Positions 1 to 64,000 of a stretch of 64,000 nt of DNA are shown piece by piece (within the stretch, counting starts at the first letter, position 1; each line of letters starts with the position of its first letter). Under the pieces are notes generated by a model. The model had not been told where the DNA came from. It saw nothing but the letters and a program-made list of their open reading frames with translations, and did no database searches. The DNA lies in contig JAJYXU010000062.1 of assembly GCA_021801605.1 (NCBI GenBank), forward strand, positions 1 through 64,000, read 5' to 3'. The translations under genes were made by a program, and so were the position numbers. Origin of the DNA: Bacteroidota bacterium (GTDB lineage Bacteria; Bacteroidota; Ignavibacteria; Ignavibacteriales; Melioribacteraceae).

Positions 1-248
1 GTAGCGAGAAGCCGGATAGTAATTGGAAACGAATACTATCTAAGCGGCATGACAAAGTAACCTTTTAGGGTGCAACGCAAAAGACCGGGTTGTAATTTGA
101 ATGAACACAGAGGTAGCCCCGTAAAGACGAACAGAAGTTGGCGAGTCTTTATTTTATAGACCGAGACACTCATCTGAAAGGAGAGAAACAGTCAGGGCTC
201 ACAATGTCTGCACAGCGTTGCGTTCTTGTCCTACTCTACAAAGCGGGA
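1..248 (+). other. GC-richer non-coding segment with RNA-like structure, possibly a truncated group II intron or other structured RNA; identity and strand uncertain
   Basis: No ORF; hairpin GCCG-GATAGTA-A-TTG-GAAA-CGA-A-TACTATC-TAAG-CGGC with a GAAA tetraloop near the left edge; cut by the window boundary. Confidence 0.3.
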
Positions 249-3200
249 TCAGTTTGGAAGTAGGAACGAGTAATCCTTACAAATTATTTTTATCCACTGA
301 AGTAAAGTGCTGATTTCTTTCTGTTCGAAGTAAGAAGACTTGATTACCTCTCCGTTCTCGTCAAACGTGATTGATCCACGTTCGTATTTCCAACGAATGA
401 ATGCCGTGGTTTGATTCTTTGACTGCGTAATAAAAAAACCGTTGTTGTGACTGCTGCTGAAATCTTCTTCGTTGCTAAAAAGTGTTGGTTTTTCTTTGTT
501 CGGTTGGTCTTGATAGGGGCAAAAAGTTTCGCAGTTGCCGCACTCGTTGCACAAAGCATCAATATGAAGAATTTGATTTGTATCATTGAACAATAATGAA
601 TCGGTTTTGATTGCAACATTTGCACGGTTAGGACAAACTTCAACACATTTGTTGCAGATAAAATTGCATCCTAAACACCTTCCGGCTTCAACAAAAAGAT
701 CTGAATGATTTTGATTGATAATTGTGCCTTTCCTTTTCCCGATCTCAGAAGAAAGTATTTGATCAACGGTTAAATAATTTTTGACCGGCGGCTGCAAGTG
801 ATCAAGTTTTTCTTTTTTGATAATCGCTTCGGCTGTAATTTTGCCGTCTGCAATGGATTGAACAACTGTTGATGGTCCTCTTAACGCATCGCCCCCGATG
901 AAAACATTTTCGATCATCGTTTCATTAGAGTTAGTAACTTTTGCTTTATTCTTTTCGAGCGGAATTTTATTATTAGCCAAAAATTCCGTGTCAACACTTT
1001 CTCCAATTGCAGAGATAACGGAATCAGCTTGAATTTCTACAAACTCATCATCTACCGGGACAACGATCCTTCTTCCATCGTCTCCGATTTTATCGAGCAG
1101 CATCTTTTGGCAGGTTAGAATACCATTATTGAATTTCACCGGTAAGAGCAATTCTTTTAATTCAACTTCATCTTCCAAAGCAGCATAGAATTCTTCTTTG
1201 TCTGCAGGCATCTCTTCTTTTGTGCGGCGGTAGATAAGATAAACTTTACGAACTCCCTCATGACGTTTTGCAGCGCGGGCGCTATCCATTGCAGAATTGC
1301 CGCCTCCAATTACAGCAACAGATTTCCCAAGTTTACTGATTTGTGAGGTGTTATAATTATGCAAAAATTCTATTGCGCTAAATATATTTGTGTCATCACC
1401 GTCTAACTGAATCTTATTTGATTCTTCCGCGCCTATTGCGATATAGATGTATTTGAATCCTTCTTTCTTTAATTTTTCATTTGAGAAGTTCGGACCTATT
1501 CCAAAGATAAATCTAATTCCATGCTTCTCTATAAATTCAATATCTTTTTCAATAGCTTCTTTTGGTAACCGGAATCTTGGTAAAACATTCTGAACAATTC
1601 CGCCCGCATTCATTTCTTTTTCAAAAATTGTAACATCAAATCCCGCTTTGGCTAAAAAATATGCCGCAGATAATCCCGAAGGACCCGCACCAATTATTGC
1701 CACCTTAATATTATTTTGGCTATTAAGAAATTCCGTTTTGAATTTACTTAGGTAGGATGAGTAACCTTTCTCTGCCGCTTCCTTTTTGAGATCTCTTATT
1801 AACACCGGTTCGTCGTAATCCCAACGAGTGCAATGATACATGCATTGATGATCGCAGATGTAACCGGTTATATGCGGAAGAGGATTTTTTGTAACAATCA
1901 GTTCATATGCTTCCGCATATTTTTTTTGCTCAACCAATTTGATGTATGCGGCTACATCTTGATGAATCGGACAAGCTTCTTGACATGGAGCGATGAAGCA
2001 ATCAAACACCGGCAAACTTTTCGAAATTTTTATAGAGCTTATTTCATGTTTTTCTTTAGAATAATTCCTATCGGAAAGAGAAACTTCAGCTAAAGTTTTT
2101 AGAATTGATAAATTAATTTTATTCCCGCGTCCGATTTTCAGATAATTTTTCTCTGCCGCTTCAGCTATTTGAGTTAAGCGTAAATAACCGCCCGGTTTCA
2201 ATAATTCCGTTGCAAATGTTATTGGTCTTATTCCGGTTTGCAAAATCTCTTGTATATTGTTAAAGTTTGCGCCGCCGGAGTAAGAAATATTTATCTCTCC
2301 TTTGAACTCATCAGCCAATTTGTGCGCAAGATTTATTGTGAGGGGGAAAAGCGATCTGCCCGACATATACATATCATCACCGGGTAAAGTTCGGATTGTA
2401 TTTTTTACTCCAAGCGTATTTGAAAGTTTTATTCCGAACACCCTATTGTTTGCAGATGCAAACGCGCGCAATCTATTTATAATCGGTATTGCATCTTTGT
2501 ATTGCAAATCATGATTGAATGAGCTCTTATCGAGATTGATATATTTGTAGCCGAGTTTATGAAGTGTGTCGTTTACGAAATCATATCCTAAAAGTGTAGG
2601 ATTTAGTTTTGCATAAGTATGTAATCCTTTTTCTTGAATTAGATATTTTGCGATAGACTCAATTTCTTGCGGCGGACAGCCGTGCATGGTAGAAAGAGTA
2701 ACAGAATTAGAAAGGTGTGGCGATATTTTTTCTATCTTTTCAATAACATCTTTATGCTGGTTCTTAGAAAAACCAAATTCTTTTGCAAGTAATTCAATTA
2801 TAGTGCCGCTGCTGAGTAGATTTTTTAATTCTGTCTTATAATCTGTAAATAATTTATTCTTAGAAGCATCTTTCAATTCATCAATGAATCGATCCATTCT
2901 TTCCGTTTTGATTCCGTCTAGATTGTAACCGACGCTCATGTTGAAAACAAATCCTCTTTCAGATTGAGATAGACCAAGAATTTCTTTCAGCAAGTGAATT
3001 AGAAACCAAGCTTTAAGATATTCCGAATAAGATTCATCGAGAGAAAGTTCTTGCGACCATTCAACATTGTATCCTTCGTCAGATGCGTCAATGCATGGTT
3101 TACTAATTTTTAAGTTATCCAGCTTTTGAACGGTCTTAAGCTCAAAGAATCTTCCACCAACCAGATATGCACCGATAATATTTTGCGCCATCTGTGTATG

Positions 3201-3383
3201 CGGTCCAGCAGCCGGACCAATTGGTGTTTCAAGCTCCTCTCCAAAAATCTTTTCATCATTTTTAGTTTTAGGAATGTGAAATTTAATTGAGGGAATTCCG
3301 AATATTATTTTATGGGTTACGTATTCAGAAAGCACCCAATTGATTAATTTATCTAATGGAATTGGTTGCATCTTATCAGACAT
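249..3383 (-). CDS. ygfK: YgfK-like putative selenate reductase / NAD(P)-binding Fe-S flavoprotein
   Basis: 1044 aa; GltD-like motifs [57 protein letters not shown]-terminal 4Fe-4[13 protein letters not shown]. Confidence 0.85.
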
Positions 3384-3591
3384 AATGATTCCTGAAAGTT
3401 TTCTTATTGGATAGGAATATAAGACACTTCGGTATTAAGTGGTAAAGTAATTTTGTAATTTTAAATAAAAGAAATCTGGTTTTCCGGCTTAAATAAAATC
3501 GGGAAAAGAGTTGCAATAATTTTATTTTGAGATTCCAATCTCGATAAGTTGAAAATGAAATAACACTACAAATAAGATAAATGGAATTAAA

Positions 3592-4800
3592 ATGGAAAAC
3601 AGAGTAAAAGAAAAATTATTCAGTGCTGTTGAATCTGAAAAAGAAAACCTCTTTTCACTGATTCAAAAATTGATTCAGATTAAAAGTTACAGCGGCGATG
3701 AAAAAGAAATTGTTGAGTTTATAGTTGCTAAGATGAAAGAATTCGGTTTTAATGAATCATACCACGATGCATTTGGAAATGCGATTGGAAGAATTGGAAA
3801 CGGACCAATTAAAATTATGTTTGACGCACACATAGATACGGTGAAAGTTACTGAAACGGAAAACTGGGCGCATCCGCCTTTTGCTGGAGAAATTGTTGAA
3901 GGCAAAATTTACGGTCGAGGTGCTGTTGATGAAAAGCCCGCAATGGCCGGATTTATGATAGCGGGAAAAGTTTTGAAACAAATTTACGGCGATAATTTTC
4001 CATTCACACTCTACGTTGTTGGCTCTGTGCTCGAAGAAGATGCTGACGGATACCCGCTTTTTCACATTATCGCTAACGAAGGAATCAAACCGGATTATGT
4101 TGTGCTGGGCGAACCTACCGATCTAAAAGTTTATCGCGGGCAGCGTGGAAGAATGGAATTGAAAATTACAGCAACAGGAAAATCAGCACATGGTGCACAT
4201 AATCAAAAGGGAATCAATGCCATATACAAGATGATGCCGATAGTTGCAGAGATTGAAAAACTCGATAAAAAATTAAAACCGAAAAAACCGCTCGGTAAGG
4301 GCTCGATAACCGTTAGTCAGATTGTATCCAAAGCTCCCTCGGTCTGTTCCGTTTCCGACTACTGCCAGATTCATCTTGATAGAAGAATGACAATTGGTGA
4401 AAACAAAAACTCTGTTATAAAAGAAATGAAAGCGATAATAAAGAAATTTAAAAGTGATGCTAAAGTTTCCATTCCAAACGTTGAAGGAGTTAGCTGGAAG
4501 GGAACTAGTTTTTCACAAGAAGCATATTTTCCTACGTGGGTTTACGACGAAAAACATCCGTTAGTTGATGCTGCAATGAAAACTTCCAATGCTGCTATTG
4601 GAAAAGCAAAAAGCGGTGTCTGGAGTTTCTCTACAAACGGTGTTGCAACAGCGGGACATTTTGGAATTCCTACGATTGGTTTTGCACCGGGTAAAGAGGA
4701 ACTTGCTCATTCATCAAAAGAAGAACTTGTGTTGAACGATCTTTTGAAAGCGGCGAAGTTTTATTCGTTGTTCCCGTTTATGCTAACGGGAAAGCAATGA
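3592..4800 (+). CDS. ygeY: YgeY-family M20 peptidase/selenium metabolism hydrolase
   Basis: 402 aa M20 fold: FDAHIDTV, GRGAVDEKPAMAG, VLEEDADGYPLFHI, VVLGEPTDLKVYRGQRGRME. Confidence 0.85.
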   Translation: MENRVKEKLFSAVESEKENLFSLIQKLIQIKSYSGDEKEIVEFIVAKMKEFGFNESYHDAFGNAIGRIGNGPIKIMFDAHIDTVKVTETENWAHPPFAGEIVEGKIYGRGAVDEKPAMAGFMIAGKVLKQIYGDNFPFTLYVVGSVLEEDADGYPLFHIIANEGIKPDYVVLGEPTDLKVYRGQRGRMELKITATGKSAHGAHNQKGINAIYKMMPIVAEIEKLDKKLKPKKPLGKGSITVSQIVSKAPSVCSVSDYCQIHLDRRMTIGENKNSVIKEMKAIIKKFKSDAKVSIPNVEGVSWKGTSFSQEAYFPTWVYDEKHPLVDAAMKTSNAAIGKAKSGVWSFSTNGVATAGHFGIPTIGFAPGKEELAHSSKEELVLNDLLKAAKFYSLFPFMLTGKQ

Positions 4801-4870
4801 TGAAGTGCGTAAGATGCAATTAACGATTACTCATGGGAATAAGTTAAAAAAAATGTAAAAGTGAGATCGA

Positions 4871-5365
4871 ATGACCGAGCTAATTAGAAATCGTGTGGTT
4901 TCGCTTATTCGATATTTTCGAGGTTAAAAAGTTATACTTGATAGTGATATTGCTCTACTTTACGGAGTGGAGACGAAACGACTTAAAGAAGCAGTAAGAA
5001 GAAATATTGAAAGGTTTCCACCGGACTTTATGTTTAAACTTAGCAGTGAAGAATACGCTTCTTTAAGGTCGCAAATTGCGTCCTTAAAGAGGGGGCAGCA
5101 TTCGAAATACTTACCATTTGCTTTTACTGAACAGGGTGTCGCTATGCTTTCAAGTGTTCTTAACTCTTCGAAAGCTATAAAAGTAAACATAGAAATCATG
5201 AGAGCTTTTGTAGAGCTTCGAAGGTTGATTGATGCTAATAAAGAACTTATTGTTCGTATTGAACAAATGGAAAAGAAATATGATAAACATTTTCAAATAG
5301 TATTTGAAGCAATAAAAGAATTAATGAGAGAAGATGAAAAACCAAAAAAGAAAATTGGGTTTTGA
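4871..5365 (+). pseudogene. ORF6N (KilA-N-like) DNA-binding protein gene interrupted by an in-frame TAA
   Basis: Frame from ATG 4871 reads [54 protein letters not shown]; stop at 4925-4927; rest of ORF open to 5365. Confidence 0.75.
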
Positions 5366-5439
5366 GGTTTTTTACTATTGATAGCGACAGAGTTTTATTT
5401 GTTGTTCCCGTTCGAGTTGGTTGAAAATATTTAGAAGAA

Positions 5440-5517
5440 ATAGCACACGGATGACACGGATTCCCGCTGATTGAATCCGTGAATATCAGCGTCATCCGTG
5501 TTATCAGCGTTCTATTA
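5440..5517. repeat. Dispersed palindromic repeat of the cacggatgacacggatt / tcagcgtcatccgtgtt type
   Basis: Self-complementary segment directly upstream of the ygeW RBS; related sequences near 6553, 17549, 38140 and 54571. Confidence 0.6.
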
Positions 5518-5535
5518 CATAATAAGGAGCTAAAC

Positions 5536-6546
5536 ATGGAAACAAGATTCAAAGGAAGACATTTTATAACAGAAGACAACTGGACTAAAGAAGAACTTGA
5601 TATAGTTTTTGATATAGCATTCGACTTGAAGAAAAAATTCTACGCTGAAGAACCAACACTTTGGCTTCCTTACAAAACTTTGTTCATGATGTTTTTCGAA
5701 CAATCAACCCGAACAAGAAATTCTATGGAAGCCGGAATGACACAGCTTGGCGGACATGCGCACGATCTTACACCGGATAAAATGCAGATCACTCACGGTG
5801 AAGTTGCAAAAGACACTGCAATTATTCTCAGTCGTATGGGTCACGGCATTGCTTGCAGAAATTGTTTCTATGGAGTTGGTAACAAATATTTAAATGAACT
5901 CGCTCAGTATTCTCGCAAACCTGTTATGTCGCTTCAAGATGATGTATATCATCCGTTTCAAGGACTTGCAGATTTGATGACGATCTTTGAACACATGGGC
6001 AGAAATACGGAAAGATTAAAAGTTACCGTCTCATGGGCATATGCAACAACACACTCCAAGCCACTTAGCGTACCGCAAACACAAATTCTTCTCTTTCCTC
6101 GTTACGGGATTGATGTAACGGTCGCTCATCCGAAAGAATTTCCTCTAAGTAAAAATATTGTTGAGAAGGCACAGACGAATGCAAAGGAGGGCGGAGGAAG
6201 CCTACGTTTCACAAATAATATGGATGAAGCTTTTGAAGGCGCTCATATTGTTATTCCTAAAAATTGGGGTGGGTTCGGTTTCTATAATGAAGAACATTAT
6301 CTCTCCAACGAAGATGAATGCAAAAAAGAGATGAAAGGAAATCTTGAAAAATATAAGAGCTGGATATGCGACGATAAGAGAATTAAATTAGCAGATAAGA
6401 ATGTAAAATTGATGCATGCACTTCCGGCTGACCGCGGGAATGAAGTTACCGATGAGATATTGGATAACCCGAATATCTCAATCGTTTTTGATGAAGCCGA
6501 AAACCGTCTTCACACAGCAAAAGCAATAATGGGATTAACAATGTAA
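5536..6546 (+). CDS. ygeW: YgeW-like knotted carbamoyltransferase
   Basis: Start at ATG 5536 after aaggag RBS; FEQSTRTRNSMEAGMTQLGG, MHALPADRGNEV, carbamoyltransferase fold; ORF-track N-terminus (5479) is repeat-derived. Confidence 0.85.
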   Translation: METRFKGRHFITEDNWTKEELDIVFDIAFDLKKKFYAEEPTLWLPYKTLFMMFFEQSTRTRNSMEAGMTQLGGHAHDLTPDKMQITHGEVAKDTAIILSRMGHGIACRNCFYGVGNKYLNELAQYSRKPVMSLQDDVYHPFQGLADLMTIFEHMGRNTERLKVTVSWAYATTHSKPLSVPQTQILLFPRYGIDVTVAHPKEFPLSKNIVEKAQTNAKEGGGSLRFTNNMDEAFEGAHIVIPKNWGGFGFYNEEHYLSNEDECKKEMKGNLEKYKSWICDDKRIKLADKNVKLMHALPADRGNEVTDEILDNPNISIVFDEAENRLHTAKAIMGLTM

Positions 6547-6643
6547 AACAAAAAATGGAACGCGGATCTTTATGATCGTTTATGATTTTTTAAGATCATA
6601 ATTAATCATAATCATCATAAAAAATCTGCGTGCTATTCCTTAT

Positions 6644-7972
6644 ATGAAAAAATATTATTACAAATGTTTCGATTGCGGAAAGAGTTACGACAAAGATGAG
6701 ATTGAAAAGGATCTGGTCTATCTTTGTCCAGCTTGCCGTAAAGTTGAAAAGAACCAGCCGTTGCGCGGAGTTCTTCTTATCGAGTATGATTATGAATGGA
6801 TTAAAAAAAATCATACAAAAGAGGAATTCCTAAAATTATCACCCGGAAAATTTTGGCAGTATGGTTATTTATGGCCGCTTGAGTTTAAGTCTTGTCATTC
6901 TGAGGAACAGAGTGACGAAGAATCTCATAAAAATAAAGATAGAGATTCTTCATTCGTCCTTTCAGAACTCACTCAGAATGACATGAATAAAATTTCACTT
7001 CCTTCAGATTGTTTTCTGAAATTTACTTTCGAAGGGAATAACTTTTTTGTTCTTGATGATACTCGCAATCCAACCTTATCGTTCAAAGACAGAGCTTCAA
7101 GTTTAGTTGCTCTTAAAGCCTTGCAATTAGGAATAAAAGAAATTGCCGCGGCATCAACCGGCAACGCTGGATCTTCTCTTGCCGGAATCTGTGCAAGGTT
7201 AGGATTGAAGTCGGTAATTTTTGTCCCCAAAAATATTCCTGAAGCAAAAAGGATTCAGATTCAATCTTACGGCGCTGATATCTTTTTGGTTGACGGTGAT
7301 TATGATTTGGCTTTTGATACATGTCTTGAAATCTCAACTCAAAAAAAATGGTACAACAGAAACACTGCTTATAATCCTCTTACTATCGAAGGAAAGAAAT
7401 CCGCAGCTTTCGATCTATTCATTTCAACTAATGGAAAAATGCCAGATATTATTTTTGTGCCAACTGGAGACGGAGTAATTTTAGCTGGACTTTACAAAGG
7501 TTTGTGCGAACTTAAAGAACTTGGATGGATAGAAAAAATCCCTTCATTAATTGCGGTTCAGGCAGAAGGTGGTAATGCGGTTGTTAGATATTTAGCGGAT
7601 CAAAAGTTTGAGTATAAACCGGCAAGCAGTATTGCGGATTCAATCTGCGCGGGCTCTCCAAGATGTTTATATATGGCTTTCGACGCCATAATAAAATCGA
7701 ATGGCAGTGCGATTGAAGTGAGCGACGAAGAGATTCTGGATGCTCAAAAATATGTTGCTCAAAATTATGGAATTTTGTTGGAACCCTCTTCATCGTCAAC
7801 ATTTGCCGCATATAAAAAATTCCTTAACTCAAATAACTTGAATGGAAAAACAGCGCTTTTACTTTTTACCGGTAATGGGTTAAAAGATACATCAGCGCTT
7901 AAATATTGGAATCATTCTGTTGAGGTTTTGACAACAGAGCAGATTTATAAAAAATTTAATTCATCTATCTAA
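6644..7972 (+). CDS. Threonine synthase-like PLP-dependent lyase with N-terminal zinc ribbon; in the cluster position of YgeX
   Basis: CFDCGKSY...LCPACRK zinc ribbon; NPTLSFKDRA PLP-lysine motif; ASTGNAGSSLAG; in-frame repeat insert CHSEEQSDEES. Confidence 0.75.
   Translation: MKKYYYKCFDCGKSYDKDEIEKDLVYLCPACRKVEKNQPLRGVLLIEYDYEWIKKNHTKEEFLKLSPGKFWQYGYLWPLEFKSCHSEEQSDEESHKNKDRDSSFVLSELTQNDMNKISLPSDCFLKFTFEGNNFFVLDDTRNPTLSFKDRASSLVALKALQLGIKEIAAASTGNAGSSLAGICARLGLKSVIFVPKNIPEAKRIQIQSYGADIFLVDGDYDLAFDTCLEISTQKKWYNRNTAYNPLTIEGKKSAAFDLFISTNGKMPDIIFVPTGDGVILAGLYKGLCELKELGWIEKIPSLIAVQAEGGNAVVRYLADQKFEYKPASSIADSICAGSPRCLYMAFDAIIKSNGSAIEVSDEEILDAQKYVAQNYGILLEPSSSSTFAAYKKFLNSNNLNGKTALLLFTGNGLKDTSALKYWNHSVEVLTTEQIYKKFNSSI
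6894..6982. repeat. Palindromic repeat inserted in frame within a coding sequence
   Basis: gtcattctgaggaacagagtgacgaagaatctc...gagattcttcattcg...actcagaatgac: long imperfect inverted repeat translated as CHSEEQSDEESHKNKDRDSSFVLSELTQND. Confidence 0.8.
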
Positions 7973-8035
7973 ATAATTTCATTCACAGAATGCAATTTAG
8001 AATTTTCACCTCGTTCGGAGTAACAAAAGAAGTAG

Positions 8036-8641
8036 ATGGATAAACCCAAAATAAACGGTTTGCTTATAGCTGCGGGGTTTTCCAGACGGATGGGTGATTT
8101 TAAGCCGTTGATGGAGTATGATAACGATCCCTACATAGTTGTAATTACTAAAAAACTTTTGAGTGTTTGTGAAACAGTAGTTATTGTAACGGGTCACAAA
8201 AGCATCGAAATTGAATCTACTATTAAATTTGCCTTCATTGAAAATATTTTATTCCCGCGTGTTAAAGTTATTGTTAATCCAAATTTTGAAAAGGGAATGT
8301 TCACATCACTTCAGACCGGTATAAAAGAGCTAATAGATTCTGACTGGATATTGTACCACTTCGTAGATCAGCCGTTTCATAAAGAAAAATTTTATAAAGA
8401 ATTTGTTACTCAGGTTGATGATGAATACGATTGGATCCAACCGGTTTATGATGGAAAAGAAGGTCATCCTGTGATGTTTAAAAAAACTATTTTTGAAAAA
8501 ATTATTACAAGTCCGGAAAATCACATACTTAGATTGATAAGAGATGACGGTTCGACAAAAAAGAAAAAATGGGAGTGCAGTTATCCGCAAATATTAAAAG
8601 ATTTTGACACCCCGGAAGATCTGATTCATTCGAATAAATAA
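8036..8641 (+). CDS. MocA/YgfJ-like molybdenum cofactor nucleotidyltransferase
   Basis: GLLIAAGFSRRMGDFKPLMEYD N-terminal NTP-transferase motif; Moco-associated gene context. Confidence 0.75.
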   Translation: MDKPKINGLLIAAGFSRRMGDFKPLMEYDNDPYIVVITKKLLSVCETVVIVTGHKSIEIESTIKFAFIENILFPRVKVIVNPNFEKGMFTSLQTGIKELIDSDWILYHFVDQPFHKEKFYKEFVTQVDDEYDWIQPVYDGKEGHPVMFKKTIFEKIITSPENHILRLIRDDGSTKKKKWECSYPQILKDFDTPEDLIHSNK

Positions 8642-8643
8642 AT

Positions 8644-9708
8644 CTATTTGATTTTCACAGCTAACTGTCCGCATGCCGCGGCAATATCGTCCCCTTGAGT
8701 CTCGCGTATCATTACTGTGATATTATTGTTGCGTAGTTTGTCTGCAAAAAGATGAATATCTGCTATGGAAGTCGGCTCAAGTTCAGAAGAGATACCGCCG
8801 GGATTCATATGTTTGATACTGTTGAAAGGTATGATATTTATTTTAGATGGAAGTGAACTGCAAAGATTGGTTAGTGCTTTCACATCTTTATCACGGTCGT
8901 TTAAATTTTTCAGCATTGTATATTCGAACGTAATGCGTGTCTTAGTTCTTTTGGCGTAATATTTTAACGCTTCAATATTTTCATTCAGAGAATATTTTTT
9001 GTTGATAGGCATTATCAGTGAGCGTACATCCTCGAAAGCTGAGTGAAGAGAAAATGCAAGTTTAACCCGTAAGTTTCTATTTGCCAGATCTCTAATTTTA
9101 TTTGCTATTCCGGCTGTAGAGATAGTTATACGCTTCCGGCTTAGACCTTTTGTTAATTCGTGAGTAAAAATTTCAACCGATTTTAAGGTTGTTTCATAAT
9201 TCAGAAGAGGTTCTCCCATTCCCATATAAACAATGTTAGTTATATTCTTTTTTCCATGCTCTTTTGCAGTCAGTAGATATTGATCTACAACTTCCCCCAC
9301 CGAAAGATTTCTTTTATATCCCATTAATCCTGTTGCACAGAATTTACAATCAAGAGGACAGCCGACTTGAGTTGAAATGCAGAGAGTGTTTCTATCTTTT
9401 TCCGGAATAACTACCGATTCAATCTTCCTGTTATCGAAGGTTGAGAATAAATATTTCTTTGTTCCGCTGGATGATGATCCTTGAGTGGTTACTAAGTTTA
9501 AAGTTTGCAGTTCGCAATTGGCCGTAAGCTTATTACGGAGTTCTTTGGAGATATTCTGCATCTCGGAAAAATCTGTAGATAGATGGTTATACATCCAATT
9601 AAAAACTTGCTGCGCCCGGAATCTTGATTCGTCAATCGAAACAAAGTAATCTTTAAGTTCGGGTAGAGTTAAGCCCTTTAACTGTATCTTTTTTTCTTTT
9701 GTGTTCAT
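8644..9708 (-). CDS. rlmN: 23S rRNA (adenine2503-C2)-methyltransferase RlmN (radical SAM)
   Basis: GCPLDCKFCATGLMGYKRNLSVGEVVDQYL; VYMGMGEPLLNYE; C-terminal GDDIAAACGQLA. Confidence 0.95.
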   Translation of the reverse strand: MNTKEKKIQLKGLTLPELKDYFVSIDESRFRAQQVFNWMYNHLSTDFSEMQNISKELRNKLTANCELQTLNLVTTQGSSSSGTKKYLFSTFDNRKIESVVIPEKDRNTLCISTQVGCPLDCKFCATGLMGYKRNLSVGEVVDQYLLTAKEHGKKNITNIVYMGMGEPLLNYETTLKSVEIFTHELTKGLSRKRITISTAGIANKIRDLANRNLRVKLAFSLHSAFEDVRSLIMPINKKYSLNENIEALKYYAKRTKTRITFEYTMLKNLNDRDKDVKALTNLCSSLPSKINIIPFNSIKHMNPGGISSELEPTSIADIHLFADKLRNNNITVMIRETQGDDIAAACGQLAVKIK

Positions 9709-9816
9709 CCATTACAAATATAGGCATGAAGTGACTAAAGAGAAAGTTTGAAATTTGGAAAGGCATTCTTTAGTTTGCAATCAAATTAAAAAAATAAATC
9801 AAATTGTGGAGAGATA

Positions 9817-10959
9817 ATGAATTTTGAATTTACAGAAGAACAACTAATGATTCAGCAAACCGCACGCGAGTTCGCTGAAACGGAAATTGCACCATCTCAA
9901 ATTGAACGCGATAAAGAAGCAAAGTTTCCCACAGAAATAGTTAAAAAACTTGGTGAACTTGGATTTATGGGAATGATGGTTTCGCCACAGTATGACGGCG
10001 CTGGAATGGATACGATAAGTTATGTCTTGGCAATGATTGAACTTTCTAAAGTTGATGCGAGTCTCGGCGTAATTATGTCTGTGAACAATTCTCTTGTCTG
10101 TTATGGATTGGAAATGTGGGGAAGTGAGTTCATTAAAGAAAAATATTTGAAACCACTTGCGCGCGGAGAAAAACTTGGAGCGTTTGCCCTCTCTGAACCT
10201 GAAGCCGGAAGCGACGCTACACATCAACAAACTTTTGCGGTTAAAGATGGAGATCATTGGGTAATCAATGGGATGAAAAACTGGATTACCAACGGAACAT
10301 CTGCTGATTATTTCCTTGTTGTTACTCAAACCGATAAAGAGAAAGCACATCACGGTATTACAACTTTTTTAGTTGAAAAAGGAACACCGGGTTTCGGACA
10401 TGGGGTTAAAGAAGATAAACTTGGAATTCGCAGCAGCGATACTTGCTCTTTGACTTTTGAAAATTGCAGAGTATCTGAAGACAATGTTATTTGGGAAGTC
10501 GGTAAAGGATTTAACGTTGCAATGGAAACTCTCAATGGAGGAAGAATTGGTATTGCTTCTCAAGCTGTTGGAATTGCAGAAGGCGCACTTGAAGTATCAA
10601 CAAAATACGCAAAGACCAGGAAAGCATTCGGAACTGAGATTGCTCATCATCAGGCAATTCAATTCAAACTTGCCGATATGTCTACCAAAGTTGAAGCTGC
10701 AAAACTTTTAACTCTTCAAGCCGCTGCGCTTAAAGACGCCGGTAAAAAGTACGTCAAAGAATCTGCTATGGCAAAATTGTATGCATCTAAAATTGCTGTT
10801 GAATGTGCACTTGAAGCTATTCAAATACACGGTGGATACGGTTACGTAAGAGAATATTTAGTTGAAAGATATTTACGTGATGCGAAGATTACAGAGATTT
10901 ATGAAGGAACATCGGAGATCCAGAGAATTGTAATTGCAAGAGAATTATTGAAAGACTAA
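9817..10959 (+). CDS. Acyl-CoA dehydrogenase (butyryl-CoA dehydrogenase-like)
   Basis: FALSEPEAGSDATHQQTFAV, WITNGTSADYFLV, QIHGGYGYVREYLVERYLRDAKITEIYEGTSEIQRIVIAREL. Confidence 0.95.
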   Translation: MNFEFTEEQLMIQQTAREFAETEIAPSQIERDKEAKFPTEIVKKLGELGFMGMMVSPQYDGAGMDTISYVLAMIELSKVDASLGVIMSVNNSLVCYGLEMWGSEFIKEKYLKPLARGEKLGAFALSEPEAGSDATHQQTFAVKDGDHWVINGMKNWITNGTSADYFLVVTQTDKEKAHHGITTFLVEKGTPGFGHGVKEDKLGIRSSDTCSLTFENCRVSEDNVIWEVGKGFNVAMETLNGGRIGIASQAVGIAEGALEVSTKYAKTRKAFGTEIAHHQAIQFKLADMSTKVEAAKLLTLQAAALKDAGKKYVKESAMAKLYASKIAVECALEAIQIHGGYGYVREYLVERYLRDAKITEIYEGTSEIQRIVIARELLKD

Positions 10960-10962
10960 TAC

Positions 10963-11017
10963 TCTGCACCTCTGCGGTTTTCTTTTCTCACCGCAAAGAC
11001 GCTGAGACGCTAAGAAA
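10963..11017. repeat. Dispersed repeat, ctctgcggtt / caccgcaaagacgctgagacgc family
   Basis: Self-complementary CTCTGCGG...CACCGCAAAG; related segments at 19860-19930, 20690-20775, 21708-21730, 39598-39650. Confidence 0.55.
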
Positions 11018-11022
11018 ACAAA

Positions 11023-11442
11023 ATGAAGAAATTTTTTTGGATAATGTTTCTGTTGGGTTCATTCTGTTTCGCACAAACTGATTGGGTGAAGTGGGAATCT
11101 CAACAAGTTTCTTATGAGCTTCCCGCTCATCAACATCACGATTATACAATTGATAAATCAGGTTTCGGTTTGTCAATTATCTCTGTTGCTCGTAATGCAT
11201 ATTACTTTTTTGTTTCCGATCTTGATGGCGACAATTGTGCATTCTTACCATCATGCTCAACATTCTATATTCAAGCAATCAAAGAAACAAGTATTTTTAA
11301 AGGAACACTTATGTTTGCCGACCGATTCACACGAGATATAAATTTTTTCAAAGGATTGAGTCATTATCCATTGCTTTCAACAAATAAATTCTTAGACCCG
11401 GCTTATAATTACACTCTACATTCAGCAAAAATAAAATTATAA
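11023..11442 (+). CDS. YidD-like membrane protein insertion efficiency factor domain protein
   Basis: CAFLPSCSTFYIQAIKETSIFKGTLMFADRFTR resembles the YidD core; signal peptide. Confidence 0.55.
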   Translation: MKKFFWIMFLLGSFCFAQTDWVKWESQQVSYELPAHQHHDYTIDKSGFGLSIISVARNAYYFFVSDLDGDNCAFLPSCSTFYIQAIKETSIFKGTLMFADRFTRDINFFKGLSHYPLLSTNKFLDPAYNYTLHSAKIKL

Positions 11443-11449
11443 TCCGACC

Positions 11450-12349
11450 GTGATACTATCAAACACTCAAAAATCATTTGCTGCGAAAAGTAACTCATAC
11501 TTTATCTTACTAATTTTTTTGATAATTCCACTGACAACTAACTACTGTCAACTGACAACTGACAATAACTTTTTCTCTCCATATAACCGGTTAAAATTCG
11601 GCAACTATCTCTATAAAGATAAAGACTACTTGCGCGCCGCTAAAGAGTTCAAAGAGTATCTCAAGGTTTACAGTAATGATACAGTTCAGTTCAAGTTTTC
11701 CAATAGTTTCTTTAAGATTGGCAGATTCACAGAAGCCGCGGATAATTTTAAGGGATTGTTTTTCAGCTCAACGTTATCTGAAGAAGCTCGCTTGATGTTT
11801 TTTGAATCTAACTTTTTTCAAAATGATTTTAATAAATTCCGCAACCTCGCCGATCAAGATGTTTATCTATCTTTAAAGTACCGGAAGGAGATTGAGCGAT
11901 TGAAATTCACCACATACTTTTTTGATATTGCTACGCTTCCCGCTGAAAATATTATTCTTGAACCATTTCCGGATTCTGTTCAATCGCAGATAGCAAAATT
12001 TTACATCCAGAAAAAAATCCCGTTGCATAAGAATCCGACTACTGCTGCAATACTATCCACATTACTGCCGGGTGCAGGAAAAATTTATACCGGAGAAGTT
12101 GGAGATGGAATTACAGCATTAGTCACCACTGCTTTATCGGCGTATCTTGCTTATACAAATTTTAATGCAGGTCATCAATTTAGGGGTTGGTTATTTGCAG
12201 GAATGACAGCATTTTTTTACGGAGGTAATATTTACGGTTCAGCGGCTTCGGCACAAATTTATAATGCACGTATTCGTTTCGACTTTGACAAAGAAGTAAA
12301 ATTTTATTTTGAACAAAGAAATTATTTCTTACCGCAGATAGATCTTTAG
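11450..12349 (+). CDS. Hypothetical TPR/DUF5683-like membrane protein
   Basis: Tetratricopeptide-like N-terminal half, LPGAGKIYTGEVGDGITALVTTALSAYLAY C-terminal segment. Confidence 0.55.
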   Translation: MILSNTQKSFAAKSNSYFILLIFLIIPLTTNYCQLTTDNNFFSPYNRLKFGNYLYKDKDYLRAAKEFKEYLKVYSNDTVQFKFSNSFFKIGRFTEAADNFKGLFFSSTLSEEARLMFFESNFFQNDFNKFRNLADQDVYLSLKYRKEIERLKFTTYFFDIATLPAENIILEPFPDSVQSQIAKFYIQKKIPLHKNPTTAAILSTLLPGAGKIYTGEVGDGITALVTTALSAYLAYTNFNAGHQFRGWLFAGMTAFFYGGNIYGSAASAQIYNARIRFDFDKEVKFYFEQRNYFLPQIDL

Positions 12350-12350
12350 A

Positions 12351-13187
12351 ATGAAAACTCGACTCACCGCCATATTCTTTTGCTTTTTACTCTTTAACAT
12401 TGTTAATGGGCAAGAGAATCTACAAACACAATTAAATTATGCGAACGGGTTTTTCAACAGTAAACAATATTATGATGCTGTCACTGAATACAAACGGCTT
12501 TTATTTTTCGATTCGACTAAAATATATCAGTACGGAGCAAATTTTAAAATTGGAGAAAGTTATAAAGCCGGTGCAAAGTTCGATGACGCCATTAAATATT
12601 TCTCTTTCGCTGAATTAAACGCCCGCAATGATGATGAGATATTCGAAACGAAAACAGAAATTATACGTACAAATATTTTACGGCGGACAACTGAAAGGGC
12701 TCTTCAGTTGTGCGATGATCTGGAAAAAGATGAACGGTTTAATGCTAAAGTCGATACGATTAATTATTGGCGCGGATGGGCATTCATGTTGTCTGATAAC
12801 TGGAAAAGTGCCGCAAGATCGTTTGCAAGAATAAATCCTAATCACGAACTGAAATTATTAGCAGAAAGAACAGACAAAGCCAAAGTTTCTGTAACATTTG
12901 CAAAGGTAATTTCATATATTTTGCCCGGTGCAGGGGCAATATACTCCGGAAATTTTTTATCAGGATTAATGTCTCTAGGATGGAATACTCTTGCCGGATA
13001 TTGGACGATCAATTCCTTCATCGAAAAAAGAGCTTTTGATGGAATTGTTGTTGGAGAACTATTATGGCTGCGCTTTTATAGAGGTGCTATTCAGAATGCA
13101 GAAAATTTTGCAATTGAGAAAAATTTAGAAATATCTAATAAATCTTTACGATTTCTTCAGAACGAATATAAGGGTACTAAACTGTGA
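12351..13187 (+). CDS. Hypothetical TPR/DUF5683-like protein, paralog of the preceding ORF
   Basis: Same layout: signal peptide, TPR-like, ILPGAGAIYSGNFLSGLMSLGWNTLAGYW. Confidence 0.55.
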   Translation: MKTRLTAIFFCFLLFNIVNGQENLQTQLNYANGFFNSKQYYDAVTEYKRLLFFDSTKIYQYGANFKIGESYKAGAKFDDAIKYFSFAELNARNDDEIFETKTEIIRTNILRRTTERALQLCDDLEKDERFNAKVDTINYWRGWAFMLSDNWKSAARSFARINPNHELKLLAERTDKAKVSVTFAKVISYILPGAGAIYSGNFLSGLMSLGWNTLAGYWTINSFIEKRAFDGIVVGELLWLRFYRGAIQNAENFAIEKNLEISNKSLRFLQNEYKGTKL

Positions 13188-13609
13188 AGCTTTCAGAAGA
13201 CGAGATAAGAAAAATTACTTTCGAAGCAATTAATGAATTAGGCGATCAAATTACTCCCGAAGCTGTAAAAGAACTTGTACGTAAACGTGTTGAAGCAATG
13301 GGCGGCGATTACAAGTTCGAGAAGGGCGATGCCTCCTCGGGTCGTGTAATATTAACTTCGTTTGGCTTGAACCATCCCGGAATTGTTGCTGGTGTTACCA
13401 AAGCACTCGGCGACGCCAACTGCGATATTCAAGACTTAAGCCAAAAACTACTTGGTGATTTTTTTACTATGATTATGGTAATTGATATAACTTCATCACA
13501 AAAAGATTTAAAAGAGATTCAGGAAGAGATGAACAAAATTGCCGAATCTTTAAGGGTAAAAATTTATTTACAGCATGAAGATGTGTTTAGGTATATGCAC
13601 AGGATTTGA
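13184..13609 (+). CDS. ACT-domain protein (UPF0237-like)
   Basis: SFGLNHPGIVAGVTKALGDANCDIQDLSQKLLGDFFTMIMVIDI; directly precedes UPF0210 gene. Confidence 0.8.
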   Translation: MKLSEDEIRKITFEAINELGDQITPEAVKELVRKRVEAMGGDYKFEKGDASSGRVILTSFGLNHPGIVAGVTKALGDANCDIQDLSQKLLGDFFTMIMVIDITSSQKDLKEIQEEMNKIAESLRVKIYLQHEDVFRYMHRI

Positions 13610-13692
13610 AAATCGTCCGTCGTCCGTTGCCGGTAGTCAGTTGATTAAAAACTAAAAATTGGAACAATGATACGAAAACGAATTTTGAATCT

Positions 13693-14051
13693 TTGCGAGT
13701 TTATAAGTTATCTGAATATCTAGCTGATTTAATTTGGGATATAGTTTTTGATTGGGAAAAATTTGCAAAGAACACTGTCGGTTCTCAAATTGTAAGATCA
13801 GCAGATAGTATTGGTGCGAATATAGCTGAAGGCAACGGAAGAGGAACTTTTAATGAGAATAAAAGATTTGCGAAAATTGCTCGTGGTTCGTTAAATGAAA
13901 CAATTCATTGGTTAAGAAAAGCAGTAAAAGAAATCTTTTAACCAAGGCGCAAATTGAAAAACTGAAACTTATTCTTGATGAACTCAGTCCTAAACTTGGT
14001 GCGGATATTAATTCGATCGGATCTTCGAGACAAAGATCAACTGACGAATAA
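13693..14051 (+). pseudogene. Four-helix-bundle (S23/IVS-type) protein gene, frameshifted near its 3' end
   Basis: FESLRVYKLSEYLADLIWDIV...ADSIGANIAEGNGRGTFNENKRFAKIARGSLNETIHWLRKA, then stop; the adjacent frame continues RNLLTKAQIEKLKLILDELSPKLGADINSI to TAA 14049-14051; no ATG in frame upstream. Confidence 0.7.
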
Positions 14052-14113
14052 CAACTGACTACTGACAAAGAGTGATCAACTGACTACTAACAACCAACAA
14101 CTGACAAAATAAT

Positions 14114-15475
14114 ATGCCATACGAATTTGAAGAAATACTCGAAACCATCCGCATGACCGAGATCGAACATTTCGATATCAGAACTGTTACAATGGGAATT
14201 AGTTTGCGCGATTGTCACGACCGCAACATTGAAGTAACAAAACAAAAAATTTATGATAAGATCCTCCGCTACGGAAGCCAACATGTAAAATTAGCTAAGG
14301 AAGTAGAAGCACAATACGGAATTTCGATAGCGAATAAAAGAGTTTCTGTGACTCCAATCTCAATTCCTTTTGATGCATGCAGCATGGAAGAATTTATTGA
14401 GATAGCTAAAACTTTAGATAGAGCTGCCGGAGAGATTGGAATAGATTATATAGCCGGGTATTCTGCCCTGGTGCAGAAAGGAATGACAAACGGCGAGCGT
14501 GAACTTATTAGATCAATTCCTTTCGCGCTATCTCAGACAAAGCGGGTTTGCTCAAGTGTTAATATCGGCTCAACAAAAGCCGGCATTAACATGGATGCAG
14601 TAAATATGATGAGCGAGGTAATTAAACTCACTGCGGAAAAAACGAAGGACAATGATTCAATCGGCTGTGCAAAACTTGTTGTCTTTGCAAATGCGGTTGA
14701 AGACAATCCTTTTGTTGCCGGTGCATTCCACGGAGTAAGTGAACCGGAGATCGTTCTCAATGTTGGAATTAGCGGTCCGGGTGTTGTTCTTGAAGCAATC
14801 CGCGAAGCCGGACATGTTGATTTACAGCAGTTGTCCGAAGTAATTAAAAGGACGATTTTCAAAATCACACGAGCCGGTGAACTCATCGGAAGAAAAGTTG
14901 CAGAGAAAAATGGAATTCCTTTCGGGATAGTTGATATTTCGTTAGCGCCAACTCCTGCTGAGGGGGATAGTATTGGAGATATATTGATTGCAATGGGCGT
15001 TGAAGATGTAGGCGCACCTGGAACAACAGCAGCTCTGGCTATGTTGAATGATTCAGTGAAGAAAGCAGGATTGATGGCAAGTTCGTCCGTTGGCGGAATG
15101 AGTGGTGCTTTTATTCCGGTTAGCGAGGATATGGGGATGATTCGAGCTGTGCAAGCAGGAAATCTTTCTCTGGAAAAATTGGAAGCAATGACAGCAGTTT
15201 GTTCGGTTGGTCTTGATATGATTGCAGTACCGGGCGATACAACCGCTACCACAATTGCAGGCATCATTGCTGATGAAGCCGCAATAGGAATTATCAATGA
15301 TAAAACTACGGCAGTAAGAATTATTCCCGCTTACGGTAAGAAAGTTGGCGATATGGTTGATTATGGCGGATTACTTGGTAAAGCACCTATAATGGAAGTT
15401 AGAACAATTAGCTGTGCCGGTTTTGTCGGACGGGGCGGAAGAATTCCCGCTCCGATGAGAAGTTTAACAAATTAG
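14114..15475 (+). CDS. UPF0210/DUF711 PFL-family protein
   Basis: [23 protein letters not shown]; 453 aa; pairs with ACT protein as in many Firmicutes. Confidence 0.85.
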
Positions 15476-15566
15476 ATCGGGATAATCAGCTTTCCGTTAT
15501 TAGTTAAAAAATTATTATAATATATTGTTAACTGTCAACTCTATACTTTTCAATAAAGGAGGATAA

Positions 15567-16172
15567 ATGAGCAAAGGTCTAAAGATCGGATTGGGGATTG
15601 CTGGTGGAATCGTCATTATTATTTTCTTACTCGTATCATGGGGAACCGGTAAATACAATAGCTTTGTTGGATTGAATGAAAGTGTTAAATCTGCATGGAG
15701 TCAGGTTGAAAATGTTTATCAACGAAGAGCTGATCTCGTTCCAAATTTGGTTGCTACAGTTAAAGGCGTCGCTAACTTCGAAAAAGAAACTTATACCGCA
15801 GTTACCGAAGCGCGTGCAAAAGTGGGACAGATAAAACTCACTACCGACCAACTTAGCGATCCGGCGGCTATTCAAAGATTTCAACAAGCGCAGGATGGTT
15901 TGGGAAGCGCACTTTCAAGATTGCTTGTTGTTTCGGAAAATTATCCTCAATTAAAAGCTAATGAGAATTTCTTACAGCTTCAAGCACAATTAGAGGGAAC
16001 GGAAAACCGCATTACCGTTGAAAGACAAAAGTATAATCAAGTTGCAACAGAATATAATACTGCAATTAAAAGATTTCCGGGAGTATTCATAGCTAACTTT
16101 GGCGGGTTCAAGGAAAAAGAATATTTCAAAGCTGCTGCAGGTTCAGACCAAACGCCTAAAGTACAGTTTTAA
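15567..16172 (+). CDS. LemA family protein
   Basis: YNSFVGLNESVKSAWSQVENVYQRRADLVPNLVATVKG, YPQLKANENFLQLQAQLEGTENRI. Confidence 0.95.
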   Translation: MSKGLKIGLGIAGGIVIIIFLLVSWGTGKYNSFVGLNESVKSAWSQVENVYQRRADLVPNLVATVKGVANFEKETYTAVTEARAKVGQIKLTTDQLSDPAAIQRFQQAQDGLGSALSRLLVVSENYPQLKANENFLQLQAQLEGTENRITVERQKYNQVATEYNTAIKRFPGVFIANFGGFKEKEYFKAAAGSDQTPKVQF

Positions 16173-16210
16173 TAACGTAGAGTGTAGAGTTTAGAACGTA
16201 AAGTGGACAA

Positions 16211-16951
16211 TTGATGAAAAAAATAATTTTCTTCTTCTTACCAATATTATTTCTGAAAGCTCAGATAGAGTTTCCGATTTTAAAGAATTATGCTACTGAT
16301 TTGACTAACACCTTATCGAGTTCTGAACTCTACACTCTTAATTCTACACTCAAAAGTTTTGATGACTCTACATCCAACCAAATTGTTTTTCTGATGATTT
16401 CAAATCTTAACGGCTATCCGCTCGAAAGCTATACTTATGAGACGGCAGCTAAAAATCAAATCGGGTCTAAGAAAAATAACAACGGTGTTCTTTTCTTCGT
16501 ATCCAAAGATGAACGCAAGATGAGGATTGAAGTCGGTTATGGATTAGAAGGCGTTCTTCCAGATGCTCTTACAAGTTCTATACAACGAAATGAAGTCCGA
16601 CCTTATTTCAAGCAAGGTGATTATTATTCAGGTATTACTGCTGGGATTAATGCCATAATGGCGGCAACACGCGGAGAGTATAAAGGTGATGTAAAAGATA
16701 AGGGAAGTAAAGGGCGTGGCTTTCCATTTATATTCATAATTATGTTAATTATTTTCATTGCATCATTTTTTAAGAAGGGAGGAAAAGGCGGCGGCGGTCT
16801 TTTGCCCTGGATTATTCTTGGTTCGATGGGTGGTGGAGGAAGCCGTGGCGGATGGGGTGGCGGTGGTGGATTTGGCGGAAGTGGCGGTTTTGGCGGTTTT
16901 TCTGGGGGTGGCGGCTCCTTTGGCGGTGGTGGTTCAAGCGGAAGTTGGTAA
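16211..16951 (+). CDS. TPM domain protein (YgcG family)
   Basis: TPM core QIVFLMISNLNGYPLESYTYETA..GVLFFVSKDERKMRIEVGYGLEGVLPD; TM segment; Gly-rich tail. Confidence 0.9.
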   Translation: MMKKIIFFFLPILFLKAQIEFPILKNYATDLTNTLSSSELYTLNSTLKSFDDSTSNQIVFLMISNLNGYPLESYTYETAAKNQIGSKKNNNGVLFFVSKDERKMRIEVGYGLEGVLPDALTSSIQRNEVRPYFKQGDYYSGITAGINAIMAATRGEYKGDVKDKGSKGRGFPFIFIIMLIIFIASFFKKGGKGGGGLLPWIILGSMGGGGSRGGWGGGGGFGGSGGFGGFSGGGGSFGGGGSSGSW

Positions 16952-17145
16952 TTTCCTTTCATAAAAGTCTTATTTGTCTTGAAGTTCTAACCTTGTTTTA
17001 GTATTATTTCACCCGCATTGAAAGATATTTCTGAATGAATCATTTAAAAGAAAATTCTTTTACTCAAGATTCAACAAAATTTTGGAATCAAATTCCGAAA
17101 CTCGAGATTATCAGTTAAATTTTTTAATAAATAAGGAGGCCAGCT

Positions 17146-17478
17146 ATGGCAATAATGATAACAGACGAATGTATTAATTGTGGTGCATGTGAACCCGAAT
17201 GCCCTAATACGGCTATTTATGAAGGTGGCGCACAATGGAAATTAGCCGAAAAAAATTATGGCGAAGGTGAGGCAGCCCCCTCCGGCGCTGACGGATTTTT
17301 CTCCAAAGATTTTTTCTATATAGTTCCGGATAAATGTACCGAATGCAAAGGGTTCCATGATGAACCACAATGTGCCGCTGTTTGTCCGGTTGATTGCTGT
17401 ATCCCGGATCCTAAACATGTTGAAGATGAAGAGACTTTGTTAAAAAGAAAAGATTATTTAGATGGATTGGGAAGATAG
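17146..17478 (+). CDS. YfhL-type 2[4Fe-4S] ferredoxin
   Basis: [20 protein letters not shown] and [22 protein letters not shown]. Confidence 0.9.
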
Positions 17479-17518
17479 TTATTTGCAGTTAACTCTGTAG
17501 CGATTGACTTTTAATGTT

Positions 17519-17693
17519 ATAGAGGTTGTCTCAAGTAATTATTCAAATAAAAAATCTGCGAAAATCTGTTTACCCCGTGGAATAATATTTTTACCTTTTG
17601 TAATAAATTTAATTATCAATTATTCCACGGGGTGAATCTGTTTTTATCAGCGTTCTATTATTTAAAAAATTTTACTTATGAGACAACCTCTAT
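17519..17693. mobile_element. MITE-like element with about 20-bp terminal inverted repeats, itself carrying a nested insertion
   Basis: ATAGAGGTTGTCTCA-AGTAA (17519-17538) and TTACTTATGAGACAACCTCTAT (17672-17693). Confidence 0.7.
17572..17634. mobile_element. 63-bp nested MITE with 9-bp flanking direct repeats
   Basis: TIR ACCCCGTGGAATAAT (17572-17586)/ATTATTCCACGGGGT (17619-17633); flanks AATCTGTTT at 17563-17571 and 17635-17643. Confidence 0.75.
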
Positions 17694-17709
17694 TGTTTTA
17701 GAAAGAATT

Positions 17710-18600
17710 CTACTTTGAAAATTTTATAAGAGCAGTTACCGGAAAATGATCTGAAGGATATTTGCCGTCATAGCTCGTTCTTATAATTTCAGATTGCTTT
17801 ACTTCAAAATGGTTCGATGTAAATATAAAATCAATCTTATCTCCGGTTGTATCTCCTTTAAATGAATTAAACGTTCCTTCATTCGTTTTCTTAACATTAA
17901 GTTTACGGTAGGTATCAATCATTCCTGAATCAAGAATTGTTTTAACTGCCGGGTTTTCATCACCGCAGTTAAAATCCCCTGTTAGAATAACCGGCAAAGT
18001 TTTATCAGAAATTCTTTTTATAAGCAGTAATGTACTTTTTTCGCGTGACGGCTGCGATTCATGATCTAGATGAACATTAAAGATGTAAAACGTTTTACCG
18101 GAAAGTTTATCAAACAAGCGAGCCCAGGTGCAAATACGTGTGATATTATTACCCCAACTTTTTGAAGCAATAATGTTTGGCGTATCCGAAAACCAGAATG
18201 TTCCGGCTGAATCAACATCGAACCTATCTCTTAAGTAAAAGATGGATGAATGTTCTCCTGCGGATTTTCCATCATCTCGCCCAACGCCTAAACAAGAATA
18301 TGCCGGCATTCGTTTAAGAAATTCGTCAATCTGAATTTGAAGCGCTTCCTGCAAACCGAGCAAATCCGGATTAAAATTATTAATTGTCCTCACAACATTT
18401 TCTTTTCTAAACTGCCAGCTATTTTCCCCGTCATTTGCGGTTCCATAACGGATATTAAAAGTCATTACTTTTAATTCTTTTTCCGATTGAGCCAGAGCCG
18501 GATTAACGATTAAACAATTTGACAGTAACGCTGTTGTAATCAGTACAACGGAAATCAAAGTAATTTGGTGAACAAATTCATTAATAGGTTTGTTGTTCAT
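17710..18600 (-). CDS. Endonuclease/exonuclease/phosphatase family protein, secreted or anchored
   Basis: LKVMTFNIRYGTANDGENSW, LGLQEAL, TGDFNCGDENPAV, SDHFPVTALI; start set at MNNKPINEF. Confidence 0.85.
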   Translation of the reverse strand: MNNKPINEFVHQITLISVVLITTALLSNCLIVNPALAQSEKELKVMTFNIRYGTANDGENSWQFRKENVVRTINNFNPDLLGLQEALQIQIDEFLKRMPAYSCLGVGRDDGKSAGEHSSIFYLRDRFDVDSAGTFWFSDTPNIIASKSWGNNITRICTWARLFDKLSGKTFYIFNVHLDHESQPSREKSTLLLIKRISDKTLPVILTGDFNCGDENPAVKTILDSGMIDTYRKLNVKKTNEGTFNSFKGDTTGDKIDFIFTSNHFEVKQSEIIRTSYDGKYPSDHFPVTALIKFSK

Positions 18601-18670
18601 AAAAATATCCTTACTTATTTGTAACTTTAACACAAAGATATCATTTTCAAAATAATCATAAAGTTAAAAG

Positions 18671-19519
18671 ATGAAAATTGGCAAATATGAATTACATGTT
18701 ATTGAAACCGGCTCGTTTGGGCTGGATGGCGGCGCTATGTTTGGAATCATACCTAAACCGCTATGGAATAAATTTAATCCGGCAGACGATCTTAATCGTG
18801 TAACATTGAACGCCCGGAACCTTTTGCTGGTTAACGGCTCTCGCAAAATTATGATAGACACCGGCATCGGAACAGATTGGGATGAGAAATTTGTGAAGAT
18901 ATACAGGTTGGATCAGACCGAAAACACATTAATCAAATCGTTTGATAAACTTGGAATTAAACCTGATGAAATTACCGATGTACTTTTAACGCATCTTCAT
19001 TTCGATCATACCGGCGGTTCTACAATTCTGGAAGATGAAAACTGGATACCGGCATTTCCAAACGCAAAGTATTATGTACAGAAAAAACATTTTGAGTGGG
19101 CAATAAATCCAACCGAGCGCGACCGTGGAAGTTTTATACAAAACCGTTTTATGCCGCTGCACAAAGAAGGTTTGCTTCACTTTGTTGACGGAGATGTTCC
19201 ATTTGATGATGAAATTGATTTTCTAACTGTTAACGGGCATACATCTTTTCAGCAGATGGTCAAAATTCATGATTCCTCTAATACAGTTCTCTACTGCGGA
19301 GATCTATTCCCGTTTACCTCGCACATTCCAATTCCTTATGTGATGGGATATGATTTGCAGCCGCTCGTCACTGTTCAAGAGAAGAAAAAAATTCTTCCTC
19401 AAGCTATTGAAGGTAATTGGAAATTATTTTTTGAACATGACCCTGAAGTTATAATGGCTACCGTTGCTGAATCCAATAAAAGATTTTCTGTTGATGAAGT
19501 TTATACAGAGATGATTTAA
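18671..19519 (+). CDS. MBL-fold metallohydrolase
   Basis: LLTHLHFDHTGGSTI; VNGHTSFQQMV; YCGDLFPF. Confidence 0.9.
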   Translation: MKIGKYELHVIETGSFGLDGGAMFGIIPKPLWNKFNPADDLNRVTLNARNLLLVNGSRKIMIDTGIGTDWDEKFVKIYRLDQTENTLIKSFDKLGIKPDEITDVLLTHLHFDHTGGSTILEDENWIPAFPNAKYYVQKKHFEWAINPTERDRGSFIQNRFMPLHKEGLLHFVDGDVPFDDEIDFLTVNGHTSFQQMVKIHDSSNTVLYCGDLFPFTSHIPIPYVMGYDLQPLVTVQEKKKILPQAIEGNWKLFFEHDPEVIMATVAESNKRFSVDEVYTEMI

Positions 19520-19854
19520 TGAATGAACTTGACGGTTTCTTCAAGGTTTGCAAGTACTCAGATCTGAAAGAAAAGATAGGTAAAAGATTTTTTGTCAATG
19601 ATGTTGATATAGCTGTTTTCAAAGTTGATGGAGAAGTTTACGCTCTGAGCAATATGTGCATTCATCAAAAAGCGGCAATCATTTACGATGGTTTTATTGA
19701 AGATGGAAAAGTTGAATGCCCCGCGCATGGCTGGCAGTTCGAACTGAGCACCGGTAGAGTTCCAAATGGAATAGCGGGATTGGATTGTTACGAGGTGCAA
19801 ATTATTGATGATGATGTCTATCTAAAAGTATTTAAGAAAAAAATGAGATGGTAA
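19519..19854 (+). CDS. Rieske [2Fe-2S] NirD-like ferredoxin
   Basis: CIHQKAAIIYDGFIEDGKVECPAHGWQFELSTG: Rieske CxH...CxxH. Confidence 0.85.
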   Translation: MNELDGFFKVCKYSDLKEKIGKRFFVNDVDIAVFKVDGEVYALSNMCIHQKAAIIYDGFIEDGKVECPAHGWQFELSTGRVPNGIAGLDCYEVQIIDDDVYLKVFKKKMRW

Positions 19855-20001
19855 TTGATCCTTTACCTCCTTTGCGAAATCCTTTGCGTTCTTAGCGCTT
19901 AAAAGCTTAAACGTAAAGAGCGCAAAGTTTATGCTTGAAAATGAAGGGAAAGTTGGGGAAATTGAAATAGGTTTTTATGAAATGATTTATTAGGTGATTA
20001 T

Positions 20002-20292
20002 ATGAGTAAATCAGAATTGATCAATACATTAACAGAGTTAAACAAAGAAACCAGAACAAAATATAAAAGCAGAATTATCGGTCTGTTCGGTTCCCATGCA
20101 CGCGGAGAGGAGAACGACAAAAGCGATATTGATCTGCTGATCGAAAAAGAAAGCGGAATTACAATCTTTGATCTTGCAGCAATGAAAATTTTTCTCGAAG
20201 AAAAGCTTAATGCTTCTGTTGATATCGTAACAACATCCGCTTTGAGAGAAGAAATCAAACCTTATGTTATGAATGATCTGATTTATATATGA
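20002..20292 (+). CDS. MntA-type minimal nucleotidyltransferase (antitoxin)
   Basis: GLFGSHARGEENDKSDIDLLIE (GSx10DxD). Confidence 0.9.
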   Translation: MSKSELINTLTELNKETRTKYKSRIIGLFGSHARGEENDKSDIDLLIEKESGITIFDLAAMKIFLEEKLNASVDIVTTSALREEIKPYVMNDLIYI

Positions 20293-20630
20293 GAGATCAA
20301 AAACTTTTTCTTAAAGATATTCTAAATGCTTCTGTTGCCATACAAAAATTTACAGAAGGATTTAACTACGAAAGCTTTTGCGATGATGATAAAACTGTAA
20401 GCGCTGTCATCAAAAAATTAGAGATTATTGGAGAAGCTTCCAAAAAAATACCGTCGGAAATAACCTATGCAAATCCGCAAGTACCATGGAAAGAAATGGC
20501 AGGGATGAGAGATATTTTGATTCACTCCTACTTCGGTACAGAATTGGAAGCTGTCTGGAACGCAGTACAGATTTCTATTCCTACTCTTATAAATCAAATT
20601 GATACTATAATAAAAAGATTAGAAAATTAA
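20289..20630 (+). CDS. HepT-like HEPN-domain protein (toxin)
   Basis: MRDILIHSYFGTE matches RX4HXY; overlaps MntA gene by 4 bp. Confidence 0.9.
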   Translation: MRDQKLFLKDILNASVAIQKFTEGFNYESFCDDDKTVSAVIKKLEIIGEASKKIPSEITYANPQVPWKEMAGMRDILIHSYFGTELEAVWNAVQISIPTLINQIDTIIKRLEN

Positions 20631-20684
20631 TTTCTTTTCTCTTTTAGAACGTGAAATCGTTCGAACTGTTGAGATGTGATTTGT

Positions 20685-20778
20685 ATTGTTCTGTGTTCTT
20701 AGCGAAATCTTTGCGTTTCTTTTGCGTGCTTTGCGAGAAACAATTCCACGCAAAGACTTCGCCAAGACCGCAAAGGAT
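20685..20778. repeat. Dispersed ctttgcg / cgcaaag palindromic repeat abutting the queG start
   Basis: ttctgtgttcttagcgaaatctttgcgtttcttttgcgtgctttgcgag...cacgcaaagacttcgccaagaccgcaaaggattt. Confidence 0.6.
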
Positions 20779-20780
20779 TT

Positions 20781-21755
20781 ATGAAAATATCTAACCAAAT
20801 AGTAATTGAAAAAGCGAAAGAACTTGGATTTGATCTTGTCGGTTTTACATCTGCGCAAACTCTCCCAAATGAAACAGAACATTTGAAAGAATGGCTTGCC
20901 AAAGGTTATCACGCTTCAATGGATTACATGACACGCAACATTGAAAAACGATTCGATATTAAAGACATTTTACCTAACGCACGCAGTGTAATTTCTCTTG
21001 CAATGAATTACTACACCGACCATCATCACACAATTGAATCAAACATATCAGACGGATATGGAAAAGTATCAAGATATGCGTGGGGAAAAGATTATCATAT
21101 TATTATTTGGGAAAAACTTGCGCTGTTTGAAACAGAACTGCGAAAAATCGATCCGGCTTTTGAATGTTTGACTTATGTGGATACCGGTCCCGTTATGGAT
21201 AAAGTCTGGGCAGAACGTGCGGGAATTGGCTGGCTTGGAAAACACACAAACATAATTACACGCGCTATGGGGAGTTGGGTTTTCCTTTCAACGGTTATTA
21301 CTAATTATGAATTTGAATACAACAAACCAGTGGCAGACTACTGCGGCTCTTGTATAGCTTGTATTGATGCTTGCCCGACAAAAGCTATTGTGAATGAATA
21401 TCTTGTTGATGCAAACAAATGTATTTCATTCTTGACGATTGAGAATAAAGGAGAGATCCCGGCAGCGTTCAAAAATCAATTTGATGATTGGATCTTCGGT
21501 TGCGATATATGTCAGGATGTTTGTCCTTGGAATAAAAAATTTTCTATTCAAACAGACAAAAAAGAATTTGAACCGGCAGGCAATAAAGAAATTTCTCTAA
21601 ATGAGGTTAAGGAAATGACTCCGGAAATATTCAAGCAAAGATTTGAAACGAGTCCTATCAAACGGGCAAAGTTGTGGGGATTGAAAAGAAATGCGAACTT
21701 TCTTTCACCGCAGAGACACAGAGGCGTGAATCCAATAGACAATAATCCCATCTAA
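20781..21755 (+). CDS. queG: Epoxyqueuosine reductase QueG
   Basis: YVDTGPVMDKVWAERAGIGWLGKHTNIIT; CGSCIACIDACPTKAI; CDICQDVCPWNKK. Confidence 0.95.
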   Translation: MKISNQIVIEKAKELGFDLVGFTSAQTLPNETEHLKEWLAKGYHASMDYMTRNIEKRFDIKDILPNARSVISLAMNYYTDHHHTIESNISDGYGKVSRYAWGKDYHIIIWEKLALFETELRKIDPAFECLTYVDTGPVMDKVWAERAGIGWLGKHTNIITRAMGSWVFLSTVITNYEFEYNKPVADYCGSCIACIDACPTKAIVNEYLVDANKCISFLTIENKGEIPAAFKNQFDDWIFGCDICQDVCPWNKKFSIQTDKKEFEPAGNKEISLNEVKEMTPEIFKQRFETSPIKRAKLWGLKRNANFLSPQRHRGVNPIDNNPI

Positions 21756-21816
21756 TAATTATCATAATTCATGTTGTTTAGGTAATTTTGTTCAGAAAAA
21801 TTTTGGAGATAAATTA

Positions 21817-22767
21817 ATGTCTGACAATCATCACAAAGTAATTATTATTGGTTCTGGACCGGCAGGTTTAACCGCCGCACTATATACATCCCGTGCAAAT
21901 CTTAATCCGGTTGTATTTGAAGGAATGCAGCCCGGCGGACAATTAACTATTACAACAGAAGTAGAAAACTTTCCCGGTTTCGAGCATGGAATTCAAGGTC
22001 CGGAATTGATGGATATTATGCGAAAACAGGTTCAGCGGTTTGGTGCACAATGCTTTTTCAAAAATGTAACCGAGGTTGATTTTTCGAAACGTCCGTTTGT
22101 TGTTAAAGCAGAAAATGAAATTTATACAGCAGATTCTGTGATCATTTCAACCGGTGCTTCTGCAAAACTTCTTAACATAGAAAGTGAGAAGAAATTTATG
22201 GGTTACGGCGTATCTGCGTGCGCTACTTGCGACGGTTTTTTCTTCAAAGGTTTGAAAGTGCTTGTAGTCGGCGGCGGAGATACAGCATTCGAAGAAGCAT
22301 CTTATCTAACAAAGTTTGCTTCGGAAGTTACGCTTATTCATCGCCGTGAAGAATTCCGCGCTTCAAAAATTATGATTGAACGCGCTCAGAAAAATCCTAA
22401 AGTAAAATTTATTACCAATGCAGTAATAAAAGAAGTCTTGGGTAAAGAAGAGAACGGTAAAAAATTTGTTACAGGCGCTCTTCTTCAAAATACAAAAGAC
22501 GGTTCAACCCGGGAAGTTCCGGCAGATGGAATCTTCATAGCAATTGGTCATCAACCAAACACTTCATTGTTCAAAGGGGCTTTGGACATGGACGAAACTG
22601 GTTACTTGATGGTAAAGCCGGGAACGACTAAAACAAATATTGAAGGTGTCTTTGCTGCGGGAGACGTTGCTGATAAAACTTATCGTCAAGCAATTACTGC
22701 TGCCGGAAGCGGTTGTATGGCGGCTATTGATTCACAACATTGGCTTGAAGAACACGAACTTGCTTAA
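21817..22767 (+). CDS. trxB: Thioredoxin-disulfide reductase
   Basis: IIGSGPAGLTAALYTSRANLNPVVFEG; CATCDGFFFKG; GVFAAGDVADKTYRQAITAAGSGCMAA. Confidence 0.95.
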   Translation: MSDNHHKVIIIGSGPAGLTAALYTSRANLNPVVFEGMQPGGQLTITTEVENFPGFEHGIQGPELMDIMRKQVQRFGAQCFFKNVTEVDFSKRPFVVKAENEIYTADSVIISTGASAKLLNIESEKKFMGYGVSACATCDGFFFKGLKVLVVGGGDTAFEEASYLTKFASEVTLIHRREEFRASKIMIERAQKNPKVKFITNAVIKEVLGKEENGKKFVTGALLQNTKDGSTREVPADGIFIAIGHQPNTSLFKGALDMDETGYLMVKPGTTKTNIEGVFAAGDVADKTYRQAITAAGSGCMAAIDSQHWLEEHELA

Positions 22768-22826
22768 AATATTTTTGAATCTCATAAAAACTTTACTAAG
22801 AAGTTGAACAGCATGTCGCATTAATA

Positions 22827-22922
22827 TTTGTAGAGACTTCATTATTTGTAGAGACTTCATTTATGAAGTCTCGCTTTTTAGTGAGACTCGATAAATCGAG
22901 TCTCTACAATCGAGTCTCTACG
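22827..22922. repeat. gtagagacttcat / cgagtctctac nested palindromic repeat
   Basis: Left end TTGTAGAGACTTCATT occurs twice (22828, 22846) and right end CGAGTCTCTAC twice; ATGAAGTCTC and GAGACTCGAT arms form hairpins. Confidence 0.75.
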
Positions 22923-22987
22923 TGTTCCTTCAATTAGCGTATCAGCCATACTTTCGATATTTTGCATCCACAATAAAAAAGAAAAAC

Positions 22988-23896
22988 ATGTCACATAAAT
23001 CGGGCTTTGTTTCAATCGTAGGTAAACCAAACGTTGGTAAATCAACATTGATGAACGCACTTATCGGAGAAAGACTTTCTATAATTACAAGCAAACCTCA
23101 AACAACACGTAAAAAAATTCTTGGAATTCTTTCTACAGAGAATTACCAAATTATCTTTCAAGATACACCGGGCATTCTTAATCCGGAATACCTTTTGCAA
23201 GAGAGAATGCTTGAATATGTTTATCAATCTGTAAAAGATTCCGAATTAATTTTGTTCATAATAGATATAAGCGCAGATCCAACTGGTGCTCAAACTCTTT
23301 CCGATGAACGGGTTGCAAAAATTTTTGAGAATACTCAGTTAAAAAAGATTTTGCTGATTAATAAAATTGATCTGTCGAATCAAAATGTTGTTGAAAGTTT
23401 GATAAAAGATCTATCGGCAAAAGGAATTTTCGAGAAGATAATTCCGATTTCTGCTTCCGAAGGATTTAATCTTTCTTCGGTTACAGAATCAATTCTTGAG
23501 TTCCTTCCTGAACATCCTAAATATTATCCCGATGATCAGTTGAGCGATGAAAACGAACGGTTCTTTGTCTCCGAAATCATTCGTGAAAAAGTTTTTGAAA
23601 GATACCGAGATGAAATTCCTTACAGCACGGAAGTTACTATTGCCGAATATAAAGAACGCGAGAATGCTAAAGATTTTATAAGTGCGGAAATTATCGTAGA
23701 GAAAGAAACTCAGAAACCGATTATTATTGGCAATAAGGGGGAAGCAATAAAAATTTTAGGTCAAGAAGCCCGCGAAGCAATTGAAAAATTCTTACATCAC
23801 GAAGTTTATCTTGAACTGCGCGTAAAAGTACGTGAGAAGTGGCGTTCAAATCCGAATATGTTAAAAAGTTTTGGTTATAAAGCGGATGATAAATAA
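22988..23896 (+). CDS. era: GTPase Era
   Basis: VSIVGKPNVGKSTLMNALIGERLSIITSKPQTTR; KH domain IIGNKGEAIKILGQEAREAIEKFL; ATG 22988 chosen over GTG 22922. Confidence 0.95.
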   Translation: MSHKSGFVSIVGKPNVGKSTLMNALIGERLSIITSKPQTTRKKILGILSTENYQIIFQDTPGILNPEYLLQERMLEYVYQSVKDSELILFIIDISADPTGAQTLSDERVAKIFENTQLKKILLINKIDLSNQNVVESLIKDLSAKGIFEKIIPISASEGFNLSSVTESILEFLPEHPKYYPDDQLSDENERFFVSEIIREKVFERYRDEIPYSTEVTIAEYKERENAKDFISAEIIVEKETQKPIIIGNKGEAIKILGQEAREAIEKFLHHEVYLELRVKVREKWRSNPNMLKSFGYKADDK

Positions 23897-24839
23897 CCCC
23901 ACTCAAAAAACTTCCAGTAAATATTTTGGCGAGGGTGCTCTTCTTTTAATGACGATTCTCTGGGGCGGAACATTCGTAATCGTTAAAGAATCTCTTAACG
24001 ATATCTCCATGATGCTTTTCATTGCTTTCCGATTTGGAATTGCTGCTTCAATTCTGGCTATAATTATAACCATTAGAAAAACTAAAATTGATTTAAAATC
24101 TATTTTGCCGGGAATGTTTCTCGGTTTATTTCTTTTTCTCGGATTCTTTACACAAACCATCGGACTCAAACATACATCAGCCACCAAATCCGGATTTCTG
24201 ACCGGATCTTTAGTTGTAATGGTTCCGATATTTCAAATGATTATCGAGAAAAAACTTCCATCAAAAGGTTCGATGATTGGAACTCTTTTAGTCTTTTTAG
24301 GAATAGTTTTTTTATCAAGCGGCGGAACATCAATAAAAGATTTTCTTAGCGAGCTTGGAGCTAACTTTAATTTTGGAGATGGGCTAACAATAGTCTGTGC
24401 TGCTTTTTTCGCAGTCCATGTTGTTTATATTGATGTCATCTCACTGAAAAATCATTATTGGACAATTCTTCTTATGCAGATTTCCACCGTCTCTATTCTT
24501 AGTTTTATCGCCGCATTTCTCTTCTCTGGAATTTCTATTGAGTCGCTTCACGTCTCTTTTACAAAATATTTGATTTTCGGATTGCTCTATACTTCACTGC
24601 TTGCAACACTTTTCAACATCGGACTTCAAACAAAATTCCAGAAAGTAGTAAGTCCTACAAAAGCAGGAATCATTTATTCATTCGAACCGATATTTGCTGC
24701 AATCTTTGCATTCTTTTTACTCAGTGAGAAAATTAGTAACTTTAGTTTGGTAGGAAGTGTACTGATTTTTTTCGGTTTAATTGTTTCTGAAGTGTTTGAT
24801 TCATTCTTCGAAAAGAAAACAAAAAATGAAACGGGCTGA
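23871..24839 (+). CDS. EamA family (DMT) transporter
   Basis: About 10 TM segments, two EamA repeats (TILWGGTFVIVKESL...; FEPIFAAIFAFFLLSEKIS). Confidence 0.9.
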   Translation: MVIKRMINNPTQKTSSKYFGEGALLLMTILWGGTFVIVKESLNDISMMLFIAFRFGIAASILAIIITIRKTKIDLKSILPGMFLGLFLFLGFFTQTIGLKHTSATKSGFLTGSLVVMVPIFQMIIEKKLPSKGSMIGTLLVFLGIVFLSSGGTSIKDFLSELGANFNFGDGLTIVCAAFFAVHVVYIDVISLKNHYWTILLMQISTVSILSFIAAFLFSGISIESLHVSFTKYLIFGLLYTSLLATLFNIGLQTKFQKVVSPTKAGIIYSFEPIFAAIFAFFLLSEKISNFSLVGSVLIFFGLIVSEVFDSFFEKKTKNETG

Positions 24840-25098
24840 AATTTTAGTAAACGGTCTTGTGCAAGGAGTTGGATTCAGATATTTTGTGGTTAGACTTGCT
24901 GAGGAATTTGGATTGAAAGGTTATACAAAAAATTTATTCAGCGGAGAAGTTTATACCGTTGTAGAAGGTGAAGATGCAATGATCGAAGAATTTTTCAATA
25001 AAATAAAGATTGGTCCTTCACATGCACATATAAAAAATACATCAATAAAGTGGAGCGATTCAAAAAATGAGTTCACTAAATTTGAGGTTCGGTATTGA
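24826..25098 (+). CDS. acyP: Acylphosphatase
   Basis: EILVNGLVQGVGFRYFVVRLAEEFGLKGYTKNLFSGEVYTVVEG. Confidence 0.95.
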   Translation: MKRAEILVNGLVQGVGFRYFVVRLAEEFGLKGYTKNLFSGEVYTVVEGEDAMIEEFFNKIKIGPSHAHIKNTSIKWSDSKNEFTKFEVRY

Positions 25099-25586
25099 GC
25101 GCACAATTTAAAATTGGTTTTGGTTACGATGTCCATTCATTTTCACCCGACCGTAAATTAATTCTTGGCGGAGTTGAAATTCCTTCCGATAAAGGATTAC
25201 TTGGACATTCCGACGCCGATGTTCTTCTTCATGCAGTATGCGACGCCATTCTTGGCGCTCTTGCGCTCGGCGATATTGGTAAGCATTTTCCTAATACCGA
25301 TCCGAAATATAAAGATGCCGACAGTAAACAATTGTTGAACCATGTATTTTATTTGATGAATGATTTTCATTACGAAATCGGGAATGTTGATTCTACTGTT
25401 CTTCTTGAAGAACCAAAACTTTCTATCTTTATCCCTGAGATGAGAAAAGTTATAGCTAACATTTTAAATGTAGATGTTGATCATATCTCGATCAAAGCAA
25501 CTACGGCAGAAAAATTAGGTTTTGTTGGTCGTCAAGAAGGTTGTGCCGCCCATGCAGTTGTTCTTCTAACTAAAAAAGATAAATAA
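25095..25586 (+). CDS. ispF: 2-C-methyl-D-erythritol 2,4-cyclodiphosphate synthase
   Basis: GFGYDVHSFSPDRKLILGGVEIPSDKGLLGHSDADVLLHAVCDAILGALALGDIGKHFPN. Confidence 0.97.
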   Translation: MSAQFKIGFGYDVHSFSPDRKLILGGVEIPSDKGLLGHSDADVLLHAVCDAILGALALGDIGKHFPNTDPKYKDADSKQLLNHVFYLMNDFHYEIGNVDSTVLLEEPKLSIFIPEMRKVIANILNVDVDHISIKATTAEKLGFVGRQEGCAAHAVVLLTKKDK

Positions 25587-26203
25587 TGCTTCACGAAATA
25601 ATTTCTTATATCGGCTCTCTCGATCCGGCGTTAATCTATCTTGTTCTTTTCATTTTTGCGTTCATCGAAAATATTTTTCCCCCTTCACCAAGCGATTTTA
25701 TTGTGCTTTTCGGCGCTACTTTAATTGCAAATTCAACTCTTGGTTTCATCCCGATATTATTATTGACAAGTATCGGCAGCGGACTTGGCTTTATTGTAAT
25801 GTATCTAATAGGTGAATTTTTTGGTGAAAAAATTCTTCGAAAAGGGAAATTCAAATTCATCAAAAAAGAATATTTGAATAAAGCCGATCTCTTTTTTCAT
25901 AAATACGGTTATAATATAATTTTAATTAATAGATTTCTTCCAGGCACACGTGCGGTGGTCAGTTTTTTCTGTGGCGTTCATCGTCTTAAACCGATGCGCA
26001 CATTTATCTATGCGTGGGTTAGTTCCTTTATTTGGAATGCGCTGCTGATTTTTCTCGGAATTAAATTGGGTGAAAATCTACAACTTATAGATTCTTACTT
26101 ATCCAAATATTCACAGATTATTTTATCACTTACAGTTTTAGTAATTGTTTTTCTTTTAATTAGATTTTGGCTGAAAAGAAAAAAGACAAATGAAATTTCT
26201 TGA
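25586..26203 (+). CDS. DedA family membrane protein
   Basis: IENIFPPSPSDFIVLFGA; RFLPGTRAVVSFFCGV. Confidence 0.9.
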   Translation: MLHEIISYIGSLDPALIYLVLFIFAFIENIFPPSPSDFIVLFGATLIANSTLGFIPILLLTSIGSGLGFIVMYLIGEFFGEKILRKGKFKFIKKEYLNKADLFFHKYGYNIILINRFLPGTRAVVSFFCGVHRLKPMRTFIYAWVSSFIWNALLIFLGIKLGENLQLIDSYLSKYSQIILSLTVLVIVFLLIRFWLKRKKTNEIS

Positions 26204-27845
26204 GAAGTATAGAATAGTTTTAACACCGGAACAGAAGAAGGAACGAAAGAAAAATTTATTGTTCGGGTTATTGAGCGGCGTAATGCTTGGTATATCTTAT
26301 CCGCCAATTCCTTTGCCATTTCTAAGTTTCTTTGCGTTTGTTCCGTTTTTCTATGTAATTGAAAAAAAGGAAACACTCGCATCGCTAAACCGCTTTACCT
26401 ACTTCACTCTTTTCTTTTTTAATCTGATAACTTTATACTGGGTTGGAAGCTGGACAAAAGAAGCGGACACATTTTTGATGATCTCCGGCACAGCGCTCTT
26501 GTTTTTTAATCCTTTCTTCTATTTAATTATTCCTACGCTCTATTATTTTTCAAAGAAATCATTCGGTAAAAAAACTGCACTTTTTCTTTTTCCTTTATAC
26601 TGGGTTACATTTGAATATCTTTATAGTTTAACCGATGCACGCTTTCCATGGCTTACGTTGGGAAATTGTTTGCCTTACTTCAATACCTTTATTCAAATTG
26701 CGGACATAGTCGGTGTCTATGGTCTTTCTTTAATCATTCTCTTTATAAATATTTTCATCTATCTCTCAATCAAAGATTTGAAAAGAAAAAAGAAGATTGA
26801 TAACAAATTTGCACTAACAACGGCTGCACTTTTTTTTGTTGTGTTGATCTACGGAATAGTCCGGATAAATAATTTTAAAATTGCAGATAAAAAAATAAAA
26901 GTTGGATTGATTCAGCCCAATTTGAATCCTTGGGATAAATGGAAAGCCGGCAGTATTGATGATCAGCTTAATCAATATTTGGAGTTGTCGGAGAGGGCAA
27001 TTAATAAAGGCGCTAAACTTATTATTTGGCCCGAATCTGCTTTGCCGGTTTATCTACTATCCGGAAATTATGAAATGGAAGTTGAGCGTATTCATCAGTT
27101 TGTCAGCACAAAAAACATTTTACTGATGACGGGGATGCCGGATAAAAATTTTTATTTTAACAAAAATGAAGCTCCAAAGGATGCTAAAGAAACTAAGAGC
27201 GGTGTTCTATATACATCATACAATTCAATTTTGCTCTTTACACCTTACTCTCTTAATGTTCAAAAATATGGAAAAATAAAACTCGTCCCTTTTGGAGAGC
27301 ATGTTCCATTTGTAGAAGAATTACCATTCTTAGGTGATTTTATTAAATGGGAAGTTGGTATTTCAAGCTGGAATGTGGGACAGCATCAAACGGTATTTGA
27401 TCTAAATGAATCGAAAAATATCCCTCTTAAAGTTGGCGGTGTTATTTGTATTGAATCAATTTATCCGGATTTCGTTGCGGGTTTTGTCCAACGCGGTGCA
27501 AACTTACTTGTGGTTGTTACAAATGACAGTTGGTATGGAAATTCGAGCGGTCCATATCAGCATAAAGAAATTTCTGTTCTACGTGCTGTGGAAAATCGGA
27601 AGACTCTCGTTCGTGCGGCTAATGGAGGAGTGACTTGTATAATAGATCCGATTGGAAGAACAATTGCATCAACAAAACTTTTTACCCGCGATATTCTTGT
27701 CGGAGATGCAGCAATTGAAGATGGTGTAACAATTTATTCCCGTTATCCATCGGTGGTGCCGTTGTTTTCTTCTTTCATTTCAATTGTAACGATATTGTTT
27801 TTTGTTTATAAAAAATTCTCAACTAAACTGAAGAAAAGATCATGA
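26190..27845 (+). CDS. lnt: Apolipoprotein N-acyltransferase
   Basis: N-terminal TM domain then nitrilase-like domain: IIWPESALPVY, GEHVPF, CIESIYPDF. Confidence 0.9.
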   Translation: MKFLEKYRIVLTPEQKKERKKNLLFGLLSGVMLGISYPPIPLPFLSFFAFVPFFYVIEKKETLASLNRFTYFTLFFFNLITLYWVGSWTKEADTFLMISGTALLFFNPFFYLIIPTLYYFSKKSFGKKTALFLFPLYWVTFEYLYSLTDARFPWLTLGNCLPYFNTFIQIADIVGVYGLSLIILFINIFIYLSIKDLKRKKKIDNKFALTTAALFFVVLIYGIVRINNFKIADKKIKVGLIQPNLNPWDKWKAGSIDDQLNQYLELSERAINKGAKLIIWPESALPVYLLSGNYEMEVERIHQFVSTKNILLMTGMPDKNFYFNKNEAPKDAKETKSGVLYTSYNSILLFTPYSLNVQKYGKIKLVPFGEHVPFVEELPFLGDFIKWEVGISSWNVGQHQTVFDLNESKNIPLKVGGVICIESIYPDFVAGFVQRGANLLVVVTNDSWYGNSSGPYQHKEISVLRAVENRKTLVRAANGGVTCIIDPIGRTIASTKLFTRDILVGDAAIEDGVTIYSRYPSVVPLFSSFISIVTILFFVYKKFSTKLKKRS

Positions 27846-28876
27846 AAAAAATTATTGATTTAAGAAGCGACACAATTACAAAACCATCTCAAGAAATGCG
27901 CAAAGCAATGTATGATGCAGAAGTAGGCGATGATGTTTACAAAGAAGATCCAACAGCAAACGAACTAGAAAAATATGCTGCCGAACTTCTCGGTAAAGAA
28001 GCGACGCTTTTTGTTCCAAGCGGAGTGATGGGAAACCAAATTTGTTTGAATGTATTAACTCAACCTGGCGATGAAGTTATCTGCGAAAAGGACGCCCACA
28101 TTTTTCAATACGAATCCGGTTCACCTGCTGCATTAAGCGGAATTCAGTTAAGCTTGGTTGACGGTGGACTACCAGGAATTTTTACTGCTAAGCAAATCGA
28201 ACCGCTTATTCGTCCCGAGAGCGCATACTATATGGCTCGCACAAAAGTTATTGAGATAGAGAACACACATAATCGTGCTGGCGGAACAATTAATTCAATT
28301 GAAAACATTAAGTCACTCTCCAATTTGGCTAAGAAGTATAATCTTTCGTTTCATCTGGATGGTGCACGAATTTGGAACGCTTCTGTTGAAACTGGAATTT
28401 CACCTGCAGAATATGCAAAACATTTTGATACTATTTCCTGTTGTCTTTCAAAAGGGTTGGGAGCGCCAATTGGTTCTATTATTGCCGGTACTAAAGATTT
28501 CATTAAAGAAGCTTACCGAGTGCGTAAAGCTTGGGGCGGTGGAATGCGACAGGTAGGCATTCTTGCAGCCGCAGGATTATATGCCTTGAAAAATAATATA
28601 CCCCGATTGAAAGAAGACCACGAGAAAGCAACGCTTCTTGCTGATAGACTTTCTCTTATACCTGGCATTATCATTATTAAAGAACTCGTTCAAACAAATA
28701 TTGTAATGTTCTCCTCACTTAAAATATCTGTTGATGATTTCCTGAATAGATGTAAAGAAAACGGTTTGTTGTTCGGGACAGGAAAAGTTGGCGTGATTCG
28801 GGCTGTAACTCATATGGATGTTTCACTGGAAGATATTGACCAAGCAGTAAAAATAATTGAAAAAATTATGTTGTAA
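27842..28876 (+). CDS. Low-specificity threonine aldolase
   Basis: IDLRSDTITKPSQEMRKAMYDAEVGDDVYKEDPTANELE; HLDGARIWNA; CLSKGLGAPIGS. Confidence 0.95.
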   Translation: MKKIIDLRSDTITKPSQEMRKAMYDAEVGDDVYKEDPTANELEKYAAELLGKEATLFVPSGVMGNQICLNVLTQPGDEVICEKDAHIFQYESGSPAALSGIQLSLVDGGLPGIFTAKQIEPLIRPESAYYMARTKVIEIENTHNRAGGTINSIENIKSLSNLAKKYNLSFHLDGARIWNASVETGISPAEYAKHFDTISCCLSKGLGAPIGSIIAGTKDFIKEAYRVRKAWGGGMRQVGILAAAGLYALKNNIPRLKEDHEKATLLADRLSLIPGIIIIKELVQTNIVMFSSLKISVDDFLNRCKENGLLFGTGKVGVIRAVTHMDVSLEDIDQAVKIIEKIML

Positions 28877-28885
28877 TGTTTCTTC

Positions 28886-28960
28886 TTCTTGCTCATGCTC
28901 TTGATCTTGACCATAATCTTTTTAATAGAGCAAGATTAAGAATAAGATCATGAGCAAGAG
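28886..28960. repeat. ctcatgctcttgatcttg / aagatcatgagcaag inverted repeat
   Basis: CTTGCTCATG (28888-28897)/CATGAGCAAG (28949-28958); related copies at 36661-36682 and 44551-44577. Confidence 0.65.
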
Positions 28961-28979
28961 ATAAACTAATTGGTGCCAA

Positions 28980-29432
28980 ATGGAAATTAAAAACTACAAA
29001 CACAAAATCATTGAAATTGTTCGTTTCCATGAAGTAGATATTCTTGGTGTTTGCAACAATGCGGTTTACTTTAACTACTTTGAAGACGCCCGCATTAAAT
29101 ATCTTCAAGATATCAAGAAACTTTTTACTATGAAGGAATTTTTGGAAGGCGATTCGTTCTTTATAATGGTTCACAACGAAAGCGATTATATTGAATCCAC
29201 ACATCTTGACGACGAATTAAATATTTATACAAGAATAGAATTTATTAAGAACTCAAGTTTTGGATTTAGACATCTTGTGGAAAAGAATAACACCAGAAAA
29301 GTTATCGCTCGCGGTGGAGGCGTTGTAGTTCACATTAACCGCATTACTAAGAAGTCAATTCCAATACCAAATGAATTTTATGAAGCAGTTCTAAAATTTG
29401 AAAAACATGTCGAAATTATTAGATCAACTTAA
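28980..29432 (+). CDS. Acyl-CoA thioesterase (hotdog fold, YbgC-like)
   Basis: VRFHEVDILGVCNNAVYFNYFEDARIKYL. Confidence 0.8.
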   Translation: MEIKNYKHKIIEIVRFHEVDILGVCNNAVYFNYFEDARIKYLQDIKKLFTMKEFLEGDSFFIMVHNESDYIESTHLDDELNIYTRIEFIKNSSFGFRHLVEKNNTRKVIARGGGVVVHINRITKKSIPIPNEFYEAVLKFEKHVEIIRST

Positions 29433-30559
29433 CGCAAAATAAGAATTACCGTTCCAATACAAAGTACCGCCACAGTGACCCAGCGGGAATAAGCCGGGTA
29501 TCTGCTTTTTAAATTGCCCCATACTTTTGCAAGTGCAAGCATAAGTACAATCAAAACCGCTGTTACAATTAGGCATTGCAGTAAATTGTAATTCTGCTCT
29601 GATATTTGTATTAAACTTTTTCCCCAGAATATTTCCCGGTAAATTAATTGAAGATGTACCCAATAAATTAAAAGTGATTCACGGCTAACATCCAGGATAA
29701 GTGATTTATAATTCTCTTTATTCTGTAGATAAAACCAGAAGGTCCCGAGTGAAAAAAGTATGACTCCAAACCTTTCAAAAAAGAAAAATAGGTTGGGTCG
29801 AATGTTAGCCAACTGTGCTGGAAATAAAATATACAGAACAACAACACTAATAAGATAAAATGCTGCCCCTATAATAATCAGTCTTTTTGCAAACTCTTTT
29901 TCTGTTTTTCCCTGCTTGGCTTTGATATAATATTTTGCAACATAGGCACCGCTAAAAACAAAAGCCCACCATGGAAATCCCGGAAAGAGCGAGCCATGCA
30001 TTTTATTAAAATAATTTGCAAAGAATAGTGGCATGTATTGTGTAAAATCTATATTCCATGTTAGCGGACTTACAATTAATACAATTGCAGTTACAATCAG
30101 AGAGAAATTGTAAAAACGGTTTTCTGATTTTATAAAGATTCGAGCCAGCAGTAGAAATATAAGTCCGGTCGAAATTAATTGAAGAATATCAACAGTGTAT
30201 AAACTTTCTAGATTCGATTGTGTCGGGTTGGCTAAAATTTTTGTTAATGAGTAATAGGGAATATGGAGAGAATACCCGACAAAAAAGATTAGTCCTATTC
30301 TTGATACTTTACGCCAAAACTCTTTTCCAAACATTCTTAGCTGTTCAATTCCTTTCTGCAGAGAAAGAACGAAAACCAATCCCGAAGCGAAACTAAATGA
30401 AGGTGCTACTAATCCGTTAATAAAATTCAAATAGGTGAACCACCAAGTCTCTCGGAGTGCCGGGGTTAATAATGTATTCACTACATGCACCTCAATCATA
30501 ATTATTAATGCCAGCCCTTTTAATAGATCAATAAATAATGCCCGGTTCTTTAGACTCAT
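29429..30559 (-). CDS. DUF1624/heparan-alpha-glucosaminide N-acetyltransferase-like membrane protein
   Basis: RALFIDLLKGLALIIMIEVHVVNTLL; about 10 TM segments. Confidence 0.7.
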   Translation of the reverse strand: MSLKNRALFIDLLKGLALIIMIEVHVVNTLLTPALRETWWFTYLNFINGLVAPSFSFASGLVFVLSLQKGIEQLRMFGKEFWRKVSRIGLIFFVGYSLHIPYYSLTKILANPTQSNLESLYTVDILQLISTGLIFLLLARIFIKSENRFYNFSLIVTAIVLIVSPLTWNIDFTQYMPLFFANYFNKMHGSLFPGFPWWAFVFSGAYVAKYYIKAKQGKTEKEFAKRLIIIGAAFYLISVVVLYILFPAQLANIRPNLFFFFERFGVILFSLGTFWFYLQNKENYKSLILDVSRESLLIYWVHLQLIYREIFWGKSLIQISEQNYNLLQCLIVTAVLIVLMLALAKVWGNLKSRYPAYSRWVTVAVLCIGTVILILR

Positions 30560-30705
30560 TGTCCGCTCGAAAAATTTTGTGTTAAGATAATAAATTTAAA
30601 ATGTTTTCAATAATGCAATCGGATAAATCTTAACATTTTATATTGTATCATCTCTGGCGAAAATTTATTAATTTATAACTAGAACAAGTAAATAAATGGG
30701 GCTTT

Positions 30706-31395
30706 ATGAATCTTGTTTTTGATATTGAAACCGTCAGCGTTGGTTTTGAAACGCTTTCCGAATCCCAGCAGGAATTCCTGCTGCGTTATACAGAATCCGA
30801 AAAAGATCATCAGAAAAAAACTGAATTGATCGAAGAAACCATCCGTTATCTCAGTCTGTATCCTTACACTGCTAAAATTATTGCGCTTGGGTTGTTCAAT
30901 ACTGAAAAGGGAAAAGCTATGGTTTTTTATGAAGGCGGTGAAGATGATGAGTGGGTTGCCGAAGAGAAAATTACTAAGTACAAAGGTGTAGATGAAAAAC
31001 AAATGCTTTCATATTTCTGGAAATATGCTGATAAGGCGGAAAAATTAATTTCATTTAACGGTAGAAATTTTGATCTCCCTTTTATAATGATTCGTTCTGC
31101 AATAAACAAAATCAAGCCAACCAAAAATTATTTAAAGAATCGTTACGACTCATCTCACCATATAGATTTGCTTGAACAGTTTACATTCTACGGTCTCACT
31201 AAGAAATTTAATCTTGATTTCTATTGTCATGCTTTCGGCATCGAATCGCCAAAATCCAAAGGCATTACCGGTATGGATGTTAAAGAACTATACCGTGCCG
31301 GAAGGATGAAAGATATTGCAATTTACTGCGGTTTGGATGTAAGGGCAACATTCGAGCTTTTTCAAATTTGGAACGAATACCTTAATATTTCCTGA
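30706..31395 (+). CDS. Predicted PolB-like 3'-5' exonuclease
   Basis: LVFDIETVS, LISFNGRNFDLPFI, YCGLDVRATFELF: DEDD exonuclease motifs. Confidence 0.85.
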   Translation: MNLVFDIETVSVGFETLSESQQEFLLRYTESEKDHQKKTELIEETIRYLSLYPYTAKIIALGLFNTEKGKAMVFYEGGEDDEWVAEEKITKYKGVDEKQMLSYFWKYADKAEKLISFNGRNFDLPFIMIRSAINKIKPTKNYLKNRYDSSHHIDLLEQFTFYGLTKKFNLDFYCHAFGIESPKSKGITGMDVKELYRAGRMKDIAIYCGLDVRATFELFQIWNEYLNIS

Positions 31396-31600
31396 CTAAA
31401 AATAGAATCCCAAAGTTTTAAGGCATCAATGAGTCTTCTCTAAAAAGGTAATTTCATTATGGAAAAATTTTGAATTCGGTTTATTTTCACAATCCAAAAT
31501 AATGGAATAGACCTTTTTAGATACGCCTCATAAATCATTTTTCAGAAATATGTCCCTGTTCCGGTTAAACAACAACATCAATAACTAATTGGAGTTTTAT

Positions 31601-32014
31601 ATGAACACAAAAAAAATGATTATCGCAGTCATCGCTGTTTTTATTCTTCTGGAAGCCACAAACTTCCTCATACACGGCCTATTTCTCTCCAAGACTTATG
31701 AGGGTCTGACAGATGTTTTCCGTCCTATGGAAGAAATGAGCAGTATGATGTGGAGGATGTGGATCGCAGATCTCGTCTGGTCTTTCTTCTTTGTATTTAT
31801 TTTTATTAAAGGATACCAGAACAAAGGAATTTTGGAAGGAGTCCGCTACGGAGTTTATATTGCATTGTTCATGAACTTTGTGGCAGCTGTTGCACAAAAT
31901 GCAGTTTACCCAATTCCCGATACGTTAGCTCTGCAATGGTTTATTTATGGATCCATACAATCAATACTGCTCGGAGTAGTCACGGCATTGATTTATAAAC
32001 CAAAAGCAGCGTAA
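31601..32014 (+). CDS. Hypothetical four-TM membrane protein
   Basis: 138 aa, hydrophobic helices, RBS upstream of MNTKKMIIAV. Confidence 0.6.
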   Translation: MNTKKMIIAVIAVFILLEATNFLIHGLFLSKTYEGLTDVFRPMEEMSSMMWRMWIADLVWSFFFVFIFIKGYQNKGILEGVRYGVYIALFMNFVAAVAQNAVYPIPDTLALQWFIYGSIQSILLGVVTALIYKPKAA

Positions 32015-32135
32015 TACACGATAAAATAACACTTTTTATAAAAGGGGCGCCGCTGACGCGCCTCTTTTTCTGTAAATAAATTTTGTTTTAAAAAATCTTA
32101 CCCCTTATCTTCAGCTGCACTATTTGAGCAATTGA

Positions 32136-32762
32136 TTGAAAGAAAAATATTCCGATGCAACGGGAATAATCCTCTCGGGTGGTTTGAGCAGCCGGATGGG
32201 CACTGATAAAGCTTTACTTAGGATTGGTAACCAAACTATTATAGAAAGAATATGTGTTGTAATGTCGAAGGTCTTTAAAAATATTTTAATCAGCACAAAT
32301 GATTTTGAAAGCTACAGGTTTCTTGGTTTACCAATGGCTGCAGATGTTTACAAAGGTTATGGTCCCCTTTCTGGAATTCATGCAACTCTTGTTATATCAA
32401 AAACAGTTAGAAATTTTATCCTTTCATGCGATTTACCATTAATGTCGGAAGAAATGATTCGTTTCATTACCGAATATAAAACTGCAAGATCTATTTCCAT
32501 TTCATCGGCTGGCGGTAGGGATCAGCATTTATGCGGGATTTATAATAAATCATTAATTCCCGTCATCGAAGATATTCTGCGCAGTTCGAATAATTCTGAA
32601 AATAAAAATGGAAAAAGTTCTTCAAGCGTAAAAAATTTGATACTAAATACCGGTACTGAAATAATTGAGGCAGATATTCTTCCTTTCTATAAGGAAGATA
32701 TTTATTTCAACATGAACACCATAGATGACTTTGAGTTTATCAAAAAGAAAATTTTAGAATGA
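32136..32762 (+). CDS. mobA: Molybdenum cofactor guanylyltransferase-like protein
   Basis: GIILSGGLSSRMGTDKALLRIGNQTIIER; FILSCDLPLMSEEM. Confidence 0.85.
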   Translation: MKEKYSDATGIILSGGLSSRMGTDKALLRIGNQTIIERICVVMSKVFKNILISTNDFESYRFLGLPMAADVYKGYGPLSGIHATLVISKTVRNFILSCDLPLMSEEMIRFITEYKTARSISISSAGGRDQHLCGIYNKSLIPVIEDILRSSNNSENKNGKSSSSVKNLILNTGTEIIEADILPFYKEDIYFNMNTIDDFEFIKKKILE

Positions 32763-33031
32763 GAAAAACGCTAAGACTAAATATCAAGTTTCTTTTAACA
32801 GCTTATTTTTTTGTTCTTCTTACAGCGGGATTCTTCATCTATGGCGTGTATTGGTATATAAATGTTCCGGTTGACGAAAAAGTGGAAAAATATCGCGTTG
32901 AACAATTGAAGAAACAAACAGTTGCAGATGAATCAGCTTTCACTGATCTGCCTCTCATACCAGATAGTAGAGAAGGTTGTGTAACCTGCCATTCAGAAGT
33001 TAAAGGAAATGATTTCTCGAGAGCAAAATAA
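32759..33031 (+). CDS. Short membrane-anchored protein with one CxxCH heme motif (possibly truncated cytochrome c)
   Basis: N-terminal TM; GCVTCHSEVKGNDFSRAK at the C-terminus. Confidence 0.5.
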   Translation: MRKTLRLNIKFLLTAYFFVLLTAGFFIYGVYWYINVPVDEKVEKYRVEQLKKQTVADESAFTDLPLIPDSREGCVTCHSEVKGNDFSRAK

Positions 33032-33381
33032 TATAATGGACACTATGAACGGAGTTGTGAGTGTTGATAAATGGGTCTTTGGTTAAGCTGATTCTCCGCC
33101 TTCATTGCCAAAACTTTCAACTCCTGCCGTTGGCGGAAAAGCTGCAAAGAAAAAGAAAGAAGGATGCTGATTTATCATCAATATTCAACTATCCGGCGCG
33201 TGATTTCCACATATAGCGCCGGATTTACCTGCCTAAATTTATTCAAGACAACATAGCCGTTATCTCATTTTTTAGAAGTTATTGTATTCTTTTTCTTACA
33301 AATAGGAAGAAAAAAAGTAACAATGCTGAAAATTTTGAAAAAAAACCTTACATTATCTATTGGCAGTAAAGTTGATACTCA

Positions 33382-33412
33382 TTGATATCAACAATTAGGA
33401 TATTGATCAATA
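33382..33412. promoter_or_regulatory. Palindrome pair upstream of the MerR-type gene, candidate operators
   Basis: TTGATATCAA (33382-33391) and TATTGATCAATA (33401-33412), 4 bp before ATG 33416. Confidence 0.45.
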
Positions 33413-33415
33413 ATT

Positions 33416-33856
33416 ATGTTAGCACAAAACGTCTCCGATAATCCGGTTTATACCATAAGCACTGCCGCAAGCTTACTGAATATTTCAGTCCATACCCTAA
33501 GAATGTATGAAAGAGAAGGATTAATCCTTCCCTATAAAAAAGAGAGCCACCAAAGATTGTATTCCGATAAAGATCTCGAACGGATGCGATGCATTAGAAA
33601 AACAATATCGGAAGATAAGATTGGAATTGAAGGGATTCGTAGAATCCTTTCGTTGATACCATGCTGGGGTATTTTAAATTGTTCAAAAAAAGATAGACTA
33701 AATTGCCACGCTTACAGTGAGTATACTAAACCTTGCTGGATGCTTAATCACAAAGATAATTATTGTGCTTCACGAGATTGCCGTACTTGCCAGGTGTATT
33801 CATCTTTTGGAAACTGTAAGAGCATCAAAGACAAACTAAAAGAAATCATTTTATAA
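33416..33856 (+). CDS. MerR-family regulator with cysteine-rich C-terminal domain
   Basis: ISVHTLRMYEREGLILPYKKESHQRLYSDKDLERMRCI; C-terminal CWGILNC..NCHAY..PCWML..YCASRDCRTCQVY..GNC. Confidence 0.85.
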   Translation: MLAQNVSDNPVYTISTAASLLNISVHTLRMYEREGLILPYKKESHQRLYSDKDLERMRCIRKTISEDKIGIEGIRRILSLIPCWGILNCSKKDRLNCHAYSEYTKPCWMLNHKDNYCASRDCRTCQVYSSFGNCKSIKDKLKEIIL

Positions 33857-33882
33857 CTCTAAATTAAAATTAAGGAAAAACT

Positions 33883-35112
33883 ATGAAGAAATTATTGATA
33901 CTCGGGGCTGGAACAGCGGGGACTATGATGCTGAATAAATTAAGCAATGTCTTAGATAAAAATGAATGGCAGATCACCATCGTAGATCAGCATGAAACAC
34001 ATTATTACCAACCCGGGTTCTTGTTCATTCCGTTCGGTATCTACAAAAGAAAAGATGTCATCAAGCCAAAAAGGGATTTCTTTCCATCGGAGGCGAATGT
34101 AATTGTTTCGGAAATTGAAAAGATCGAACCCAAAGAAAACCGGGTGATACTTAAGGATAGCAAAGTTCTTTCGTACGATATTTTGATAATAGCAACCGGC
34201 GCGCAGATAAAACCCGAGGAGACTGAAGGATTGAAAGGAGAACTTTGGCACAAAAATGTTTTTGACTTCTATACAATTGAAGGTGCGTGCGCATTATCTA
34301 ATTTCTTTAAGCATTGGGAAGGCGGAAAACTTGTTCTGAACATTACAGAAATGCCGATTAAATGTCCTGTGGCGCCGCTTGAATTTGTTTTTCTTGCCGA
34401 TTCATATTTCACTGAAAGGGGAATGAGAGATAAAGTTGAAATTCATTTTGTAACCCCTCTTCCCGGTGCTTTTACAAAACCAAAAGCATCGTCAATCCTT
34501 GGTGATTTTCTCGATAAGAAAAACATAAAACTAACTACCGACTTCAGCATAGCGAGAGTGGATAACGAGCAGAAAAAAATTATTTCGTGGGACGAACGTG
34601 AAGTGGATTTCGATGTGTTAGTTACCATTCCTACAAACATGGGAAATGAAGTCATGGCAAGGAGTGGGATGGGTAATGAACTGAATTTTGTTCCCACCGA
34701 TAAACAAACGCTTAGGTCTCTCGAATATGAAAATATTTTTGTGATTGGCGATGCAACGGATTTGCCAAGCTCAAAAGCAGGATCAGTCGCTCACTTTCAA
34801 GCAGAGATTCTTTTCGAAAATATTTTAAGTGTTATAGAGGGAAGAGAACCAAAGGAAAAATTTGACGGTCATGCCAACTGTTTTATCGAATCCGGTTTTG
34901 GCAAAGGAATTTTGATTGATTTCAATTATGATACAGAACCACTCCCGGGAAAATTTCCACTGCCGGGTATTGGTCCATTTTCTCTGCTGGAAGAAACAAA
35001 AATGAATCACTACGGTAAGGTGATGTTCCGATGGATGTATTGGAATTTCTTATTGAAAGGAATTGAATTACCGATTGAATCTCAGATGTCAATGGCTGGA
35101 AAGAGGATGTAA
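33883..35112 (+). CDS. Sulfide:quinone oxidoreductase/flavocytochrome c-sulfide-dehydrogenase-like flavoprotein
   Basis: ILGAGTAGTMMLNKL, HYYQPGFLFIPFG, NITEMPIKCPVAPLEFVFL, IFVIGDATDLPSSKAGSVAHFQAE. Confidence 0.85.
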   Translation: MKKLLILGAGTAGTMMLNKLSNVLDKNEWQITIVDQHETHYYQPGFLFIPFGIYKRKDVIKPKRDFFPSEANVIVSEIEKIEPKENRVILKDSKVLSYDILIIATGAQIKPEETEGLKGELWHKNVFDFYTIEGACALSNFFKHWEGGKLVLNITEMPIKCPVAPLEFVFLADSYFTERGMRDKVEIHFVTPLPGAFTKPKASSILGDFLDKKNIKLTTDFSIARVDNEQKKIISWDEREVDFDVLVTIPTNMGNEVMARSGMGNELNFVPTDKQTLRSLEYENIFVIGDATDLPSSKAGSVAHFQAEILFENILSVIEGREPKEKFDGHANCFIESGFGKGILIDFNYDTEPLPGKFPLPGIGPFSLLEETKMNHYGKVMFRWMYWNFLLKGIELPIESQMSMAGKRM

Positions 35113-35113
35113 A

Positions 35114-35821
35114 ATGGAAGAAATTAAAACACAAAAGCAAATCGATGAAATAAATAGAAAGTTAGATATTATCCTTGAAGAGATTGAACTTCAGAGAAAA
35201 CATCGTCGTGAAATGGATGATCTAAAAGATGATCTGATGCGTGTTGGTAAGGATTTTTACGATACTGCCGTTGTTGAACTAGAAGCTGTTCATGATCATG
35301 TAAATACCAAGGACATACTGCACCTCGGAAAATACCTTCTGAGAAATGTAAACACCATCAATCGAAGTATTGAACAATTGGAGAGCTTGAAAGATTTTCT
35401 TGTGGATGTTTCGCCTCTTGTGAGAGAATCCATCTTAGATTTTATGAAAACACTGGATGAGATTGATAGAAAAGGTTATTTCGAATTCGCTAAGGAGCTT
35501 ACAAACATTGCAGATAATATAGTTACATCCTTCAGTAAAGAAGAGGTAAGAAGTCTCGGCGATAACATCGTTACAATTCTCAACACAGTAAAAAATCTTA
35601 CACAACCGGATATGCTTCATACGATCAATAATGCTCTTAATATGTATAAGCAGCTTGATATTGTTGTGAAGAAAGATGTATCGCTCTTTGGAATAATGAA
35701 AGAGTTAAACACACCGGAAGCGAAAAGAGGTTTAACATTTGCACTTGAGTTCTTGAAAAATCTTGCAAGTCCACAAAACGGTAAAGAAATCATTGAAATA
35801 GATTCAACAAAAAATAAATAA
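35114..35821 (+). CDS. DUF1641 domain protein
   Basis: Coiled-coil N-terminus; TPEAKRGLTFALEFLKNLA C-terminal motif; next to SQR-like gene; start at ATG 35114. Confidence 0.75.
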   Translation: MEEIKTQKQIDEINRKLDIILEEIELQRKHRREMDDLKDDLMRVGKDFYDTAVVELEAVHDHVNTKDILHLGKYLLRNVNTINRSIEQLESLKDFLVDVSPLVRESILDFMKTLDEIDRKGYFEFAKELTNIADNIVTSFSKEEVRSLGDNIVTILNTVKNLTQPDMLHTINNALNMYKQLDIVVKKDVSLFGIMKELNTPEAKRGLTFALEFLKNLASPQNGKEIIEIDSTKNK

Positions 35822-35834
35822 AGGAGAGATAAAA

Positions 35835-36152
35835 ATGGCAGTAAAAGAATATGCAGGCAAAATGGTAGAACTTGATGCCGATGGTAATTTAGCAAAACGA
35901 ACGGACTGGAATGAAGATGTAGCTAAAGCATTGGCTGTTGAAGAAGGTATTCCTGAGCTTAATGATAGGCGTTGGCTCGTAATCAATTACATGAGAAAAG
36001 AATTCGAAGCCAAAGGAGATGCACCATCGATTAGAAAACTAACCAAAGAAAGCGGTGTTGATACAAAAGAATTGTATACACTCTTTCCGGGTGGACCGGC
36101 TAAAAAAGCTGCACGCATTGCAGGATTACCAAAACCAAAAGGATGTATTTAA
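35835..36152 (+). CDS. TusE/DsrC-family sulfurtransferase-like protein
   Basis: DADGNLAKRTDWNEDVAKALAVEEGI..RRWLVINYMRKEFEAKGDAPSIRKLTK..LFPGGPAKKAARIAGLPKPKGCI, penultimate Cys. Confidence 0.9.
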   Translation: MAVKEYAGKMVELDADGNLAKRTDWNEDVAKALAVEEGIPELNDRRWLVINYMRKEFEAKGDAPSIRKLTKESGVDTKELYTLFPGGPAKKAARIAGLPKPKGCI

Positions 36153-36163
36153 TTAGAGGAGAA

Positions 36164-36661
36164 ATGAAAATGGCAGAACCAATCAAAAAAGTTTCGATCG
36201 TTATTTCAAGAGGATCACTTGAAGGAGTATATCCCGGATTAATTATGGCTAACGGTGCAAGAATGGAAGGAATTGAAGCCACAATATTTTTTACATTCTT
36301 CGGATTACACGCCGTTATTGAAAAAAAGATGGATAAGCTCAAAGTAGCTACAGTCGGCAATCCGGCAATGTGTGTTCCTTCGGCAATGGGACCGGGTTTA
36401 CCTACATGGATGGGCGCCGTTCCCGGAATGTCATGGTTCGCTACGGGAATGATGAAAAAAGAAATTGAAAAATTGGATATTCCACCTGTAAGAGAATTTA
36501 TTGAAATGATTCATGATACGGGCTGCGAAATTTACGGCTGTAAAGCGACCGTTGAGATGTTTCATTTAACAAAAAAAGACTTCTGTCCGCAAGTTGATGA
36601 TATTATCTCTGTCGGTCAATTCTATGAAAAATCGGCTGGTTCACAGATAATCTTTACTTAA
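36164..36661 (+). CDS. DsrE/DsrE2-family protein
   Basis: KVSIVISRGSLEGVYPGLIMANGARMEGIEATIFFTFFGLHAV; CEIYGCKATVEMF. Confidence 0.85.
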   Translation: MKMAEPIKKVSIVISRGSLEGVYPGLIMANGARMEGIEATIFFTFFGLHAVIEKKMDKLKVATVGNPAMCVPSAMGPGLPTWMGAVPGMSWFATGMMKKEIEKLDIPPVREFIEMIHDTGCEIYGCKATVEMFHLTKKDFCPQVDDIISVGQFYEKSAGSQIIFT

Positions 36662-36698
36662 GAATAAGATCAAGAGCAAGAAATTATTTATAAAGGCG

Positions 36699-36925
36699 GG
36701 TTCTAAAAAACTATCTTTTGTAAAAATTTAACGCAGAGAACCTACCTGCCGGTAGAGTCTGTTGCAGAACTCGAGTATGTCATTCACACTTAAATTTAGA
36801 ATTAGTGCGATTATTAGCATAGAGATTCTTCATTTCTCCGGCTAATGCCGGATTCATTCAGAATGACAAGTTCTGCAACACGCTCGGTAGGCAGGCGCAG
36901 AGAATATTGAGGTTTTTAGAACCAC
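36699..36925. mobile_element. TIR element ggttctaaaaa...tttttagaacc with secondary repeat(s) inside
   Basis: Ends match the 50242-50332 copy; centre replaced by GTTGCAGAACT...GTCATTC / GAATGAC..AGTTCTGCAAC. Confidence 0.65.
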
Positions 36926-36993
36926 CCTAAAGTAAAAAAAGTTTTGTTTTTAATCTTACTCTTACCCATAATCTTTTTATTAACAACTAACCG

Positions 36994-38109
36994 GTGAGAG
37001 TTATGATGAAAAAAATAGCGCTGCTTCTTACAATAGTACTGTTTTCAAATGTTTTTGCTTCTAACCATGGCATTTATTTGCTGACGGTTGCTAATGTAAA
37101 AGGGGATATCAACAAAGTTGGAGATGAACTAAAAACTAAATTAAAAAATGCCGGTTACAACATTCTCAATTACATAGAGATTGCTTCACCGGATATCGTT
37201 AGACAAAAGAAAGATGATCAGTGCGGTTTCAAATCAAAGTTGATCTTACTCGGCTCAAACGAATTCACAAAAATGATAACAGCGCACGGTAACAAATATT
37301 TGATTGCTGCATTTCTGAGAGTAGGGCTATATGAAACACCTGATGGAATTCAAATTATTATTGCCGATCCGGAGACAATTAACCGGATTGTCTTTAACGA
37401 TTTCTGGGAAAACGGAAAAGAAAACGATTACAATCAAGTTGTTGCAAAGACAAAAGAATTCAAAGCCAATCTTGTAAAAACAATTCATTCGATCAGCGTA
37501 GGAACTAAAATTGAAAAAGCGCTTGAACCGATACGCAGCGATGAAGATTTGCGCGAATCTTCCCGCGATATGTTTATGATGGTTGGCAAAATGACCTTCT
37601 TCAACGATGAAGATCAATTCCCAATGATTTATTCACGTAAGAACAGTGAAGGAAAAAAAGGTCTGGAAAAATTGATCAGCGAAATGGAAAGCAATATTAA
37701 AAACTTCAAACCGGCAAAAGATGATGTTGATTACCGTTACGTTGCATCACCGGAAGTTTTGAAATGGAGAATCATTGGTCATGTTTATTCACCGGATTCT
37801 TCCTCTGTTCTGCTTGGTATTACAAGACCACAGACAGAAGGATTATCATTTCAAATTGCCGGCTCGAGCCGCGAAACCAAAGAAAACAAATGCCCGGGTA
37901 TAGATCACGTTGTTGCGTATCCAATTGAAGTTTTGATCACTCAAAAAGATGGTCAGTTGCAAGTATCCACCGCGCGAGAAATGTTTAGAATGGATATGTA
38001 CTTCTGGGATGCCGGTAAGATGGCTTTTATGAATCACATGAGCATGCCGTCGGTGTTGGATGAATCAATAGGCAAAGCTTTGCTTGGTAAAGATTATACT
38101 AAAGATTAA
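36994..38109 (+). CDS. Secreted hypothetical protein
   Basis: Signal peptide MKKIALLLTIVLFSNVFA; no family recognised with confidence. Confidence 0.6.
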   Translation: MRVMMKKIALLLTIVLFSNVFASNHGIYLLTVANVKGDINKVGDELKTKLKNAGYNILNYIEIASPDIVRQKKDDQCGFKSKLILLGSNEFTKMITAHGNKYLIAAFLRVGLYETPDGIQIIIADPETINRIVFNDFWENGKENDYNQVVAKTKEFKANLVKTIHSISVGTKIEKALEPIRSDEDLRESSRDMFMMVGKMTFFNDEDQFPMIYSRKNSEGKKGLEKLISEMESNIKNFKPAKDDVDYRYVASPEVLKWRIIGHVYSPDSSSVLLGITRPQTEGLSFQIAGSSRETKENKCPGIDHVVAYPIEVLITQKDGQLQVSTAREMFRMDMYFWDAGKMAFMNHMSMPSVLDESIGKALLGKDYTKD

Positions 38110-38207
38110 GGGTATCTCTAAAAACTATTTTTTCAGAAATAGAACACAGATAAAACGGATAAAAACAGATTTTCACAGATTAGCTTTTGAAGTTATTAGA
38201 GATGCCC
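38110..38207. mobile_element. TIR element enclosing an acagataaaacggat-type repeat
   Basis: GGGTATCTCTAAAAACT (38110-38126)/AGTTATTAGAGATGCCC (38191-38207), 15/17 complementary. Confidence 0.65.
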
Positions 38208-38320
38208 TAAAATTTATTCTGGATAAGCAATACAAACAAAATGAATGTGAAAAATATGCTTCATGCAGTATGAGAGAAAATACAAAACAATCACAAATTA
38301 ATTCACAAAGAGGTTCATTT

Positions 38321-39586
38321 ATGAAAAATCATTTCAAACTAATTCTCGTTCTTGGATTATTCATTTTTATGTCTCAAAGTATCTTTGCAACGGATGGTTA
38401 TTTTCGTCATGGTTACGGAATAAAATATTCCGCGCTTGCCGGTGCAGGCTCTGCACTATCATTAAGTTCTATTGGCGCTGCAACAAATCCGGCAAGTCTT
38501 GCAACACTTGGTAATCGTTTTGATTTTGATCTTGCTATCTTCAGCCCCGCCCGTCAATTCACTGTTACAGGTAATCCATCAGGATTTCCCGGAACCTTTG
38601 GAATGATGCCCGGGACAGTAGAAAGTGAATCAAATTATTTCCCGATGCCAACGCTTGGCGCCAGCTATCAATTAAATAATGATATGGTTATTGGTTTAGT
38701 TCTTTACGGCAACGGCGGGATGAACACAGATTATCCTAAACAAATATTTGGAGATCCAACATCACCCGGTACCGGTGTTAACTTGGAACAGCTCTTCACC
38801 GGTTTAACTTACGCTGTAAAGGTTGGCGAGAATCAATCACTTGGTGTAACCGGATTATTCGGTTTCCAAAGATTTTCTGCAAAAGGTTTGGTTGCATTCT
38901 CAATGTTTTCGAGTGATGCGAAAAGCTTAACAGGTAACAGAGTAAGCACATCAACAGGTTTCGGAGTACGTTTAGGTTATCAAGGAACGTTTGCAAAACA
39001 CTTAATGGTTGGCGCATCATATCAAACAAAAATGAGCATGAGCGAGTTTGATGGCTATAAAGGATTATTTGCCGAGAAAGGCGATTTTGATGTTCCTGCA
39101 AACTGGGTTGTTGGAGTTGCAACAGATGTTGTAAAAGATTTCACATTCGCATTAGATGTACAACAAATTCTTTATAGCGGAGTTAAATCAATTAGCAATC
39201 CAATGATGCCAAATATGATGATAGCTTCTCTTGGAGCGGATAACGGTGCCGGTTTTGGCTGGAAGGATATGACAATCGTAAAATTTGGCGTGATGTATAC
39301 AGGCGTTCAAGACTGGACATTTATGGGCGGTTTCTCATACGGTAAGCAGCCAATTGGCGAAACAGAAGTTATGTTTAATATTCTTGCACCCGGCGTAATT
39401 GAGAGCCACATTACATTTGGTGTTTCAAAGATGGTTACAAAAACAAATGAATTGAACTTAGCATTCATGTATGCTTTACCGAAAGAAGTCACCGGTGCAA
39501 ATCCTTTGGAAGCTCCGGGACGTCAGACAATAGGTTTAAAGATGAGCCAATGGCAATTAGAAGTCGGTTACGCATTTAGTTTCTAA
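38321..39586 (+). CDS. OmpP1/FadL-family outer membrane transport protein
   Basis: Signal peptide from ATG 38321; GYGIKYSALAGAGSALSLSSIGAATNPASLA; terminal aromatic WQLEVGYAFSF; ORF-track N-terminus from 38084 is repeat-derived. Confidence 0.85.
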   Translation: MKNHFKLILVLGLFIFMSQSIFATDGYFRHGYGIKYSALAGAGSALSLSSIGAATNPASLATLGNRFDFDLAIFSPARQFTVTGNPSGFPGTFGMMPGTVESESNYFPMPTLGASYQLNNDMVIGLVLYGNGGMNTDYPKQIFGDPTSPGTGVNLEQLFTGLTYAVKVGENQSLGVTGLFGFQRFSAKGLVAFSMFSSDAKSLTGNRVSTSTGFGVRLGYQGTFAKHLMVGASYQTKMSMSEFDGYKGLFAEKGDFDVPANWVVGVATDVVKDFTFALDVQQILYSGVKSISNPMMPNMMIASLGADNGAGFGWKDMTIVKFGVMYTGVQDWTFMGGFSYGKQPIGETEVMFNILAPGVIESHITFGVSKMVTKTNELNLAFMYALPKEVTGANPLEAPGRQTIGLKMSQWQLEVGYAFSF

Positions 39587-39597
39587 AATTTTCTTTG

Positions 39598-39655
39598 TGT
39601 CTCTGTGTCTCTGCGGTGAAAAAGTAAACCACAGAGGCGCAGAGTCACAGAGGAA
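39598..39655. repeat. Hairpin repeat tgtgtctctgtgtctctgcggtg / ccacagaggcgcagagtcacagagg between convergent genes
   Basis: Inverted repeat spanning the gap and the 3' end of the 39645 minus ORF; possible bidirectional terminator. Confidence 0.55.
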
Positions 39656-40124
39656 ACTCAAACATCTCGAATCTTCCTTTCAAACCATACTGCTCAACAA
39701 ACTTTTCGAGCATTGAATCGCGCACTACACACAAAATCTTTCCGCTGAACTTTTCATTCTCCTCAAAAATTTTAGTTATGATTGGTTCAAGTCCGTTACC
39801 ATCAAATTCCAGTGGACCGATTTCATCAATGATCAGCCAATCTAAGCTTTTATCTAAGGAATTAAGCAAAACATTTTGAGCCCAGATAAAAACATCTTTA
39901 CTAAAACGGTAAGTTCCGATTTTAATTACGTTCTCATCTGTGGCATTCGGCGGGACTTCCAGCATTTTGAGAGAGCGTGAAGCGATATGATATATAAATC
40001 GTTTTTCATCAATGACGGGTTGAAAAATTCCATCGATATTTTTTTGTGAAGCCGCCCAATGCATCAAGCGTGTTGTCTTGCCCGTGTGAACTGGTCCGGT
40101 AAGTATGAAAATCTTTTTAGTCAA
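39645..40124 (-). CDS. P-loop nucleoside-triphosphatase (THEP1-like)
   Basis: ILTGPVHTGKTTRLMHW Walker A; WLIIDEIGPLEFDGNGL Walker B. Confidence 0.8.
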   Translation of the reverse strand: MTKKIFILTGPVHTGKTTRLMHWAASQKNIDGIFQPVIDEKRFIYHIASRSLKMLEVPPNATDENVIKIGTYRFSKDVFIWAQNVLLNSLDKSLDWLIIDEIGPLEFDGNGLEPIITKIFEENEKFSGKILCVVRDSMLEKFVEQYGLKGRFEMFEFPL

Positions 40125-41214
40125 TTTTAATTTCTGCTAAAAGTAAAAGTGCAAGTGAATCTGCTAAAAATTTTCTAATTCTTTTGGTTCCTTTCTCAAG
40201 AGAAGACATTCTCCAGCAGAAATTTATTATCCGCTTAAAACTGGGGAATAAGACAGTAATTTGATTCATCTCCGAAGCATGCTTAAAATTATTCCTTTCA
40301 AGAAATTTCTTGAAATGTTTAAGAACAAAAGGAGAAATAATAGAAAACCAGAAAAATGTTATTACAATTGCACGAGCCAAAGTAAACATAATTTCGTAAG
40401 CACGGTTTTTGCCAAGCTGTGGAGAGTAAAATGAAAGAATCATCAGAACAATTAAAAATAAAAAGATTCCTGATGATCTTTTCCACCAGCTTTTCTTCTT
40501 TTTTGTTTTTTTGAAATAATCTTGATCTTCCTCAAAGTCAATTATCATTCTCCCAAATGATTTCGATTTCGATATAAGCCATTTTGGAATTAGCGCAGCT
40601 TTTATGCCAATATATATTCCGGCTAAAATATGAATGCCGGTATAAATTGAAACCATTACAATACTAAAGCTGAAAGTCGGCGATTGCTTTATGATAGGAA
40701 TTTGTGAAAATACAAAATCAACAAATAAGTCAATGGATTTCCATAATCCGGTTCCGAATATTAGCGAGAGAAGAATTAATTTTTGCAGAGCCGAAAAAAG
40801 TAAAGAAAAAAGTCCAAGCAACAACGCTGCCGCACGTTCATACTTGATTAGTGAAAAAAATAAATAACCAAGAGCTCCTTGAAGTGCTACGGCAAAATAT
40901 GCTGTTATGGGAGAGTAAGGACTAACAAATGCTTTTACTAATATGACGATTAGCGTAGCTCTCAGAATTGATAACTTATCATTTGAATAGTGAGCAATTA
41001 GAGTAATAAAAATTACCGCCGCTCCGCCGAGAAACAATCCGGTAAGAGGAATTTTTAATGCATGAAGTATTCCGCCGAATGCAGCTTCACTGAATCCCCA
41101 AAGAGCAACTATGCGTTGAATTTTTAAGGGAATAGTTTCATTAAAATTCTTTCTAAGCTCCACTAAAGGTTTTTCGGTCTGCAAAATATTTTTATTTGCC
41201 TTTCTTCTTATCAA
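40117..41214 (-). CDS. Hypothetical multi-pass membrane protein
   Basis: Several TM stretches; overlaps NTPase gene. Confidence 0.6.
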   Translation of the reverse strand: MIRRKANKNILQTEKPLVELRKNFNETIPLKIQRIVALWGFSEAAFGGILHALKIPLTGLFLGGAAVIFITLIAHYSNDKLSILRATLIVILVKAFVSPYSPITAYFAVALQGALGYLFFSLIKYERAAALLLGLFSLLFSALQKLILLSLIFGTGLWKSIDLFVDFVFSQIPIIKQSPTFSFSIVMVSIYTGIHILAGIYIGIKAALIPKWLISKSKSFGRMIIDFEEDQDYFKKTKKKKSWWKRSSGIFLFLIVLMILSFYSPQLGKNRAYEIMFTLARAIVITFFWFSIISPFVLKHFKKFLERNNFKHASEMNQITVLFPSFKRIINFCWRMSSLEKGTKRIRKFLADSLALLLLAEIKID

Positions 41215-41515
41215 GAATATCGTCCATCCAGCTCATCACAGCCATCGAAGCTGGAAAGCCGATTGTTGGAATAGAAAGAAGTGCAACTTGGCGTATCTCT
41301 TTCTTTGTAAGTTTAGCTTTTAATGCTTTTCTAACCTGTGCGTGAACAGCGCCTTCCATCTTAGCTCCGGCTGAAATTGCAAGTTTAACTAACGCGCGTT
41401 CTTTTTCAGTCAGAGATCCTTCTTTATGAATTGCATCGCCAAGTGTTTCGTAAGCAACTGCAATCTCCGGATATTCTTTTAGAAATCTTTCAAATCTTTT
41501 TGGAAGAGTTGACAT
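41192..41515 (-). CDS. AhpD/carboxymuconolactone decarboxylase-like protein
   Basis: LTEKERALVKLAISAGAKMEGAVHAQVRKALKAKLTKKEIRQVALLSIPTIGFPAS. Confidence 0.8.
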   Translation of the reverse strand: MSTLPKRFERFLKEYPEIAVAYETLGDAIHKEGSLTEKERALVKLAISAGAKMEGAVHAQVRKALKAKLTKKEIRQVALLSIPTIGFPASMAVMSWMDDILDKKKGK

Positions 41516-41605
41516 GCAGACCTCATTGTAATTATTGATTGCAAATTAATCCAAAAATGTTGTTTCTGCAATTTGATTATGAAGAGGAATAATCAATCAC
41601 TCTAA

Positions 41606-42628
41606 ATGAAAAGTTTTTGTATTTTTAAATTAATAAAATGCATTGAGGAATTATTGAAAGTTTTAGTTACAGGCGGTGCCGGTTATATCGGTTCGCATTT
41701 TGTTAAGTTGCTTATTGATAAAGGGCATCAATCGCTTGTCATTGATAATTTGTCGCGCGGACATAAAGAAGCTGTTCCTCAAAATGTTCTATTTGAAGAT
41801 GTTGACATTCTAGACACAGAAGCTCTTTCTTACACAATTAGAACTTATTTGCCGGATGCAGTGGTTCATTTTGCAGCATTTGCTTATGTGGGAGAGTCAG
41901 TTGAAAATCCGGGAATTTATTATCAGAACAATGTTGCCGGGAGTTTGAATTTGATCCGGCTTTGTGCTGAGAACGGCGTTAAAAATTTTATCTTCTCTTC
42001 TACATGTTCAATCTACGGTAATCCTACTAAAATTCCGATATCAGAAGAGCAGCCGTCAAATCCAATCAATCCATATGCAAACACAAAATTGATAATTGAA
42101 ATGATGCTGAAAGATTTTGAAACCGCAAGCGGAATGAAACATGTTGCGTTACGTTATTTTAATGCTGCCGGGGCTGATCCATCCGGTTCAATTGGAGAAA
42201 GCCACAATCCGGAACCCCATTTAATCCCGATAATATTAAAAGCTGCATTGGGAGAAAGAAAAAAAGTTTCCGTTTTTGGAAATGATTATGAAACAACCGA
42301 CGGAACATGTATACGTGATTATATACATGTGAATGATTTGGCTGATGCACATTTGAAAGCAATTGATTACTTGATTAACGGGAACGAATCAACTATAATT
42401 AATTTAGGAACGGGAAAAGGAAATTCTGTTCTTGAAATAATTGCAAAAGCAAAAACAATTACTAATAAAGAAATTCCATTTGAAATTGCTGAAAGACGCG
42501 CCGGAGATCCGGCAGTGCTTGTAGCTGATAATAAAAAAGCTAAAGAAGTTTTAGATTGGACGCCGAAAAATTCAATTGAAAAAATTATAGAAACAGCGTG
42601 GCGCTGGCATCAAAATCCAAAATACTGA
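41606..42628 (+). CDS. galE: UDP-glucose 4-epimerase
   Basis: VLVTGGAGYIGSHFVKLLIDKGH; SSTCSIYGNP; NPYANTK; start likely near 41650. Confidence 0.9.
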   Translation: MKSFCIFKLIKCIEELLKVLVTGGAGYIGSHFVKLLIDKGHQSLVIDNLSRGHKEAVPQNVLFEDVDILDTEALSYTIRTYLPDAVVHFAAFAYVGESVENPGIYYQNNVAGSLNLIRLCAENGVKNFIFSSTCSIYGNPTKIPISEEQPSNPINPYANTKLIIEMMLKDFETASGMKHVALRYFNAAGADPSGSIGESHNPEPHLIPIILKAALGERKKVSVFGNDYETTDGTCIRDYIHVNDLADAHLKAIDYLINGNESTIINLGTGKGNSVLEIIAKAKTITNKEIPFEIAERRAGDPAVLVADNKKAKEVLDWTPKNSIEKIIETAWRWHQNPKY

Positions 42629-43185
42629 GGTATAGATTGCAATTCGAAAAAACTTTTATAGACGGGTTGATTGTAATTACACCCGATATTTTTTATGATG
42701 AACGCGGTTACTTTTTTGAATCATTCAACCGAAAAAAATTTGCAGATGGCGGAATTGATAAAACATTTGTCCAGGATAACATTTCTAAATCTGTGAAAGG
42801 AACAGTCCGCGGTTTGCATTATCAAATTGGTGAATATGCTCAAGGTAAATTATGCAGCGTTATAGTTGGAAAAGTTTTAGATGTTGCCGTTGATATCCGT
42901 TTCGGCTCACCAACATTTGGAAAATATTTTTCAGTTGAATTAAATGATGAAACAAAAAATCAATTGTGGATTCCACCGGGATTTGCTCACGGTTTTTCTG
43001 TCCTTTCCGATTCAGCGGTTTTTAGTTACAAATGTTCGGCTCTTTATAACAAACAATCTGAACGTGCAATTCTATTCAACGATTCTGAACTGATGATTGA
43101 TTGGAAAGTTGATAAGCCGATCGTTTCGGAAAAAGATTTACAAGCAAAACTTTTTAAGGAAATTGAAAAAGATTTTCTCTACTAA
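42598..43185 (+). CDS. rfbC: dTDP-4-dehydrorhamnose 3,5-epimerase
   Basis: DERGYFFESFNRKKF, FVQDNISKSVKGTVRGLHYQ, WIPPGFAHGFSVLSD. Confidence 0.95.
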   Translation: MALASKSKILRYRLQFEKTFIDGLIVITPDIFYDERGYFFESFNRKKFADGGIDKTFVQDNISKSVKGTVRGLHYQIGEYAQGKLCSVIVGKVLDVAVDIRFGSPTFGKYFSVELNDETKNQLWIPPGFAHGFSVLSDSAVFSYKCSALYNKQSERAILFNDSELMIDWKVDKPIVSEKDLQAKLFKEIEKDFLY

Positions 43186-43202
43186 TATTCACGGGGTCAA
43201 AA

Positions 43203-44531
43203 ATGAATATATCGGTAATTGGAACTGGTTATGTCGGTCTCGTAAGCGGAACGTGCTTTGCCGAGATGGGTAACCAGGTTATTTGTGTTGATAACAATCA
43301 AGAAAAATTGAAGAAGCTTAAAGCCGGTGTAATTACAATTTATGAACCCGGTTTGGAAATGTTGTTCAAAAGAAATATTGAGAAGAAAAGGATAATCTTC
43401 ACCGACGATTTAAAAAAAGCTGTACTTGAATCTGAGATGATATTTCTTTGTCTTCCAACTCCGCAGGATGAGAATGGTTCTGCCGAACTGAAATATGTTT
43501 TTGGAGTTGTTGAAGAGATAGGAAATATTCTGAAAGCTGCCGTAACTAAGGATTTTAAGATTATCGTAAATAAAAGCACGGTGCCTGTTGGAACTTCTGC
43601 CGAATTGACAAGAATTATTGAGAAGCATGGAATCAAAAATTTTGAGGTTGTTTCTAATCCGGAATTTTTACGTGAAGGGTTTGCTGTAGATGATTTTATG
43701 AAACCCGATAGAATTGTTGTTGGTTCGCGCACTCAAAAAGTATTTGAAAAAATGTGCACTCTTTATGAACCGTTTGTTCGTCAAGGTAATCCGATATTGG
43801 AAATGGATCCGGAAAGTTCCGAAGTAACAAAGTATGCCGCTAACTCATACCTTGCAATGCGCATAACTTACATGAATGAGCTTGCAAATTTTTGCGAGTC
43901 GGTTGGTGCAAATGTTGATCTGGTTAGGAAAGGGATTGGTGCCGATACTCGAATTGGAAAAAGATTTCTCTTCCCGGGCATTGGTTACGGAGGATCGTGT
44001 TTTCCTAAAGATGTGAATGCACTCATTAAAACTTCAGAAGAACACAATTCACCAATTCGATTGCTCAAAGTTGTTGATGAAGTTAACAAGCTTCAAAAAC
44101 TAATTCTTGTAAAAAAAGTTTTGAAACATTTCGATCGTGATATAAAAGGTAAGAAGTTTGCTGTCTGGGGATTGGCTTTCAAGCCGAATACAGATGATAT
44201 GCGGGAAGCACCGTCTATCACAATCATTAAAGAACTTGTGCGTCTTGGCGCTAAAGTATCTGCTTACGATCCGGCTGCAATGGATAACGCTAAATATTAT
44301 TTAGATGATATTCTTGAGTACTCTCAAGATCAGTATGAGGTTCTTAAAAATGCGGATGCACTTTTAACTTTGACCGAATGGAATGAATTTCGTAACCCGG
44401 ATTTTGATCGTATCAAATCCGAATTAAAGTTACCTATAATATTTGACGGACGAAATATTTATGATGCAAAGAAGATGGAGGAAATGGGATTTACGTATTA
44501 CAGTATTGGAAGAAAAGCGGTAGGTATTTAA
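43203..44531 (+). CDS. UDP-glucose 6-dehydrogenase
   Basis: MNISVIGTGYVGLVSGTCFAEMGN; FLFPGIGYGGSCFPKDVNALI; WGLAFKPNTDDMREAPS. Confidence 0.95.
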   Translation: MNISVIGTGYVGLVSGTCFAEMGNQVICVDNNQEKLKKLKAGVITIYEPGLEMLFKRNIEKKRIIFTDDLKKAVLESEMIFLCLPTPQDENGSAELKYVFGVVEEIGNILKAAVTKDFKIIVNKSTVPVGTSAELTRIIEKHGIKNFEVVSNPEFLREGFAVDDFMKPDRIVVGSRTQKVFEKMCTLYEPFVRQGNPILEMDPESSEVTKYAANSYLAMRITYMNELANFCESVGANVDLVRKGIGADTRIGKRFLFPGIGYGGSCFPKDVNALIKTSEEHNSPIRLLKVVDEVNKLQKLILVKKVLKHFDRDIKGKKFAVWGLAFKPNTDDMREAPSITIIKELVRLGAKVSAYDPAAMDNAKYYLDDILEYSQDQYEVLKNADALLTLTEWNEFRNPDFDRIKSELKLPIIFDGRNIYDAKKMEEMGFTYYSIGRKAVGI

Positions 44532-44590
44532 TACACTCAATCATGCCCATGATCATGAGCAAGATCAAGAGCATGAAGGATGTTCGCAAA

Positions 44591-45718
44591 CTATGTATTC
44601 AAAATCTTCTCATAATACTCAACGTACTTTGGTACAATCAAGTTCTTGTCAAAATTATTAACTGCACGGTCGTGCGAATTTTTAGAAAACGCTTTATATC
44701 TCTTTTCGTTAGTGAATAATTCAATTGCATATTTCGCCATCCGGTCAATATCACCGATTTCGGCAATATAACCGGTCTCGTTGTGAATATTTAATTCCGG
44801 CAGTCCGCCAACGGATGTACTAACTACCGGAATTCCGCACGCCATTGCCTCGAGTGCAGATAGACCAAAACTTTCTGATTGTGACGGCATTAGAAATAGA
44901 TCTGACGCATTCAAAATTTCAACAAGACCATCTTGCTTGCCGAGAAATATAACATCCTTCTGTAAATCAAGATCGCGCGCAAGATGTTCACAATCCGATC
45001 TTTCCGGACCATCGCCAACAAGAACTAATTTTGTAGGAACTTCTTTTTTCACTTTTTCAAGAACTCGAATTGTATCGGCAACTCTTTTAACTTGCCGAAA
45101 ATTTGAAGTATGAACCAAAACTTTTTCGCCACCGGGCGCTATATGTCTGCGGAAAATTTCACTGTCTTGTTTTCTATATTTATCAATATCAATGAAGTTA
45201 TAAATAACCTCAATTTCCTTTTCGATATTGTAATTAGTCAGTGTTTTTTCTTTTAAAAAACGGGAAACGGCAGTAACGCCATTGCTCTCTTCAATGCTGA
45301 ATTTTACAAGAGGCATAAATGATGGTTCAAGACCAACAAGAGTAATATCGGTTCCATGCAGCGTTGTGATGAATTTTAAGTTTTTATTTGATTTGCGCAA
45401 AACTTGCTGGGCAAGATAAGCGCTGACGGCGTGCGGTATTGCATAATGTACATGCATTAAATCCAGGTCTTCAAACTCAAATACTTCCAACATTTTGCTC
45501 GTCAGTGCCAGATCATAGAGAGAATGTTCAAATAATGGATAAGTGCTAAGTTCTACCTCGTGAAAAAAAACATTTTCATAAAATCCGGTTAGTCTATGGG
45601 GAATGGCGTAGCTGATAAAATGAACTTGATGCCCGAGTGATGCCAATGCCAAGCCCAGTTCTGTAGCAACAACACCGCTGCCGCCGTATGTAGGATAACA
45701 TGTAATTCCAATTTTCAT
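44591..45718 (-). CDS. bshA: N-acetyl-alpha-D-glucosaminyl L-malate synthase BshA-like glycosyltransferase
   Basis: MKIGITCYPTYGGSGVVATELGLALASLGHQVHFISYAIPHRL; GT4 ESFGLSALEAMACGIPVVSTSVGGLPE. Confidence 0.9.
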   Translation of the reverse strand: MKIGITCYPTYGGSGVVATELGLALASLGHQVHFISYAIPHRLTGFYENVFFHEVELSTYPLFEHSLYDLALTSKMLEVFEFEDLDLMHVHYAIPHAVSAYLAQQVLRKSNKNLKFITTLHGTDITLVGLEPSFMPLVKFSIEESNGVTAVSRFLKEKTLTNYNIEKEIEVIYNFIDIDKYRKQDSEIFRRHIAPGGEKVLVHTSNFRQVKRVADTIRVLEKVKKEVPTKLVLVGDGPERSDCEHLARDLDLQKDVIFLGKQDGLVEILNASDLFLMPSQSESFGLSALEAMACGIPVVSTSVGGLPELNIHNETGYIAEIGDIDRMAKYAIELFTNEKRYKAFSKNSHDRAVNNFDKNLIVPKYVEYYEKILNT

Positions 45719-45816
45719 TTTGTCTTTCTATTTTTTACGATGAAGTTCTAATTCACTATCTTAGTAATAAACAATAACCTTATTAACTACGTTCAAAATA
45801 CGTCTTTTTTAATTCA

Positions 45817-46689
45817 ATGAAAATTTTACTGATCGGACACTCGATTATTGATCATTTTGACGAATCTGGAAATGAAATTTCCAAACCTGGCGGAATATTT
45901 TATTCTGCACTTGGAATTTTATCTTTAGCCGGAGCTGAAGATGAGATCTATCTTCTTACATGCCGGAATGAAAAATCATTTCATCTGTTTAAGAAATTGT
46001 ATTCAAAAGCTAATCTGACATTCATTAACGAAGTTGAAAAGATGCCGGAGGTGCTTCTTAAAATATCCGGGTTTGGTGAACGAGAAGAAACATATAAAAA
46101 CTTGTCTTCGCAACTTTCAATAGACAAAGTAAAAGACTGGAATCAGTTTAACGGCATCTTAATTAACATGATAACCGGTTTCGATATTTCGCTCGATCAA
46201 TTAAAAACTACCCGGAAAAATTTCAACGGTACAATTTATTTTGATGTTCATACGCTTTCACGCGGAGTAGGTGCAAATATGGAGCGGGAATTCCGCCCGA
46301 TTCCACAAATAAGAGAATGGTTGTCTAATATAGATATTCTTCAATGCAATGAGAACGAACTCAAAACAATTGTTCAAGACAAAGATGAATTTAATTGTGC
46401 AAAAGAAATTTTTCAATTTGGACCTCAAATAATAATTATTACAAAAGGAGAGAAAGGAGTACAAACTTTTTTTCTTGAAAACAGAGAAATTAAATCGCTC
46501 TTTCTTAAAGCCGAACAAGTTGATGCTACAAATAAAATTGGCTGCGGAGATATTTTTGGGGCGGTCTTCTTTTATTCATATATTTCTACAAGAGATGTTA
46601 ACAAATCGCTTAGGTACGCAAATAAAGCGGGGGCTATGGCGGCGGCAAAAAACTTAACAACGAAAAGAGAAATCAGATTGAATGATTAG
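45817..46689 (+). CDS. PfkB-family carbohydrate kinase
   Basis: GKPGG-like start; IIITKGEKGVQTF..KIGCGDIFGAVFFY (D-T/I-x-GAGD-like). Confidence 0.75.
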   Translation: MKILLIGHSIIDHFDESGNEISKPGGIFYSALGILSLAGAEDEIYLLTCRNEKSFHLFKKLYSKANLTFINEVEKMPEVLLKISGFGEREETYKNLSSQLSIDKVKDWNQFNGILINMITGFDISLDQLKTTRKNFNGTIYFDVHTLSRGVGANMEREFRPIPQIREWLSNIDILQCNENELKTIVQDKDEFNCAKEIFQFGPQIIIITKGEKGVQTFFLENREIKSLFLKAEQVDATNKIGCGDIFGAVFFYSYISTRDVNKSLRYANKAGAMAAAKNLTTKREIRLND

Positions 46690-47596
46690 CGGTGATTTAA
46701 TAAAAAAGAGAATTTTGATTATTGGTTCTAATGGAATGCTTGGACAGCGACTCGCAGAATTTTTTCGCTCTAACGATAAAATTGAACTCCTTTGCACTTC
46801 GGTAGAAAATGAATCTCTCATTCCGGAAATTAATTATAAGCAATTGGATATCACGCAAAAAAATAAAGTTCGTGAAATCATTCTTGGTTTCTTCCCAGAT
46901 TTTGTGATTAACACTGCGGCTTTTACTAATGTTGATAATTCCGAAATTGAAAAAGAAACTGCATGGAAAATTAATGTTAACGGTCCGGAAAATATTGCAC
47001 ACTATTGCTGGACTATTGACGCACATTTAATTCATATCTCTACAGATTATATTTTTGATGGTAAGAATGGGCCATACACCGAAGAAGACAAACCATGTCC
47101 CATTGGTTATTACGGAAGAACAAAACTTGCAAGTGAAAATTCTATCCGGGCAAGCGGTGCACGCTTTACAGTTGTACGTACAAATATTTTATACGGTACT
47201 GCTAAATATAGCCGTGCGGATTTTGTAAAATGGGTAATAACTTCATTACGTTCTCAACAAATAATCCGTATTGTTACAGATCAGATTGGCAACCCAACGT
47301 ATATTGATGATATAGTGTCTGCCATCAATAAAGTGATTGAATTAAAGAAAGAAGGGATCTATAACATCGGCGGAATTGAAATGTTATCCAGATTTGATTT
47401 CACTATGCGCATAGCCAAATATTTTGGTCTGGATGAAAAATTAATCTTCCCAATTCTCACAAAAGATTTAAACCAGCCCGCACATCGTCCTCTAAAATCC
47501 GGGCTCATCACACTCAAGGCAGAAACTGAACTGGATTATAAGCCACATTCAATAGAGGAAACGTTTGAGCTTATTAAAAAAGGACTCAATTTGTAA
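46682..47596 (+). CDS. rfbD: dTDP-4-dehydrorhamnose reductase-like SDR
   Basis: ILIIGSNGMLGQRLAEFF; HISTDYIFDGKNGPYTEEDKPCPIGYYGRTKLASE. Confidence 0.85.
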   Translation: MISGDLIKKRILIIGSNGMLGQRLAEFFRSNDKIELLCTSVENESLIPEINYKQLDITQKNKVREIILGFFPDFVINTAAFTNVDNSEIEKETAWKINVNGPENIAHYCWTIDAHLIHISTDYIFDGKNGPYTEEDKPCPIGYYGRTKLASENSIRASGARFTVVRTNILYGTAKYSRADFVKWVITSLRSQQIIRIVTDQIGNPTYIDDIVSAINKVIELKKEGIYNIGGIEMLSRFDFTMRIAKYFGLDEKLIFPILTKDLNQPAHRPLKSGLITLKAETELDYKPHSIEETFELIKKGLNL

Positions 47597-47706
47597 CTCT
47601 TCCTTCTTATTCTTCGATTTACAATCTTATATAAACGGAATCATTTTTCCCCTTTCGCTTTTTATCTTTATTGATTAGTTTTCAGTAGAAAGAAAATAGA
47701 GTAGTT

Positions 47707-50232
47707 ATGAAAAAGATAATTACAAAATCAATCTTTTTTGTATTCTTCTCTACATTTGTTTTCGCACAAACTTCGTTGTTCAATTTGAACGAATACAAAA
47801 CCTTTCTGAATTCTCATCAGAATATGAGCAGACAAGAATTGCTTTCGATGTACGACGCGGGCAAGTTTGAAAAGAGTGTAAAGAATTTTCCTTCAAATAT
47901 TTCGTACCTCGATTCGATCGAACTAAAACTTCAACTTACAGATTACGAGAAGAAGTTATTAAATCAAAACGGATTCTTCGTAACGGAAAGAGTATCGAAC
48001 GACGATGTGATACAAATGCTTCAGAGAATTTATCACCTTGATCTTCCGCTGTTTATATCAACCGATATTATTCTCAAAGCATTTCACCAGTCATACGATA
48101 GAATTCTGAAAGGAGTGGAAATTTCTTTTCTCATTCCAAAACTGGAACAATTGCTATCTGGACTTCAAGACAATTTTAGTATACTAAATCAAAAATATTC
48201 TTCCGATTCCCAGTTGATAAAAATGCTGAAGGATGTTGATCTTTACATCAGTGTTGCGAGAAAACTTCTTACTTCAAATGCACAACCGTTTTACTCAGAT
48301 AATCTATCAAATATCGATCACATATTGAACAATATTGAATCTCTACGTTTGATTGAAGAACCTCTCTTTAGTGAAACGGAGAGAAAAGTTGATTACAGTC
48401 AATTCAAACCAAGGGGGCATTACACCGACGAGAATTTCCCTCAACTTGCGCTCTATTTCAAGACGATGATTTGGCTTGGAAGAACAGAACTTTATCTTAT
48501 CAAACCGGTTTCTGGTGATATATCCCCGTCCGGTCAAGATATTCAAAGACAGGTAATAGATTCATATCTAATTTTCGAGGCGATAAAAACATCAACTGTA
48601 AAACCGATATTTGACGAAATGGAAAAGGTGATCGCTTCTTTTGTTGGAGAGCAAGATAATGTTACTCTCGATCAGTTTAATTCCATAAGTGAAGCTGTTA
48701 ATATTAGCAGCGCTAAAGATTTCCTAAGTATGGAAACCGTTAAAAGATTTCAGGATACCTTAAGCACAAAACCTTTCTCCGGGCAAAAAATTCTTTCACA
48801 GGTGTTATCCTCCGATCCGATTAGTGTCTCTCAAATTAAACCCGCCTCGGCATTTTTACTTTTCGGTCAACGATTCGTAATCGATTCCTACATTACCGGA
48901 AATGTTGTGTTTGATAGAACGAAAAGTAGGAGAATGCTTCCATCTACTCTTGATATTTTGTTTGCTCTTGGCAACTCAGCAGCAGCGCAACTTCTAACTT
49001 CTGAGATAGATAAATTTCAATACGCAACAAATTTAGCAGCACTCCGGTACTTGATAGACTCTTATGACAGTAATTTTTGGAACAGTGCCATCTACAATCT
49101 ATGGTTGAATTCAATTCGCTCCCTCAATCCTCCTGCACAGAGAGAAACGTTACCTCCTTTCATGCAGACCGGCGCTTGGTGGCAGCAGAAAATTAACACT
49201 CAGTTAGCTTCATGGACTGAGTTACGGCATGATAATCTTTTGTATGCAAAACAATCGTATTCCGGATTTCCTATCTGTTCTTTCCCTTTCAGTTATGTTG
49301 AACCTATTCCTGCTTTTTATAAATCAATGAAGGAACTGGCAAATCAAACGATCGAAAAATTTAATAATCTCTCAATAAGCCTTGATCAACAGAAAATTTA
49401 CTTTAATGGTTTTGCACTCGTGATGGATACACTTGAAACAATTGCCCAAAAAGAATTGGATAAGGTTCAGTTGACAGATAAAGAGAATAAATTTTTAAGA
49501 GGCATTTTATACGAAACGCCCGGTTGTGTGCCGGTGATCAATGGATGGTATTCCAACAAGCTTATCTATCAGAATTGGGCTTCTTCGAGAGTCGATCATG
49601 TTGTTGCTGATTTTCACACTTCGCCGGCTGATGAATTTGAAAATATGGTCGGTTGGGTAAAACATGCCGGAACGGGTCTTTTAAATTTGTGCGCCGTTGT
49701 TGCAAATTTACCCGGTTCAGGTGATGTTGCTTTTGTAGGTCCGGTTTCAAGTTATTATGAATACACAACAACAAATTTCTTGCGGTTGACTGATGAGGAA
49801 TGGCAAAAAACTTTTTTGAAACAATCGCTGCGACCGGATTGGGTAAATATTTATCTGGCGGATAGCAAAGGCGAATCGCGCGGAACAGGCGCACAATTAA
49901 TAACCGGAATTAAAGAAGAGAATGTAAATCATTCTCCAATCCCAACTAAAAATATTATTGTTCAAAACTATCCTAATCCATTCAACTCGGAAACAATAAT
50001 TCGCGTTACCGTCCCATCACGTTATGCAAATTCAAATTCTTCGTTAACAGTATACAATTTGCAAGCTGAAGTTGTTAAAAAACTATTTGTCGGAGAACTT
50101 CAAGCAGGGAATTATTTGATAAAGTGGAACGGCAGAAACGAATTTGATCAACTTGTCTCAAGCGGAATTTATTTTTACGAGTTTAAAATTGCAGGTGCAA
50201 AAGCTGTTGGCAAAATGAATTTACTGAAATGA
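47707..50232 (+). CDS. DUF3160-containing secreted protein with T9SS type A-like C-terminal sorting domain
   Basis: Signal peptide; C-terminus IIVQNYPNPFNSETIIRVTVPS...GNYLIKWNGRNEFDQLVSSGIYFYEFKIAGAKAVGKMNLLK. Confidence 0.8.
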   Translation: MKKIITKSIFFVFFSTFVFAQTSLFNLNEYKTFLNSHQNMSRQELLSMYDAGKFEKSVKNFPSNISYLDSIELKLQLTDYEKKLLNQNGFFVTERVSNDDVIQMLQRIYHLDLPLFISTDIILKAFHQSYDRILKGVEISFLIPKLEQLLSGLQDNFSILNQKYSSDSQLIKMLKDVDLYISVARKLLTSNAQPFYSDNLSNIDHILNNIESLRLIEEPLFSETERKVDYSQFKPRGHYTDENFPQLALYFKTMIWLGRTELYLIKPVSGDISPSGQDIQRQVIDSYLIFEAIKTSTVKPIFDEMEKVIASFVGEQDNVTLDQFNSISEAVNISSAKDFLSMETVKRFQDTLSTKPFSGQKILSQVLSSDPISVSQIKPASAFLLFGQRFVIDSYITGNVVFDRTKSRRMLPSTLDILFALGNSAAAQLLTSEIDKFQYATNLAALRYLIDSYDSNFWNSAIYNLWLNSIRSLNPPAQRETLPPFMQTGAWWQQKINTQLASWTELRHDNLLYAKQSYSGFPICSFPFSYVEPIPAFYKSMKELANQTIEKFNNLSISLDQQKIYFNGFALVMDTLETIAQKELDKVQLTDKENKFLRGILYETPGCVPVINGWYSNKLIYQNWASSRVDHVVADFHTSPADEFENMVGWVKHAGTGLLNLCAVVANLPGSGDVAFVGPVSSYYEYTTTNFLRLTDEEWQKTFLKQSLRPDWVNIYLADSKGESRGTGAQLITGIKEENVNHSPIPTKNIIVQNYPNPFNSETIIRVTVPSRYANSNSSLTVYNLQAEVVKKLFVGELQAGNYLIKWNGRNEFDQLVSSGIYFYEFKIAGAKAVGKMNLLK

Positions 50233-50241
50233 TTTTAAGGG

Positions 50242-50332
50242 TGGTTCTAAAAACTATCTTTTGTAAAAATTTAACGCAGAGAACGCAAAGAATATGCAAA
50301 GTCCGCAGAAAATATTGAAGTTTTTAGAACCA
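50242..50332. mobile_element. TIR element tggttctaaaaact...agtttttagaacca enclosing an aacgcagagaacgcaaag repeat
   Basis: Perfect 14-bp TIRs 50242-50255 and 50319-50332; second copy at 36699-36925. Confidence 0.75.
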
Positions 50333-50509
50333 GACTTAAGTTGTTATTTTGTAAAAGGGGGTGAAAGTTTTTTATTATCCTTCATAACAAACCGAAAATA
50401 ATTCATGCCTACCTAAAGTTTCTTATCGGATATTTAACTATTCTGTTTTAGATTGCTGCTGCAAAATTCGAAATTATTTTTCTCAACCCGTCAACTACCG
50501 GAGGTTGGT

Positions 50510-51877
50510 ATGCTTTCACAGCTACTCAAACCCGAAATAACAGATTTAATTCAAAATAGACAGTTCACCGCGCTAAAAGAAATCTTAGTTGATTGGATGC
50601 CGATTGACATAGCAGATCTTTTTCTTTCATTACCCGAGAACGAACAAGCAATATTTTTCCGACTCCTGCCTAAAGATCTTGCAGCAGATGTTTTTGAATA
50701 TTTTGATGTTGATGCACAATTAAGTTTGATTCAACTTCTAAGTAAAGAAGATGTTGCATCAATTCTAAATGAAATGGCAGATGATGATAGAACTGCTTTA
50801 TTTGAAGAGGTGCCGCCGAACGTTGTAAAACAGATGCTCACTTATCTATCACCCGAACAAAGAAAAATTTCTCAGCAGCTTCTCGGCTATCCGGAGAATA
50901 GTATTGGTCGTTTAATGACACCCGATTACATTGCGGCTCATCAGCATTGGACGGTGCAAGAAACACTTAATTACATCCGGATATATGGAAAAAACAGCGA
51001 GACTCTTAACGAGGTTTACGTTGTAAATGAAAAAGGAATTTTGATAGACGATATCAATATACGTGAATTTCTTCTTTCACCTTTGGAAGAAAAAGTTAAC
51101 GATTTAATGGATTTCAATTTTGTTTCATTAAAAGTGAACGATGACCAGGAAACCGCTGTAGATGTATTTAAAAAATATGATAGAACCGCTTTGCCGGTCA
51201 CAGATTCCAGCGGTGTTCTTGTTGGAATTATTACTGTAGATGACGTTTTGGATATTGCGGAAGAAGAAGCAACGGAAGATATTCAAAAAATTGCGGCAGT
51301 TGAAGCTTTGGATGAACCATACCCCGATATTTCTCTTTTAAGCATGATTAAAAAAAGAGCAGGATGGTTGAGCATCTTATTTCTTGGAGAGATGTTGACC
51401 GCAACCGCAATGGGCTTTTTTGAACATGAAATTGAGAAAGCTATTGTGCTTGCCCTCTTTGTTCCGTTAATAATCTCGAGCGGTGGAAACTCCGGTTCCC
51501 AGGCTGCAACTTTGGTTATTCGTGCCCTTGCTTTAAGGGAAGTATCTCTAAAAAATTGGTTCTTCATTTTTAAAAGAGAAGTTACAACCGGCTTGGCTCT
51601 CGGCGCAATTCTTTCTTTGATTGGTTTTTTAAGAATCACACTTTGGCAATCGGTAGGACATATATATGGTGACCAATGGTTTTTGCTTGCGCTCACTGTA
51701 AGTGTTTCTTTAATTGGAGTAGTTACGTGGGGAACATTAATGGGCTCGATGCTTCCTTTGGTTATTAAGAAACTTGGATTTGACCCGGCAACCTCTTCTG
51801 CTCCGTTTGTTGCAACTCTTGTTGACGTTACCGGATTGATAATTTATTTTTCTGTTGCGTTGGTTATTTTATTATAG
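50510..51877 (+). CDS. mgtE: Magnesium transporter MgtE
   Basis: MgtE N domain, CBS pair, C-terminal TM with SSGGNSGSQAATLVIRALALREV. Confidence 0.95.
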   Translation: MLSQLLKPEITDLIQNRQFTALKEILVDWMPIDIADLFLSLPENEQAIFFRLLPKDLAADVFEYFDVDAQLSLIQLLSKEDVASILNEMADDDRTALFEEVPPNVVKQMLTYLSPEQRKISQQLLGYPENSIGRLMTPDYIAAHQHWTVQETLNYIRIYGKNSETLNEVYVVNEKGILIDDINIREFLLSPLEEKVNDLMDFNFVSLKVNDDQETAVDVFKKYDRTALPVTDSSGVLVGIITVDDVLDIAEEEATEDIQKIAAVEALDEPYPDISLLSMIKKRAGWLSILFLGEMLTATAMGFFEHEIEKAIVLALFVPLIISSGGNSGSQAATLVIRALALREVSLKNWFFIFKREVTTGLALGAILSLIGFLRITLWQSVGHIYGDQWFLLALTVSVSLIGVVTWGTLMGSMLPLVIKKLGFDPATSSAPFVATLVDVTGLIIYFSVALVILL

Positions 51878-51905
51878 TTGATTTCATTAAAAATTAGAGA
51901 TTAAC

Positions 51906-52595
51906 ATGGCTTCAGAACAATTTGAACTATTTGTTATTCTTCTCAAACTTAAATCCTATTTAATAAGTTTGATGGACGATCCTTCTCTGGAGTATAATAG
52001 CTTTGATTTTACTGAAGAATATTTACTAAGAAAATATCCCGGGCGTAAAGAGGAAGTTCTGGAATTGCTTGTAGCCAATAAAATTGAGAGTGATGCTCAG
52101 ATTGCTTTCAATGAAAATATACAGCACAAGTTCAAGGAGATGGTTATAGGGCTGGATTCTCATCATAAGCTTTCGGAAATTTTGGATAAATTCCAAATTG
52201 CTGCAATCAACGATACGCTTAAAGAAAAAACGCTCGATAATATAAAACTGTATCGCGAACAAAAGTTGAAAGAGATAGTTTCGGTTTTACTTCAACTTGC
52301 AAGAATTTGGACAAAGCGGAATGAAATTGAAAATAATATTGAAGATTTCTCACTGTTAGATGAAGAAAAGGTAATTCGCCCCGAAGAATTGGAAGAATTG
52401 GGACAACTCGATTTTGAAACGTCGGTTTCATATAAAACAATATCTAAGCTTACAGAAATTTATTTAGAACAGTTGGCAGAATACTATTTCAAATTTGGCG
52501 GAGATATCTCTTTAGTTAAACTCTTAGACAGTGTGGATGAATTTAAGCAGATGGTCTCTTCTAAATATCGGAACCTATTTAATAACATAGACTAG
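51906..52595 (+). CDS. Hypothetical ScpA-like helical protein
   Basis: Acidic helical 229-aa ORF; weak kleisin-like resemblance only. Confidence 0.4.
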   Translation: MASEQFELFVILLKLKSYLISLMDDPSLEYNSFDFTEEYLLRKYPGRKEEVLELLVANKIESDAQIAFNENIQHKFKEMVIGLDSHHKLSEILDKFQIAAINDTLKEKTLDNIKLYREQKLKEIVSVLLQLARIWTKRNEIENNIEDFSLLDEEKVIRPEELEELGQLDFETSVSYKTISKLTEIYLEQLAEYYFKFGGDISLVKLLDSVDEFKQMVSSKYRNLFNNID

Positions 52596-52687
52596 ATCCC
52601 AACAAATTTCAATAAAATTATTCATAAAGTTATTTAATAAAAAATTATAGATTAACCATTCGCATCAATAGTTTGTCATTCTAAAAT

Positions 52688-52963
52688 CTAGTCGAAACTT
52701 TTACGCCAGCTTCTCATTAAAAAACCGGTAATCAATAAAGCGCTCCCTATGAGAGCAACTTTAATGTATTGATCTGAATAATAATAATATCCGCCTATTG
52801 CTACCGGAATATTCTGCATTTCAAAAGGAGTAAGTCCTTCACCGCGGACAATCTCAACTTTGTAACTTATATGAAGAAGAGCATACGCTAAAATTACACC
52901 TCCTTGAAGAAAACAGACTATATCAACAAGAGCAAATACTATAACAGACATTATTTTTTTCAT
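52688..52963 (-). CDS. Hypothetical small membrane protein
   Basis: 91 aa, two hydrophobic segments. Confidence 0.5.
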   Translation of the reverse strand: MKKIMSVIVFALVDIVCFLQGGVILAYALLHISYKVEIVRGEGLTPFEMQNIPVAIGGYYYYSDQYIKVALIGSALLITGFLMRSWRKSFD

Positions 52964-52991
52964 TTGTGCCTCGTAAATTAAATAATGTATG

Positions 52992-53065
52992 TACCCCGGA
53001 GAGGAATCGAACCTCCGACCAACAGTTTAGGAAACTGCTGCTCTATCCTTCTGAGCTACCGGGGC
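52992..53065 (-). tRNA. tRNA-Arg (anticodon CCT)
   Basis: Cloverleaf GCCCCGG-TA-GCTCAGAAGGATAGAGC-A-GCAGT-TTCCTAA-ACTGT-TGGTC-GGAGGTTCGATTCCTC-TCCGGGG-TA; CCT in anticodon loop. Confidence 0.93.
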
Positions 53066-53152
53066 AGAAATCTACAGCCAAAATATAATCAAAAGAATCT
53101 ATCTCTCTAATAGTGAGGAATCAAAATTGAATTTCCTTCTCTTTTTTAATAA

Positions 53153-54490
<1,338 letters not shown>

Positions 54491-54536
54491 GTTTTAGGGA
54501 ATTAAATAATGAATCCCCGCTTTAGGGGCAATGCTG

Positions 54537-54672
54537 TCAGGTTAAGGGAGCGAATAAAGAAAAATGGTAAACAATGGAACGCTGATAACGCAGATCGAGC
54601 GGATTTTCGCAGATTGATCAGCGTTAAATCAGCGTCATCTGTGTTCTATTTAATCTTAGGGTGACAGCATTG
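54537..54672. mobile_element. About 136-bp MITE-like element with TIRs and 9-bp flanking direct repeats
   Basis: GCAATGCTGTCA (54538-54549)/TGACAGCATTGC (54662-54673); CGCTTTAGG at 54528-54536 and 54673-54681; core cgctgataacgcagatcgagcggattttcgcag. Confidence 0.7.
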
Positions 54673-54734
54673 CGCTTTAGGCGGGAGTTTTTGTCTATAT
54701 AGATACTTCACAACACAATATTCCTATTGAGGTA

Positions 54735-56120
54735 ATGATGCCTAAGTATACAATCAAAACAATTAATGAGTTAATTAAAAAAAACAAAATTGAATTTATT
54801 GATTTAAAATCTATTGACCTTTCGGGACGGCTTCATCACATCTCACTTCCGGTATTTGATAACATAATTGCCAAACTTACAACCGAGGGAGTAGGATTTG
54901 ATGGATCCAGTTTTGGTTTTCGCAAAGTTGAAAACAGCGATATGATAATGATTCCCGATTTGGATACAGCTGTGATCGATTTATTCCGTGATGCGCCGAC
55001 TTTAAGTTTTTATTCCAACATTGTTTTAACCGATGAAAAACATTCACGTTTTTCTCAAGATGGAAGATATTTGGCAAAACAAGCGGAATCGCTTCTAAAA
55101 AAATTAACCGGCGCTGATAAATCCTGGTGGGGACCCGAATTTGAATTTTATATATTCTCCAAAGTTGAATACGATACACGCACTGCCACATCATATTATA
55201 AAGTTGAACATGCAGAAGAATTTTATAAACGTGCTTATCATGCGGCAAATCCATTTGATATTTATGATGATTTCCGAGACGAGGCATCAAAACTTCTTCA
55301 AAAGTTCGGAATAAAAATTAAATATCATCATCATGAAACAGGAGAACGCGGTCAGCAGGAGATTGAAACTTATTTCAGCGATCTATTAACCACGGCAGAT
55401 AATATTATAACTGCAAAATATGTTCTGTTCAATCTTGCAAAACGGAAAGATCTTTCTCTTACTTTTATGCCTAAGCCAATGTATCAACAGCCTGGCAATG
55501 GTTTGCATTTACATCTCTATCTTACTAAAAATGGGAAGAATGCTTTCTATAAAAAAGGTGAATATGGAAATATGAATAAGCTTGGCAGATTTTTTATCGG
55601 CGGAATGTTGAAACATGGTCCGGCTCTATCCGCATTTACAAATCCAAGCACAAATTCTTATAAGCGGTTAGTGCCCGGTTTCGAAGCTCCGGTTGCACTA
55701 ACTTATGGGCGCGGTAATAGGGCTTCGGCTATAAGAATTCCAAAATATGTTTCTAATCATGATGAGACACGTTTCGAATACCGTCCGCCTGATGCAACGA
55801 TCAATCCATATTTATGTTTAACAGCAATGCTTCTTGCCGGAATTGATGGCGTAGTAAATAAAATTGATCCGGTTAAGGAAGGATTTGGTCCTTACGATAA
55901 AAATTTTCTTGATGAAGAGCATAAAAAAAAGATTCATTTTTTGCCGCGGAACTTAAATGAGGCGCTCGATGCTTTGCAGGCAGACAATGACTTTTTGAAA
56001 AGAGGAAATATTTTTGACGATGAATTGCTTCAGCAGTGGATTAATTTGAAAGAAGATGAGATTCATGCAATCGGTACAATGCCTCATCCGTTTGAATACA
56101 AAATGTATTTCACGCTTTAA
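54735..56120 (+). CDS. glnA: Glutamine synthetase (type I)
   Basis: GVGFDGSSFGFRKVENSDMIMIPD; GPEFEFYIF; PGNGLHLHL; GRGNRASAIRIP; RFEYRPPDATINPYL. Confidence 0.92.
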   Translation: MMPKYTIKTINELIKKNKIEFIDLKSIDLSGRLHHISLPVFDNIIAKLTTEGVGFDGSSFGFRKVENSDMIMIPDLDTAVIDLFRDAPTLSFYSNIVLTDEKHSRFSQDGRYLAKQAESLLKKLTGADKSWWGPEFEFYIFSKVEYDTRTATSYYKVEHAEEFYKRAYHAANPFDIYDDFRDEASKLLQKFGIKIKYHHHETGERGQQEIETYFSDLLTTADNIITAKYVLFNLAKRKDLSLTFMPKPMYQQPGNGLHLHLYLTKNGKNAFYKKGEYGNMNKLGRFFIGGMLKHGPALSAFTNPSTNSYKRLVPGFEAPVALTYGRGNRASAIRIPKYVSNHDETRFEYRPPDATINPYLCLTAMLLAGIDGVVNKIDPVKEGFGPYDKNFLDEEHKKKIHFLPRNLNEALDALQADNDFLKRGNIFDDELLQQWINLKEDEIHAIGTMPHPFEYKMYFTL

Positions 56121-56184
56121 AATTAATATTAGATTCAGCTTATTATGAACGGATTTTAGAAAACTATAAAAACTAATTTCATTT

Positions 56185-57189
56185 GTGAAAATTCTTGTTA
56201 TTAATACAAAATTTCTTGGAGATTTGATTGTCTCAACGCCGGGACTTAAGGCATTAAGAGAAAAAAATCCCAGTTCAGAAATAGTATTGATTGCAAGGAA
56301 AGGTTATGAAGATACATTAAGGAATAATCCGAATATCAGCCGGATTATTTCTTTCGACTTTGGAGTAAAGAAGAAAAATATTTTCAGCAGGATTTCTGCT
56401 GAGATCAAATTTATCCGTCAAATCCGTAAAGAAAAATTTGACGTTATTATATCACTCCACCCCGGAGATCGAATTGCATTTTTAGCCTGGTTCAGTGGAT
56501 CCAAAATTCGAATTGCACCCCGTAAACAGCCGTTTAATTTTCTGTTTAATGTTCTGGTTGATGTTGAAGAAGATTCAATCAGTTATCTGGATTACTACAA
56601 CAAACTCATTTCAGCTTTCACCAATGAATGTGTTGATTATAAGACAGAATTTTTTGTCCCTAATGAAAACGAACAATGGGCGGAAGAATTCCTAAGAACA
56701 AATAAACTGAAAGAAGATGATATGTTATTAGTAATTCATCCAGGAGCTAGCGAGCCGACAAAAATATGGCAATCTAAAAATTATGCTGAGTTGATCGGGA
56801 AAATTTCAAACGAAATTTTTTTTAAGGTTTTGATTATCACTGGACCAAAAGAAGAAAAAATTGCTGAAGAGATTTTAGAAAAAGTTAAAAATATAAATGT
56901 TCTGCTCTACAATTCTAAAGATATAAACCTCACGGCTGCATTGATTAAAAAAGCCAAGCTATTCATTTCTAACGATACGGGAACCAGACATTTAGCCGTT
57001 GCCTTAAAAATTCCAGTAATTGCATTGATGCCGAATGATAATATGAAATGCTGGAATTTTTATGATGACGCAGATAATCATTTTGTGCTAACAGGCAAAA
57101 GATCCTTCCCGGAAAACGGAATACCATTTCTTGGTTCTATTACTGTTGATGAAGTTTTTAACAAAGTAAATGAAGTCCTGAAAAAATGA
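56185..57189 (+). CDS. Glycosyltransferase family 9 (heptosyltransferase-like)
   Basis: FLGDLIVSTPGLKALREKNP; VIHPGASEPTKIWQSKNYAELI; FISNDTGTRHLA. Confidence 0.88.
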   Translation: MKILVINTKFLGDLIVSTPGLKALREKNPSSEIVLIARKGYEDTLRNNPNISRIISFDFGVKKKNIFSRISAEIKFIRQIRKEKFDVIISLHPGDRIAFLAWFSGSKIRIAPRKQPFNFLFNVLVDVEEDSISYLDYYNKLISAFTNECVDYKTEFFVPNENEQWAEEFLRTNKLKEDDMLLVIHPGASEPTKIWQSKNYAELIGKISNEIFFKVLIITGPKEEKIAEEILEKVKNINVLLYNSKDINLTAALIKKAKLFISNDTGTRHLAVALKIPVIALMPNDNMKCWNFYDDADNHFVLTGKRSFPENGIPFLGSITVDEVFNKVNEVLKK

Positions 57190-58220
57190 AATTAGTGCCT
57201 GCTGAAAATATTCTTATTATTAAGTGGGGAGCCCTAGGCGATCTAATAATGGCAACTTCTGCGATTAAAGCTGTACGCGATAATTATCCCAATGCTAAGA
57301 TTACTATGCTTTCCAATTTGATAATGAAAGAACTATTACCGGAAGGTTATATTATTGATGAATATATTTTTCTTAGTAGAGGTGGCAGACATGTTAATGA
57401 ATCATTTCTCAATCAGCTTTGGATGTTAAGAGAATTAAGAAAAAGAAAGTTCGATCTGGCAATTAACCTGAAATGGAAATCTGAAAGGGCAAGTGTATTA
57501 ACCTTTCTCAGCGGTGCCAAGGAAAGAATTGGTTATCATCAAAAATATTTCTCCTTTTGTTATACACACCAAATTGTGCATCCAGAGGGACGTTATCAGG
57601 AAGTAGATCGAAATTTAGATATTGTGAAAAGTTTTGGCATTAAGGTCAACGATGCTACTCCTATAATTTTTATTTCCGATGAAGATAAAAAATTTGCAGA
57701 TGATTTTTTTCTAAGCGGTTCGCTTCAAAAAGAAAATACAATATGTATTCATCCCGGCGCAAGTAAAGCTAGCCGAGCATGGTTGCCGGAAAGATATGTA
57801 GAGTTATCAAAAAAAATGATTTCTGAATTCGGCGTTAAAATTTTAGTTACATGGGGAATTAATGAATTAAACCTTGCAAATGGTATTGTTGAATCAATCG
57901 GCAGCAATGCAATTCTTTCCTCAAAAACAAAATCAATTGCAGAACTTGGAGCCATGATTGCACATTGCAAGTTGTTCATTTCAGTTTGTACGGGACCAAT
58001 GAATGTAGCAAACGCAGTCGGCACTCCAATAATTGCTTTGTTAGGTTCAACAGATCCATTGGATTGGTCGCCCGTAGGAGAAATACATCGGACAATTAAA
58101 TCGCCACTTGTACTTGAACATTATACCGATGAAGATGAGCGAAAAGCGCTGGATGATATCTCTGTCCAAAATGTTCTGAATGTAGCAGAAGAAAAGTGGA
58201 ACGAGTTTAGAAAACTATGA
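57186..58220 (+). CDS. Glycosyltransferase family 9 (heptosyltransferase-like)
   Basis: IIKWGALGDLIMATSAIKAVRDNYP; CIHPGASKASRAWLPERYVELS; FISVCTGPMNVANAVGTPIIALLGSTDP. Confidence 0.9.
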   Translation: MKLVPAENILIIKWGALGDLIMATSAIKAVRDNYPNAKITMLSNLIMKELLPEGYIIDEYIFLSRGGRHVNESFLNQLWMLRELRKRKFDLAINLKWKSERASVLTFLSGAKERIGYHQKYFSFCYTHQIVHPEGRYQEVDRNLDIVKSFGIKVNDATPIIFISDEDKKFADDFFLSGSLQKENTICIHPGASKASRAWLPERYVELSKKMISEFGVKILVTWGINELNLANGIVESIGSNAILSSKTKSIAELGAMIAHCKLFISVCTGPMNVANAVGTPIIALLGSTDPLDWSPVGEIHRTIKSPLVLEHYTDEDERKALDDISVQNVLNVAEEKWNEFRKL

Positions 58221-58324
58221 ATGGTGATTTAATAATTTTTGCTAAATCTATCCAAAATTTTCCCATAAAATCTTTTGTGAAATGTTAACGTTAATTTTAC
58301 AATCTATTAAAAGGTAACTCGCTT

Positions 58325-59209
58325 TTGCTTGGTGAAATAGCTGCATTAATAACTGCTTTATTATGGTCGGGCACTTCTATTGCGTTTACAGAAGCTTCAA
58401 TAAGAGTTGGACCTATCTACGTCAATGTAACGCGTATGTTCATGGCTCTTCTTTATCTATCCATAACTCTGCTGATAATAAATGTGAAAATTGATCTATC
58501 AATTCATCAGATATGGAATTTAGTAATAAGCGGTTTTGCCGGATTAGTAGTGGGAGATACTTTTTTATTCAAAGCATATAGAAGTATAGGCGCAAGAATA
58601 AGTATGCTTGTTATGGCTGCGGTTCCGCCGATTTCTGCTTTGTTAGCATTCTTTTTCCTTGGTGAACGAATATCTTTTTATGGGATAATAGGAATTGTAG
58701 TAACTGTTTCAGGTATTGCGGTTGTAGTTTTGAAAAGAGAGGAGAAACCTACTTCGAATTACAAAATTGATTACACTGGAATTTTTTATGCGTTGATTGG
58801 AGCTACCGGTCAAGCTGTTGGACTGATCTTTGCAAAACATGCTTTCAATGAAGGAGAAATCAGCGGCTTTCTTGCAAGCTTTGTCCGCATCATTTCTGCA
58901 GTCATAATAATTTATCCACTTGCGGTGCTAACGAGGCGGTATAAAAATCCTGTTCAAGTTTTTATGAAGGATAAAAAAGCTCTTCTTTACACAGCAATTG
59001 GATCCATAATTGGTCCTTTCCTTGGGATTACATTCAGCATGATCTCAATCTCTCATTCAAAAGTTGGAATTGCTTCCACGCTTATGGCTACCGTGCCAAT
59101 TATTATGCTGCCGTTAGTTCGTTATTATTACAAAGAAAAATTGTCATGGATCTCAATCTTTGGTGCAGTGGTAGCGGTGAGCGGGATAGCCATTCTATTC
59201 ATGTCTTAG
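58325..59209 (+). CDS. EamA family (DMT) transporter
   Basis: Ten TM segments; PPISALLAFFFLGERISFYGIIGIVV repeat signature. Confidence 0.9.
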   Translation: MLGEIAALITALLWSGTSIAFTEASIRVGPIYVNVTRMFMALLYLSITLLIINVKIDLSIHQIWNLVISGFAGLVVGDTFLFKAYRSIGARISMLVMAAVPPISALLAFFFLGERISFYGIIGIVVTVSGIAVVVLKREEKPTSNYKIDYTGIFYALIGATGQAVGLIFAKHAFNEGEISGFLASFVRIISAVIIIYPLAVLTRRYKNPVQVFMKDKKALLYTAIGSIIGPFLGITFSMISISHSKVGIASTLMATVPIIMLPLVRYYYKEKLSWISIFGAVVAVSGIAILFMS

Positions 59210-59254
59210 ATGATTATTACAACTGCTTGCAATTATTTAGCAAAATCTAGATAA

Positions 59255-59779
59255 TCAGAAGTATTGCTCGGCTATCTTAATAAAACTCAAGAAATCCTTT
59301 GAAGAAAAAAACACAAAGAATACTTTTTCCATGGTCAATTCATTTTTTAAGAACTCGTTTGTTACGTTACATGCAATTCTTGAAGCACGCTCAAATGGAA
59401 ATGAATACGCACCTGTGCTGATGGCAGGAAATGCAATAGAGTGAACTCCGTTCTCTAAGGCAACTCGAAAAGAATTTTTATAACAGCTTGATAGCAATTC
59501 ATCTTCATTTAAATTACCCCCTTGCCATACGGGACCAACCGTATGAATCACATATTTTGCGTATAAATTATAACCTTTTGTGATTTTTGCTTCTCCCGTT
59601 TTGCATCCTTTCAGAGTGCGGCATTCCTCCAACAGTTTTGGTCCTGCCGCTCTGTGAATTGCACCATCTACACCGCCACCTTCAAGGAGAGAGCTGTTTG
59701 CTGCATTTACTATTGCATCAACATGAAGTTTTGTGATATCATTTTCTACTATTTCGATTTGTTTATTCATGATTGTCAA
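59255..59779 (-). CDS. Macro domain protein (O-acetyl-ADP-ribose deacetylase-like)
   Basis: [66 protein letters not shown]. Confidence 0.95.
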
Positions 59780-60279
59780 TCTTTCGTGAATCTTCTTATA
59801 AGTTCGGAATAGCCGGGAAATATTTTATTCAATTCATCTTTGCATGCAATCTCAAAATCTGCAAAATCGAATCCCGGTGCTACGGTACAGCCAATAAGGG
59901 AGTAGGAATTTTTGTCAACAACTTCTGCAGCAAACCAAGTTCCCGCATGAATTACAAATTGTGGAAGTTGATCGAACTCAACCTGATCTCCAATTTTTAT
60001 CTGGAAATATTTATTCTTTTCAAAACAATGAAGAAGAACTACCGAACCTCTATAGTGGTGCCACACTTCGTCGGATTTTAATCGATGGAAAAGAGAAACT
60101 TGGTTGCTTTCGAGCAAATAATATATTGATGTTGAAAAGTTCCTGTCACTTTTATAACGCTGTGGTAGAGATGATTGTGAAATTATTTCATCGGAACGGT
60201 AAACCTCCTTAAAATAACCGCCTTCCGGGTGAGATATTAATTGAAGTTTTTCGATTATGTTTTTTGCTTCGTTTACCAT
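59776..60279 (-). CDS. DUF985 cupin-family protein
   Basis: [62 protein letters not shown]. Confidence 0.9.
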
Positions 60280-60505
60280 GCGCTAAATGTCTCTATTCTT
60301 GTTCTGTAACATCTGGAAATCATTTATATCCGTCAAGTTTTTTGTCCGACAATATAATTTGCATATTTATTGTACAAAAAGATGTCTTAAAATAATTTCT
60401 ATTCTCAACATGGAACGCCATACTTTTTTCAATATTACGAATATAACCTATAAAACAAGCGAACCTATGGCACTTTAGTTGAATCAATTCTCCATCAAAA
60501 TTTAA

Positions 60506-60931
60506 ATGACTATGGAATTAATAGAAATAATTTCCGATATATTAATATTTGGCGGAGTGTTGCTGATTTTAGTCGTGCTTATATCATTTTTTCTTTCTAA
60601 AGCAAAGCAAGAAGATGAGAGGACCAACATTCATAGAACATTACCGAATGTATCCACGTCATTCAGTGCGCAGCCGAGAATGAACAAAGAACAGCAAGTT
60701 TTTAGGAAAAATCAAACGGCGGCTTATCCACAAATTTTCCAACTCAATAATTACATGTCTAAAGAATTAAAGATCGTTAGAAAACGAACGGTTGATACGA
60801 GAGATGCACAAGAAAGAATAATGTCTGATGATAGACATCTCAAAGCTACTAACGGAAGTGGAACCCGGTACACAATCGTAAATGAAGAGATAAAAAAATC
60901 GAGTATTAAGGCAGCCAACTTCTACCTCTGA
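60506..60931 (+). CDS. Hypothetical single-TM protein
   Basis: N-terminal hydrophobic helix then polar tail; no family recognised. Confidence 0.4.
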   Translation: MTMELIEIISDILIFGGVLLILVVLISFFLSKAKQEDERTNIHRTLPNVSTSFSAQPRMNKEQQVFRKNQTAAYPQIFQLNNYMSKELKIVRKRTVDTRDAQERIMSDDRHLKATNGSGTRYTIVNEEIKKSSIKAANFYL

Positions 60932-61009
60932 TTTCTACTTTTAACAGCACATATTAACAATCCTTTCAATTGCGACTAACTAAAAACTAAACTTCTCTAT
61001 TCTAATAAC

Positions 61010-61080
61010 ATTAGTCCTACTACTAAACTTTTTCGTCAAAAATGCCCAAAAATGTCAAAAGTATTAGTACCTGTACTAAT
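61010..61080. promoter_or_regulatory. Candidate operator pair
   Basis: ATTAGTAC-CT-GTACTAAT (61063-61080) and a degenerate ATTAGT-cctact-ACTAAa (61010-61027) upstream of the 61137 ORF. Confidence 0.35.
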
Positions 61081-61136
61081 GTTTTATCCTCAAATACTTA
61101 ATAAATTTAGACCGAATTTATGGGATATAATGAGGC

Positions 61137-61739
61137 ATGGACTCGGATTCAAAAAGGAAAATAACCGCGGCTTTTATGATTGGATATTTTACTTCTCTTT
61201 TGAAGAACGAAATGATAGAAGATGGAACGCAATCTAATCATGACCAAAATTTTTTGATGATGGCACTGAATGCACAAATCTTGTCTACTATTTCAGATCT
61301 TCACAAAGACATTTTTGGAGAATCGTTCCCAAACATAAATTTTATAAAAAGTATGGACGATCTTAAAGTAACTCTTTATGATCTTAGTAAGATGATTTCA
61401 GAAAAGATTCAGAGGGGGGGTGAATCTTTTCTGGAAATTTCATTTTTATGCGGTGGTTTTCTGGGTCTGTCAGAAAATATTGATCCCCTCCCTTCAGAAA
61501 AACAAAAGTTGGAAATTATAATTTATCATTTGCTCAATGCACTTGAAATGAATCTGTGCTGGAATGATCTGGATAAAATCATAAATGATTTAACATCTAG
61601 TAAAATTTTTCTACGCCGGAATTCACGCGATCAATTGTTCTCTATGATATGCAGCAGTCATATCAAGCATCAAACTATTTATGAAATTCAAAGCTTGTTT
61701 GAAACAAACATATACCTCCAAAATTCTGCTTTCGCCTAA
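61137..61739 (+). CDS. Hypothetical helical protein
   Basis: 200-aa open frame; no family recognised. Confidence 0.5.
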   Translation: MDSDSKRKITAAFMIGYFTSLLKNEMIEDGTQSNHDQNFLMMALNAQILSTISDLHKDIFGESFPNINFIKSMDDLKVTLYDLSKMISEKIQRGGESFLEISFLCGGFLGLSENIDPLPSEKQKLEIIIYHLLNALEMNLCWNDLDKIINDLTSSKIFLRRNSRDQLFSMICSSHIKHQTIYEIQSLFETNIYLQNSAFA

Positions 61740-61839
61740 ATTATTCTACTAAATACCGAATATTATATACACACTATAATGAGAATTATATCTATAGACT
61801 TGAAATTTGACTAAGTTTGTTGTAACCGTAAGGAACAGA

Positions 61840-62877
61840 ATGAAGATACTTGTAACCGGAGGTGCCGGATTTCTCGGAATTAACTTGATTCGTTATCTCG
61901 TTGAGCGAAATCATGATATAATTTCTCTGGACATTGCTGATTTTGATTACCCCGATATTAAAGACAAGATCAAAATCATCAAGGGAGATATACGCAATTA
62001 TGTTATCGTAGAACGCGCGATGAAAGAGATAGATGTAATTGTTCATACTGCCGCTGCTCTTCCATTATATACTCCGGAAGAAATTTATTCTACAGATGTA
62101 AAAGGAACACGTCTTCTTCTTCACGAAGCATTCATGAAAAAAATTGACCGCTTCATTCACATCTCATCTACTGCTGTTTATGGTATTCCGGATCATCATC
62201 CCCTTTATGAAAATGATAATCTCGATGGCGTTGGTCCTTATGGCAAAGCAAAAATAGAAGCTGAAAATCTTTGTCTCGAATTTCGTGATAAAAAAATGTG
62301 TGTGCCGGTGATAAGACCGAAATCTTTTGTAGGTCCGGAACGGCTCGGTGTGTTTGCACTATTTTACGATTGGGCAAAGGACGGCAAAAATTTTCCTATG
62401 ATTGGCAGCGGAAATAACAGATACCAGCTTCTTGATGTTGAAGATCTGTGCGATTCAATTTACAGCTGTATTACTCTTCCAAAAAAAATTGTGAATGATA
62501 CATTCAATATTGGTGCTAAAGAATTCACAACTATGAAAGAAGACTATCAAGCGGTTCTTGATTATGCCGGCTTCGGTAAAAAAATTATAGGTCTTCCGGC
62601 TGCGCCGATAATACTCACTCTAAAATTTCTTGAAGCGTTAAAACTTTCTCCGCTTTACAAATGGGTTTATGAAACTGCTTCCAAAGATTCATTTATATCA
62701 ATAGAGAAAGCAGAAAAAGTTTTAGGATTTTCTCCAAAGTATTCAAACAAAAGCGCGTTAGTTAGAAATTACAAATGGTATCTGGAAAATCTTGAATCAT
62801 TCAAAAATCAATCCGGAATCAGTCACCGCTTTCCATGGAATCAGGGAATTCTTTCCATCGCAAAATGGTTTTTTTAA
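61840..62877 (+). CDS. NAD-dependent epimerase/dehydratase
   Basis: MKILVTGGAGFLGINLIRYLVERNHDIISLD; HISSTAVYGIP; GPYGKAKIEAE. Confidence 0.92.
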   Translation: MKILVTGGAGFLGINLIRYLVERNHDIISLDIADFDYPDIKDKIKIIKGDIRNYVIVERAMKEIDVIVHTAAALPLYTPEEIYSTDVKGTRLLLHEAFMKKIDRFIHISSTAVYGIPDHHPLYENDNLDGVGPYGKAKIEAENLCLEFRDKKMCVPVIRPKSFVGPERLGVFALFYDWAKDGKNFPMIGSGNNRYQLLDVEDLCDSIYSCITLPKKIVNDTFNIGAKEFTTMKEDYQAVLDYAGFGKKIIGLPAAPIILTLKFLEALKLSPLYKWVYETASKDSFISIEKAEKVLGFSPKYSNKSALVRNYKWYLENLESFKNQSGISHRFPWNQGILSIAKWFF

Positions 62878-63011
62878 ACGAGTGAAGAACAAGAGTGATG
62901 ATTGCAAAATTTAGTTCGTTCTGCATTCTTCATTCTACACTCTAAGTTCTACACTTTTCACTCTTTTTCTTATATTTGCACCCAGAAAAACAAAACAGAA
63001 AGAGGAATAAA

Positions 63012-64000
63012 ATGCCGAACAAAAAAGATTTTTTGAAAGATACTATTCAGCACTTCGATATAAAAGAGCACAATGTTGTTAAGCTTGTTGATTCAATGGA
63101 GAAGATGGCTTTTAGCGCGCGCGACTTGAACCGCGCTGCACAAATTTATGATAGAATGTTAAGCGACAAAGATTGTGCTGTAATCCTAACACTTGCCGGA
63201 AGTTTATTCAGCGCCGGCTTGAAACGTGTTGTCTATGATTTGATCTCGAATAATATGATTGACGCTATCGTATCAACCGGCGCAATTATGGTTGATCAAG
63301 ATTTCTTTGAAGCGCTTGGATTCAAACATTACATAGGTACTCCTTTTGTTGATGATAATGTAATGCGCGATCTTCACATCGATAGAATTTACGATACGTT
63401 TATTGATGAAGATGAACTGCGTGTTTGCGACGACACAACTGCAAAAATTTTCGATTCGCTCGAACCGCGTCCTTACTCATCAAGAGAAATTTTATGGAAC
63501 TTTGGAAAATATCTTGATGAAAACGGCGGACCAAAAGTTGAAGATAGCGTAATTTATGCAGCATACAAACATAGTGTTCCTATTTTCGTTCCTGCATTCT
63601 CCGATTGCTCTGCGGGATTCGGAATCATCGTACATCAAACAAATCACCCGGATAAACATGTATCGTTCGATTCGGGAAAAGATTTTCTTGAACTCACACA
63701 AATTAAAATGAACAGCAAAGAGACGGGTATTTTTATGATAGGCGGCGGTGTTCCTAAAAACTTTACTCAAGATATAGTTGTAGCCGCAGACATTCTTGCG
63801 GAAAATGCGCCGATGCACAAATATGCCGTTCAAATTACTGTTGCAGATGTACGTGACGGCGCTCTTTCAAGTTCTACACTTAAAGAAGCAAGTTCATGGG
63901 GAAAAGTTGAAACAACTTTTGAACAGATGGTTTATTCAGAAGCTACACTTGCTATGCCTTTGATTGCCGGTTATGCATATCACAAAGGCGCCTGGAGAAA
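63012..64000 (+). CDS. Deoxyhypusine synthase-like protein (3' truncated by window edge)
   Basis: ATG 63012 after agaggaataaa; MPNKKDFLKDTIQHFDIKEHNVVKLVDSMEKMAFSARDLNRAAQIYDRM; GGGVPKNF and EASSWGKVETTFEQM; no stop in window, so absent from ORF track. Confidence 0.88.
   Translation, partial: MPNKKDFLKDTIQHFDIKEHNVVKLVDSMEKMAFSARDLNRAAQIYDRMLSDKDCAVILTLAGSLFSAGLKRVVYDLISNNMIDAIVSTGAIMVDQDFFEALGFKHYIGTPFVDDNVMRDLHIDRIYDTFIDEDELRVCDDTTAKIFDSLEPRPYSSREILWNFGKYLDENGGPKVEDSVIYAAYKHSVPIFVPAFSDCSAGFGIIVHQTNHPDKHVSFDSGKDFLELTQIKMNSKETGIFMIGGGVPKNFTQDIVVAADILAENAPMHKYAVQITVADVRDGALSSSTLKEASSWGKVETTFEQMVYSEATLAMPLIAGYAYHKGAWR

Follow-up and report, generated by a model that had tools for sequence, protein, structure and literature searches.

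An in-frame REP dimer in a threonine-synthase-like gene of Melioribacteraceae-like Ignavibacteria and its probable spread by short-tract exchange

A palindromic REP dimer lies in frame inside the gene of a threonine-synthase-like PLP enzyme in the window, the whole stretch of 64,000 nucleotides analysed here. The gene belongs to amino-acid biosynthesis, and the bacterium is an uncultured member of the Ignavibacteria. The dimer has probably settled in a linker of the protein, where it is tolerated as a near-neutral disordered loop, and has been passed on by short-tract exchange. According to this proposal, a genus of Melioribacteraceae-like Ignavibacteria would have received a REP dimer of the CGTC/TGTC-tagged type in the length-variable linker that joins the zinc-ribbon-like N-terminal part to the PLP core, either as an addition or in place of about 10 codons. 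One frame of the element would have been open across the junctions, so that the gene survived and the peptide came to be carried as a predicted disordered loop. From then on the insert would be near-neutral protein baggage, shortened in some lineages without loss of the frame, as in G003, and homologous exchange between lineages would have moved it together with about 30 nt of downstream flank, as the synonymous divergence (dS) and the tree conflict described below suggest. Rickettsia is the best-known source of palindromic repeats that lie in frame; the present case belongs to another phylum. The features are listed in Table 1.

Table 1. Positions of the host gene, the REP dimer and its parts, the adjoining flank and the intergenic copy in the window
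Feature	Position	Strand	Basis
Host gene, threonine-synthase-like PLP enzyme, 442 aa	6644..7972	+	ORF, PALP profile match
REP head-to-head dimer, in frame, 89 bp, encodes (C)HSEEQSDEESHKNKDRDSSFVLSELTQND	6894..6982	+	Pattern match, fold; absent in G001/G002/G006/G007
Left REP arm GTCATTCTGA-GGAACAGAGTGAC-GAAGAATCT, with T at 6893 before it (TGTC tag)	6894..6925	+	Exact pattern match
Inter-arm spacer, 17 nt, loop of the large hairpin	6926..6942	+	
Right REP arm, inverted	6943..6982	-	Exact pattern match
Host coding flank, 30 nt, sharing the insert's history; likely part of the exchanged tract	6983..7012	+	8 informative sites with G003 and G010, 0 with G006 and G001
Intergenic copy, subfamily A (116-bp dimer), with one arm intact and the other lacking about 27 bp	36819..36867	-	

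The host ORF is open and intact and retains the PLP-lysine motif NPTLSFKDRA. Its protein matches the PALP profile PF00291 with an E-value of 3.5e-63, scores below the NCBIfam thrC cut-off, and has threonine synthases as its nearest solved structures. The invariant residues, a set defined from 35 orthologs, are retained, and the closest relatives of the protein come from metagenome-assembled contigs labelled Melioribacter, Ignavibacteriales and 'Bacteroidetes'.

The original prediction had described an 89-bp imperfect inverted repeat at 6894-6982, placed in frame between the N-terminal region and the NPTLSFKDRA core, and the sequence, the coordinates, the frame and the position in the protein were all borne out. 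The dimer reads GTCATTCTGAGG...CTCAGAATGAC, and codons 6893-6982 encode the peptide CHSEEQSDEESHKNKDRDSSFVLSELTQND within the 442-aa ORF. The 89 nt fold with -31.9 kcal/mol (z -5.6; none of 200 shuffles was equally stable), and the dimer plus its flanks reaches a z of -5.3. Only two of the six frames of the element are free of stops. Compared with the insert-free orthologs, the gene has a net gain of about 20 codons, and 89 is not divisible by three; the host linker has therefore lost about 29 nt. No target-site duplication is visible at the insert in the ortholog alignment, the Rfam search gave no match near any family's gathering score, and looking for the arm sequence itself in the literature brought up nothing relevant.

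The ortholog alignment characterized the insert as a lineage-restricted copy, in frame, of a dispersed palindromic repeat. The full dimer occupies the same codon in the genome of the window (G000) and in G010, and a shortened dimer is found there in G003; the three are 83-88% identical and have identical ends. G001, G002, G006, G007 and the other genera have no insert, and none of these orthologs encodes a peptide of equal length in its place, their linkers being about 20 residues shorter than that of G000. Three further genomes, G005, G008 and G009, hold a single arm at the same codon, of another subtype than that of the dimer. The G005 arm is identical at 31 of 34 positions to a REP elsewhere in the G005 genome, and the arms of G008 and G009 are identical to that REP at 26 of 34, compared with at most 19 of 34 in other orthologs and a maximum of 20 in codon shuffles. 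Being as long as the outgroup sites, these three sites look empty, a reading ruled out by the match between the G005 arm and a REP in the same genome. When the insert peptide was used as a query, it was found only in G000, G003 and G010; G008 gave a weak partial match in a 46-aa frame. At one codon, relatives have no insert, the complete dimer, its shortened form or a lone arm, and they show that the insert is old and wears away while the gene stays intact. Additionally, REP arms lie directly 5' of the orthologous start codon in G003 (C115:25631-25703) and G001 (C3:2369802-2369833), so that the locus was hit more than once.

The history of the insert differs from that of the gene around it. 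Among the carriers, dS is 0.15-0.31 in the insert versus 1.6-2.5 in the rest of the gene. The nearest relative of G000 over the gene is G006, which has no insert; the rest of the gene groups G000 with the insert-free G006 and G001 and rejects a clade of G000, G003 and G010 (AU p 1e-72). The neighbouring carbamoyltransferase-like gene likewise groups G000 with G001. Downstream of the insert, about 30 nt of host flank are identical at 29 of 30 positions between G000 and G003. Over the first 90 nt past the insert, informative sites join G000 to G003 and G010 by 9:2, whereas further on the ratio is 3:63 (Fisher p 7e-8). On the left side, where the sites stand at 6:10, the exchanged tract shows no clear edge, and for a 60-nt flank alone the grouping of G000 with G006 and G001 is not firmly rejected (AU p 0.076). 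Short-tract recombination between lineages appears to be the best-fitting and simplest reading of how the insert spread, to judge from these alignments.

Strict vertical descent from one ancestral insertion, with a constraint on DNA or RNA structure preserving the similarity, would agree with the presence of a REP at one codon in six species. We consider it quite improbable, as G003 no longer has the hairpin (z -1.2) and the folds of the monomers are not more stable than those of shuffled sequences. The G003 palindrome is broken, yet its sequence is still close to the others, and therefore structure does not explain the likeness. The absence of the insert from G006, the rejection of a carrier clade and the extension of the similarity into host flank beyond the palindrome also speak against such a descent.

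A hot spot, that is, independent REP landings at one codon as a preferred target in an insertion-tolerant linker, is in our estimate unlikely, although several observations agree with it. The arm subtypes at the site differ between the dimer (G000, G003, G010) and the monomer (G005, G008, G009), which makes two separate REP arrivals possible. The linker of an integrase gene likewise holds different repeats, an in-frame arm in G005 and G009 and another repeat-like stretch in G001. Furthermore, the same question was left open for RPE-4/6/7 of R. japonica, where orthologs carry different versions at one site and both a 'hot spot' and a 'common origin' were considered (PMC3767692). However, independent landing leaves unexplained the 83-88% identity of the dimers, their shared ends and the common flank. 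The present case points to short-tract recombination as a third answer besides a hot spot and one diverged insertion, and with it the question becomes testable by ordinary comparative genomics.

A bolder version of the recombination reading would have the exchanged tracts centred on the palindrome itself, with the hairpin as the promoter of its own transfer, perhaps by breakage and gene conversion. That coding palindromes spread in this manner, by very short tracts and transposase-free, is a speculation to which we give only a small chance; if true, a palindrome would move between species without a transposase. No linked transposase was found, and REP arms lie near only 1 of the 32 Y1-transposase loci of the genus. 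RAYT as the mobiliser is unsupported: no RAYT gene flanked by repeats was found, which sets the element apart from the RAYT-mobilised REPs of the GTAG type.

In the predicted protein, the encoded peptide adds about 20-30 residues and is charged and Ser-rich. The AlphaFold model has a mean pLDDT of 90.4, and the only internal residues with pLDDT below 50, 85-100, fall inside the insert, which is predicted to be mostly disordered in an otherwise confident fold. Nonsynonymous divergence (dN) among the carriers is 0.12-0.17 in the insert and 0.16-0.21 in the rest of the gene; the dN/dS of the insert, about 0.55-1.0, is a rough value because it rests on few sites (15-18 synonymous). Given the predicted disorder and a dN close to dS, the best reading of the insert is that of a tolerated, near-neutral loop. 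Selection for an adaptive peptide that gives the enzyme a new property, such as regulation or partner binding, could draw on the charged, Ser-rich composition and on the frame kept in three species. We regard it as very unlikely, for dN in the insert is equal to dS or modestly below it, the segment is disordered in the model, and it has been trimmed or replaced in 4 of the 6 species holding a REP there. The possibility of an assembly artefact or a pseudogene comes to mind with a genome in 189 contigs, as repeats can break assemblies, but it is practically negligible: G003 and G010, two separate genomes, have the insert at this codon, an open ORF is kept throughout, dN is far below dS in the rest of the gene, and the invariant core residues are retained.

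The dimer belongs to a family dispersed in its own genome and beyond. Each half-palindrome has the fixed ends GTCATTCTGA and GAAGAATCT flanking a variable middle, and arms were searched as exact matches to GTCATTCTGAN{0,30}GAAGAATCT, with the reversed pattern as a control. The 3.24-Mb genome contains 79 exact arms and no match to the control. Their context was read in about 870 kb of stretches holding nearly all of these arms, resulting in 39 dimers in head-to-head orientation, the predominant form, besides 21 arms without a partner, some of which (several) are at contig ends. Two subfamilies have recently multiplied, A with a 116-bp dimer (about 18 copies) and B with a 97-bp dimer, both with constant flanks, and the gene-borne dimer lies outside both. 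Several copies of subfamily B are at contig ends (for example, L118:17-113 and L165:36-70), so the REP of this subfamily probably belongs to a longer element whose many copies break the assembly. Arms are present in 8 of the 12 genomes of the genus; across the 297 genomes of the phylum, 14 from 11 genera contain the strict dimer pattern (control, 0).

The base of each arm has the form GTC-ATTCT...AGAAT-CT, in which ATTCT pairs with AGAAT, a feature partly inherent in the search pattern. The stem comprises 5 bp, followed by a GA/GA step and a middle of 7-35 nt. A T precedes GTC in 95 of 99 arms of the own genome, recent copies included, and in 57 of 75 arms in the other genomes of the genus; in 42 of the latter 75 the middle forms a hairpin of its own of at least 3 bp. 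Downstream of AGAAT there is CT, after which C or A is most frequent and not the CCA tail. The loci L231-L278 show constant ends and hypervariable middles throughout the genus, with many small hairpins of unrelated sequence above the GA/GA step.

CGTC-tagged REPs were described by Di Nocera, De Gregorio and Rocco in 2013 from phyla including Chlorobi and Bacteroidetes; intragenic dimers encoding 20-30 aa are among them, and RPE-4 and RPE-6 of Rickettsia conorii were classed with them (PMC3733652). The present element shares with this class the GTC-type unpaired tag, of which TGTC is a listed variant, the complementary A-T at stem positions one and two, and the occurrence mostly as head-to-head dimers, mainly intergenic, with no dedicated transposase. 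It departs from the class in its stem, 5 bp plus GA/GA and a variable upper part instead of 8-9 bp with a loop of 4-5 nt, in a tail other than the usual CCA, and in its occurrence in Ignavibacteria-related genomes. Judged by these features, the element is best described as a REP of a CGTC-like class, somewhat outside the strict consensus, that works like RPE-4/6.

The likeness to Rickettsia palindromic elements claimed in the original prediction held most closely for RPE-4 and RPE-6, which have been classed as CGTC-tagged REPs and have an ATGAC end, and less well for RPE-1 to RPE-3, which enter genes frequently. The ATGAC end described for RPE-4/6/7 is found in the element too, a likeness at the level of this motif (PMC3767692). 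As with RPE-4, RPE-6 and RPE-7, the repeat stands in frame in genes, with different versions among orthologs at one site (PMC3767692, PMC3733652), and as with RPE in general the palindrome is in a gene that has insert-free orthologs. Its predicted disorder also recalls the exposed or disordered regions predicted for those RPE inserts (PMC3767692, PMC3733652; Ogata et al. 2000 and 2002, cited in PMC10969869). Unlike the present genome, Rickettsia has many intragenic copies per genome, and Rickettsia is an intracellular alphaproteobacterium, which the present host is not. Intragenic MITEs such as ERIC and the Coxiella QMITE are also short inverted repeats that create in-frame fusions (PMC10969869, PMC5896051); the element differs from them in having no known-IS terminal repeats and no visible target-site duplication. 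The kind is already known, from intragenic REPs and from Rickettsia RPE-4/RPE-6.

Counting copies inside and outside ORFs placed 1 of the 39 dimers read in about 870 kb of the own genome in a real gene, namely the threonine-synthase-like case. A dimer within a 111-aa ORF was discarded as a second case, the ORF being probably spurious; own-genome matches inside ORFs at three mismatches have the look of chance hits, and where relatives have a REP at the first codons of an ORF (three ORFs), the start site is probably misannotated. Two further in-frame arms were found among relatives, both in variable-length linkers or loops. A tyrosine recombinase gene in G005 (L279) and G009 (L282) has a single in-frame arm in a variable linker, with nearly the same peptide (RDSSPDCIGIR) in both; the same linker has a different repeat-like insert in G001 and none in G000 and G011. 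The other is a secreted-protein-like gene of G010 (L252 1909-3594), where an exact arm, possibly in frame, gives the peptide EILRSAQND; in a variable loop of the secreted-protein domain it stands in for a native stretch that it resembles.

Another copy of the same repeat family had been proposed near 36825-36871. The kinship stands at the superfamily level, as the arm ends are common, but the copy belongs to another subfamily, is truncated and lies inside a larger repeat. This larger repeated element, AAAAACTATCTTTTG ... GTTTTTAGAACCA, occurs at 36706-36933 and 50247-50341; the repeats are nested, with the truncated REP inside the first copy and the second copy without a REP. Finally, positions 28887-28959 hold an inverted repeat of 36 nt (75% complementary) whose arms are 1 nt apart.
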